41,740 nucleotides of DNA from Saprospiraceae bacterium. Lineage in GTDB: Bacteria > Bacteroidota > Bacteroidia > Chitinophagales > Saprospiraceae. Numbering within the stretch: the first letter of the stretch is position 1; every line of letters begins with the position of its first letter. The DNA is taken from assembly GCA_013001975.1 (NCBI GenBank), contig JABDKX010000253.1, positions 1 to 41,740 of the forward strand, written 5' to 3'. The notes below the pieces were generated by a model, which worked only from the letters and a program-made list of their open reading frames with translations, was not told the origin of the DNA and ran no database searches. This document shows, piece after piece, positions 1 to 41,740 of this stretch. Both the position numbers and the translations under genes were made by a program.

Positions 1-612
1 TTATTAAGTAAAGAAGTAGAAAAAAAGATCACAGACATGTTAAGTGATATCATCAATACTGCAGACTCAGGCGTAGGGATTGCTATTGGAAATCTTGATA
101 AAAATATCAACGAATCCGTATCACGAATATTTAGAAATCTAGATGCTAACCTTTCTTCTTTAGACAAACAAATTGTACAAGTTTTCTCTAAAACATTAAG
201 AGATTCTTTAACTGGTTTTATAAATGGATTTGTTGAAGATGTAGATCTTAAAGCACTGTCCTCCAAAATAAGTACTGATTTATTAAGTGTTGAATTAAGA
301 GACACCTTATTATCCATTGCAAGAGAAGTTAAAAAAGAAGTTCCGCTTAAAGAGGATGTAACCGACATCATCGGTGTTATCAAAGAAAATGCTACAAGCA
401 TCATTCTTTTGCTCGGAGCCATTATTGCTGGCTTAATGTTTTTAAGAGCGAGACTGAAAAAGAAAAGAGAAGAAGATTTAGATATAGCATCCGTTGTTCA
501 TAAAGCCATGAATGATGATGAAGCATTTAAAAATAAATTAGAGAAAATGCTCGCTGATAAAAACAGGTTAGAAGATTTTAAAAAACGTATTGATAAATAT
601 AAAGATTCATAG
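1..612 (+). CDS. Single-pass membrane protein with helical exported or cytosolic domains, 5' end outside window
   Basis: The reading frame is open to the first base of the window, so the gene probably starts upstream; the first ATG inside is at 37 and gives 191 residues. Numbered from that ATG, residues 1-110 are polar and helical, rich in D/N/S/K. One transmembrane segment follows at about 117-137, then a basic stretch (RARLKKKREED) and a charged C-terminal tail. By the positive-inside rule the tail should be cytoplasmic. I do not recognise the family. The next gene, a giant membrane-GMC oxidoreductase fusion, begins within 30 bases, so the two are probably co-transcribed and may act in one membrane complex. 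That link is inference from spacing. Confidence 0.75.
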   Translation, partial: LLSKEVEKKITDMLSDIINTADSGVGIAIGNLDKNINESVSRIFRNLDANLSSLDKQIVQVFSKTLRDSLTGFINGFVEDVDLKALSSKISTDLLSVELRDTLLSIAREVKKEVPLKEDVTDIIGVIKENATSIILLLGAIIAGLMFLRARLKKKREEDLDIASVVHKAMNDDEAFKNKLEKMLADKNRLEDFKKRIDKYKDS

Positions 613-640
613 TTAATGATTGACAATTAATTTAAGGGAT

Positions 641-3600
641 ATGATACTACCAATAAACTTCAAAGGCTTTATAAAAGCAGACCCACTTGACAAATTTGAT
701 GGGAGAACAGGATTATTTATTCACATGGCAGTCACCTTGTTCTTTTGTGTGCTTCTTTTATATCTCATCGATCCAGTTTTAGAAATTGTCTTTTTTAAAA
801 ATAATTTTATAAAAGTCTTAGAAGTTGTATTATTTGTAGGAATTTATGCCCCACTTATTTATTCGTTAAGAAAATCGAGTTCTCTCTTACATTACTTATT
901 GATTTTTATACCGCTTTTCTTTTGCGATATACTACTAGAGTCTTCGTGTGCAAGGTCGGTAGCTGATAAAGCCCTTTGGAATTACTACCCTGGTTCTTTC
1001 CTTGAAGAGATCAACCCTAAAGCGCTCAGGTACTTTTTTACAGTATCTGTTGACGCGCTTTTATTTGGCCCAGTATGTTTGTGGGTTAGTCGACTGATAT
1101 CTACGTGGAAGGAGATTAAGCCCGAAAAAAAATTGTTTAATCTAGAAAGCCATGAAGCCCTTTTTACAGAAAGCAGAACGACAGATATGATGTCCTTCCC
1201 ACCTAGAAGGTATGGTGAAGAATTAAAAAAGGACAGCTTTATAGAAAAGTTTAAACTGGATCCTGATTTCTATTTGTTGCGTTTTATTGGCATAGGATTT
1301 ATGATTTATCTATCCGCTCTTTTTATGGGTAGTTTAGGCATAAACTCATACAGCGAAGCCAATAATTATCTTCCACAAGAATTGGAAGAATTAATAGACC
1401 AACAAGAAGAAGGAATTCGTATTAGTGATTCTGAAATTATAAGTACTATAGAAAAAACAGAAAATCTTATTATAGAAAACAGCTTAAATAAATTATTAAA
1501 CGGCAATTATAAAGTTCCTGGTTTATTATCACTGTTACAAAATGAAATGGAAAATACGCCCCAAGAAAAGAGGAGGGAGGTAGCAGAAAATATTATCAAA
1601 GATTTTAAATCACAGAATTTGGCTTCAGACATTAATTCCGATTTATTAAAACAGGAAAATGAAGTTATCATCAAGCAAGTTAAAAAGACACTTTCAAAAT
1701 CTGACTTCGACCACATCGCATTGTCAACAGCACAAATTATTGATAGTGCAAGTTTGAAAAAATACCAAGCGCCTGTTATAAATGCGTTTAATACATTAGA
1801 AGGTGAAAATTTAAAAAAGCATTTAATTTCGCTAACAGGTGTTCCCATTTGGCCAACATTTTTATCTGACCTTATGACAGATACTTATAGTAATCCGATC
1901 CACGGTGTCCATACTTATGGAAAAATTTCAATAATGATTTTACTGATCTTTTTAGCAGCATTTAATATTCGTATTCGATACTATGCTTTGTTATGTTTGA
2001 TTGGTGGTCATGTTGTTTCTACGCTTTTTTCATTTCTCTTTTTCTATAAAGGAAGCGGCAACGAATTTTTATTTGCCTCTGGCATTGTAGATGGTGTCAT
2101 GTTACTCATTTTAATAACATTTTTATATCGTTCCTATACAGACAAAGGAGACGAATTTAAAGCCATCAAAGGATTTCCAAATTCATTTTCCTTAGCGGTT
2201 GTTGGGCAAAACTTACTCTTCTATTTTTTGTCAATTCTATTTATAGGCTATTTCATTTTTATCTTATTAAGCAAATATTTGCATATTGCTTTTTTCGAAA
2301 AATTCCACAATCTGTATGCTCTACCAGAAGCAATGTTGGTAAACACACTAACCTATCTGATGACACTTTCAATTGTTGCTTATTTGTGTGCGAAGAATAG
2401 AAAGCTCAGGCGATTCCTTGTTCAAACGATAACAGATCCCATTAAGATAAGTATGATCGTTGCCATTGTTTGGTTTAGCTTAAAGAATATCGGTACCAGT
2501 CCTTTTACTTTTGCTGGAGCCAATGCTTATCTTCTAATTTATATCATAATAGGAAGCTTTATATTAATATTGATTAATGTCTTTAGAAAATTAGAATACA
2601 ATATAGATTATCTGCTAACGTCCTTACATCCGGCGGAAGCAGCAACAGCGCATGCTGTTATAGAAAGTTTTTATGGACCAGAGAATGTTGATGGTTTTGC
2701 AGCAGTCAAAAAGATAGATAACTATATTGGAAACATCAGGGGCAGAAAGCGTGGCCTCATAAATTTTCCTTTCCATTTTTTGGAAAACATATTAAGTCCT
2801 TTTCTTGGATTAAGACCTCGATTTTCAACGATGTCCATTGAAGAAAGAAACCTCTTTCTAAAGCGCAATATTTTAAAAACACCAAGCGAAGTAAAACGGT
2901 CATTCTCGCCAGAAATTTCAAACATTGCAGGACAAATCGGATTATCGATAAGAGCGTTATGTGCATTAGCCCATTTAACTTCTAAGAAAGGGCATGAACA
3001 TGTAAAGTATGTAGAACCAGACATTAGAGACAGGTTTCAAAAGTTTACAACAAACCAAAAACCACCTTATTCAAAAATAGCTGAACTACCAAAATCGAAA
3101 GATGACTCAAAAAATTATCACCCAGATGAGCAAATTAATTCTGGAGATATTCCTTCATTTAGAGTTCAAGCTAATAATCAAAATTATAAACTCAAACAAT
3201 CTTACGATTATATCATAGTTGGTTCTGGAGCAGGTGGCGCCGTTATGGCTTATCGCCTAGCACAAGAAAATGGTATAGAACCCTCTGACATTTTATTGGT
3301 AGAAAGAGGTCCTAGATGTTCACACACCAATGATATGTCAGATGATGAATTGAGTATGCTAGCCAAATTATACAAAGAAGGCGGATTACAACAAACAAAG
3401 AAATTTGATATGGTCTTACTTCAAGGTGAAGCATTAGGCGGAACAACTGTCATTAATAATGCAGTATGTTTTGAAATGACCGAAGCGACAAAGCAGGTTT
3501 GGCAAGAAGAATATGGGTTAGACTTAAGTGAATTGCAAAAACACTACGATTTGGTAAAGGATGAAATTAATATTCATCCACTTGATGAGAGCGCCATAAA

Positions 3601-4726
3601 CCAAAATGTAAGAACCAAGTTTATTTCGGGTGTCAACGCATATAACCAATCAAATAACAAAACAAGTTTAAGATTAGTAGATCATGTATTAGTTAATTCA
3701 AGAAATGAGTTGGGTGATGGTCTTTGGAATTTAGGTAATAAGAGAGGAAGAAAAACATCTATGGCAGAAACATATATTCCTTGGGCAGAAGGACTGGGTA
3801 TACATGTTACAACTGAAACGAATGCGCTGCGATTCTATTCCGATTCAGAAGATCCTAATTGGAATAAAAAAACAGCACAAAAAATATTACTTCAAATTGG
3901 CAAAAGAGACATAAAGGAAATTCAAGTCAATAAGAGCCTTATCGTCGCTGGAGGTTGTTTGGCTTCAAGTCATTTCTTAATGAGAAGTAATGTATTTAAA
4001 AATATAGGAAAAAACTTGGCGTGTAATTACGCATTTCCATTAATATTTGAATACGATGATAAGATAAATGCATATGATGGTGCACAAATAACGGTTGCAG
4101 CTATAGAAAATGAAACGAATGCTGTTTTTGAAACGTATTTTAATCCGCCTGGTGCATTTTCATTAACCCTTCCATTTAATTTCCAAACAAACTTGGAAAT
4201 CATGGAAAATTATGATCAGTGTCTGAGTTTTGGAATTCTTATTGGATCAGAAAATTCAGGTCTTATACAATCTAAAGCTGATGCATTTTCAGGAAGAGCT
4301 TTTGGTTTTAAATTAGAACCTGAGGAGAGAATTAAAATAAAAAATAGCTTTATTACGCTTCTTAAAATCGCTAAAAAATCTGGCGCCAAACACGCGTACT
4401 TACCACTCAAACCAGGTATTAAATTAGACATGAGAGATGATACAGCATTTGAAGCATTTATATCTGAATTTGAAAATTATACATTATTACAAGAAGAGAT
4501 AGTTTTAAGCAGTGCCCATCCACAAGGAGGGAATATGATGGCTGGATCAGTAGAAGAAAAGAAAGGCAAAAGAGCTGTTGATGAAAATTTCAAACTTGTA
4601 GATCATACTAACGTATATGTTGTAGATGCTTCAATATTCCCTACGAGTCTGGGTGTAAATCCACAATGGACAGTAATGGCAATGTCATCTTTAGCTTCAG
4701 AAATAATTATAAAAAATAATTCGTAA
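641..4726 (+). CDS. Giant multi-pass membrane protein fused to a C-terminal GMC-family flavin oxidoreductase
   Basis: About 1361 residues from ATG 641; a TTG at 620 in the same frame would add seven residues, but ATG is preferred. The first ~650 residues carry many hydrophobic segments (roughly 12-15 helices), interrupted at about 240-410 by a charged helical domain with no membrane segment. A soluble linker (~690-850) leads to a GMC (glucose-methanol-choline) domain with the FAD dinucleotide motif YDYIIVGSGAGG near residue 855. The family's C-terminal active-site elements are present: a histidine in SSAHPQGG (~1292) and an asparagine in NPQWTVMA (~1340). GMC enzymes oxidise alcohols and usually have 500-600 residues, so the membrane half is extra. 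The region just before the GMC core resembles long-chain fatty-alcohol oxidases, suggesting a lipid or sterol alcohol substrate; that is inference. The stop codon overlaps the next start (TAATG). Confidence 0.85.
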   Translation: MILPINFKGFIKADPLDKFDGRTGLFIHMAVTLFFCVLLLYLIDPVLEIVFFKNNFIKVLEVVLFVGIYAPLIYSLRKSSSLLHYLLIFIPLFFCDILLESSCARSVADKALWNYYPGSFLEEINPKALRYFFTVSVDALLFGPVCLWVSRLISTWKEIKPEKKLFNLESHEALFTESRTTDMMSFPPRRYGEELKKDSFIEKFKLDPDFYLLRFIGIGFMIYLSALFMGSLGINSYSEANNYLPQELEELIDQQEEGIRISDSEIISTIEKTENLIIENSLNKLLNGNYKVPGLLSLLQNEMENTPQEKRREVAENIIKDFKSQNLASDINSDLLKQENEVIIKQVKKTLSKSDFDHIALSTAQIIDSASLKKYQAPVINAFNTLEGENLKKHLISLTGVPIWPTFLSDLMTDTYSNPIHGVHTYGKISIMILLIFLAAFNIRIRYYALLCLIGGHVVSTLFSFLFFYKGSGNEFLFASGIVDGVMLLILITFLYRSYTDKGDEFKAIKGFPNSFSLAVVGQNLLFYFLSILFIGYFIFILLSKYLHIAFFEKFHNLYALPEAMLVNTLTYLMTLSIVAYLCAKNRKLRRFLVQTITDPIKISMIVAIVWFSLKNIGTSPFTFAGANAYLLIYIIIGSFILILINVFRKLEYNIDYLLTSLHPAEAATAHAVIESFYGPENVDGFAAVKKIDNYIGNIRGRKRGLINFPFHFLENILSPFLGLRPRFSTMSIEERNLFLKRNILKTPSEVKRSFSPEISNIAGQIGLSIRALCALAHLTSKKGHEHVKYVEPDIRDRFQKFTTNQKPPYSKIAELPKSKDDSKNYHPDEQINSGDIPSFRVQANNQNYKLKQSYDYIIVGSGAGGAVMAYRLAQENGIEPSDILLVERGPRCSHTNDMSDDELSMLAKLYKEGGLQQTKKFDMVLLQGEALGGTTVINNAVCFEMTEATKQVWQEEYGLDLSELQKHYDLVKDEINIHPLDESAINQNVRTKFISGVNAYNQSNNKTSLRLVDHVLVNSRNELGDGLWNLGNKRGRKTSMAETYIPWAEGLGIHVTTETNALRFYSDSEDPNWNKKTAQKILLQIGKRDIKEIQVNKSLIVAGGCLASSHFLMRSNVFKNIGKNLACNYAFPLIFEYDDKINAYDGAQITVAAIENETNAVFETYFNPPGAFSLTLPFNFQTNLEIMENYDQCLSFGILIGSENSGLIQSKADAFSGRAFGFKLEPEERIKIKNSFITLLKIAKKSGAKHAYLPLKPGIKLDMRDDTAFEAFISEFENYTLLQEEIVLSSAHPQGGNMMAGSVEEKKGKRAVDENFKLVDHTNVYVVDASIFPTSLGVNPQWTVMAMSSLASEIIIKNNS

Positions 4727-5121
4727 TGGACGATTTTAAATTTTACTACTTTCTTGTAGGTGCTTTGGTTTTTGGCGTCTCAGCTCTTATGGTAATACTT
4801 GAGTTTGGACTGTCACTTAATAAAACACAAAAGGATAATATCAATTATCACATTAACGCTTGGTCTTCTGAGAGATTTTATTTTATAAATTTTGCTTGGG
4901 GCGTTGTCGGTGGTCATTTATTCTTGGGTTCTAAGTCTCCCATCATACCAGAAAATACTGTTAGTGTCATCGTTGTGGCTGTTATTTCATTAATAATGAT
5001 CATCCATGGTGTCTGCTTTTTAAAAGAAAAAAGAATATCTCTTTCAACAAGAATATTTCTATTGCTCACAGGATTTATAGCGGGTCACATGCTATGGTCA
5101 ATGAATGATTATGTATTATGA
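4726..5121 (+). CDS. Small four-helix membrane protein, partner of the GMC fusion
   Basis: 131 residues. The ATG overlaps the stop of the GMC fusion gene by one base (TAATG) and its own stop overlaps the next start (ATGA), so translation is probably coupled to both neighbours. Four hydrophobic segments are visible. Two of them contain a glycine-histidine pair in a similar setting: WGVVGGHLFLGS at about 58-69 and FIAGHMLWS at about 117-125. Histidines inside helices can bind haem or a metal, and a small cytochrome-like electron acceptor for a membrane-bound oxidase would make sense here, but nothing in the sequence proves it. I do not recognise the family. Confidence 0.75.
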   Translation: MDDFKFYYFLVGALVFGVSALMVILEFGLSLNKTQKDNINYHINAWSSERFYFINFAWGVVGGHLFLGSKSPIIPENTVSVIVVAVISLIMIIHGVCFLKEKRISLSTRIFLLLTGFIAGHMLWSMNDYVL

Positions 5122-5738
5122 AAAAGATAAATAAATGGATGACCCAATCCGTGAATAAGGCGTCAAACGCATGGGATAGTTCAATAATTGAAAATGTAAA
5201 AAAATTCTTACTATTTATTTTCGTAGTCTTGATCGTTGCTGATGTCGCTTTTGTTTTTACGGACGAGCTACCTACCATCAGTCAAGTGGTTCTAGACTCA
5301 TCACCTAAGTATCTGATCTTCATTTTTCTTTTTGGATTAGCTACTGCAAACATATTTTTTAAACGTCCTTTGGGTAGTCGTTTGGTTTCTGAAACCAAAG
5401 CTGTAATTATCCTGACGCTTTCTATTTTAGGTTTGGTTCTTTGGGGTCTTAATATCAATGACGATAACATCAATTGCGACAATTTCAACCAAATTAAAGC
5501 TTCCCCGATTTACCAAATTGTTTGTAAAGAGTGTATGGAAGATCGTCAGCAATATTTGAACAGTAATTGTAATAAAGTTACAAAAGCTATGTGCAGTGAT
5601 CCAAGTCGAACATTCGATTTTAAATTAGATTTGACAACTGAGATCAAACTTATTCTGCTTTTTGGAGGGTTCATTTTTGGATTCCTTTTTTGGCCTCAAT
5701 TCCAATATCCTGACGAGCATTTAAGAACTTCATTTTAA
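5118..5738 (+). CDS. Membrane protein with a five-cysteine loop, last intact gene of the GMC operon
   Basis: 206 residues, starting inside the stop of the preceding gene (ATGA overlap). Hydrophobic segments lie at about 27-47, 63-82, 93-111 and 180-198. Between the third and fourth helix is a polar loop with five cysteines (INCDN, IVCKECMED, NSNCNK, AMCSD), probably outside the cytoplasm where disulfides could form. I do not recognise the family. The overlaps with its neighbours make a shared complex with the GMC oxidoreductase the simplest reading. A further ATG overlaps its stop codon but leads into only 12 codons. Confidence 0.72.
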   Translation: MKKINKWMTQSVNKASNAWDSSIIENVKKFLLFIFVVLIVADVAFVFTDELPTISQVVLDSSPKYLIFIFLFGLATANIFFKRPLGSRLVSETKAVIILTLSILGLVLWGLNINDDNINCDNFNQIKASPIYQIVCKECMEDRQQYLNSNCNKVTKAMCSDPSRTFDFKLDLTTEIKLILLFGGFIFGFLFWPQFQYPDEHLRTSF

Positions 5739-5776
5739 TGGCTAAAGGAATTTCAATCCAAACCTGTTCCACTTAG
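5738..5776 (+). other. Twelve-codon ORF coupled to the end of the GMC operon, possible gene remnant
   Basis: A TAATG junction, as seen between the genes upstream, opens a frame reading MAKGISIQTCST and then TAG. The coupling pattern suggests that another gene once followed and has been lost or truncated. It could equally be chance in AT-rich DNA. Confidence 0.25.
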
Positions 5777-5801
5777 ACTTAGTGTGAGGTATATAATTAA
5801 A

Positions 5802-6152
5802 TTAATTGGGTTTAACTAAGGATGCATTTCCAATATTGTAATAGGAATAAACTTCCTTAATTAAATCGTCTTGAAGAATATACCATTCACAAACGCGCAT
5901 TGTTCCTTTTTCACTTATTTGATTATATCGGATACATACCTTGTTGCCTTCTGAAATTTGCTCAAAATTTTCAAACTTGTGATTTAGAAAAGCCTCTTTA
6001 TTACTATGAACAATTTCCAAATATTCAGCTGCAGAATCAATCACACCAAACGGACTTGTGTGCTTAAAATCTTTTGATATTGGAATATCTTCAAAGTTTC
6101 CATTTTGCCAAATTAAAAACCACTTTTTTAGGACTGGATGTAATTGATTCAT
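5802..6152 (-). CDS. SnoaL/NTF2-like fold protein
   Basis: 116 residues, the usual size of a single SnoaL/NTF2-like cone-shaped alpha+beta domain. The pattern fits: an N-terminal helix (HPVLKKWFLIWQNGNFEDI), a short strand with HTSPFG, then alternating helix and strands (NKVCIRYNQ, MRVCEWYILQDDLIKEVYSYY). In this superfamily the pocket binds small hydrophobic molecules or simply supports dimerisation; no function can be assigned from sequence alone. No signal peptide, so cytoplasmic. It stands alone, with the GMC operon converging on it from the other strand and no close partner. Confidence 0.65.
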   Translation of the reverse strand: MNQLHPVLKKWFLIWQNGNFEDIPISKDFKHTSPFGVIDSAAEYLEIVHSNKEAFLNHKFENFEQISEGNKVCIRYNQISEKGTMRVCEWYILQDDLIKEVYSYYNIGNASLVKPN

Positions 6153-6348
6153 AGTCGATGTCAGGTTAAAAATAAATAATAATTCATTAAAGATAAATTA
6201 TTGAAATCACACCAGATAAAAAGCAAGTAAAACAATCTTCTAATACATCTTTAATATCTAAATGAACTTGTGTTGGCGTTAGAAACTGAACCTGATGGTA
6301 TTCGCAAACACCTGGAATGCAGACAAATTAAACACCAATACAATAAAA

Positions 6349-6390
6349 AACGACCCAGATATAAATCCAGGTCGTTCTTTTATTTTTTAT
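6349..6390. terminator. Bidirectional hairpin terminator
   Basis: AACGACC (6349-6355) pairs with GGTCGTT (6370-6376); after a 2x2 internal mismatch, CAG-side bases add three more pairs around the loop ATAA. T-rich tracts follow on both strands. It lies 60 nt past the stop of the minus-strand DUF4382 gene, so that gene is its likely client. Confidence 0.65.
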
Positions 6391-6447
6391 TGAAACAAAC
6401 TTCTATTCCTTTATGAATAATTCAAAGGGAGGAATCGAATATTTTGA

Positions 6448-7395
6448 TTATCCTATCCCAAGAATAAGCAGAGATAAATCTAAGTTACTTTGAGAAGATA
6501 TTTCCAAATTGGTTAAATTCAACAGGTTTGTCTGTGATTGAACTTGAAGTTTTCCCTTCATCTCAAGTTGTCCCTTTTCGTCTTCATCATAACCATAAAA
6601 ATGAAGTTCATATTCGCCCTCTTGAAGGAAACTAAGTTGAAACTTATTGTTACTATCAACCTTTGAACTGCTTACCGCATTAGTAAATTGAAGGTTGGTT
6701 TCAGAATCAACTTTCATTTCTGTTTCAGCATTAAACTCTCCCTTGTTATAGACATAGACTATAATTTCATCACTATAATCTACAACAGAGCTGCATTCTC
6801 CTTTAATGTGAGAATCTTCTTTAGAAGATACTCTGATAGCAGTTTCCAGTTTGGTTCTTGATACAAAATCATAATTATCATTATTTGATTCTTCCTTTTT
6901 GATACACTTTCGCAGATCAAAATCAAGAACCAAATTTGTGTTAGACGATTCTGAGGTTTCAATATCTGATGCCAATGTTACAATTGTTTCGTTTGCCAAC
7001 AGAGCATGGGCATTTCCATCCGAGTCCAAGATATAACATCCATGAGGATGGACATTGTTGTTATTACTCTCTGGAGTTAATTTCAAATCAATTGAGGAAT
7101 AACTCTTTGCATCAACATTAAAGTCTCCCAATTTGTAAGTGTCACCGTTTTGATACGCTAATAAATCGACAGTTGTACTTGTGAAACCTTCCACTTCTAC
7201 ACCATCCAAATATATTTCAGATATCGTTACGAAACAGGCCTGGACTTCTGCATTATCAATTGGAGCGTCGGTCACATCAATGCTTAATCGTGCATTTTTT
7301 TCTTCATTGCCAGAAGATAAATTATCGTCATTGCTACATGATTGGATTAATAATCCAATAAACAGAGCCATTAAAAGAAAATTACATTTTTTCAT
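6448..7395 (-). CDS. DUF4382 domain lipoprotein
   Basis: 315 residues. The N terminus is a lipoprotein signal ending in the lipobox LIQSC, followed by an acidic spacer (SNDDNLSSGNEEKN). Residues ~35-165 match the DUF4382 pattern seen in Bacteroidota exported proteins: ARLSIDVTDAPIDNAEVQACFVTI, then a strand reading SEIYLDGVEVEGF. The C-terminal third looks like one or two beta-sandwich segments (EYELHFYGYDEDEKG). The role of DUF4382 is unknown; these proteins are presumed to sit on the periplasmic side or the cell surface. The gene stands alone with its own terminator downstream. Confidence 0.75.
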   Translation of the reverse strand: MKKCNFLLMALFIGLLIQSCSNDDNLSSGNEEKNARLSIDVTDAPIDNAEVQACFVTISEIYLDGVEVEGFTSTTVDLLAYQNGDTYKLGDFNVDAKSYSSIDLKLTPESNNNNVHPHGCYILDSDGNAHALLANETIVTLASDIETSESSNTNLVLDFDLRKCIKKEESNNDNYDFVSRTKLETAIRVSSKEDSHIKGECSSVVDYSDEIIVYVYNKGEFNAETEMKVDSETNLQFTNAVSSSKVDSNNKFQLSFLQEGEYELHFYGYDEDEKGQLEMKGKLQVQSQTNLLNLTNLEISSQSNLDLSLLILGIG

Positions 7396-7720
7396 AATAA
7401 CGTATTTAGTTTATAATGACTATAAAACGTTTCAAAACACTAATATTTCATCGGGAAATCTACTATTTTTAAGAGGGTGGAAACCCTGATATTTTTGTAT
7501 TTCGGAAAAATCATAGTTTAATATTTGATACTAGAAGTCCGCTATATATACATTTATTAAGTCTTTTCCATTTCCAATTAAAAACTATGAAACCAAAAGT
7601 AATTAGGGGTTTAGAAATGGGTATGGGTTCTTAACCATGCTATGAAATACTTATTTTATAATCTGGGAAGGTGCCAGAAATGGCGTCATATAAGTACAAA
7701 TTTGTCATGTATATGTACCA
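7396..7720. other. Gene-free stretch upstream of the DUF4382 gene
   Basis: AT-rich. It should hold the promoter of the DUF4382 lipoprotein, but I found no convincing -33/-7 pair. No ORF longer than about 15 codons looks real, and I see no repeat or RNA signature. Confidence 0.4.
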
Positions 7721-7756
7721 AAAGAAAAGGAGCCTAGTATAACCAGACTCCTTTCG
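7721..7756 (-). terminator. Terminator of tRNA-Met
   Basis: On the minus strand AAAGGAG pairs with CTCCTTT, extended inward by wobble-containing pairs around TTATA, and followed by TTTTCTTTT. It starts right after the tRNA 3' end. Confidence 0.65.
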
Positions 7757-7830
7757 TAGCGTGAGGCGGGCTTGAACCGCCGACCTCGGGATTATGAATC
7801 ACGCGCTCTAACCAGCTGAGCTACCACGCC
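7757..7830 (-). tRNA. tRNA-Met, anticodon CAT
   Basis: 74 nt cloverleaf. The acceptor stem GGCGTGG pairs with TCACGCT (two G-U pairs), the D stem is GCTC/GAGC, the T arm GGCGG-TTCAAGC-CCGCC, the discriminator is A, and CCA is not encoded. The anticodon loop TTCATAA gives CAU. The anticodon stem CGTGA/TCCCG has a U-C mismatch at the middle pair. The stem lacks the three G-C pairs of initiator tRNA and position 1 pairs with 72 (G-U), so an elongator tRNA-Met, or a CAU tRNA modified to read AUA, is more likely than initiator. Confidence 0.93.
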
Positions 7831-7971
7831 ATTTGATCAATTTTTCCTTTTTCGGAAGGCAAAAGTAATACTTTCACAAATTGGATTCAACGTTTTACGT
7901 GAAAATCTATAAATATGTTTGACAAGGCCTTAATTCAACGGTAAAGTAATAGATATAAAATAATATTACAT

Positions 7972-8661
7972 TTGATAAAACAATTTATTTTGATATTTCC
8001 AATTGGGGACGACAATATAGAAGGTGGACATAAACCATTAGTGGCTTACAGTTTGATTATTATTAACCTTATTGTATTTATAATAGAAATCAACCTAGGA
8101 GAAACATTCATTTATAAATATGCTGCCACTCCAGAAGACATTGTTCATGGTAACAATTTGCACACATTAGGTACAAGTATGTTTATGCATGGAGGAATAA
8201 TGCATTTGCTAGGCAACATGTTATACTTATGGATTTTTGCGGATAATATAGAAGCCATTATTGGAAGCATTGGATTCACTATCTTTTATCTGTTAGGAGG
8301 TCTGTTTGCCTCCGCGATGCATATTATAACTGACCCTCATTCTATAATTCCAACGCTTGGAGCAAGCGGTGCAATTTCAGCCGTTATGGGTGCTTACCTA
8401 ATTATGTTTCCTAAGTCTCGAGTAAAAATGATTATACTTATTTTCTTCAAAAAATTTCACATACCTGCATTGCTCTTTCTATTATTTTGGTTTGCTCAAC
8501 AACTGTTCATGGGTGTTGGAAATTTGTCACCTGCAAAAGCGGGAGAAGGAGGCATTGCTTGGTGGGCTCACATCGGTGGATTTGCTTTTGGAATGCTGGC
8601 AGGGTATATAATTAAAAAGACTTATGGAGACCGTTACAGTTATACAAAACCAATAGCTTGA
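7972..8661 (+). CDS. Rhomboid family intramembrane serine protease 1
   Basis: 229 residues from TTG 7972; no in-frame ATG lies before residue 70. A second TTG at 7990 would give an N terminus MIFPIGDDN, which fits the FPIGDDN start I expect in this family and would sit just after a TAnnTTTG box at 7967-7974. Rhomboids cut transmembrane helices inside the bilayer with a Ser-His dyad. Here the nucleophile is Ser132 in GASGA and the base His200 in WWAHIGGF, with the oxyanion-helper motif HLLGN (His78, Asn82). Six hydrophobic helices fit the basic bacterial fold. It stands alone; its substrate is unknown. Confidence 0.9.
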   Translation: MIKQFILIFPIGDDNIEGGHKPLVAYSLIIINLIVFIIEINLGETFIYKYAATPEDIVHGNNLHTLGTSMFMHGGIMHLLGNMLYLWIFADNIEAIIGSIGFTIFYLLGGLFASAMHIITDPHSIIPTLGASGAISAVMGAYLIMFPKSRVKMIILIFFKKFHIPALLFLLFWFAQQLFMGVGNLSPAKAGEGGIAWWAHIGGFAFGMLAGYIIKKTYGDRYSYTKPIA

Positions 8662-8736
8662 ATGCGCAAATAAGAAGATAAAATCCAGAGTCTACCTTTT
8701 TTATGGTAGAAAAAAAATAATACATATTATACATAT

Positions 8737-8757
8737 AAACCAATGTGTTGGTTTTTA
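8737..8757 (+). terminator. Possible terminator after rhomboid 1
   Basis: AAACCAA and TTGGTTT pair around the loop TGTG, and the sequence continues with two more T then ATAA. The stem is short and AT-rich, and it lies about 75 nt past the stop codon. Confidence 0.4.
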
Positions 8758-8892
8758 TAACCCAATCAATGGATTTTATAAATTTCTTATTAATTTAACT
8801 ATATAAAATAACTGACTTTTTACTTTGTGGAATTAAGAAAAGTCTTGCGTTCATAAAAATAGAAGTCAAGATAGGAATTGATCAGCATTACT

Positions 8893-8922
8893 TAATGGGC
8901 TTTCGTTATTGAAAGTCCATTA
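8893..8922 (-). terminator. Strong hairpin at the 3' end of hemD
   Basis: TAATGGGCTTTC (8893-8904) and GAAAGTCCATTA (8911-8922) form 12 pairs (one G-U) around GTTATT, three bases beyond the hemD stop. No T tract follows on the minus strand, so it may be an RNA-stability or factor-dependent end rather than a classical terminator. Confidence 0.5.
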
Positions 8923-8925
8923 GAT

Positions 8926-9705
8926 TTACTTATTACTCTTATTCAAATAATTTGTCAATGCCATTGACATAGATGGAGATTCAGGTGCTGGCGCTTTGAT
9001 ATTGACTTTCAAGCCTCTTTCTTCAACAGCCTTAGTCGTTGAAGTTCCATACACAGCTAACCTCGTTTCATTTTGTTCAAAATTCGGGAAGTTCTCATAA
9101 AGCGAGTGTATGCCCAAAGGACTGAAGAAGACCAAACAATCATACGTAATGTCTTTCAAATCTGAAAGATCACTTGCGACTGTTCTGTACATCATGGCTT
9201 CTTTAAAGTTAATCTCATTCTCCTCTAAATATTTAACAACATCTAGGGAGCCTAGATTAGAACAAGGCAGTAAGAATTTTTCCTTTTCCTTATGTTTATT
9301 AAATGCCGTTTCCAGATCTTGAATTTTTCTTACACCAACAAATACCTTTCGCTTTCTGTAAACAATAAATTTCTGAAGGTAATTTGCAATGGCTTCTGAT
9401 AAACAGAAATACTTAGTTTGTTGAGACATTTGCACTCTCATCTCTTCACACATTCTGAAAAAGTGCTCGATCGAGTTTTTACTTGTAAAAATAATTGCCG
9501 TGAATTCATCAGGACGCAGTCTGTTTTTCCTGAATTCTTTTTCAGTCACACCTTCTACATGGATAAAAGGTCTCCAATCAATCTTGATGCCCCATTTACT
9601 CGCAATATCGAAGTAGGGAGATCTTTCGGGTTTCGGTTGAGAAATCAATATCGAATCGATTCTCTTGTAAGATTCAGTGCTCATAGAATCAGCTCCAGAT
9701 GCCAT
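8926..9705 (-). CDS. hemD: Uroporphyrinogen-III synthase
   Basis: 259 residues; Met8 is an alternative start. HemD closes and inverts ring D of hydroxymethylbilane to form uroporphyrinogen III, the branch point to haem and sirohaem, in the cytoplasm. The sequence is poorly conserved in this family, but the two-lobe pattern is visible: ISQPKPERSPYFDIASKWGIKIDWRPFI near the start, AIIFTSKNSIEHFF (~68-81), a middle lobe with FLLPCSNLG, then CLVFFSPLGIHSLYENFP and LAVYGTSTTKAVEERGLKVNIKAPAPESPSMS-type C-terminal elements. It follows a DUF4271 gene by 39 nt; that adjacency is common in Bacteroidota and supports the call. Confidence 0.85.
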   Translation of the reverse strand: MASGADSMSTESYKRIDSILISQPKPERSPYFDIASKWGIKIDWRPFIHVEGVTEKEFRKNRLRPDEFTAIIFTSKNSIEHFFRMCEEMRVQMSQQTKYFCLSEAIANYLQKFIVYRKRKVFVGVRKIQDLETAFNKHKEKEKFLLPCSNLGSLDVVKYLEENEINFKEAMMYRTVASDLSDLKDITYDCLVFFSPLGIHSLYENFPNFEQNETRLAVYGTSTTKAVEERGLKVNIKAPAPESPSMSMALTNYLNKSNK

Positions 9706-9744
9706 AAAATTCGCCTCAATAAAAAAACTAACTAATATATTTCC

Positions 9745-10641
9745 TTATACCAAACCATCAACCAATTTGTATGTAATTAACCATGGCGATAATTCGAAGG
9801 CACAAAAATACAGAAAAAAATGAAAAAAATTACTGTTCACATACTTGCGACCGACTCTCAAACCCTTATAATATCTTGACATTAAGAAGGTTATGAAAAT
9901 AATCAAGCCTAAAACTGCCAAACCTTTCGACCAAATTTCTGGACCAAACACGAAAAGAATGTTTAAAACAAGAAAAAACACTGCCAAAAGGTTTCTAATT
10001 GTAATGATCGTGAAGTCATAAAGTTGAGCTTCTTTTTGGAATTCAAAAATCCATGAAACAATAGCTATAGCTATATGCTTTCCCACAAAAAAGACTGCAA
10101 CAGCTAATGAGATCAGCCAATAATTTGAACTTTCAAGAGGCATAAAAACGCTATTTATCACTAAAAACAGGAATAATGAAAAATTTATCAAAAAAAGCAA
10201 ATACCCCAGAAAAAATGGAATTGATCGCCCTCCGTTTTGCTCATATTGGGTCAATCTCATAAAATTATCATTAGATAATGACCTCAATAGATTGAGTATA
10301 AAACTTTTTGTATTAAATAATATGTAGGCTAAAAAGCATAAAGAAAGAACGATAACCCAAAGCGGAAGGTAACCAATCGATATATTTTCTTTCTTTTGAT
10401 CAGTTTGGATATGTAACTGCTCAATTTGTCGATATTGGTTTTTTCTGATTGGGATATGAGAAATTGAAAATGGATTTTCTCCTTCTAACTTAGTAGAAGC
10501 TTCTGGTGCAACATCTTCAATAATTACAGCCTTCGGAACTGTGTCATTTTTATGAAAAACATCAAATGGATTGGATGTTTGACCTTTTAGAAATGGCAAA
10601 GTCGTAAGTAAAAATAAGCTGATTACAATTATGTGCTTCAT
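9745..10641 (-). CDS. DUF4271 domain membrane protein
   Basis: 298 residues. An N-terminal signal peptide (MKHIIVISLFLLTTLPFLKG) is followed by a polar exported stretch (~22-90) and then seven or so hydrophobic helices, including the PFFLGYLLFLINFSLFLF segment typical of DUF4271. The C-terminal LITYKLVDGLV ends in the cytoplasm or membrane. Function is unknown; the usual neighbour hemD (39 nt downstream) is here. A TAGTTTTG box on the same strand lies at 10655-10648, six bases before the start codon, suggesting its own short-leader or leaderless promoter. Confidence 0.85.
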   Translation of the reverse strand: MKHIIVISLFLLTTLPFLKGQTSNPFDVFHKNDTVPKAVIIEDVAPEASTKLEGENPFSISHIPIRKNQYRQIEQLHIQTDQKKENISIGYLPLWVIVLSLCFLAYILFNTKSFILNLLRSLSNDNFMRLTQYEQNGGRSIPFFLGYLLFLINFSLFLFLVINSVFMPLESSNYWLISLAVAVFFVGKHIAIAIVSWIFEFQKEAQLYDFTIITIRNLLAVFFLVLNILFVFGPEIWSKGLAVLGLIIFITFLMSRYYKGLRVGRKYVNSNFFHFFLYFCAFELSPWLITYKLVDGLV

Positions 10642-10647
10642 TGATCA

Positions 10648-10655
10648 CAAAACTA
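10648..10655 (-). promoter_or_regulatory. Candidate TAnnTTTG (-7) box before the DUF4271 gene
   Basis: On the minus strand TAGTTTTG is followed by TGATCA and then the ATG. It matches the Bacteroidota -7 consensus exactly. No clear TTTG -33 box is visible at the right distance. Confidence 0.4.
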
Positions 10656-10694
10656 TAGAAATTCTATTTAATGAAAGATCATAATATCTAATGA

Positions 10695-11381
10695 TTACTT
10701 TTCATTTAATCTGAAACCGACACCATGAATGTTTTCAATACTGATACAAGAATCTTCTTTTAAATACTTCCTTAATCTGCTGATAAAAACGTCCATACTC
10801 CTGCCCATAAAATAATCATTCTCTCCCCAAATTCTCTCTAGGATTACCCCTCTTTCGACAATTTTATTCTTATTGGTAATCAACATTTTCAATAGCTCCG
10901 CTTCTTTTTTTGTCATTTGACTATGGCTATCATTAATAGTCAACTTAAGATTCTCAAAGTCAAGTACGTATTCCCCTGCTCTCAAAACGTTAGCATCATT
11001 TTTGCCTGTAACATACTTCCTTTTCAAAAAGACTTTGATTTTTAAAATCAATTCTTCAATACTGAATGGCTTCGTGATATAGTCGTCTGCACCAATTTTC
11101 AATCCCTTAATTCTGTCTTCTTTCAGTGACTTTGCCGTCAAAAAAATAATTGGAATCTCAGAGTGCCTGCTTCTTATTTCAGTCGCTACTTCAAACCCAT
11201 CTTTATGTGGCAACATGACATCAACTAAACACAAATCAAAAATATCATTTCGAAAAAACTTAACAGCTTCTTCTCCATCTTTCGCATGCGTTACCTGATA
11301 ACCGTTTAACTCTAAGTTGTCTTTGGTCACAAAACTTAATACTTCATCATCCTCAACATATAAAATATGTGGCTTACTCAT
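10695..11381 (-). CDS. OmpR/PhoB-type response regulator (RprY-like)
   Basis: 228 residues. The receiver domain (~1-120) has the acidic pocket Asp11/Asp12, phosphoacceptor Asp54 (LVDVMLP), Thr82 and Lys104 (ITKPF). The C-terminal winged-helix domain (~130-228) has the usual KEAELLKMLITNKNKIV and RSMDVFISRLRKYL recognition-helix patterns. It lies 4 nt after the sensor kinase gene on the same strand, so the pair is one operon. Architecture and context resemble the RprX/RprY pair of Bacteroides; the regulon cannot be read from this window. Confidence 0.92.
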   Translation of the reverse strand: MSKPHILYVEDDEVLSFVTKDNLELNGYQVTHAKDGEEAVKFFRNDIFDLCLVDVMLPHKDGFEVATEIRSRHSEIPIIFLTAKSLKEDRIKGLKIGADDYITKPFSIEELILKIKVFLKRKYVTGKNDANVLRAGEYVLDFENLKLTINDSHSQMTKKEAELLKMLITNKNKIVERGVILERIWGENDYFMGRSMDVFISRLRKYLKEDSCISIENIHGVGFRLNEK

Positions 11382-11385
11382 AACT

Positions 11386-12657
11386 TTAGTTTTTTTCTTT
11401 CTCCATTTCTATAATAAATTGTGTCCCCTCGCCTATTTTTGACTTAACGTCTATTTTCCATCCATGTGCATCACAAATGTTTTTTACATAATATAGACCC
11501 AGTCCAAATCCTTTTACATTATGTACATTTCCTGTCGAAACTCTGTAAAATTTATTAAACAATTTCTTTTGGTTATCTTTTTCAATACCAATTCCGTTGT
11601 CTTTTATTGACAGAAAAACTTTCTTATTATTGGTTGTCAGTTCAAATAATACATCTGGTTTTTTATCACAATATTTAACTGCATTATCTAAAATATTAGA
11701 AAGCACATTTGTCAAATGCAATTTGTCTGCTTTTATTAAAACCGCTTCTTCGTTGGTTGAAAAAGAAAGAAAACCATTTGTCTCATCAAACTTTAATTTC
11801 TCTAAACTCATTATCTTTTTCACAAATTCAACCAAATCAATAGACTCTAAGTTTAACTTAAACTTATCCTTTTCTAATCTTGCTATGTTTAATACTTTTT
11901 CAACCTGATTGTTTAAACGATCATTTTGGTCTTTTATGATAGCAGCATATTGACTAATTCGAGCATCTGATTTTACATCTTCGTTATTTATAATGACATC
12001 AGATGCAATTTTGATAGAAGAAATCGGCGTTTTAAATTCATGTGTCATATTGTTAATAAAGTCCTTCTGAAGGTCTGTAGCTTTTTGCTGCTTTAAAATG
12101 ACCCATATTGCATACATAAATAGCAATACAGCAAAGACCGATATTATGCTAAACATTATATTGGTTCGCAAATCATTAATCAAATAACTAGATCTTTTTG
12201 GAAAACTAATGACGAAGTAATAAATCAAATGATCAAAAGTGGGAAGATTGTCAGTCCGTTCATACGACTCTTGGCCTGCATTTAAATTGCAATAATTTTT
12301 ATATTCCAATTCGTTATTGACACAATCATAAACGGCATATTCAAATGCTGTGTTTAAGGAAGCCTCGTCAAATGTTCGCACCAAAAAGTCCTCTAGTATA
12401 TTAGCATCAATCGCACTATTGACATTAACAGCATAACTCGAGGATCTCTTTTGGATAAGGTTTGACTTAGGTAATTCTGTTTGATTGATATCAGCAATCT
12501 TTACAGCAACCTCTCTCAATGATTTGATCACTATCGAATCAAATTCGTCATTTTTGATAGACCATGTTTCAATAAGCCAAAAAGATTGGAATAATAATAC
12601 GCCACAAACCGCAAGCGATCCCAAGATTAATGTCAATCGAATTGAATTATTTGGCAT
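11386..12657 (-). CDS. Membrane sensor histidine kinase (RprX-like)
   Basis: 423 residues. Two transmembrane helices (~7-28 and ~166-188) enclose a periplasmic sensor of about 135 residues with cysteines at ~112 and ~123. The kinase core follows: phosphoacceptor His206 in MTHEFKTPISS, an N box with DNAVKYC, G1 DNGIGIEKD, F box KLFNKFYR and G2 GFGLGLYYVK. It should autophosphorylate and pass phosphate to Asp54 of the adjacent regulator. The upstream region holds a perfect GTTTGCAAAC palindrome at 12667-12676, which could be an operator. Confidence 0.92.
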   Translation of the reverse strand: MPNNSIRLTLILGSLAVCGVLLFQSFWLIETWSIKNDEFDSIVIKSLREVAVKIADINQTELPKSNLIQKRSSSYAVNVNSAIDANILEDFLVRTFDEASLNTAFEYAVYDCVNNELEYKNYCNLNAGQESYERTDNLPTFDHLIYYFVISFPKRSSYLINDLRTNIMFSIISVFAVLLFMYAIWVILKQQKATDLQKDFINNMTHEFKTPISSIKIASDVIINNEDVKSDARISQYAAIIKDQNDRLNNQVEKVLNIARLEKDKFKLNLESIDLVEFVKKIMSLEKLKFDETNGFLSFSTNEEAVLIKADKLHLTNVLSNILDNAVKYCDKKPDVLFELTTNNKKVFLSIKDNGIGIEKDNQKKLFNKFYRVSTGNVHNVKGFGLGLYYVKNICDAHGWKIDVKSKIGEGTQFIIEMEKEKN

Positions 12658-12666
12658 AAAATTTTT

Positions 12667-12676
12667 GTTTGCAAAC
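12667..12676. promoter_or_regulatory. 10-bp palindrome upstream of the kinase/regulator operon
   Basis: GTTTGCAAAC reads the same on both strands and lies 10-19 bases upstream of the kinase start codon. It overlaps a near match to a -7 box (TAGTTTG). A binding site for the regulator of this operon is possible, but ten bases is short. Confidence 0.25.
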
Positions 12677-12767
12677 TATTACTAAAGATGAATTGAATTA
12701 AGGATAAGTTCTAATTTATAGCCCGAGTTTTAAAAAAACTTGACGACTTATTAACATTTCATTATTA

Positions 12768-13337
12768 TCAGACAGTTATCAACCCTTCTTCAGATAATCC
12801 AAATTTCAGGGCGATGCCCTTTTTATACCTATCCCCTGATAACCAACAAGCCAAAGCATCAAATTGATCGTAATTCAAAATTGTACTTTCTAACTTATAT
12901 GGCAATTTATCTGCCATTCGCTGGATAATTTGATCATTAATCTTCTCTTTTTTATTATAAATGTCGCCCCACTCAAATACGTTTTTTATCAAATATGAAG
13001 GATAAGTTTCTATAAATTCTACATCTTCAAACTTACTCACCAGGCGAATCGCTCTAGCAGTCAATCCACCTATAAACATTGGTGACATGGCTTTTGTCTG
13101 TCTGTCACACTCTCTATAAAAGTAATCTCCCTTTTGGTTAAAATAAGACTCTGGTAAACTTAATGGTGCATCTATAAAAACATGACTCACTTCTAAGCTT
13201 TTAATTAATGTTATTAACCAGTCGTCAGCATCAACTTTTTTTTCAACTTGCTTAATTTTTAGCTCTTCCCCATCAAGGTAAGCCACTGCTGTTGAACCAG
13301 CCAGTTTAGAACCATAATCTATCCCTAACCACCGCAT
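12768..13337 (-). CDS. DUF429 domain protein, RNase H-like fold
   Basis: 189 residues. The opening MRWLGIDYGSKLAGSTAVAYLDG is the beta-strand plus glycine turn of the RNase H/actin-like fold, and the acidic residues continue in SHVFIDAPLSLP (~66-77). The block CDRQTKAMSPMFIGGLTARAI and the ETYPSYL segment are typical of DUF429. The C-terminal NYDQFDALACWL is another conserved element with acidic residues suited to metal binding. A nuclease-like activity is implied by the fold but not established. A TAATTTTG box at 13378-13371 lies about 33 bases upstream. Confidence 0.85.
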   Translation of the reverse strand: MRWLGIDYGSKLAGSTAVAYLDGEELKIKQVEKKVDADDWLITLIKSLEVSHVFIDAPLSLPESYFNQKGDYFYRECDRQTKAMSPMFIGGLTARAIRLVSKFEDVEFIETYPSYLIKNVFEWGDIYNKKEKINDQIIQRMADKLPYKLESTILNYDQFDALACWLSGDRYKKGIALKFGLSEEGLITV

Positions 13338-13370
13338 GCGATATATTTTATTAATTCCATTAAATTAGCA

Positions 13371-13378
13371 CAAAATTA
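13371..13378 (-). promoter_or_regulatory. Candidate TAnnTTTG (-7) box of the DUF429 gene
   Basis: TAATTTTG on the minus strand, about 33 bases before the DUF429 start, a normal leader distance. It matches the consensus exactly but has no obvious -33 partner. Confidence 0.45.
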
Positions 13379-13433
13379 AATAGTTATAAATTCCCTAAAA
13401 ACATATTCTTCAAAATTAACCCTTATCGGGTTC

Positions 13434-15041
13434 TTGTGCTTATCCAATATTCTGTTTTATCCATCAAGACACTATGGATTTGTCACAGACTTTATAAACT
13501 GGTTAAACAAATATGAAAATGGAAATTTCAAAGATGTTCTTACATGTTTTGAATATCCAGGTTTACACCAATTTTTCCACCTTGTCAATTTTATATTATA
13601 CAATATTATTGGAACAAACACAACCGCTTGGTATATAATTCTTGCAAGCTTGCACGGATTGAACGCATACGTCTTGTTTTCTCTGGCTAAAAAAATTATA
13701 ACCCTGAAAGGAAATACCTTCGATCAAAAAATGCTTCCAATTACAATTTCTATCATTTTTCTGATTTACCCTTTCAATATTGAAGCTGTTACTTGGAAAG
13801 CCTGTCTGCACTATTTAATAATACTTCAATTTCTTTTATTGGGTCTTCACCTTTTACTCAATTACATTCAGCATAATATTAAATCTTCATTATGGCTTCT
13901 TCATTTGACGTTTATACTTTCGCTTTTCACGCTTGAATTAAGTTTCATTTTTCCAGCGATATATTTTGTAATAATCATTTATTATGCACATCAATCAACT
14001 GATTTTGTAAAAAACACAAAACGTTTGGCATCAAGCGTAATCTTACCTCAAATCACTTTTCTTGTGCTCTACCTCATATTAAGCAAATATGCAATTGGTG
14101 ATTTTATTGGCCATTATGGAGCAGAAAAACATGTTGTTTTCGACCCTAAACTCATTGCATCAAATGCTTGGAAATATTTTTTTAAACATCTTTTTTATGT
14201 GCATTTCTGGTCGTTTAAATACAAGCAATTTGTCTATGAAAGCTTGATAATGAATAACATATTCTTGCTCGCTACCACAATAAGTTCTGTTATCTTATTA
14301 CTCTTTATTTTGTCGAAAAAGGAAAACGGTCTTAAAGATCAAGTGTTGTTGTTAATTCTTTTTGTACTGGCTCTGGCTCCTATTATAACCTTATATTTTT
14401 ATTGGCAACACCCATATGAAAACGATCGATATGGTTATTTAGCGAGTCCTTTTATTATTGCTTTTGTCGTTAAGCTATTGTGTTTGATTCGTAATAATTA
14501 TCTCAGGATAGTTACTTTTCTTGTATTTGCTTTTATAAATGTATCTCTATTTATAAATGTTATCAGTCGCAATAACGCAGCATCAAAATGTTTACATGGT
14601 TTGCTGAGTGATTTTAAAATTCCTAAGCAAAGTGACAATGTTTTTATCTTAGGAATGCCTGACAATTTTCAAGGTTTATATTTATTCAGAGATTATAAAA
14701 ATAATGCACACATTCTTAAAAAATCATTAGACTTGATGTATAATAAAAGGGTAACTAATAAAATTACGCCTATAGCTCAGTTTAATCAAAAAAATTTAAA
14801 TGACAGTTTAAAAGTAGACTTTATTGACAGCAAAACGATACACGTTGGATTCAAGCAATCTGGAAATTGGTTTTGGAAAGGTGGTATAGGATTATCCAAT
14901 TATAAAACTGATTTGTTTAATGTTGAAAAGAAATCTGGCTATTACAAAATTACTTTTAGTAATGCATCCCGTGATGATTTGTTTTTAATTTCTGTGGGCA
15001 CAGAGTGGCAAAGTTTCAGATGGCCAGAATATCAGCATTAA
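13434..15041 (+). CDS. Multi-pass membrane protein of GT-C glycosyltransferase type
   Basis: 535 residues from TTG 13434. The frame stays open back to 13380 without ATG, GTG or another TTG, and the upstream codons read KLTLIGFLCLSNILFYPS, which looks like the first transmembrane helix, so the real start may be an unusual codon further up. About ten hydrophobic helices follow. The first loop (HYGFVTDFINW) has the acidic residue placed as in GT-C enzymes, and ENDRYGYLASP (~326-336) resembles the ERYLYLPS motif of related membrane proteins. A soluble C-terminal domain (~400-535) ends the protein. GT-C enzymes move sugars from lipid carriers; the donor and acceptor here are unknown. Confidence 0.7.
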   Translation: MCLSNILFYPSRHYGFVTDFINWLNKYENGNFKDVLTCFEYPGLHQFFHLVNFILYNIIGTNTTAWYIILASLHGLNAYVLFSLAKKIITLKGNTFDQKMLPITISIIFLIYPFNIEAVTWKACLHYLIILQFLLLGLHLLLNYIQHNIKSSLWLLHLTFILSLFTLELSFIFPAIYFVIIIYYAHQSTDFVKNTKRLASSVILPQITFLVLYLILSKYAIGDFIGHYGAEKHVVFDPKLIASNAWKYFFKHLFYVHFWSFKYKQFVYESLIMNNIFLLATTISSVILLLFILSKKENGLKDQVLLLILFVLALAPIITLYFYWQHPYENDRYGYLASPFIIAFVVKLLCLIRNNYLRIVTFLVFAFINVSLFINVISRNNAASKCLHGLLSDFKIPKQSDNVFILGMPDNFQGLYLFRDYKNNAHILKKSLDLMYNKRVTNKITPIAQFNQKNLNDSLKVDFIDSKTIHVGFKQSGNWFWKGGIGLSNYKTDLFNVEKKSGYYKITFSNASRDDLFLISVGTEWQSFRWPEYQH

Positions 15042-15051
15042 AATGATCTTT

Positions 15052-15753
15052 TTATAAATCTCCTAACTGAGGTCTGATTATTAATTCTTCCAATACTGCA
15101 GCTGGGCTCATCTCAAAAATACTCCAAACAGCTTCAGCAATATCTTTGGCTTGCATTAACCTGGATTCTGGCAAATCAACGCCTACCCAAGAATTAGACC
15201 AAGTAGCGCCAGGCATCACAGTTGTAACTTTTATACCATCTTCTTTAAGTTCTTCTCTCAGCACCTGAGAAAATCCTTTCAATGCAAACTTAGAAATGCT
15301 GTAAGATCCTCCATTCGGATAAGCCATAAAGCTCGCAATCGAAGCAATATTTATCACAAAACCTTTATTCATTTTTTGCATTGAAGGGACAACAGCGCGA
15401 CTTAAATGATAAGCACTGTAAAGATTCGTTTCTATCATTGCTTCTAAAGCACCTTCTTCCTCTTCCATTATTTTTCCAGGAATAAATATTCCCGCATTAT
15501 TTATTAATATATCAACTGTTGTAAATTGCTCTAAACAGTATTCGGCAAATTTTTCAACTTCAGCTTTTATGCTTACATCAGCTTTATGAATAAGCACCTT
15601 AACTGAGTTATTGGCAGATTGAAGAAGACTTTTTGTTTCTTCTAGATCTTCCATATTTCTTGAGCATATAGCTACGTTTATATTCTTTTCAACAAATTTT
15701 TGCGCAATAGCTAAACCAATTCCTTTTGTTGCTCCAGTTATGATGGCATTCAT
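15052..15753 (-). CDS. SDR family NAD(P)-dependent oxidoreductase
   Basis: 233 residues, classical short-chain dehydrogenase/reductase length. The Rossmann motif TGATKGIG is at 6-13, NNAG at 85-88, and the catalytic triad Ser138, Tyr151 and Lys155 (YSISK) is intact. Arg32 and Asn33 after the second strand (CSRN) favour NADPH over NADH. It resembles 3-oxoacyl-ACP reductase-like SDRs, but the substrate cannot be named. The gene converges with the GT-C gene, only ten bases separating the stops, and diverges from mlaE. Confidence 0.88.
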   Translation of the reverse strand: MNAIITGATKGIGLAIAQKFVEKNINVAICSRNMEDLEETKSLLQSANNSVKVLIHKADVSIKAEVEKFAEYCLEQFTTVDILINNAGIFIPGKIMEEEEGALEAMIETNLYSAYHLSRAVVPSMQKMNKGFVINIASIASFMAYPNGGSYSISKFALKGFSQVLREELKEDGIKVTTVMPGATWSNSWVGVDLPESRLMQAKDIAEAVWSIFEMSPAAVLEELIIRPQLGDL

Positions 15754-15760
15754 ATCTCAC

Positions 15761-15779
15761 ATATTTTGTCACAAAATAT
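15761..15779. promoter_or_regulatory. 19-bp operator-like palindrome between the SDR and mlaE genes
   Basis: ATATTTTGT and ACAAAATAT flank a single C. The perfect 9-1-9 inverted repeat lies 8 bases upstream of the SDR start codon and in the gap shared with the divergent mlaE gene. A regulator site is the natural reading; AT-richness makes chance less remote. Confidence 0.4.
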
Positions 15780-15910
15780 ACTTATCTCTATAATATTTTG
15801 CTTAAGCTAGCCATTAATCTGGGTTCTCAATAAATAGTGAACAAATATTAATCTCAAAACTTAGATATTCATATTATGAAAGGTTACTTTCGCAATTCAA
15901 ACTATCGCTT

Positions 15911-16651
15911 ATTAAAACATTATACCACATAGGAAACTTTGTACGATGGCACGGTATGATTTTCAGAAAACCTGAAAATTGGACCATGTATTACAAAGAA
16001 ACGATTCGTCAAATGTATGATATCGGTGTTGGGTCTATCATGATCATCTTTGTGGTTAATCTTTTTATAGGAGCCGTTACTGCCGTTCAGTTTATCTATC
16101 AATTATCAGGTCAAATTATCCCTAAATACTATATCGGATACATCGTGCGAGACATGGCATTAATTGAATTAGCAGTAACTTTTACTTCTATTATTCTTGC
16201 AGGTAAAGTTGGTTCAAATATCGCTTCTGAAATTGGAGGAATGCGCCAAAAGGAACATATTGATGCGATGGAAATCATGGGTGTGAATACATCTTCTTAT
16301 TTGGTTATGCCAAAATTAATCGCAGCCTTAATTGTAATTCCAATATTGGTTTCTGTGGCTGCCATTGTAAGCATTTCTGGTGGATATATTGCCACCATTT
16401 ATTCAGGAAGCTATTCACATGAAGAATTCATCCAAGGTTTAAGGTCATTTTTCAAACCTTTTACCGTTGTGATGATGTATATCAAAGCTGTTGTTTTTGC
16501 ATATATAATTACATCAATTGCCTGTTATCAAGGTTATTTTGTAAAAGGCGGAAGTATCGAGTTAGGACAAGCCAGTACACGAGCTGTTGTATTTGGAATC
16601 ATCGTTGTCCTCATTGCTGATTATATAATTGCTGTTGTATTAACTGGATAA
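15911..16651 (+). CDS. mlaE: MlaE-type phospholipid ABC transporter permease
   Basis: The first ATG (15956) gives 231 residues but starts inside the conserved N-terminal region. The same frame is open upstream from 15818 and reads KTLYHIGNFVRWHG just before it, as expected for this family. No ATG/GTG/TTG is in frame, so ATT 15911 is proposed as start (246 residues); a frameshift from ATG 15876 is the alternative. MlaE forms the membrane channel of the Mla/MCE system that moves phospholipids between membranes. Five to six helices and the family pattern GSNIASEIGGMRQKEHIDAMEIMGV (~115-140) are clear. The ATPase gene follows with no gap. No MCE/MlaD gene is adjacent. Confidence 0.85.
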   Translation: MKTLYHIGNFVRWHGMIFRKPENWTMYYKETIRQMYDIGVGSIMIIFVVNLFIGAVTAVQFIYQLSGQIIPKYYIGYIVRDMALIELAVTFTSIILAGKVGSNIASEIGGMRQKEHIDAMEIMGVNTSSYLVMPKLIAALIVIPILVSVAAIVSISGGYIATIYSGSYSHEEFIQGLRSFFKPFTVVMMYIKAVVFAYIITSIACYQGYFVKGGSIELGQASTRAVVFGIIVVLIADYIIAVVLTG

Positions 16652-17416
16652 ATGATTAGAACAGAAGGCATATTTAAATCTTTCGGAGATCACGAAGTGC
16701 TCAAAGGCATTGACTTTACTTTTGAGAAATCAAAAACCAATTTAATCATCGGTAAATCTGGTGCAGGAAAAACAGTTTTACTAAAAATATTGGTTGGTCT
16801 TATCAAGCCAACTGCAGGTCATGTTTGGTATGGAGAAAATGATTTGTGCGCACTCAACAAATATGAACTTCAGGATTTAAGGATGCAAGTAGGCATGTTG
16901 TTTCAAGGAAATGCCCTTTTTGATTCTATGACAATTGAAGAAAACATCCGATTCCCTATGGACATGTTTACCAAAATGTCAGCAAAAGAAAAAAGGACGC
17001 AAGTCGATTTATGTTTGGAACGTGTCAGCCTTGAAGGCGTTAATGATAAATACCCTTCAGAAATTTCAGGAGGCATGCAAAAAAGAGTCGGCATCGCCAG
17101 AGCTATTGTACTCAACCCCAAATACCTTTTTGCTGATGAACCCAATTCAGGTTTAGATCCAAAAACAGCTATAACGATTGATGAGCTATTATCTAAAATC
17201 ACGGTTGACAACAATATTACTACCGTTATCAATACGCATGACATGAATTCAGTTATGGAGATTGGGGAAAATATTTGCCTTTTACATGAAGGTAAATTAG
17301 CTTGGCAAGGATCAAATAGTGAAGTCCTTGAGAGTCCAAATCAGACACTCCAGGATTTTATTTTTGCTAGTCCATTTTTACAAAAGCTCAAGAATATAGC
17401 ATTATCAAAATCATAG
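16652..17416 (+). CDS. mlaF: MlaF-type ABC transporter ATP-binding protein
   Basis: 254 residues, starting directly after the mlaE stop. All ABC ATPase motifs are present: Walker A GKSGAGKT (34-41), Q-loop Gln85, signature SGGMQKR (139-145), Walker B with YLFADEP (159-164), D-loop SGLDP and the H-loop histidine in INTHDM. The SGGMQKR signature and the FQGNALFDSMTIEENI region are characteristic of the MlaF family. It should energise MlaE on the cytoplasmic face for lipid transport to or from the outer membrane. Confidence 0.92.
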   Translation: MIRTEGIFKSFGDHEVLKGIDFTFEKSKTNLIIGKSGAGKTVLLKILVGLIKPTAGHVWYGENDLCALNKYELQDLRMQVGMLFQGNALFDSMTIEENIRFPMDMFTKMSAKEKRTQVDLCLERVSLEGVNDKYPSEISGGMQKRVGIARAIVLNPKYLFADEPNSGLDPKTAITIDELLSKITVDNNITTVINTHDMNSVMEIGENICLLHEGKLAWQGSNSEVLESPNQTLQDFIFASPFLQKLKNIALSKS

Positions 17417-17457
17417 TTTAATATTTCTATCGAAGTATTAATCGTAGTCAATATTTT

Positions 17458-18681
17458 ATGTTTGATCTATTGATACATTACTACACTAGGACCATCTACT
17501 ACAAATCTTTTGCAGGTTTGTCAAAAGACATTTGGCTTTTAGCTACGGTCATGTTGATAAACAGATCAGGGGCTATGGTGCTTCCTTTTTTAAGCATCTA
17601 TCTGAATCAAGAATTAAATTTTGACTTATCAGATTGCGGCATCATCATGACTTGCTTTGGCGTCGGCTCAGTTGGTGGTGCTTTATTTGGAGGGTATCTA
17701 ACTGATAAGATAGGTTACTTTAAAGTGATGCTGACCAGTTTGTTTTTTACTGCTTTAGCATTTTTAGTGGTGATGTATCTTGACAGTTTTTATGAATTAT
17801 GTCTTGGGATATTTTCGATTAGTTTTATAGCAGATACTTTCAGGCCAGCTAATTTAACCGCTATAGAAGCCTTCTCAAAAAAGGAAAACCTGACGCGATC
17901 CATAGGCTTAGTTCGATTAGCCGTAAATCTTGGATATGCTTTTGGACCGTTTATGGGCGGTTACATTGCAACGATTTTAGGATATGATTTTCTCTTTATT
18001 TTTAATGCATTTTCAGTTGGTTCAGCGGGTCTCTTTTTTTTCCTGTTTTTTAAAAATAAAAGCAAAGGCTTAAGCATAGAAAAGAAACAAAGGAAAAAAA
18101 CTGAAAAGATCCCCTTGCCCTGGAACGACATACCTTATATTTCATATCTTTTTTTATTTGGTATAACCGTCATTGTTTTCTTTCAACTTATTTATATCAT
18201 TCCCTTATTTTATAAAACTGGTTTTGGTTTTAAAGAGTCCTTGGTTGGCTTACTCATGGCAGCGAACGGACTTCTAATTTTTATTATTGAAATGCCCCTT
18301 ATTTATAAAATTGAAAAACACTTTAATCCAGTTACCTTAGTTTCGTTTGGTGGTATTCTTATAGCTCTTGGTGTTTTATGCTTTGCTGTTTTTAATGACC
18401 CTATTGTCGCTTCTATAGGGTTTATTGTTTTTGCAACTTTTGGTGAGATGTTAAGTTTTCCGTTCAGCAATACATTTGCTTTGACTTTTGCTAATGATCA
18501 TAACAGAGGGAAATACATGGGACTCTATACAATGACATTCTCGATGGCTCATATTATTGCTCCAATTGGATGGTTTCAGTTTGCAGAAAACTTTGGATAT
18601 AATATGACGTGGATATTTGGGGGGGTGCTTTGTATTGTGGCTTCAATTTTTATTTATATGTATAAATTACGATCAGCTTAA
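17458..18681 (+). CDS. MFS transporter
   Basis: 407 residues, the length of a 12-helix major facilitator. The loop 2-3 signature is visible as GGYLTDKIGYFKVML (~78-92), and a charged central loop (NKSKGLSIEKKQRKKTEK, ~198-215) separates the two six-helix halves. Sequence type suggests a drug/metabolite exporter of the H+-coupled kind, but the substrate cannot be assigned. It begins 42 bases after mlaF on the same strand and may be read through from the same transcript. Confidence 0.88.
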   Translation: MFDLLIHYYTRTIYYKSFAGLSKDIWLLATVMLINRSGAMVLPFLSIYLNQELNFDLSDCGIIMTCFGVGSVGGALFGGYLTDKIGYFKVMLTSLFFTALAFLVVMYLDSFYELCLGIFSISFIADTFRPANLTAIEAFSKKENLTRSIGLVRLAVNLGYAFGPFMGGYIATILGYDFLFIFNAFSVGSAGLFFFLFFKNKSKGLSIEKKQRKKTEKIPLPWNDIPYISYLFLFGITVIVFFQLIYIIPLFYKTGFGFKESLVGLLMAANGLLIFIIEMPLIYKIEKHFNPVTLVSFGGILIALGVLCFAVFNDPIVASIGFIVFATFGEMLSFPFSNTFALTFANDHNRGKYMGLYTMTFSMAHIIAPIGWFQFAENFGYNMTWIFGGVLCIVASIFIYMYKLRSA

Positions 18682-18743
18682 TTATACTTAATAGAAAAAG
18701 TTACACCTTAGTAAATGGTAAAGAAAAGTTACTCCAGATGTGT

Positions 18744-18771
18744 CATCTCCGAAGCTTTAGCGTGTGGGATG
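18744..18771 (+). repeat. Hairpin repeat, copy 1
   Basis: CATCTC pairs with GGGATG (one G-U) around the conserved core GAAGCTTTAGCG at 18751-18762. It is followed 31 bases later by copy 2. Confidence 0.6.
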
Positions 18772-18775
18772 CACC

Positions 18776-18801
18776 ATCTCCGAAGCTTTAGCGTAGGGGA
18801 T
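18776..18801 (+). repeat. Hairpin repeat, copy 2
   Basis: ATCTCC pairs with GGGGAT (one G-U) around the same core GAAGCTTTAGCG at 18782-18793. The stem differs from copy 1 but remains paired. Confidence 0.6.
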
Positions 18802-18809
18802 AAAATGCG

Positions 18810-18839
18810 AATAGCCCAAGTTCTGTAACTCAGGCTATT
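18810..18839. terminator. Stable hairpin downstream of the MFS gene
   Basis: AATAGCC pairs with GGCTATT, and after a mismatch AGTT pairs with AACT around CTGT. No T tract follows on the plus strand, so it may protect or end the MFS transcript without being a classical terminator. Confidence 0.35.
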
Positions 18840-19161
18840 TCGACTAAGGTCTCAAAATAAGAAAACTACTTCTTTATATAGGCTCCAAAGGAGTTATTAT
18901 CAGTCAAAACATCATTTCAAATACTTAAAAACACTGTAAACACGTGTCTTTAGCGCTAAGGTAAAGCGTATTTACTCAATATTCAATTATATTAACGAAA
19001 AACTTATTAAAAAGTTCCATATATGTAAATAGTTGTGTTATAAGTTAAAATATATAACGATAAATAAATTATCATCAGAAGGAAAATCCTATAAAAACCT
19101 GATGTTTTCGTACAGATAATTGAACAATTGAAAACAAATAATACAATGGAGATATTACAAA

Positions 19162-19242
19162 ATGATTAAATTATTCATGAAACTAATGGATATTATTGCA
19201 TTGAATCCTTTAGAGAAAAATAATTATAAAACTCAAAATTAA
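19162..19242 (+). CDS. Possible 26-residue small ORF
   Basis: The frame starts MIKLFMKLMDIIALNP and ends in a polar tail (LEKNNYKTQN). The first 15 residues could form an amphipathic helix, but no ribosome binding site or promoter is evident and the region is AT-rich. A chance ORF is more likely than a gene. Confidence 0.15.
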   Translation: MIKLFMKLMDIIALNPLEKNNYKTQN

Positions 19243-19250
19243 CTACATTA

Positions 19251-19280
19251 TGAAACTTTGGGATTCTCTGTGAAACTTTG
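19251..19280 (+). repeat. Short tandem TGAAACTTTG repeat
   Basis: TGAAACTTTG occurs at 19251-19260 and 19271-19280, with a decayed third start (TGAAAT) at 19281. Such strings appear repeatedly between genes in Bacteroidota, as far as I recall; no function is known to me. Confidence 0.4.
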
Positions 19281-19326
19281 TGAAATAGCTTTCAACTGTT
19301 TATTTTTTCTACGATTGGAGCATGCC

Positions 19327-19354
19327 CATCTTCTTCGCTAAAGCTATGAAGATG
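19327..19354 (-). repeat. Hairpin repeat, copy 3, inverted
   Basis: CATCTTC pairs perfectly with GAAGATG. On the minus strand the core reads ATAGCTTTAGCGAA, a variant of the core in copies 1 and 2. Confidence 0.6.
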
Positions 19355-19356
19355 AA

Positions 19357-19385
19357 CACCTACTACGCTTAAAGCTTCGAAGGTG
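19357..19385 (-). repeat. Hairpin repeat, copy 4, touching tRNA-Leu
   Basis: CACCT pairs with AGGTG around a minus-strand core CGAAGCTTTAAGCG (one base inserted). Its outer arm overlaps the last two bases of the tRNA-Leu gene, so it would form right at the tRNA 3' end in the primary transcript. Confidence 0.55.
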
Positions 19386-19467
19386 CCCAAGGGGGGAGTC
19401 GAACCCCCACGCTCATACGAACACATGGCCCTCAACCATGCCTGTCTACCAATTCCAGCACTTGGGC
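19384..19467 (-). tRNA. tRNA-Leu, anticodon GAG
   Basis: 84 nt class II tRNA. The acceptor stem GCCCAAG/CTTGGGC is perfect, with discriminator A as expected for leucine. The anticodon stem CATGG/CCATG closes the loop TTGAGGG (anticodon GAG). A long variable arm (TGTTCGTATGAGCG region) and T arm GGGGG-TTCGACT-CCCCC follow. CCA is not encoded. Hairpin repeats lie directly downstream. Confidence 0.95.
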
Positions 19468-19558
19468 GGCTGTTTGATCTCGCAAAAGTAAATTAACTGT
19501 TTAAATAATTAAAGATATCGTAAACTATTATTGATTATAATGAGTTTGTTTTATCAAT

Positions 19559-20179
19559 ATGTACAACACTACAATAAATAGCCTGTCAAAAAAATTATCT
19601 GCAGACCTTCCAGGATGGCAGGCTCAAAAAAGAATGTCTCCTTTAAAAACAGAAAAATACAGACAGCCCACCAAGGATGCCATGCATGCTGCCGTTATGG
19701 TTCTTCTATATCCTGATCATAACCACGATCTCAACACGATTTATATAAAAAGAACCAGTCATAACATTAATGATAAACACAGTGGTCAAATAAGTTTTCC
19801 TGGTGGAAAAGCAGAGGATGGCGATTCGGATTTAATAGCAACGGCCCTTCGGGAAACACATGAGGAAATTGGTGTCAATCCTGCCAACATAAATATACTT
19901 GGTGAGTTAAGTCCTCTTTTTGTGTATGCAAGTAACTTCTATGTACAACCCGTCATTGGTTTTATAAATGAAAAGCCATCTTTTAAGCTTCAGGTTTCCG
20001 AAGTGGATTACATCATCGAAACCAGATTGAATACATTAAAGAACAAAAGTGCTGTTCAATTTAAGGATCATTTGGTAAGAGGTTTAAAATTTGAAAGCAT
20101 GCCATATTATAATTTAAATGGCGAAGTTTTATGGGGAGCAACCGCTATGATTACAGCTGAGTTTTTATCTATCCTCTAA
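19559..20179 (+). CDS. CoA pyrophosphatase-type Nudix hydrolase
   Basis: 206 residues. The Nudix box lies at ~82-106 and keeps the catalytic REXXXEE core (RETHEEIG). Just before it is the CoA-specific NuCoA motif, here KRTSHNINDKHSGQISFPGG, which marks enzymes cleaving CoA or acyl-CoA to phosphopantetheine and 3',5'-ADP (NudL/Pcd1 type). The first glutamate of the generic Nudix box is serine/aspartate here (DGDSD), as is usual for this subgroup. Cytoplasmic; likely trims oxidised or surplus CoA. Confidence 0.88.
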   Translation: MYNTTINSLSKKLSADLPGWQAQKRMSPLKTEKYRQPTKDAMHAAVMVLLYPDHNHDLNTIYIKRTSHNINDKHSGQISFPGGKAEDGDSDLIATALRETHEEIGVNPANINILGELSPLFVYASNFYVQPVIGFINEKPSFKLQVSEVDYIIETRLNTLKNKSAVQFKDHLVRGLKFESMPYYNLNGEVLWGATAMITAEFLSIL

Positions 20180-20210
20180 CACTAAGATAAAGTTTTGTAT
20201 TTTGGCTATA

Positions 20211-21248
20211 ATGTCAAAAAGCTTAGCCAATATTAGTATTGAAAAAACGATCAACAAACTGGTTATCGTTGTTAGTATTGGAATTATAGCTCACTTGGTC
20301 TTTCTCTTGATGACCAACGACAAAAACATTTTTCAATACCTTTCAAAAATAAAACTACAATACCTTTTCCTCATAATTTTATTACTATTATTTAATTGGG
20401 TGGGACATGCTACGCGACTTGTCATATGGACAAGATATTTGAAACAGCAATTGCCCTTTAAAACAACTTTCCGTATTGCTGTTTATACAGAACTAGGCGC
20501 AGCCATTACACCCACATTAGTTGGAGGAGGACCAATTAAATTAGGACTCTTAATAAAGAATGGTATCAGTACTGGTAAAGCTGGCTTCCTAACCTTATTA
20601 AATGGGATTGAAGATTTCATCATGTATTGTAGTGTATTCGCAATTGGATTTATCTATGCCAGAGAAAGTATATTTAAAATTTTAGAATCCATTTCTAATG
20701 CTATAAAAACAAAATGGGAAATTGCTGTTGGCATAATCCTGTTTTTCATTTTGCTTAATTGGTCATTGAAAAATATTTCCTTTTTAAAGAAAATAAAACT
20801 CGTCCCTATAAAATATAGGACTGGCTGGCATAATCTGAAAACAGAATTAAAGAAAGGGTGGAGAGAGATGATTGATAGTTTCAATCAAGTTAGAAAAGAT
20901 GGACTAAGATATTTCATTGTGAGCTTTATTATTTTAATCACACAATGGTTTTGTCGCTTTTCTGTTCTAGCTGTTTTGCTTTTTGCATTGGACATCGCAT
21001 TCAAACCTTTTCAAATTTATATCCAGCAATGGATGGTCTACCTTACCATGATATTTGTCCCAACACCTGGAGCAACAGGTGGTGCTGAGGCCACATTTTT
21101 TCTTCTTTTCGAAGGTGAAATACCAAAAGAACTGCTTCCACTCATCGTTTCTACCTGGCGATTCTTTCTTTATTATCTGATGTTATTCCTCGCTGTCTTC
21201 CTCATTCAATTTGTCAAATTATCAGATTCCGATACGGTTAATAGTTAG
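20211..21248 (+). CDS. LPG-synthase transmembrane domain protein (flippase-like, UPF0104)
   Basis: 345 residues from ATG 20211; a TTG at 20202 would add three. About eight hydrophobic helices. The family signature is clear: RIAVYTELGAAITPTLVGGGPIKLGLL (~85-110) and VPTPGATGGAEATFFLLF (~283-300). This is the membrane half of MprF, found alone in many bacteria and proposed to flip or handle lipids. There is no aminoacyl-transferase domain, so it does not itself lysinylate lipids. It lies 31 bases after the Nudix gene, probably in one transcript. Confidence 0.85.
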   Translation: MSKSLANISIEKTINKLVIVVSIGIIAHLVFLLMTNDKNIFQYLSKIKLQYLFLIILLLLFNWVGHATRLVIWTRYLKQQLPFKTTFRIAVYTELGAAITPTLVGGGPIKLGLLIKNGISTGKAGFLTLLNGIEDFIMYCSVFAIGFIYARESIFKILESISNAIKTKWEIAVGIILFFILLNWSLKNISFLKKIKLVPIKYRTGWHNLKTELKKGWREMIDSFNQVRKDGLRYFIVSFIILITQWFCRFSVLAVLLFALDIAFKPFQIYIQQWMVYLTMIFVPTPGATGGAEATFFLLFEGEIPKELLPLIVSTWRFFLYYLMLFLAVFLIQFVKLSDSDTVNS

Positions 21249-21340
21249 TTTCTAACGAATACTCTTTTACCAATTCATGCTGCATGATTTCGATTGATAT
21301 TGGAATTGTATTTATTATTCAAGAACTAAAATTATTTGCC

Positions 21341-22063
21341 ATGAAGAATCTAATATGTTTTTTATTCGTAGTCTTTACCAGCTCAATACTTTTTGGAAAT
21401 ACAACACCAGAACCACAATCAGTCAGTGTTATCGCATTTTCTGGACTTAAAATCAGAGCCACACCTGGTGTTGATGGAAAGGTTTTGGATGTCGTTGCCT
21501 TTGGAGAAAAAGTTGAAATTCTCGAAGACAGTGAAATCACTCAAACCATCGAATGGTTAAAAGGAAAGTGGATTAAAGTAGCATACCACAATGTTGAAGG
21601 CTATGTTTTTGATGGATTTGTAACAAAGTTTCCTATCCCTACATATGATTTCGAATTGACACAAAATGACCTGGATATTGCCTACCCTCTTTTAGCCTGG
21701 GCAGAAAATAATTTTGATGAAATCAATTCAATGGATACAATTGAAAGAGCTAACAGTATTAAAGTCATTCAATATTTAGAAGGAGGCATTCAAATTTCAA
21801 GAGAGGATACAGATTACAAATTTGAATCTGTTGTCACATTGCCGAATACAAAGATCAGTGATGGATACAATTTAGTAAAGTCAATGCTGCTAACAAAAAA
21901 CGAAAGAAAAGTTTTCGAAGACAAATCAGTTTTTATTTCTAATAGAGGAAATGAAATCGATAAAATTAAAATAGATGTTGACGCACCAATAGAAATTAAA
22001 GATATCGGTGACGGAAGCATAAAGATTAGCGTGGTTTCTTTTCATGAAGGTTGCGGTTTGTAA
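21341..22063 (+). CDS. Exported SH3-like domain protein
   Basis: 240 residues from ATG 21341, which begins a clean signal peptide (MKNLICFLFVVFTSSILFG). An in-frame ATG at 21284 would place 19 residues before the signal and is unlikely. Residues ~28-90 form a bacterial SH3 (SH3_3-like) domain: LKIRATPGVDGKVLDVVAFGEKVEI, then WIKVAYHNVEGYVFDGFV. The rest is mixed alpha/beta and not recognised. Bacterial SH3 domains often bind peptidoglycan or other wall components, so a periplasmic role is likely. A strong terminator follows. Confidence 0.72.
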   Translation: MKNLICFLFVVFTSSILFGNTTPEPQSVSVIAFSGLKIRATPGVDGKVLDVVAFGEKVEILEDSEITQTIEWLKGKWIKVAYHNVEGYVFDGFVTKFPIPTYDFELTQNDLDIAYPLLAWAENNFDEINSMDTIERANSIKVIQYLEGGIQISREDTDYKFESVVTLPNTKISDGYNLVKSMLLTKNERKVFEDKSVFISNRGNEIDKIKIDVDAPIEIKDIGDGSIKISVVSFHEGCGL

Positions 22064-22098
22064 ATAGAATCGAATTACAAACCAGATTTTACAAAATT

Positions 22099-22135
22099 AA
22101 GCTTACAGCAAAAGTGTTGTAAGCTTTTTTTATTT
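22099..22135 (+). terminator. Rho-independent terminator of the SH3 gene
   Basis: AAGCTTACAGCA (22099-22110) and TGTTGTAAGCTT (22115-22126) form 12 pairs (one G-U) around AAAG, followed by TTTTT and TATTTT. Confidence 0.85.
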
Positions 22136-22840
22136 TAAAAGCAATTGCATCACCATTGGTTTTTTTCTCACCGAGACAGGGACATGACTTTCATCTTTCA
22201 TCTCAATATAACCTCCTTCCGTTTTAATATAAGCTTTGATATGCTTCAAATTCACCAAATGGGATTGATGGACACGAATAAAGTCAGCCCCTAATGCTTC
22301 ATCATAATCCTTGAGTGTTTTGGTGACCAAAATTTTGGAACCATCATCAAGAAAAAACTGCGTATAATTTCCCATTGCTTCCAATCTCAAAATATCATTA
22401 ACATTAATACGTCGAATTTCATCGTGCGTACTTATCGAAATATAGTCTATCGATCTTTCATCTTCGGACTTATTTAAAAATGCTTTTACCTTACTAATAG
22501 ATTGCTTTAATAATTCAGGATCAATGGGTTTTAGTAAATAATCTACGGCAGAAAATTGAAATGCTTGAATAGCAAAATCTTTTGATGCTGTCGTAAACAC
22601 AACTGCAATATTTTCTTGTTCAATAATCTCTAGCAAATCAAAACCGTCGCCATCGCCCATATGAATATCTAGAAATAAAAGTTCTGGTCTGAGTTTTTTT
22701 ATCACTTTCGCTGCTTCCATAACGCCACCCGCCGTAGCTACAATTTCAATCTCATTGTTATGATACTCCAGCAAATCAGCTTTCAAGCTTTCAATCGCCA
22801 AAGTCATATCATCTATCAATATTGTTTTAATTTTTTTCAT
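22130..22840 (-). CDS. LytTR-family response regulator
   Basis: 236 residues. The receiver domain (~1-120) has Asp10/Asp11, phosphoacceptor Asp58 (LLFLDIHMGDGDG), Thr/Ser in VVFTTAS and Lys in LLKPID. The C-terminal LytTR domain (~135-236) shows ILRLEAMGNYTQFFLDDG and FIRVHQSHLVNLKHIKAY, its DNA-binding strands. It starts 3 nt after the sensor kinase gene, so the two form one operon. LytTR regulators often control envelope or secreted functions; targets are not visible. Confidence 0.92.
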   Translation of the reverse strand: MKKIKTILIDDMTLAIESLKADLLEYHNNEIEIVATAGGVMEAAKVIKKLRPELLFLDIHMGDGDGFDLLEIIEQENIAVVFTTASKDFAIQAFQFSAVDYLLKPIDPELLKQSISKVKAFLNKSEDERSIDYISISTHDEIRRINVNDILRLEAMGNYTQFFLDDGSKILVTKTLKDYDEALGADFIRVHQSHLVNLKHIKAYIKTEGGYIEMKDESHVPVSVRKKPMVMQLLLK

Positions 22841-22843
22841 TAA

Positions 22844-24724
22844 TTACTTAGGTATGTGCAAAATACATTGTGTTCCTGTTGCTTGATCATTTTCAAAAAG
22901 ATCTACATATTCAATTGGCTTCTTTTCTTTCCACTTATCTGACAATATTATTCTTTCTTTTATAATATTAACTGCATTTGAAACATGTGATTCACTTCTG
23001 TATTTTTCAGCTGCTTGTCGTCCAATTCCGTCGTCTTCTACAATAACTTTGATATAGCGACCAGCATCAGCAAAAATAATTTTCAATTGGCCCTTGCCAT
23101 TTTTGTGTTGTATACCATGTAAAATAGCATTTTCTACAAATGGTTGAATCATCATTGGCGGAATATCACCTTTCTCCAAATTATTTTCAATTGAATAATC
23201 AAACTTATCCTGTCTGATTAACTTTTCAAGCTCTAAATAAGTTTCTAAGAATCCAAGCTCTTCAGCAATACTGATTCTATCATCAAATGAAAAGTTCAAA
23301 ACTTGTCTCATTATTCTAGAAAACTTTCCGATCGCTAATCTTGCTATACTTTTTTTATCAATTGCGATCAATCCGTTAATACTGTTCATAGTATTAAAGA
23401 TAAAGTGCGGATTTAATTGTAATTGACCAAACTTCTGTTCCGTTTTGAGGAGTTGCAGCTCAAGCTTCAATGCTTTCTTTTCTATTTCAGAAATTTTATT
23501 TCTCCTATTTATTCGAATTTGAGAAAATATCAATATAAATGATAACAAAGCCATACCAGAAAAAAGGTAAAACCAAAGAGATTTAGAAATAGGTGTTTTC
23601 ACTCCATAACTTATGGCTAAAGGTTTGGTAAAATAAACATCGTTTCCGCTTCCTCTAATCAAAACCTTATTTCGACCTTCTTGTAAGTTTTTTAATAATA
23701 GTGGATTATCAAATGCTACCCATGATTTTTGACCTTCTAATAGATATTCAAACCTTATATCTTTTTTAGGGGTGAAATTTTTTTTCAGTACTATTTGAAG
23801 CTCATCGTTAATATTTAGAGTTTTTAATTTTGCCTCAGATATCAATTCATTATTGCAACGTATTTCCTGAATTTGAATCAACGGCAATTCATCATTTATA
23901 AAATCAATATTGCTTTCTATTCTATTGTCAGTTATGTACCATAACTTTTGCCATTTATCAAAAGCAAAATCAGTGACACCAACAGCGACTCTTTTTAGAA
24001 TTTGATTATTGGTATTAAAATTAAATAAGGTTTTATCGGTTGATAGAAGCCACAGATATTCGTTGGTCATCAACATTTTTATTACTCCTTTTGGAAAATT
24101 AATCCCTGGGATATAAAATCTTCTGACTTGATTATTACTTGTAAGAATCCAAAGACTTTGATTCAATGATGAAAACAATATATCATTATTCTGAAATTGA
24201 ATAAGGCCATTTGGAACAAATGGCAATGCTTGCCTTTCATTATTACAAACAAAATATAATGTGTCAGAACTGACAGCTAAAGGACTGGGAGAAATGATGG
24301 CATCAATAATTCTATCATTCACTGTTATTTCACAATGGTTATTGCCTTCATTTGTAATATATTTCAATTTAGAATTATCATAAATCAAAGCGCCTTTGTT
24401 CGTAAGTTTTATCAGCTCTTTATTTTCAAATTTCATTAGCTCTTTTAAAGAACCATATTCAATCTTATGAAATTGATTATCTAAAGTTATAATTCCATCA
24501 TGTGACAAATTATTTGCTGAGGAAACAATCTGATTTGGTTTATTGATTTTTATCAATGCCTGATCTTTCAATTGATATAGGTCGTTTTTTTGATCTTGAA
24601 TGACAATATTTCCAAGACTATCTGACCATATTTTTTCAAGCATTTGGTTATGGCGGATACCGATTTGTCCATAGATTGTCGTTACAAAGAGTAAGAAAGT
24701 GATATGGATCAATAATTTGTGCAT
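22844..24724 (-). CDS. LytS-type sensor histidine kinase with periplasmic propeller-like sensor
   Basis: 626 residues. A signal peptide (1-20) precedes a long exported region (~20-375) with repeated strand motifs such as LWILTSNNQVRRFYIPG and LWLLSTDKTLF. These suggest a shortened beta-propeller ending in a Y_Y_Y-like domain (IRFEYLLEGQKSWVAFDNP, ~323-345). One transmembrane helix follows at ~383-403, then a coiled coil. The His_kinase domain (PF06580 type) has phosphoacceptor His440 in LNPHFIFNTMNSI and the ATPase G box DDGIGRQAA. It pairs with the LytTR regulator downstream. Confidence 0.9.
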   Translation of the reverse strand: MHKLLIHITFLLFVTTIYGQIGIRHNQMLEKIWSDSLGNIVIQDQKNDLYQLKDQALIKINKPNQIVSSANNLSHDGIITLDNQFHKIEYGSLKELMKFENKELIKLTNKGALIYDNSKLKYITNEGNNHCEITVNDRIIDAIISPSPLAVSSDTLYFVCNNERQALPFVPNGLIQFQNNDILFSSLNQSLWILTSNNQVRRFYIPGINFPKGVIKMLMTNEYLWLLSTDKTLFNFNTNNQILKRVAVGVTDFAFDKWQKLWYITDNRIESNIDFINDELPLIQIQEIRCNNELISEAKLKTLNINDELQIVLKKNFTPKKDIRFEYLLEGQKSWVAFDNPLLLKNLQEGRNKVLIRGSGNDVYFTKPLAISYGVKTPISKSLWFYLFSGMALLSFILIFSQIRINRRNKISEIEKKALKLELQLLKTEQKFGQLQLNPHFIFNTMNSINGLIAIDKKSIARLAIGKFSRIMRQVLNFSFDDRISIAEELGFLETYLELEKLIRQDKFDYSIENNLEKGDIPPMMIQPFVENAILHGIQHKNGKGQLKIIFADAGRYIKVIVEDDGIGRQAAEKYRSESHVSNAVNIIKERIILSDKWKEKKPIEYVDLFENDQATGTQCILHIPK

Positions 24725-24854
24725 CTTTTTTTAAACCTTGCGATGTAAACTATTATTGTAAAGAAGGATTAAGTTATCTGAGGAAACTCTGTTCGACATT
24801 GATATATTATAAAAAATAAATATACGTAAAACATTTTATACAAATAATTTGTGA

Positions 24855-24862
24855 TATTTTTG
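24855..24862 (+). promoter_or_regulatory. Candidate TAnnTTTG (-7) box of rhomboid 2
   Basis: TATTTTTG, 57 bases before the ATG, directly downstream of an ACAAAT-A-ATTTGT palindrome at 24840-24852. No clear -33 box. Confidence 0.35.
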
Positions 24863-24919
24863 AATGATATTTTGGTTTTTACACTTTTAGGAAAACAGAT
24901 AGAATTTTAGATTCAATAT

Positions 24920-25840
24920 ATGTTTAAATCGATATTAGAAGATATAAAAGAGGTATTTCGAAGCGGTAACATGTTATCTAAAATTATCATAGTTAACATT
25001 GTTGTCTTTGTTATTGTAAGTCTTCTTTCAGCATTTGATCCAGGTGGAAACGCATCAAGCAGTTTTTCTAATGTCTTAGTTTACAAACTTTCCATACTTT
25101 CAAGTCCAAGTTTACTGATAAAACAATTCTGGTCTATTTTGACCCATATGTTTCTTCACGAAGGATTAAGACATATTTTTTGGAATATGCTTCTTCTTTA
25201 TTGGTTTGGTTCTATTGTGGGAGACTTTCTGAATGACAGACGTATTTTACCATTATATATTCTAGGTGGATTATCTGGTGGTTTCGCCTTCATCATTTTT
25301 GATTTGTATTTCCCTCAAGGAACGGGTGGCGCCGCTTATGCAATGGGTGCTTCTGCCGCTGTTACCTGTATGCTGATGGTTGCTGCAAGAACATCTCCAG
25401 ATTACAACTTGAATTTATTATTGATCGGCACTGTAAAGTTAAAATATGTAGCAATCTTCGTATTATTTATTGATTTAATCACAATAGGACAAGGTACAAA
25501 TTCAGGTGGTGCAGCTGGCCATATTGGTGGTGCTATTTTTGGGTCGCTGTATGTTTATTTTTTACAAAAAGGAACAGACCTTACTGATCCACTACAAAGA
25601 TTGTTTTCAAGGTTTTCAGGAGACTATATCCCTAAAAGAAAAATGACCCCACGCTCTACATTTACCGTTTTTAAAAATGATGGAAAATCAGATTCTAAAT
25701 CATCTAAAAAAGGCAGTAAATCAGGTTTTTCCAAACAAGAAGAACTGGATCGCATTTTAGATAAAATAAATGATAAAGGCTACGACAAATTAACTGCTGA
25801 AGAAAAAGAGTTCTTGTATCAAGCGAGTAAGAAAAAATAG
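24920..25840 (+). CDS. Rhomboid family intramembrane serine protease 2
   Basis: 306 residues. The dyad is Ser145 in MGASAAV and His201 in AAGHIGGAIFG, with HIFWN (His85, Asn89) as the oxyanion element. The second residue after the serine is alanine where most rhomboids have glycine (GASA rather than GxSG). Beyond the core, a basic, lysine/serine-rich cytoplasmic tail (~235-306) is unusual for the family, contains KSDSKSSKKGSKSGFSK and ends in a helical segment. The EEP-hydrolase gene starts 2 bases after the stop, so the two are one operon. Confidence 0.9.
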   Translation: MFKSILEDIKEVFRSGNMLSKIIIVNIVVFVIVSLLSAFDPGGNASSSFSNVLVYKLSILSSPSLLIKQFWSILTHMFLHEGLRHIFWNMLLLYWFGSIVGDFLNDRRILPLYILGGLSGGFAFIIFDLYFPQGTGGAAYAMGASAAVTCMLMVAARTSPDYNLNLLLIGTVKLKYVAIFVLFIDLITIGQGTNSGGAAGHIGGAIFGSLYVYFLQKGTDLTDPLQRLFSRFSGDYIPKRKMTPRSTFTVFKNDGKSDSKSSKKGSKSGFSKQEELDRILDKINDKGYDKLTAEEKEFLYQASKKK

Positions 25841-25841
25841 C

Positions 25842-26855
25842 ATGAATTTAGGTTTAAAGTTTATCTATAGCCTAAATGTTCTTTTGGCAGTATTCAGCAT
25901 ATTTGCCTACTTGTCACCTTTTGTAGATCCACATATCACCGGCTTCTTTGGATTTTTTGGATTAGGCTTTCCAATTCTTCTAATTTGCCATATTATATTT
26001 CTCGTTTTTTGGCTCGTTGTCAAACCAAAAAAAAGTATTCTTTCAATTATTATCCTTGCTTTAGGTTATGGACACTGTACCAAGGCTATTGGATTTAATA
26101 AACCCCAAAAGGAAGAAGCAGGCATTGAGATCATGTCTTATAATATAGGTTATACCAGAAGACTGCTTCATGGCAAAACCAGCAAAAGCAAAAAAAATGC
26201 ATTTATAAAATTTATAAAAGACGAGAATCCTGATATTATTTGTTTGCAGGAACGTGCCCACTATCAATTTGATATTTATGAAGATATTTTTGATGGTTAC
26301 ATTCTGCATCCAGATAAAAAAATTGGGACCGCTATTTATACCAAGCTGCCGATTGTCAATAAGGGAAACATCACTTTTGATACAAAGGCACATAACGCAA
26401 CGTGGATAGACGTCAAGTATAAAAAGCAAATCCTAAGGGTGTATTCTGTTCACCTCAGTTCCAACAAGGTCAGGAAATTCTCGGACAATTTAAAAGAGAT
26501 GTGGGATGAGAGTATGCACATCTTAGATAAATATAACACCCATGCAAAGATCAGAGTGAATCAAATCAAAGAAATATTAGCACATGCCAAGACCTCAAAA
26601 TATCCTGTTGTCATAACTGGCGATTTTAATGATATTCCGCAGTCTTACATTTATAATATGATGACAAAAGAGTACTGTGATGCTTTTGTAGAACGTGGAT
26701 CAGGGCTTGGAAAAACATTTAAAACCATAATTCCTGGACTAAGAATCGACTTCGCTTTTGTTTCAAATAAGCTCAACGTATTGGAGCACGAAATTTTAAA
26801 AACCGACTTGTCAGATCACTATCCTATATTGACTAAAGTTAATTTTAACAATTGA
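25842..26855 (+). CDS. Membrane-anchored endonuclease/exonuclease/phosphatase family protein
   Basis: 337 residues. Three N-terminal hydrophobic helices (~5-85) anchor a DNase I-like domain. Catalytic motifs are present: IMSYNIGYTRR (~96-106), NPDIICLQER (Glu metal ligand), YSVHLSS, ITGDFNDIP and the terminal SDHYPI. The family covers nucleases and phosphodiesterases including sphingomyelinases and inositol phosphatases; a membrane-anchored form may act on lipid headgroups or extracellular nucleic acid. In other Bacteroidota this gene usually follows two rhomboid genes and mutL, as I recall. Confidence 0.88.
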   Translation: MNLGLKFIYSLNVLLAVFSIFAYLSPFVDPHITGFFGFFGLGFPILLICHIIFLVFWLVVKPKKSILSIIILALGYGHCTKAIGFNKPQKEEAGIEIMSYNIGYTRRLLHGKTSKSKKNAFIKFIKDENPDIICLQERAHYQFDIYEDIFDGYILHPDKKIGTAIYTKLPIVNKGNITFDTKAHNATWIDVKYKKQILRVYSVHLSSNKVRKFSDNLKEMWDESMHILDKYNTHAKIRVNQIKEILAHAKTSKYPVVITGDFNDIPQSYIYNMMTKEYCDAFVERGSGLGKTFKTIIPGLRIDFAFVSNKLNVLEHEILKTDLSDHYPILTKVNFNN

Positions 26856-26945
26856 AAAATAAAATTTAATTCCTTAAAACCTTTATAATAACTTTTCCTT
26901 AAGAAAACTCATTTCAGATCAAAGTATTATTACACTTAAATAGCA

Positions 26946-26953
26946 TATTTTTG
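26946..26953 (+). promoter_or_regulatory. Candidate TAnnTTTG (-7) box immediately before cysS
   Basis: TATTTTTG ends four bases before the cysS ATG. If functional, transcription would start at or next to the ATG. Confidence 0.4.
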
Positions 26954-26957
26954 CACG

Positions 26958-28442
26958 ATGAAAATAAAAGACTTATATCTACAGAATAGCCTTAGCAAAA
27001 GCAAGGAAAAATTTGAACCGATTAGTGAAGGATATATAGGAATGTATGTTTGTGGTCCTACCGTATACAGTGATGTCCATCTGGGCAACGTAAGAACATT
27101 TACAAGCTTTGACGTTATTTACAGAACACTTCTATTTCTAGGATACAAGGTGCGATATGTTAGAAACATTACCGATGTTGGTCATTTGCTCGATGACGGT
27201 GAGGATCGGATTTCAAGAGGTGCTCGTTTGGATCAATTAGAGCCTATGGAAGTCGTTCAAAAATATACCAACAGTTTTCATAAGATGATGGATATATTTA
27301 ACACCAAAAAACCGAGTATTGAGCCAAGGGCAACACAACATATTTTAGAACAAATAGAAATGGTTCAACAAATACTTGATAACGGTTATGGGTATGTTGT
27401 TGATGGATCTGTTTATTTTGACACACTCAAATTTCAAGAGGATAAAAAAATATATGGCGATCTTTCTGGAAGAAAAATTGAAGACCTGTTTAGTGAAACC
27501 AGAGATGACCTTAAAAAGCAAGACCAAAAAAGACACCCTTCCGATTTTGCCATTTGGATGAAAGCCGACCCAGAACATTTAATGAAGTGGAATTCACCAT
27601 GGTCAGAAGGATTTCCAGGTTGGCATTTAGAGTGTTCTGTAATGAGCACGAAGTATTTAGGTGAAACATTTGACATCCACGGTGGCGGTAATGATTTAAA
27701 ATTTCCTCATCACGAAAATGAAATAGCACAGAACGTGGGCGCATGTAATTGTAAGCCTTGTAATTATTGGTTACATACCAATATGCTTTTAATGAATGGT
27801 AAGAAGATGTCGAAAAGTGATGGCAATACCATTTCACCAGACGAGTTGTTTACGGGAGACAGTCCCCACGTCAGCAAAGGGTACTCTCCAATGGCGGTGA
27901 AGTTCTTTATGTTACAATCGCATTACAGTTCAACATTGGACTTAACAGATGATGCATTAGCTGCTTCAGAAAAAGGATATAAACGATTGATGGAGTCTTT
28001 AAAAACGTTAGAGGGTCTTAATCATAAAAGTTCAGGAAATGATTTAGATAACGAAGTGAATTCGTCTCTCGATGAATTTATAGCTCATATGTGTGATGAT
28101 TTTAATACACCAAGAGCCATCGCTTCACTTTTTGAAGTTGTGACCAAGATCAATAGTTTTAAAGAAGGACACTTGGATCTTTCTCAAATATCTGCAGAAA
28201 CATTTAACAGACTTAAAGAAGATTATCCAAAGTATATTGATGACGTTTTGGGACTTAAAAACGAAAACGACGGCGGTAACAATGACGCATTGAATGGCAT
28301 TATGGAATTGGTATTAGATTTACGTCAAGAAGCACGTGCCAACAAAGATTGGGGTACAGCAGATAAAATTAGAGATGGTTTAGCAAAAAGTAAAATTGTT
28401 GTTAAGGACGGTAAAGATGGTTCTAATTGGCAATTTTCTTAA
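26958..28442 (+). CDS. cysS: Cysteinyl-tRNA synthetase
   Basis: 494 residues, normal length. Class I synthetase charging tRNA-Cys in the cytoplasm. The zinc ligands are Cys32 (VCGPTVY), the cysteine in WHLECS, and His/Glu in FPHHENE. The HIGH motif reads HLGN (41-44) and KMSKS is at 283-287. The C-terminal DALR domain with the anticodon-binding helical bundle (~350-494) is complete. The start MKIKDLYLQN matches the family. An M28 lipoprotein gene follows within ten bases. Confidence 0.97.
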   Translation: MKIKDLYLQNSLSKSKEKFEPISEGYIGMYVCGPTVYSDVHLGNVRTFTSFDVIYRTLLFLGYKVRYVRNITDVGHLLDDGEDRISRGARLDQLEPMEVVQKYTNSFHKMMDIFNTKKPSIEPRATQHILEQIEMVQQILDNGYGYVVDGSVYFDTLKFQEDKKIYGDLSGRKIEDLFSETRDDLKKQDQKRHPSDFAIWMKADPEHLMKWNSPWSEGFPGWHLECSVMSTKYLGETFDIHGGGNDLKFPHHENEIAQNVGACNCKPCNYWLHTNMLLMNGKKMSKSDGNTISPDELFTGDSPHVSKGYSPMAVKFFMLQSHYSSTLDLTDDALAASEKGYKRLMESLKTLEGLNHKSSGNDLDNEVNSSLDEFIAHMCDDFNTPRAIASLFEVVTKINSFKEGHLDLSQISAETFNRLKEDYPKYIDDVLGLKNENDGGNNDALNGIMELVLDLRQEARANKDWGTADKIRDGLAKSKIVVKDGKDGSNWQFS

Positions 28443-28452
28443 ACTTATAAAT

Positions 28453-29463
28453 ATGAAACAACTTGTAATTATTTTCTTTTCAATATGTATGGTTTTTATG
28501 TCATCTTGTAAAGATGAAAACAACAAAAAACCTGACATTGTTACTGAAGAGAAACCAAAAGTTAGAGTGCCTTCTTTCAACAAAGATTCTGCTTACGTTT
28601 TCATTGAAAAACAATTATCATTTGGTCCTAGAGTGCCCGGATCTGAAGGACATAAGGCTTGTAAAAATTGGATGATAAATAAATTTGAAGGATACGGTGC
28701 AACAGTTATCGATCAACCTTTTATTGCAAATATCTATGATGGTCAAAAACTACCTTCAAATAATATCATCGCTCAATTTAATCCTAAACATCCCAAAAGA
28801 GTGATTTTGTCTGCTCATTGGGACAGTCGATTTATGGCAGAAGAGGATAAGGATAAAAATAAGAGAGACGAACCTATTCCTGGTGCTGATGATGCAGGAA
28901 GTGGTGTTGGTGTACTTATTGAAATAGCACGGATGATTAGCGAAAATCCTATTGATCTGGGAATAGATATTATTCTTTGGGATGCTGAAGATCAAGGTGA
29001 AAGAGGCGAACAAGGCGCTCAAAGATCTTGGTGCCTCGGTTCACAATATTGGTCGCAAAAAAAACATAAGAAAAATTACAAACCTATGTATGGCATAAAC
29101 TTAGATATGGTGGGTGCAAAAAATCCTCGATTCGGTAAAGATCAAGTTTCGATGCAATACGCTTCAGTTGTAATGAACAAGGTTTGGAAATTGGCTCAGA
29201 CAATGGGATATTCTGATTTTTTCAGCAATGAAGATACAGGTGGGTTGACAGATGATCATTTGTTTGTAAATACAATGGGACGCATTCCAATGATCGATAT
29301 CATAAATCAACCCAAAGGCAGTAGAACCGGTTTTGGGCCTCATTGGCATACACACGATGACGACATGGATGCCATAGATAAGAGAACTTTAAAGGTAGTT
29401 GGTCAAGTTGTGGCCGCAACGATCTACAAAGAATCAGATGGATCGATCAAAGCCTTTGAATAA
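28453..29463 (+). CDS. M28-family lipoprotein, glutaminyl-peptide cyclotransferase-like
   Basis: 336 residues from ATG 28453, which opens a lipoprotein signal (lipobox MSSC, Cys19). An upstream in-frame ATG at 28396 overlaps cysS and is rejected. The zinc-aminopeptidase fold shows HWDSR (~122-126), Asp147 in GADDAGSG, Glu179 in WDAEDQG, and His299 in GPHWHTHDD. The single-zinc layout with DAEDQG and the FGPHWHT segment matches glutaminyl cyclases, which turn N-terminal Gln into pyroglutamate on exported proteins, rather than aminopeptidases. Many exported Bacteroidota proteins start with Gln after signal cleavage. Confidence 0.85.
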   Translation: MKQLVIIFFSICMVFMSSCKDENNKKPDIVTEEKPKVRVPSFNKDSAYVFIEKQLSFGPRVPGSEGHKACKNWMINKFEGYGATVIDQPFIANIYDGQKLPSNNIIAQFNPKHPKRVILSAHWDSRFMAEEDKDKNKRDEPIPGADDAGSGVGVLIEIARMISENPIDLGIDIILWDAEDQGERGEQGAQRSWCLGSQYWSQKKHKKNYKPMYGINLDMVGAKNPRFGKDQVSMQYASVVMNKVWKLAQTMGYSDFFSNEDTGGLTDDHLFVNTMGRIPMIDIINQPKGSRTGFGPHWHTHDDDMDAIDKRTLKVVGQVVAATIYKESDGSIKAFE

Positions 29464-29554
29464 TATGATAATTTAATCTAAAAGGTTGCCTAAGCATTTT
29501 TTAAAGTTGACAGATGGACCAACAAGGACAATCCTCATCTTTTAAGGCACTTTT

Positions 29555-29586
29555 TTTGTTTAATTTTTTAAAACAACATTACTTTG
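29555..29586 (+). promoter_or_regulatory. Bacteroidota-type promoter before the T9SS protein gene
   Basis: TTTG at 29555-29558 and TTACTTTG at 29579-29586 are separated by 20 bases, matching the TTTG-N19-21-TAnnTTTG consensus with one mismatch. The ATG lies 28 bases further on. Confidence 0.5.
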
Positions 29587-29614
29587 TAATTGGTTTAATC
29601 ATAAATAATAAACG

Positions 29615-30622
29615 ATGAAGAAAATTTTACTTTTAGCCATTTTATTTGGTTTTATAAATGGATACAGCCAGGGTAGTAAAACACCTGTTCTAGCTAAAGT
29701 TACTGCCACTTGGTGCTCTAAATGTGGTACTTGGGGTTGGAGTTTTATGGAAGAAATGAAAAGTGCCTATGGGCAAAGTATGGATGCCGTTATCTTGGGC
29801 GTTCACTACAGTGGTAATCTTGAAAATCCACTTGGCGTTTGGTACAGAAACAATATGAGTGCTTCCGGACAACCCGTTTTCTTATTAAACAATGAGGATC
29901 AAAATGTTTTTTCAAGCAATTGGTCTGCTCGCGTTGAAACAGTCAAAAATAAAATTATCGATATTGCTTCTGAGGCGCCTGCTCAAGATTTTAATTTTAT
30001 AAATGCATATGTCAATGACGCTGATGAAATAGTTGCACAAGTTAATTTCAGGCCACATATGGCTGTTGACAATGATTACTATTTTGGGGTTTATATCTTT
30101 GAAAATAATGTAGAAGAAACACAAGCAACACGTGGCACATCATTGCACCCTAATGTATTAAGAGATGTTATTTCTGATAATTTTTATGGCGACCTGGTTT
30201 TTTCTGCAGGTGATATCTCACCAGCAAATAACATGACAAGAGAATACAATAAGCTGATTAACCCAAGTTGGAATGCACAGCAAGTTGGTCTGGTTGGTAT
30301 TCTATGGAAAAAACAAGGTACAGTTTACGAAATTGAAAACGCTGCTGTAATCTATAATATTGGATTACTCTCTTCAAATAATGAATTGATTGATGAGGAT
30401 CTTATTACAGTTAAAAATAGATTTGACAATATTGAAATCAATTTAGAAGATAACGAAAATTACAATGTTAGTCTTGTAAATAATATAGGGCAAATAATAG
30501 ATCAAAAACAATTTGCTGTTTCTACAATAATTGAAACGTCAGGTTTGCCTTCAGGCATTTATACTTTGCATTTTTCTCAAGATAACAAGAGGCTAAATAA
30601 ACAAATATTTATTGGCAGATAG
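29615..30622 (+). CDS. Exported thioredoxin-fold (Omp28-like) protein with T9SS sorting domain
   Basis: 335 residues. A signal peptide (MKKILLLAILFGFINGYSQG) is followed by a redox-type motif, ATWCSKCGTWGW, with Cys34 and Cys37 in CxxC arrangement. This resembles Omp28-family exported proteins that keep the thioredoxin-like start. The last ~75 residues form a type IX secretion C-terminal domain: ENYNVSLVNNIGQIIDQKQF, GLPSGIYTLHFSQDNKRLNKQIFI. So the protein should cross the outer membrane and be attached to the surface or released. The strong terminator downstream ends the unit. Confidence 0.82.
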   Translation: MKKILLLAILFGFINGYSQGSKTPVLAKVTATWCSKCGTWGWSFMEEMKSAYGQSMDAVILGVHYSGNLENPLGVWYRNNMSASGQPVFLLNNEDQNVFSSNWSARVETVKNKIIDIASEAPAQDFNFINAYVNDADEIVAQVNFRPHMAVDNDYYFGVYIFENNVEETQATRGTSLHPNVLRDVISDNFYGDLVFSAGDISPANNMTREYNKLINPSWNAQQVGLVGILWKKQGTVYEIENAAVIYNIGLLSSNNELIDEDLITVKNRFDNIEINLEDNENYNVSLVNNIGQIIDQKQFAVSTIIETSGLPSGIYTLHFSQDNKRLNKQIFIGR

Positions 30623-30642
30623 TCTGATCGAAAAGTAGAAAG

Positions 30643-30678
30643 AAAGTCTTATGAAGATATCATAAGACTTTTTTTATG
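30643..30678. terminator. Bidirectional terminator between convergent genes
   Basis: AAAGTCTTATGA (30643-30654) pairs perfectly with TCATAAGACTTT (30660-30671) around AGATA. A T tract follows on the plus strand and TTTCTTTC on the minus strand, serving both converging operons. Confidence 0.85.
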
Positions 30679-30682
30679 CCCA

Positions 30683-31291
30683 TTAAAAAGAAAAACCCAT
30701 TCCAAAGGAAGCACCAAATAAACTCAGATTAGAGACATAGTTTACGCCCAATGAAATTGTCATTCTGTCTATTGGATGATAATTATATGCTATCTCCAAC
30801 TCATACCCCAACTCTCTCCTAAATCTATTAAGTTCGTCAATCGCTTCAATCTTTGATCCAAAACTTTGAATAAACATTTTGTGGCTTGATAAATAACGCC
30901 CTCCAGCATATAACGACAGATCAGATTTGCCATATGTGTTGGATACAAAGTAAACACCCAAATTAATTGAGTGATATTGAAAATACTCAACTGTAACATC
31001 CTCTTTGGTGTTATCTGATGAAATAAACTCATCTAATAAATTTGGTTGCCTAGAAAATAATGTTTCCTGCCACTTTGTTGACTTCATGCCTTGAGAATAT
31101 CCAATTCTTACTGCTAAAGATTCATTTAAGAATCGATTAAATAAAATATCTCTGCCGGGTGTTTGTCCAACGCCATCAGCAGCAGATAGATTATATCTAA
31201 TCGAAATGTTATTATTAAATGCTTGTCCAAAACCAACTTGACTTATAAACAAAACGCAAATTACAGCTATGTATGTATTTAATTTTTTCAT
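30683..31291 (-). CDS. Outer-membrane beta-barrel protein, last gene of the sigma-factor operon
   Basis: 202 residues with a signal peptide (MKKLNTYIAVICVLFISQVGFGQ). Alternating strands such as SLAVRIGYSQGM, SINLGVYFVSN and LSLYAGGRYLSS, and a terminal aromatic (FGMGFSF), indicate an eight-stranded outer-membrane barrel. The last strands resemble those of the gene before it (SYLSNPQLFSPG versus NYVSNLSLFGAS), so the two are probably duplicates. Substrate or ligand is unknown; its position suggests it works with the sigma factor system. Confidence 0.75.
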   Translation of the reverse strand: MKKLNTYIAVICVLFISQVGFGQAFNNNISIRYNLSAADGVGQTPGRDILFNRFLNESLAVRIGYSQGMKSTKWQETLFSRQPNLLDEFISSDNTKEDVTVEYFQYHSINLGVYFVSNTYGKSDLSLYAGGRYLSSHKMFIQSFGSKIEAIDELNRFRRELGYELEIAYNYHPIDRMTISLGVNYVSNLSLFGASFGMGFSF

Positions 31292-31302
31292 GTCTATCTT
31301 AT

Positions 31303-31926
31303 TTAAAATGTGACTGAACCGAAGATGCCTGGACTAAATAATTGAGGATTAGATAAGTAACTTATTTGCAATCCAATATTAAGGTGTTTATTCACCTGAT
31401 AACCCAAATTCAATGTGACTTGCGCTCCTAATCGATTATAGGAAGCATATTTTTCTCGCATATCATCAAAGATCAATTGACCTGATCCATCATAAGTTAT
31501 GTTGGTTAACTCACTTCTTGAAATTGAAGAATAATTTGTTGCCAAGGCTATTCCCAAATCAAATTTTGGTGTCAGTTGAATACTCTTTTTAATTCCGATT
31601 GATATTGAATTCATATGAAAATAAGTCCCTAAAAATCCATTGGAAATACCTTCATATTGTTGTATTGTTTCTGATTCACGCAAACTATTATAAGCCGTCT
31701 CATTTATTAAATGTTGGAGGCTAACACCACCTTTTGAAATACTGTTTGACACGAATATTTCAAGTCCCAATCCAATATTTCTTTTGTATTTAAATGCTAC
31801 AGTTTGAACTGCTAAGTTATCTTTTCCAAAACCATATGAAACCGATGCTTCCAAACCGTTCTTTGCGTCTTGGGCAAAAAGTGTAGTTGTTATAAGCATG
31901 GTTAATAATAAAATAATATTTTTCAT
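31303..31926 (-). CDS. Outer-membrane beta-barrel protein
   Basis: 207 residues with a signal peptide cleaved after LFAQ. Strand pattern and terminal GIFGSVTF with aromatic end fit an outer-membrane barrel assembled by BAM. It begins one base after the barrel-fusion gene and stops 11 bases before its paralogue, so it is tightly co-transcribed. I see no ligand-binding motif. Confidence 0.75.
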   Translation of the reverse strand: MKNIILLLTMLITTTLFAQDAKNGLEASVSYGFGKDNLAVQTVAFKYKRNIGLGLEIFVSNSISKGGVSLQHLINETAYNSLRESETIQQYEGISNGFLGTYFHMNSISIGIKKSIQLTPKFDLGIALATNYSSISRSELTNITYDGSGQLIFDDMREKYASYNRLGAQVTLNLGYQVNKHLNIGLQISYLSNPQLFSPGIFGSVTF

Positions 31927-31927
31927 C

Positions 31928-33253
31928 TTAGAAGTTTTTATATAATTTAAAACTTAATGTCTCAATAGAATCATCATATACAACCGCACCATATTGAATA
32001 CCTAACTGTACATTTCTATTGATCAAATATGTATAAGAAAGACCTCCCTGAAAATAAAGTCCTTGACTGGACCTTTCGTCTACAATAAGTGGTTCTTTCG
32101 AAACGACTCTGATGCCCCAATATCTTGCCAAACCAAAGCCTACTCCAAAAGCAAACCTGTGTCGATCCTTATTTACCAGATTAAGCTGTGTTAACACACC
32201 AAGATTAATTTGTTGTTCATGAGTTCCTGGTAAATCTGGCTCAACATTGCTTTCTTTTCCATAGCCATAAGCCAAACTCGTTTCAATATAAACCAAAGGG
32301 TTTATTCTAAATTGAACACCACTGGATATGTAAAGCCCAGGGTTTTCATTAAATTGTGCCAATCCTACTTGTCCAAAAATGGCATGCTTAGAAGGTTTTC
32401 TAAACTCAATTTTTCTTGGATTTATTACTCTTGGGAAATTCTCAAGTTTTCGACTTATTATAAAATCAATTTGCTCTAATGGATTCAATACTTGACTAAT
32501 GTTCGTGTTTGAATTGGCTAGTTGGTTTGATAAACTTGAATTATCAAGATCCGTCTCAACAGTTTCTTCCTCGGCTTTAGCTATACTGTTATCTTGCTTG
32601 GAATCAGTTAATTTGTTAGTTGTTAAATCTTTTTCTTCATCTGTGTTTGATTGTGATGATGTGACATCTGCTTTGTTACTTTCCGTATTCAGGTTTTTAT
32701 CATCTAACGCTTTCCCAACAGCAGCTTGGTTACCCGTATTCTTAATTTGAGACTCCTTGTCCTTAATTTGATTAGAATTTAATTCTTGACTATTATTAAA
32801 CCCAACTTCTTCATTTTTATTTCCAGGATCATTTTCCTCTGATGAGGAGAAAGCATTAATATTAGAATTATTATTTAATTCAGACGACCTGTTTGCATTT
32901 TTTACATTTTCCCCTAATGAATCTAGGATAATTTCAGTATGAGTATTACTACTTTCAAAGTCTTCTTTTGAAGATGCGTCATTTAAATCTTCAGATGCTA
33001 TTGTGTTCTTTTCCGTAACCATATTTACTTCAGAACTAATTGGTTCAGAGTGAGACAGCCTTAAATTATTATTTCTTGAAATCAAATAAATTCCTATTAA
33101 TAAAAGTCCTGCTCCAAAAAGCCACCATAGGAAAAAATACTTCTTTTTCTTCCCTTCCAAAGAATCTAACATCAGGTTCATTTGATCCCATGCTTCAGGA
33201 TTAAATGGCACTTCATGATTTCTCAATCTGTCTCTAAAGTCTTTATTTCCCAT
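31928..33253 (-). CDS. Anti-sigma-like inner-membrane domain fused through a long linker to an outer-membrane barrel
   Basis: 441 residues with no signal peptide. Residues 1-37 (GNKDFRDRLRNHEVPFNPEAWDQM) form a short cytosolic helical part, then KKKK and a transmembrane helix (~39-59). Residues ~60-245 are a low-complexity linker rich in Asn, Ser, Asp, Glu and Lys. Residues ~255-441 show barrel strands (HAIFGQVGLAQF, LVYIETSLAYGYG, FAFGVGFGLARYW) ending in KLYKNF. The start overlaps the sigma-factor gene by 11 bases. The simplest model is that the cytosolic end holds the sigma factor while the barrel sits in the outer membrane. That anti-sigma role is inference. Confidence 0.8.
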   Translation of the reverse strand: MGNKDFRDRLRNHEVPFNPEAWDQMNLMLDSLEGKKKKYFFLWWLFGAGLLLIGIYLISRNNNLRLSHSEPISSEVNMVTEKNTIASEDLNDASSKEDFESSNTHTEIILDSLGENVKNANRSSELNNNSNINAFSSSEENDPGNKNEEVGFNNSQELNSNQIKDKESQIKNTGNQAAVGKALDDKNLNTESNKADVTSSQSNTDEEKDLTTNKLTDSKQDNSIAKAEEETVETDLDNSSLSNQLANSNTNISQVLNPLEQIDFIISRKLENFPRVINPRKIEFRKPSKHAIFGQVGLAQFNENPGLYISSGVQFRINPLVYIETSLAYGYGKESNVEPDLPGTHEQQINLGVLTQLNLVNKDRHRFAFGVGFGLARYWGIRVVSKEPLIVDERSSQGLYFQGGLSYTYLINRNVQLGIQYGAVVYDDSIETLSFKLYKNF

Positions 33254-33806
33254 AGAAGTAATGATTTAGACTTGGTGAATTAATAATTATTTCCTTAAGT
33301 GATTTTCGAGCTTTTGACAACAACCACTTTGACGTATTCTTCTTAATTCCGACTTCTCTTTCAATATCAATATGTGAATAGCCATCCATTTCAAACATGG
33401 TAAAAACAATTCTTTCTTTCTCTGGAAGTCTCTGAATTATTCCGATAATTTCATTCGTTTCAATTGCATTCAGTGCAGCGTTTAATTCTTGTAAATTTTC
33501 ATCAGCTTCATTATGTACGAGTGGTGCCATAATATCTTCAGTTTTCTTTTTACGAAAAGCATCAATAGCTGTTCTAACTAAAATGGTTCTGGCCCATCCC
33601 AAATAATTTGTTCCTGTAGTATACTTTTCTAAACTCTTAAAAACTTTTAACATGCCCAGATTAAAAATCCAATCTTTTTCAGACTGATCTTTTGTATATA
33701 AAGCAACAGCTGTTGAAAGATGCTTGTAGCTGTATTCATACAGCTGTTGCTGTGCAAGTCGATCTTGCGATATACACTTTTCTATGATATGTTTAAGTTG
33801 GTTCAC
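33243..33806 (-). CDS. ECF RNA polymerase sigma factor
   Basis: 187 residues. Region 2 includes DWIFNLGMLKVFKSLEKY (core binding and -10 recognition) with GWARTILVRTAIDAFRKKK. Region 4 has LPEKERIVFTMFEMDGYSHIDIEREVGI followed by the helix KKNTSKWLLSKARKSLKE. This is the Bacteroidota ECF type. Its stop overlaps the start of the membrane-barrel gene, so coupled translation would keep regulator and partner in ratio. It begins 18 bases after the small lipoprotein gene on the same strand. Confidence 0.92.
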   Translation of the reverse strand: MNQLKHIIEKCISQDRLAQQQLYEYSYKHLSTAVALYTKDQSEKDWIFNLGMLKVFKSLEKYTTGTNYLGWARTILVRTAIDAFRKKKTEDIMAPLVHNEADENLQELNAALNAIETNEIIGIIQRLPEKERIVFTMFEMDGYSHIDIEREVGIKKNTSKWLLSKARKSLKEIIINSPSLNHYFYGK

Positions 33807-33824
33807 TTGTTAAGTTATAAGGTC

Positions 33825-34244
33825 TTAAACTTTTGTCAATTCGATCAAACAGTCGCTTGATTCTTCTTCATCTACTTTGTGGAATAAATCTAATGAATAA
33901 ATATTCTCTTCTTCAAATGATACCTTCCCTTCCATTGTGACAACATCAAATCCAAGATCTTCATTTATTGTTTGTCTGTGAATAACAAGCTGGTTATTTT
34001 CTAAGTTACCCGTAAAAATTAATTCATCTCCAAAGTCGATAGCATATGCACTTTCACCTTCGATTTTACTGATTGTTATTTGAAACTCTTCTCCATTTTC
34101 AGAGGATAATAAACCTGTGCAATCAAATTTTCCTAAATAAACTCCTTCGTAATTGACTTCTGCTACTTCAATAACTTCAGTTTCTTTTGTACAAGATGCA
34201 AATAATACTAAAACTGCGAAAAATAATATGTTTAACGTTTTCAT
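33825..34244 (-). CDS. Small lipoprotein upstream of the sigma factor
   Basis: 139 residues. The signal MKTLNILFFAVLVLFASC ends in a lipobox at Cys18. The mature part is acidic and predicted mostly beta (EGVYLGKFDCTGLLSS, FQITISKIEGES, ELIFTGNLENNQLVIHRQ), with two further cysteines (FDC and SDC) that could form a disulfide. I do not recognise the family. It lies only 18 bases before the sigma-factor gene, so it may belong to that operon and share its regulation. Confidence 0.65.
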   Translation of the reverse strand: MKTLNILFFAVLVLFASCTKETEVIEVAEVNYEGVYLGKFDCTGLLSSENGEEFQITISKIEGESAYAIDFGDELIFTGNLENNQLVIHRQTINEDLGFDVVTMEGKVSFEEENIYSLDLFHKVDEEESSDCLIELTKV

Positions 34245-34341
34245 GACTTCTAATTTTTAAATTATTTAATTGATTAAAATAAAAGGCCTTTACTTATATA
34301 TCGCAGAAGAGATGGTGAAGGGTTGGTAAATCTGAAATTTT

Positions 34342-34384
34342 TTTCAAAAAAAAGGACCTGTCAAGTCCACAACCTGACAGGTCC
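34342..34384 (-). terminator. Rho-independent terminator of the S46-TlpA operon, built from a repeat
   Basis: GGACCTGTCA (34354-34363) pairs perfectly with TGACAGGTCC (34375-34384). On the minus strand it is followed by TTTTTTTT. The stem is a member of a repeat whose second copy lies at 34421-34449. Confidence 0.85.
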
Positions 34385-34420
34385 TATATTATAATTAATT
34401 GTTTTTCAGACACTTAGCCT

Positions 34421-34449
34421 GATCTATCAAGTCGACAACCTGACAGGTC
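34421..34449 (-). repeat. Degenerate second copy of the CCTGACAGGTC hairpin
   Basis: The right part shares 22 of 23 bases with the terminator copy, including ACAACCTGACAGGTC. The left arm (GATCTATCA) has drifted and leaves one mismatch and one wobble. It has no T tract and lies directly after the TlpA gene stop. Confidence 0.7.
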
Positions 34450-34451
34450 TT

Positions 34452-35792
34452 TTACAATAAATCTTCTATCATACCTTGTATTTTGTCATCACTTGATGGT
34501 CGTGGCGCATCCGCAGATACAATTTTACCATCCTTATCTAAAAGAATAAACCGCGGAATTCCTCTTATTAAGTAATTATTGACAAAATCAGTATCCCAAC
34601 CATTATCTGATAATAATTGAACACCTTTTAAGTCTTTATCAGAAATCATTTGCTCCCATTTGGCTTCATCTTTTGGTTCATCAACTGAGATACTGACAAA
34701 CTCTATGTTTTCGCCATGGTATTGCTTCTCCAATTCTTTAAGATGCGGAATCTCTGCCTTACATGGCCCACACCAAGTCGCCCACACATCGATATATACA
34801 TTCTTGCCTTTTAAGTCTTCTAAGTTAACCATGCCTCCTTTGACACTCTTATATTCAAAACCAGGAGAATCGTTTCCTTTGATCAACTTTTCCATATTAG
34901 AATAAGCATCATTTAACTCTGCTACCAACTCGTTATCATCCGTTAAAGATATCATTTCATCAACGAGTGATTTTAAATTGTCTTCGCCTGGAGACAACCA
35001 GCTTGTTAATCTTTTTATCACTGCATTTTTAATACTTGTACCTTGGATAGGTTTTAAAGCTGCTAAAGATTCCGATAATTCATCTTTTGTAAAATGACTT
35101 AACACCAAGCTATTGTAAGAAGGAACCGTTTTAAATAATGTCTCATTTTCAAAATCAATACTTTCAAACTGTTTATTAAAAGCTTCTGATGGTTCAAATC
35201 CATCATTGTCCGTAAAGTAACTATGATAAGACTTATACCTATTCAGCTTTCCTAAAATATAATACTTAATATTATCAGCTTCTATTTCAGAAAAAGCTTT
35301 AGAGATCGAACTTGCCTCTAGGTTTTCGATCATTGCTTTTTCTTGGTTCTTTACATTGTAAACAAAAGTGTCTTCCTCCATCGAGTATAATTCTTTGGTA
35401 GACATTTCCTCTGCTAACTTTTCTGAAATTAAGTATTTCGTTACTAAATAATTATTTTCTGCTGCTCCTGAACCTTCAAACTTTAATGACTCATCAAACT
35501 CTTTGGTGTCGAGACTTACTGTTGTTTCATCTCCAGGTTTCAAATAAGCATATGCAGATTCGCGGTTGTAAGAAAAGATATAATAATCAGCGATTCCCTG
35601 AAAGGTGCCACCAAAAGTGCCGTCTTCCGCAACCGCATACTTTTCCATTATGTCATCGTTACGTAAGAATAAGGTATCTCCTTTTGGATTTTCAATTTTA
35701 CCAGAAAAGCTGATGTCTTTTACTTCAACTTCTCCAGGCTTGCAAGCCAAGACTAAAACAGTCAATGACAAAGCAATTATTATTTTGTTCAT
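34452..35792 (-). CDS. TlpA-type thiol-disulfide lipoprotein with DUF4369-like N-terminal domain
   Basis: 446 residues. A lipoprotein signal ends at Cys17 (LVLAC). The N-terminal half (~24-130) has the DUF4369 pattern FSGKIENPKGDTLFLRND, and the middle is helical. The C-terminal thioredoxin domain (~305-446) carries the active site WCGPC (Cys341, Cys344) and cis-proline Pro413 (GIPRF). It likely acts as a periplasmic reductase for exported proteins. It follows the S46 peptidase gene by 39 nt and shares its transcript. Confidence 0.9.
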   Translation of the reverse strand: MNKIIIALSLTVLVLACKPGEVEVKDISFSGKIENPKGDTLFLRNDDIMEKYAVAEDGTFGGTFQGIADYYIFSYNRESAYAYLKPGDETTVSLDTKEFDESLKFEGSGAAENNYLVTKYLISEKLAEEMSTKELYSMEEDTFVYNVKNQEKAMIENLEASSISKAFSEIEADNIKYYILGKLNRYKSYHSYFTDNDGFEPSEAFNKQFESIDFENETLFKTVPSYNSLVLSHFTKDELSESLAALKPIQGTSIKNAVIKRLTSWLSPGEDNLKSLVDEMISLTDDNELVAELNDAYSNMEKLIKGNDSPGFEYKSVKGGMVNLEDLKGKNVYIDVWATWCGPCKAEIPHLKELEKQYHGENIEFVSISVDEPKDEAKWEQMISDKDLKGVQLLSDNGWDTDFVNNYLIRGIPRFILLDKDGKIVSADAPRPSSDDKIQGMIEDLL

Positions 35793-35831
35793 ATTAAATT
35801 ATTTTCATTAAAAAGTAAGACAGTTTATTTA

Positions 35832-37985
35832 CTACTTCTTGGGATGTAACAAAGTCATTTCATCTATCAAATGTCCTGCACCTGCATATTTATCGACGAT
35901 AAATAAAACATAACGAATATCAACCATGATATTTCTGCAAATAGATGCATCATAATTATAATCACTCATCGTGCCTTCCCATGCTCTGTCAAAATTTAAT
36001 CCGATCAAATTGCCATGTGCATCAATGGCTGGGCTTCCAGAATTACCACCTGTCGTGTGATTAGTACCGATAAAGCAAACAGGTACTTTCCCATTAGTAT
36101 CCGCATACTGACCATAATTTTTAGTCTCATAAAGCTCCAATAATTTATCATCCACATCAAATTCATAATCTCCAGGCTTATACTTTTCAATAACACCATC
36201 TAAATAAGTCACTGGTTGATAAAGCACTGCATCAACAGGTTCGTAACCTGCCACCTTTCCATAAGTTACCCTCATGGTACTGTTGGCATCTGGATAGAAA
36301 GTTCTATTGGGAAATGTTTTCATTTGTGCATCCATATACACACGCTGCAAGGAATCAATTTGAAATTGTATCGTACTCAGTCGCGCAGCCACTTCGCTGT
36401 CAAACAATTCCTTCCATTCTTTTCCAAATCTGTATGCTGGATCTCTTTTCAAACTTCTAATAGCGGCATCTGGCGTCATTTCCAAAACAGCCATCATTCT
36501 TGTTCGATCAGCCATAACGGTCTTACTAAACAGATCAGGAGAACGACCATTATCTAATTTTGTATCTTCATCCACTAAACCCATTAATGATTTTGGAACA
36601 TATTTACTATCCACGTTTTCAACATACATTTCTGTCAAAGCTTCAAATACCTCTGCATCAATATTAGCATCATAGTTTTTGTAAAAATTATCCAAGAATG
36701 GAATCACTCTTTGTTTAAATGCATTGTATCCATCTTCCCCATTATTATCATAAGTATCAACCAATCTTTGAGCAATACTGATGACGCGCATAACTTCGAT
36801 GTTTCTACCTGTTACTTCAGAATAATAATCACGGACGTATGCCAACGGCTCCATTTCAGCATATAGCTTTTCAAAAGTTGGCAGTATATTTTTATACTTG
36901 CTGTTTGGCGGCAAAGCATCCATAAAAGATTTCTCAAATGCTTGTTTTTTCGCTATCCCTTTTGTTCTTTTTAAGCCTTTGCTTTCGCCAATCCATTTTT
37001 TCCAATAGTTGGCGACTCTTGCAAACTTTGATGCATATTTTATTCTTGTTTCTTCATCGGTTCTCATATACTTATCAAGAATACCGAGCGCTTTTTCACG
37101 AATACCAATTTTCGCAGGATTCAAGGTATTGACAATTTGTTCAATAGCTGGTGATGGCAAATATTCTTGTGTTCTTCCTGGAAAACCAAATACCATTGTA
37201 AAGTCACCTTCTTCAACGCCATCCAATGAAATTGGCAAATAATGTTTAGGCTTATACGGTTTGTTATCTGGCGAATAATCAGCTGGTAAATTATCTGGAC
37301 CAGCATATATTCTAAACAAAGAAAAATCACCTGTATGTCTTGGCCATACCCAATTATCAGTATCAGCACCAAATTTTCCAATTGACTCAGGTGGTGCACC
37401 AACTAATCGCACATCACGGTACGTAATTGTTTTAAAAGCAAAAAATTGATTGCCATGAAAAAATGGTCTGACATAAACATCTTGATATGCTTTTTTTTCC
37501 ATTCCTTCAACAACTTTGTTGATGTTTTTATCAATCACAGATTGTCTTTCAGAAACGGATAGTCCTTCTGAAACGCCGTCTAATACTTCACTTGTTACAT
37601 CAATTATTTCACTTATAAAAGTAGCTGTCAAACCTTCGTTTGGTAATTCATCTTGGTGACTCTTTGCCCAAAATCCATTTTTCAAATAATTGTTTTCTAA
37701 TGAACTGTGCGATTGAATTTGGCCATATCCACAATGGTGGTTTGTCAATAAAAGACCATTTGGAGATATGAGTTCTGAAGTACAGAATCCGCCAAAATGT
37801 ACGATAGCATCTTTGAGTGATCCTTTATTTACACTATAAATATCTTCGGCTGTTAACTTCATGCCCATTTGCTGCATTTCAGCTTCGTTCAAACTTTTTA
37901 ACAACATCGGTAACCACATTCCCTCTCCTGCGAAAGAGACTTGTGACATGCAGAATATTAATATTCCAACTAAAAAAGATTTCAT
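35832..37985 (-). CDS. S46 family dipeptidyl-peptidase, DPP11-like
   Basis: 717 residues, normal length, with a signal peptide (MKSFLVGILIFCMSQVSFAG). The chymotrypsin-like triad is visible: His in LTNHHCGYG (83/84), Asp in RHTGDFSLF, and Ser649 in GGNSGSPA. DPP7 and DPP11 differ at the residue 18 positions after the catalytic serine: glycine in DPP7, arginine in DPP11, which cuts after Asp/Glu. Here it is Arg667 (GLNFDR), predicting acidic P1 specificity. These enzymes release dipeptides in the periplasm for peptide-based nutrition. No T9SS domain is seen. Confidence 0.92.
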   Translation of the reverse strand: MKSFLVGILIFCMSQVSFAGEGMWLPMLLKSLNEAEMQQMGMKLTAEDIYSVNKGSLKDAIVHFGGFCTSELISPNGLLLTNHHCGYGQIQSHSSLENNYLKNGFWAKSHQDELPNEGLTATFISEIIDVTSEVLDGVSEGLSVSERQSVIDKNINKVVEGMEKKAYQDVYVRPFFHGNQFFAFKTITYRDVRLVGAPPESIGKFGADTDNWVWPRHTGDFSLFRIYAGPDNLPADYSPDNKPYKPKHYLPISLDGVEEGDFTMVFGFPGRTQEYLPSPAIEQIVNTLNPAKIGIREKALGILDKYMRTDEETRIKYASKFARVANYWKKWIGESKGLKRTKGIAKKQAFEKSFMDALPPNSKYKNILPTFEKLYAEMEPLAYVRDYYSEVTGRNIEVMRVISIAQRLVDTYDNNGEDGYNAFKQRVIPFLDNFYKNYDANIDAEVFEALTEMYVENVDSKYVPKSLMGLVDEDTKLDNGRSPDLFSKTVMADRTRMMAVLEMTPDAAIRSLKRDPAYRFGKEWKELFDSEVAARLSTIQFQIDSLQRVYMDAQMKTFPNRTFYPDANSTMRVTYGKVAGYEPVDAVLYQPVTYLDGVIEKYKPGDYEFDVDDKLLELYETKNYGQYADTNGKVPVCFIGTNHTTGGNSGSPAIDAHGNLIGLNFDRAWEGTMSDYNYDASICRNIMVDIRYVLFIVDKYAGAGHLIDEMTLLHPKK

Positions 37986-38178
37986 AAATTTTTCTGTTTA
38001 TTTAAATTATTATTTCTATTCGATTATCGATTTATTAAATGCTTCTCAATTTAGAAAAATTGCATTGATTAAACACATTCTACCTTGGTTTATCGACGAT
38101 AATAGCCCTCTTTCTCGGTTATTTATCGGCTTATCAATCCTGTATAAATAATATTGACTATTTTGAGACTGCAATAGT

Positions 38179-38886
38179 ATGGACTTTTTATTTCAACAAT
38201 CTCAATTTGAAGCCTTTACCAATTCTCATTGGATACCTTTGATAGTCATTGGCGTATTGGGGCTTATTGCCATTGTCTTTGCCAAATATCGCCTGAGTAA
38301 AAAGCGTCAAATCTGTTTGATATTTACCATTTCTCTCATTCCATTACTCGGTTATTTGATCAATGTAATATTCCCACTTATCGAAGGAAACTTCAGTATT
38401 AAAACCGACTTACCAATTCATATTTGCCGAATCCTTGCTGTGACCTGTCCGATTGTTATTTTAAAAAATAATCGATACTGGATGGGTATTTTTTACTTTT
38501 GGATTTTAGCAGGAACACTCAATGCCAATATTACGCCTGACGTAGAAAATGCATTTCCACATTGGTCATATTTCAGTTATTGGATGGTCCATAGTTTTTT
38601 GATTATCATTCCTATTTACTATATCATCGTATTCAAAATGAGTATCACTTTTAAAGATTTGAAAAATGCTTTTTGGATGGCCAATCTGTTTTTGGTTGTA
38701 ACATATTTTATAAATGTATTACTCGATTCTAATTATATGTACAGCCGAGGTAAACCAGATTCTGCTTCTATTTTAGATCTCATGGGTCCATGGCCAATAT
38801 ATTTAATCACAGGACAACTATTAGCACTCGTACTATTCAGCATCCTATATCTGCCATTTATAAAAAGAAAAAAATCGGAGGATTAA
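38179..38886 (+). CDS. TIGR02206/YwaF family integral membrane protein
   Basis: 235 residues with seven hydrophobic helices. The family hallmarks are LPIHICRILAV (~76-86), an acidic/aromatic loop with NITPDVENAFPHWSYFSYWMVHS (~116-138), and NYMYSRGKPDSASILDLMGPWPIYL (~188-212). Function is unknown in this family. It overlaps the convergent rhomboid 3 gene by four bases and diverges from the S46 gene across 190 bases. Confidence 0.85.
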   Translation: MDFLFQQSQFEAFTNSHWIPLIVIGVLGLIAIVFAKYRLSKKRQICLIFTISLIPLLGYLINVIFPLIEGNFSIKTDLPIHICRILAVTCPIVILKNNRYWMGIFYFWILAGTLNANITPDVENAFPHWSYFSYWMVHSFLIIIPIYYIIVFKMSITFKDLKNAFWMANLFLVVTYFINVLLDSNYMYSRGKPDSASILDLMGPWPIYLITGQLLALVLFSILYLPFIKRKKSED

Positions 38887-39479
38887 CGTCTCTTCAAAAG
38901 ATACTTAACCAGTAAAAAACCAGTGAGTGCGCCACCAAGGTGAGCCCAATTGGCTACACCATTATCAGCTCCCGAAAGTCCAGAATAGAGATCGTAAGCT
39001 ACATAAGCCAATGCTAAGTATTTTGCTTTAATAGGAATGGGTGGAATTAATAAAAGCAATTTGTGATTGGGAAATAACACCGCATAAGCAATGGTCACGC
39101 CCATAACTGCTCCTGATGCACCTAGAGCACCCACAAAGCCGTTAATGTTGTAATTAAAGTGCATAAAATACTGTATGCCAACATGTGCTAAGAATGCTCC
39201 AAAGCCACTCAGAAGATATAGCTGCAAAAATCGCTTTGGACCCAAAGCACGTTCAACCATGCTGCCGAAAATATATAAGGCAAACATATTAAATCCTACA
39301 TGTCTTAAATTATAATGATGAAACATGTGGGTTACAATCTGAAACGGTTTAAATCGGGGATCTTCCGGCCAGTAAATTGATAAATCAGGAATATAGGTTC
39401 CTAAAACTGAATTATATGCAAAAAACACCAATACATTTATAATAATAAGGTGTTTAACGATATCAGAAATTGGTGGCAT
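38883..39479 (-). CDS. Rhomboid family intramembrane serine protease 3
   Basis: 198 residues, a compact six-helix rhomboid. The dyad is Ser122 (GALGASGAVMG) and His180 (NWAHLGGALTG), with His60/Asn64 (RHVGFN) as oxyanion element. It starts 9 bases after the mutL stop, so it is translated from the mutL message. This mutL-rhomboid order is common in Bacteroidota as far as I recall, where rhomboid 2 and an EEP gene usually come next; here those lie 13 kb away. Confidence 0.92.
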   Translation of the reverse strand: MPPISDIVKHLIIINVLVFFAYNSVLGTYIPDLSIYWPEDPRFKPFQIVTHMFHHYNLRHVGFNMFALYIFGSMVERALGPKRFLQLYLLSGFGAFLAHVGIQYFMHFNYNINGFVGALGASGAVMGVTIAYAVLFPNHKLLLLIPPIPIKAKYLALAYVAYDLYSGLSGADNGVANWAHLGGALTGFLLVKYLLKRR

Positions 39480-39488
39480 TAATAAATT

Positions 39489-41315
39489 TTAACTGAATAA
39501 TTTTTCCAGGTCTTCAAGCTCATAATTAACAAAGCACTTCTTCCCTATTGGACTAGTATAAGGATTTTCGCAAGCAAAAAGTTCATCAACTAAGGTACGC
39601 ATTTCTTCGACACTTAATTTTTTACCCTTTTTAATTGCTGCACCTTGAGCCATTGCTCTTGCTAAATTTTCGTTTTTAGAAATATCCAAATCCAAATTTG
39701 AAATGTATTGATCCAAAAGCATTTCCATTAACCCTTGCAAGTTAGAATTATTAAACCCTGCAGGAATGCCATGCACAACAAAAGTATCTCCACCAAAAGA
39801 TTGAATATCAAATCCCAGTTTTTTTAACTCCGATGTCAACTCACTAAAAATTTCAACTTTATCTTTTGCAATTTGAAGTGAGGTTGGAAATAATTGCTTT
39901 TGTGTCAGCTCTTCACTTTCATTCAGACTCTTTAAATATTTCTCAAACAAAATACGCTGATGCGCTAAGTACTGATTCAAAATAAAAAATCCATTTTTAA
40001 TTTGGACGATGACATAACTGTTATGAATCTGATAAGGTTCCTTTTCTTCGGCATCCAGTGGCAGCGTTTCTACCAACAAATCACCAGTAGCAGCACTTGG
40101 AACAGTGAGCACTTCAGAAGATCTTTGAAAATCGGAAGAATCATTATCCAATTCCTTCTGCAATTCAGCACCTTCTTGTCCCTTATAAAGAGATTGCCAT
40201 TGTCGCATCACTGGAGCAGACCTTGTTCGTGAAGCAAGACTATTCGAAAATGGACCATTATTAGGCCTGTGAATATTCGATCTTATTTCGCTATTTTCAT
40301 TTTCAAAATCCAATTTAGGAGACAGACTGTATCTTCCTAAAGCATGTTTGATGGAAACTTTTAAATAATTATAAATGAGTCTCTCGTCATCAAACTTTAT
40401 CTCTTGCTTGGTTGGATGTACATTGATATCAATCGTTGATGGATCAAGATCAAGGAAAAGTACATAAAAAGGATATTGATCTTCACCAATTAATGTATCA
40501 TAAGCACCTCGGATAGCATGGTTAAGGTAATGGCTTTTGACATACCTGTTATTGACAAAAATATACTGTTCGCCTTTTTGTTTTCTTGCAATCACAGGAT
40601 TCCCAATCAATCCAGAAATTTTTAAAACATCCGTATCCTCATCAACTCTCAAAAGTTTCTGCTCATATGTTTTGCGAAACAATCCAAGTATGCGTTTTTT
40701 AAGAGAGCCCGACAATAAATTATAAATTTCATTGTCATTATGAATAAATTTAAATCTTATCTCAGGATAAGCTAGGGCTACTCTTTTAAACTCTTCGGTG
40801 ATATATTTTAATTCAACAGAATCTGTTTTTAAAAACTTACGTCTTGCAGGTACATTAAAGAACAAATTCTTAACTGCGATAGAAGTCCCTGCTTCAGCTT
40901 GGCAATAAGATTGCTCAATTATTTCTGACGTTTTTATGGTGATAAGGTTAGCGACTTCAATATCTGCAGGTCTCGTCTTTAATTCGACTTCAGCAATCGA
41001 AGCGATGGAAGCCAAAGCTTCTCCACGAAATCCCATTGTTTTTATAGCAAAAAGGTCTTTTGCTTCCCTAATTTTGGAAGTCGCATGCCTTTCAAAACAC
41101 ATTCTTGCATCTGTTTCTGACATCCCTTTTCCATTATCGATGACTTGAATTAGGCTTTTTCCATAATTCTTAACCACCAAAGTTATATGAGTCGCTTCAG
41201 CATCAATGGCATTCTCCATCAATTCTTTCACAACAGATGCGGGACGCTGAATGACTTCTCCAGCTGCAATCTGATTGGCAATAGCCTCTGGTAATAAATT
41301 TATAATGTCTGACAT
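39489..41315 (-). CDS. mutL: DNA mismatch repair protein MutL
   Basis: 608 residues, normal length. The GHKL ATPase half has ELMENAIDAEAT, DNGKGM, RHATSKI and GFRGEALASI, all intact, and the transducer domain with GRPIxN-type loop reads NNRYVKSHYLN. The C-terminal dimerisation domain (~430-608) lacks the endonuclease motif DQHAXXEXXXXE: at 447-458 it reads NQYLAHQRILFE. No CPHGRP-like zinc motif is visible. So MutL here should coordinate repair but probably does not nick DNA itself. It acts with MutS in the cytoplasm. Confidence 0.95.
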   Translation of the reverse strand: MSDIINLLPEAIANQIAAGEVIQRPASVVKELMENAIDAEATHITLVVKNYGKSLIQVIDNGKGMSETDARMCFERHATSKIREAKDLFAIKTMGFRGEALASIASIAEVELKTRPADIEVANLITIKTSEIIEQSYCQAEAGTSIAVKNLFFNVPARRKFLKTDSVELKYITEEFKRVALAYPEIRFKFIHNDNEIYNLLSGSLKKRILGLFRKTYEQKLLRVDEDTDVLKISGLIGNPVIARKQKGEQYIFVNNRYVKSHYLNHAIRGAYDTLIGEDQYPFYVLFLDLDPSTIDINVHPTKQEIKFDDERLIYNYLKVSIKHALGRYSLSPKLDFENENSEIRSNIHRPNNGPFSNSLASRTRSAPVMRQWQSLYKGQEGAELQKELDNDSSDFQRSSEVLTVPSAATGDLLVETLPLDAEEKEPYQIHNSYVIVQIKNGFFILNQYLAHQRILFEKYLKSLNESEELTQKQLFPTSLQIAKDKVEIFSELTSELKKLGFDIQSFGGDTFVVHGIPAGFNNSNLQGLMEMLLDQYISNLDLDISKNENLARAMAQGAAIKKGKKLSVEEMRTLVDELFACENPYTSPIGKKCFVNYELEDLEKLFS

Positions 41316-41462
41316 AGAAATTTTCTAACTGCGAAGAAAAAGTTTTTTAGCCAATTTTGTCGAGCTAGTTTTCAACAAATGTTGATTATAAAGCCAAACA
41401 CCATAAATAGATGTTTATTCATCTAATGTATCAGAAAAAGATTTATAATTTAGATGGGTAAA

Positions 41463-41470
41463 TTACATTT
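41463..41470 (+). promoter_or_regulatory. Candidate TAnnTTTG (-7) box immediately before the last gene
   Basis: TACATTTG ends three bases before the ATG at 41474, the same TTACATTTGATA string as before rhomboid 1. Its position implies a leaderless or near-leaderless message. Confidence 0.4.
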
Positions 41471-41473
41471 GAT

Positions 41474-41740
41474 ATGAGAATAGGCTTTGGAAAACGCGTA
41501 AAACCTCGACAATTTGATTATATGCCTCGTTATTATGATGAAGCAAAAGACAAATTAGATTCTCAGGTATCTAAGTATCATGGGGATGTTTCAGATGAAG
41601 ATAAGATCAAGGAGAGAATCAAATCAGGTATGCGCCAAAAGTTTTATGGAGATGCTGATTTCCGAAGACAACAAACCAATAAATCCAATCTCAGATTGGT
41701 TTACATTATCATCGTTTTGTGTTTCGTTACCTACATGGTC
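41474..41740 (+). CDS. Putative membrane protein, 3' end outside window
   Basis: 89 codons are visible from ATG 41474. The first ~70 residues are charged (MRIGFGKRVKPRQFDYMPRY, then KDKLDSQVSKYHGDVSDEDKI), followed by a basic stretch and the start of a transmembrane helix (LRLVYIIIVLCFVTYMV) that runs off the edge. It diverges from mutL. I do not recognise the family. Confidence 0.7.
   Translation, partial: MRIGFGKRVKPRQFDYMPRYYDEAKDKLDSQVSKYHGDVSDEDKIKERIKSGMRQKFYGDADFRRQQTNKSNLRLVYIIIVLCFVTYMV

Follow-up and report, generated by a model that had tools for sequence, protein, structure and literature searches.

As a rule, GMC enzymes are soluble or secreted proteins, or are attached to the membrane through partner subunits or through one or two helices, and they share a chemistry in which a hydride passes from the substrate hydroxyl to FAD with the aid of a His/Asn pair. 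Cholesterol oxidase and choline dehydrogenase carry this active-site pair and, to our knowledge, no 12-transmembrane (TM) domain. Fatty alcohol oxidases (FAO) use O2 to oxidize long-chain alcohols, giving H2O2, and those of plants and yeasts are membrane-associated; fructose dehydrogenase and FAD glucose dehydrogenase are linked to respiratory chains, with large subunits that contact the membrane via separate small and cytochrome c subunits. AlkJ-type and MftG-type GMC alcohol dehydrogenases, which are tied to the membrane electron chain and might work like the protein described here, likewise have no fused 12-TM domain that we know of.

This protein is encoded on contig JABDKX010000253.1 of a Saprospiraceae bacterium (assembly GCA_013001975.1), the whole 41,740 nt of which were analyzed and are referred to as the window. 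It is a real fusion in which 12 predicted TM helices are joined through a helical linker to a complete GMC flavin domain (641..4726, 1361 aa; this and all further features lie on the forward strand), and goes beyond chance because the same fusion is seen in 16 further genomes. A literature search covering titles and the openings of abstracts gave no paper that we recognized as describing it.

Comparison with Described GMC Enzymes

The flavin domain (3206..4723, predicted to be cytoplasmic) was assigned from Pfam matches, motifs and the fold of a relative, L024. GMC_oxred_N (E 7e-21, 75.5 bits against a cutoff of 23) and GMC_oxred_C (E 1e-13, 52.2 bits against 24.6) both match within residues 915-1355. 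The FAD and His/Asn motifs are intact, as the initial annotation had read them: the FAD motif is GSGAGG (GSG.GG in 14/14 rows), and AHPQGGN and NPQWT, which, as motifs of the GMC family, presumably bear the catalytic His1293 (4517..4519) and Asn1340 (4658..4660), recur in all 13 full-length rows, the latter as NPQ.T, with L028, L037 and L038 left out of these motif counts. FAD motif and His/Asn pair are what the fusion has in common with cholesterol oxidase (NF058674) and choline dehydrogenase, at scores that stay far below the family cutoffs: 52.7 (window) and 64.4 bits (L024) versus 850 for cholesterol oxidase, 46.4 and 47.1 versus 605 bits for choline dehydrogenase, 26.8 versus 732.1 bits for a second choline dehydrogenase model (BetA), and 45.5 versus 400 and 30.9 versus 387.45 bits for mycofactocin dehydrogenase MftG.

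In Foldseek searches, the L024 model matched GMC structures, with membrane-bound fructose dehydrogenase on top, FAD glucose dehydrogenase also among the top matches, and spruce alcohol oxidase (8s2y) at ranks 32-33. The GMC fold is thus shared with membrane-bound dehydrogenases, but in the fusion the membrane part belongs to the same polypeptide and no cytochrome family was matched; small subunit or cytochrome c genes were not found by Pfam in the six neighbors scanned, the upstream side being lost at the contig start.

Eight FAO-like GMC proteins from the same bacterial family as the window (L005-L008, L010-L013), the sole set compared by hhalign, align with the GMC part of the fusion over 473 columns (E 6e-43) and, like the fusion, have a helical region before the GMC domain. 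Their frames of 665-693 aa are, however, too short for the 12-TM domain, and the similarity of the fusion's linker (2627..3205, with a GRKRG..N.PF motif) to their N-terminal domains was not significant (hhalign E 0.11), nor did the linker yield a Pfam match above cutoff. Gluconate_2-dh3 (PF13618) scores above cutoff in L006 and below it in L007, and is found neither in L011 nor in the fusion. We considered the FAO-like proteins as nearest GMC relatives and dropped the idea, as the best family match, L004, is, like L009, a shorter GMC protein without the FAO-like N-terminal domain, and hhalign covered the FAO-like set only. The link to FAO is thus not a specific one.

Build and Distribution of the Fusion Protein

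A single uninterrupted frame (620-4726) would yield 1368 aa from TTG 620 or 1361 aa from ATG 641, the latter being the more likely start since the alignment of the relatives begins there. The claim that a GMC enzyme is fused behind some 650 residues of multi-pass membrane protein with a charged domain of its own was confirmed, in that 12 hydrophobic segments and both Pfam GMC domains were found, as were 170 residues of charged sequence (18 K/R, 27 D/E). Hydropathy and charge predict that the N-terminus and the GMC domain both face the cytoplasm. Helices 1-5 (641..1339; sidedness from charge) and 6-12 (1850..2626) would then flank a periplasmic TM5-TM6 loop holding an acidic insert of about 170 residues (1340..1849), modeled mostly at low confidence; the structure models as a whole are of moderate confidence (pLDDT 69.5 and 73.4). 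The insert is present in the window only and missing from the 13 other alignment rows; that it might be an internal copy of the periplasmic part of gene 1, the gene preceding the fusion, found no sequence support.

Including the window, the fusion occurs in 17 genomes of the phyla Bacteroidota, Ignavibacteriota and Myxococcota, so that its predicted recurrence in distant Bacteroidota held for the fusion itself and reached two phyla further. It is rare all the same, being found in 2/396 genomes of the window's order and in one of 14 of its genus; a genome search with the fusion gave matches at E <= 1e-20 in 11/199 genomes. Of the 16 other copies, 12 are full length, L026 ends at a contig edge, L028 and L037 are fragmented, and the L038 copy was aligned from a 1278-aa frame. 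A plasmid search returned 16 records, and each of the 15 listed aligns with the GMC part alone (21-25% identity).

The window copy stands somewhat apart. It forms the longest end branch of the family tree (2.14 versus a median of 0.44), and of the positions that never vary among the 12 other full-length rows it keeps 36/46 in the TM part, 22/27 in the linker and 119/135 in the GMC domain, 31 being lost. Together with the insert seen in no other row, this would be in line with a decaying copy or a sequencing artefact. We consider either highly improbable in view of a frame that runs uninterrupted over 1361-1368 codons, of active-site motifs and buried polar residues that are retained, and of a base composition that resembles that of the rest of the contig and that also gives no sign of recent operon transfer.

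The 12-Helix Domain and Its Possible Role

For the N-terminal domain, sequence searches of Pfam, NCBIfam, PHROGs and the PDB gave no match above cutoff, and Foldseek comparison of its model with the PDB gave none at E <= 0.001, in agreement with the earlier view that this half lies outside any known family; the best structural match, 8xqw_O (E 1.2, probability 0.69), was not significant and was discarded as a relative. Buried within the helices are conserved polar residues: Lys428 in TM6 (1922..1924), His457 in TM7 (2009..2011), Asn568 and Thr571 in TM10 (2342..2353) and two Ser are identical in 17/17 rows, and Asp484 in TM8 (2090..2092) is Asp in 16 of the 17 and Glu in L035. Since these Lys, His, Ser, Asn and Thr residues are invariant in all rows, the TM domain is probably more than an anchor. 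The conserved fusion of 12 helices with a buried polar site suggests a direct tie between flavin chemistry and the bilayer interior.

Our preferred, though tentative, explanation is that the fusion works as an integral membrane enzyme, a flavin-dependent alcohol oxidase or dehydrogenase acting on a lipid-like alcohol via the buried TM site. The 12-helix domain would hold the enzyme at the inner face of the cytoplasmic membrane, the Lys-His-Asp-Asn/Thr site of TM 6, 7, 8 and 10 would bind or pass a hydroxyl-bearing lipid or an electron acceptor, and the cytoplasmic GMC domain would move the hydride from the hydroxyl to FAD using its His/Asn pair. The lipid substrate, the role of the polar site and the electron acceptor are each something that we infer. 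The initial annotation had envisaged a membrane-embedded alcohol or sterol oxidase with dedicated electron-transfer partners; the membrane-embedded GMC enzyme stands, a sterol is at most a candidate substrate, and the partners are not supported (see below).

The ionizable residues conserved inside the TM helices could also be read as a quinone site. The TM domain would then be the quinone-binding, proton-handling part of a respiratory dehydrogenase that passes electrons from a small alcohol or sugar to the quinone pool, in line with the fructose and FAD glucose dehydrogenases heading the fold matches of L024 and with the weak NCBIfam matches to choline dehydrogenase and MftG. We regard this as rather unlikely. 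The TM helices of the model contain one conserved His only, whereas a di-heme cytochrome b calls for at least two His pairs, Pfam and NCBIfam matched no heme, Fe-S or quinone-site family in the fusion, and the lipase and phosphatase neighbors at 8/17 loci (see below) suit a lipid better.

In a more far-reaching and, in our judgement, doubtful version, the 12-helix domain would be a new intramembrane module, either lipid-handling or proton/quinone-coupling through its buried Lys-His-Asp-Asn/Thr site, whose fusion to a cytoplasmic flavin oxidase would couple membrane-lipid oxidation to transport or the respiratory chain within one polypeptide. Loss or transfer would account for its scatter over three phyla, the extension in the window being lineage-specific.

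The domain may contain a tandem repeat. TM 5-8 and TM 9-12 align with an hhalign E of 4.9e-5 (0.17 for the reversed control; three pairs compared), but shuffling in blocks of 12 columns did as well in two of 100 controls; the repeat is therefore considered unproven. The idea that these units resemble a four-helix protein near the fusion of L022 failed when tested.

Neighbors of the Fusion in Other Genomes

A metallophosphoesterase adjoins the fusion on the same strand at 7/17 loci (two protein clusters), and a patatin lies in the same gene run at five of the 17, as counted by protein clusters and with identities from a Pfam run on five of these genes. Because the fusion adjoins such genes elsewhere, these lipase and phosphatase neighbors hint at a lipid substrate. 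In some other lineages, the two enzymes might remove the acyl and phosphate groups of a membrane lipid and so supply the alcohol to be oxidized. Both clusters are absent from 9/17 loci including the window, several of these being short contigs, and querying the window genome with one patatin and one metallophosphoesterase returned nothing in a search run without a positive control. Should the lipid reading be true, the fusion would represent a bacterial route for the oxidation of membrane-lipid alcohols, placed beside a lipase and a phosphatase in some lineages, and its 12-helix domain would merit a family of its own.

The patatin of L027 passes the NCBIfam model CBASS_lipase (224.3 versus a cutoff of 200), the KAP protein of the same locus resembles QatA (212 bits), and L031 has a GH19-type protein similar to phage endolysins. 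This could point to a cassette for antagonism or defence, in which the fusion would make peroxide or harm lipids when activated, alongside a patatin of the CBASS type, a KAP NTPase and a GH19 protein akin to endolysins. We give this little credence: behind the fusion, L025, L030, L031 and L032 have a common chromosomal environment (clusters 6 and 2 in 4/4, cluster 10 in three), unlike a mobile island, and patatin and KAP clusters are both missing from 11/17 fusion loci including the window. Oxidation of a lipid-like alcohol remains the reading that we favor.

The Genes Around the Fusion in the Window

The fusion gene is followed by P0003 (4726..5121), a membrane protein of 131 aa with GGH and AGH motifs, and by P0004 (5118..5738), a four-TM protein of 206 aa, one predicted periplasmic loop of which contains five cysteines. 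The last base of the stop codon of the fusion gene is also the first base of P0003 (TAATG, 4724-4728), and an ATGA at 5118-5121 joins P0003 to P0004. A four-gene, overlap-coupled operon had been proposed; overlaps were confirmed for these three genes and not for gene 1 (1..612), as the latter ends 28 bases before ATG 641 without overlap. A promoter scan performed at chance level (21 found versus 29 expected), so the case for co-transcription is one of spacing alone; P0003 and P0004 are probably co-transcribed with the fusion gene.

Gene 1 has lost its 5' end at the contig start, and the operon may reach further upstream. Its remaining 3' part (203 aa) encodes an amphipathic region, one TM helix (residues 130-148) and a K/R-rich tail, and the helical moment of residues 1-129 was reached by 0/500 shuffles. 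Proteins of this build adjoin the fusion or lie near it in two of the 16 other genomes (L022, L023), which speaks in part for gene 1 as a co-occurring neighbor, but the similarity of the truncated protein to these counterparts is not significant (best E 0.24), and a two-row gene-1 profile found no match at E <= 0.1 in G000.

P0003 and P0004 show the features for which the initial annotation had singled them out, namely glycine-histidine pairs (His64 and His121 of P0003 each follow a Gly) and a five-cysteine loop (Cys 120, 136, 139, 151 and 159 of P0004, all in one loop). On this basis, all four genes might encode one dedicated complex, with the helix histidines of P0003 and the cysteine loop of P0004 passing electrons into or out of the GMC enzyme, as the gene overlaps and the retention of His64 and His121 in the single clear P0003 relative would suggest. 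The distribution of the pair makes this reading improbable. In the 16 other fusion genomes, neither protein was matched credibly (best E 0.078 for P0003, 0.018 for P0004), yet the two recur as a gene pair, their order unchanged, in G114, a genome of the window's family outside the 11/199 with a fusion match at E <= 1e-20 (its place among the 199 was read from the numbering). Co-occurrence of the gene set, set beforehand as the test that could refute the proposal, therefore fails for the small genes as far as tested, and dedicated electron-transfer partners are not supported. Moreover, the relative's loop has four cysteines, with which three of the five in P0004 align (120, 136, 151), and gene 1 adds no significant similarity to its counterparts. 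Most likely, P0003 and P0004 form a two-gene membrane module of their own that here follows the fusion gene, a recurring pair that merits study apart from the oxidase.

At E <= 0.01, no match was found for P0003 in plasmids or for P0004 in phages. Further P0003 matches in genomes (E 8e-4 to 5e-3) came from G026, G131, G158 and G701, of which the last crosses five stops at a place where no such gene is annotated and was rejected. The G026 match sits in a 761-aa multi-TM protein that is patatin-like by its sequence; we have taken it for a composition effect, though it may be real, as this protein and P0003, in a single BLASTP comparison, aligned at 24% across 91 residues (E 5e-5).

Distribution of the fusion and layout of its locus

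The window protein, in which an N-terminal 12-TM membrane domain is joined through a helical linker to a C-terminal GMC flavin domain, represents a real, conserved and rare architecture. Within the phylum, a search with its N-terminal half matched 4 of 395 genomes, and within the genus 1 of 14; a profile search across the order matched 2 of 396, the window's own genome being included each time and the sole match in the genus. Profile scanning of one genome per species identified 15 loci, spanning Bacteroidota (including Chitinophagaceae, Cytophagales and Spirosoma telluris), Ignavibacteria, Hyalangium versicolor (Myxococcota) and one deltaproteobacterial MAG; judged by their equal lengths, L021 and L024 are the same contig, as are L023 and L026, and each was counted once. 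Adding the window and genome G401 (locus L022), counted separately as its contig and sequence are unlike all 15 scan loci, gives 17 fusion genomes. The fusion proposed in the initial annotation, as well as its conservation, is borne out in Bacteroidota and beyond. The other full-length copies (n = 12) comprise 1162–1199 aa. When the full protein was searched against the family (E ≤ 1e-20), 11 of 199 genomes matched, the window's own included, the 10 others over fusion residues 851–1364 only, i.e., the GMC part. In the tree, the window forms the longest branch and its placement is not settled. Two copies are interrupted: that of Spirosoma telluris (L037, 9989–13508) is spread over three open frames, owing to decay or sequence errors, and in L028 (4650–8186) the frame stops early, its end carrying on in a separate second frame.

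The window is an entire contig from a 4.2-Mb draft genome, and the genes described here abut the contig edge, which is why gene 1 (1–612) is present as its 3' part only, the 5' side being cut. The fusion gene starts at TTG 620 or, given where alignment with its relatives begins, at ATG 641 (the origin of our residue numbers unless stated otherwise), and ends at 4726. The small membrane-protein gene P0003 (4726–5121) overlaps this end by stop/start, as does P0004 (5118–5738) the end of P0003. A four-gene operon joined by such overlaps had been described; this holds for the fusion, P0003 and P0004, whereas no overlap joins gene 1 to the fusion gene. The promoter scan of window 1–6500 stayed at chance level (21 found versus 29 expected), and G+C is 0.334 in the operon and in the remaining contig alike. 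Further along lie a SnoaL-like small protein (5802–6152; below the Pfam cutoff), convergent with the operon, a DUF4382 protein with a lipoprotein-like N-terminus (6448–7395) and a tRNA (7757–7830), the sole Rfam match in the window. A clear SnoaL gene is found directly 3' of the fusion in L022 (6775–7335).

Membrane domain and conserved residues

Pfam places GMC_oxred_N and GMC_oxred_C near the C-terminus of the fusion and left the first 650 residues without a match above cutoff. Hydropathy analysis indicated 12 hydrophobic segments in the window and in locus L024, and 10 to 12 across the eight rows examined; an AlphaFold2 model covering the first 665 residues showed 12 long helices with good local confidence, although overall values were lower (mean pLDDT 69.5, pTM 0.58). 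Neither Foldseek of this model against the PDB (E ≤ 0.001) nor a 14-row profile against PDB sequences (E ≤ 10) returned a match. The TM5–TM6 loop of the window carries an acidic, charged, helical insert of about 170 aa (1340–1849, residues 234–403), largely poorly modelled and missing from all 13 other rows of the alignment; the amphipathicity of the insert was reached by 12 of 500 shuffles. The charge pattern suggests a cytoplasmic N-terminus and GMC domain and a periplasmic insert.

The motifs AHPQGGN and NPQ.T are kept in 13/13 full-length rows and GSG.GG in 14/14, counts that leave out L028, L037 and L038. Of the positions at which the 12 other full-length rows never vary, the window retains 36 of 46 in the TM part, 22 of 27 in the linker and 119 of 135 in the GMC domain. 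Within the helices of the L024 model, Lys253, His282, Ser285, Ser308, Asn394 and Thr397 (L024 numbering) are identical in all 17 rows, and Asp312 is Asp in 16, with Glu in L035; polar residues closer to helix ends are identical as well, e.g., Arg159, Thr250, Arg271 and Arg416. The window equivalents Lys428 (Lys253), His457 (His282), Asp484 (Asp312), Asn568 (Asn394) and Thr571 (Thr397) would, by predicted topology, lie at middle to outer depth in TM 6, 7, 8 and 10. These conserved intramembrane polar residues provide the strongest evidence for a role of the membrane part beyond holding the enzyme.

Relation to known GMC enzymes, gene neighbourhood and proposed function

Over 473 columns (E 6e-43), the fusion GMC profile aligns with eight fatty alcohol oxidase (FAO)-like GMC proteins from the same bacterial family, in a comparison that took in the FAO-like set alone. 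The remaining family matches, L004 and L009 (frames of 501 and 564 aa), lack the FAO-like N-terminal domain, and L004 is the best-scoring family match to the full fusion protein. With a single GMC set compared and this domain missing from L004 and L009, the alignment is compatible with FAO kinship, without establishing a special one. Alignment of the FAO-like N-terminal domain (Gluconate_2-dh3 by Pfam, above cutoff in L006, below it in L007, no match in L011) with the fusion linker was not significant (E 0.11). Among GMC structures matching a model of the L024 fusion (pLDDT 73.4, pTM 0.68), fructose dehydrogenase came first, and spruce alcohol oxidase 8s2y occupied ranks 32–33 of the structure matches. 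Scores fell far short of the cholesterol oxidase, choline dehydrogenase and MftG cutoffs, so the fusion is a GMC enzyme that belongs to none of the subfamilies which the searched libraries name.

Neighbours were called from sequence clusters, absence meaning no cluster member rather than absence by Pfam. A metallophosphoesterase lies beside the fusion on the same strand in 7/17 loci (downstream in L024, L027, L028, L031, L032 and L033, upstream in L037; Pfam on L021 (= L024), L027, L033 and L037); the genes form two clusters unlinked at E < 1e-5, and in L028 the second piece of the broken fusion intervenes. Patatin occurs in the same run in five loci (L027, L028, L030, L031, L032; Pfam on L027). 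Three loci (L027, L028, L029; Pfam on L027) have a TPR-bearing KAP NTPase immediately upstream, L027 (131–8006) showing a tight run of patatin, KAP NTPase, fusion and metallophosphoesterase. Neither the patatin nor the metallophosphoesterase cluster is represented in 9/17 loci, the window included, several contigs being short and L038 genes poorly called. Two places upstream of the fusion, beyond patatin, L031 (8253–8924; Pfam) and L032 (8317–8985) carry an endolysin-like GH19-type gene, the family search covering the L031 copy only.

The L027 patatin exceeds the CBASS_lipase cutoff (NCBIfam) and the KAP protein is QatA-like, as would suit a mobile defence cassette. Four loci, however, share one chromosomal setting, with clusters 6 (metallo-beta-lactamase fold by Pfam) and 2 in 4/4 and cluster 10 in 3/4, clusters 2 and 10 presumably resembling a sodium symporter and PriA; this setting speaks against a cassette and for a resident gene. 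Lipid-alcohol oxidation is the most likely function: the cytoplasmic GMC domain would oxidise a lipid alcohol, served by the intramembrane polar site. Lipase and phosphatase genes beside the fusion in other lineages speak for this reading, and the FAO-like alignment is consistent with it, if not specifically so. The main rival to lipid-alcohol oxidation is a quinone-linked dehydrogenase, which would have the same anatomy.

P0003, P0004 and gene 1

The initial annotation had cast the small proteins as dedicated partners of the enzyme. For P0003 and P0004 this was not borne out: in the 16 other fusion genomes, neither had a credible match (best E 0.078 and 0.018, respectively), nor had P0004 in 147 relatives (best E 0.0015). 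Among 297 other relatives, P0003 gave one clear match (E 2.9e-19), in genome G114, which belongs to the same family, and four further ones at E 8e-4 to 5e-3. In G114, the next gene is a P0004 relative (BLASTP 5e-32), in the same order as in the window. Helices of this membrane pair (L059, 2114–3337) carry GGH and GH motifs, and one of its loops bears cysteines; His64 and His121 of P0003 are kept, and 3 of the 5 P0004 loop cysteines have aligned cysteine counterparts in the relative. Because the pair recurs in G114, where its 12-kb contig lacks the fusion and the family search gave no full-protein match (the genome's inclusion in that search was read from its handle number), P0003 and P0004 appear to form a separate module, seen in two genomes. 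P0003 also weakly matches a multi-TM protein of 761 aa whose C-terminal part is patatin-like (L060, 6292–8577; G026, same family).

Counterparts with the architecture of gene 1 lie next to the fusion in L023/L026 and one gene removed from it in L022. They match each other at E 1e-11, whereas similarity of window gene 1 to them was not significant (E 0.24 and 0.32). A two-row profile of these counterparts found 2/17 fusion genomes, plus two matches at E 0.04 and 0.08. The periplasmic part of gene 1 is strongly amphipathic, to a degree reached by 0 of 500 shuffles.
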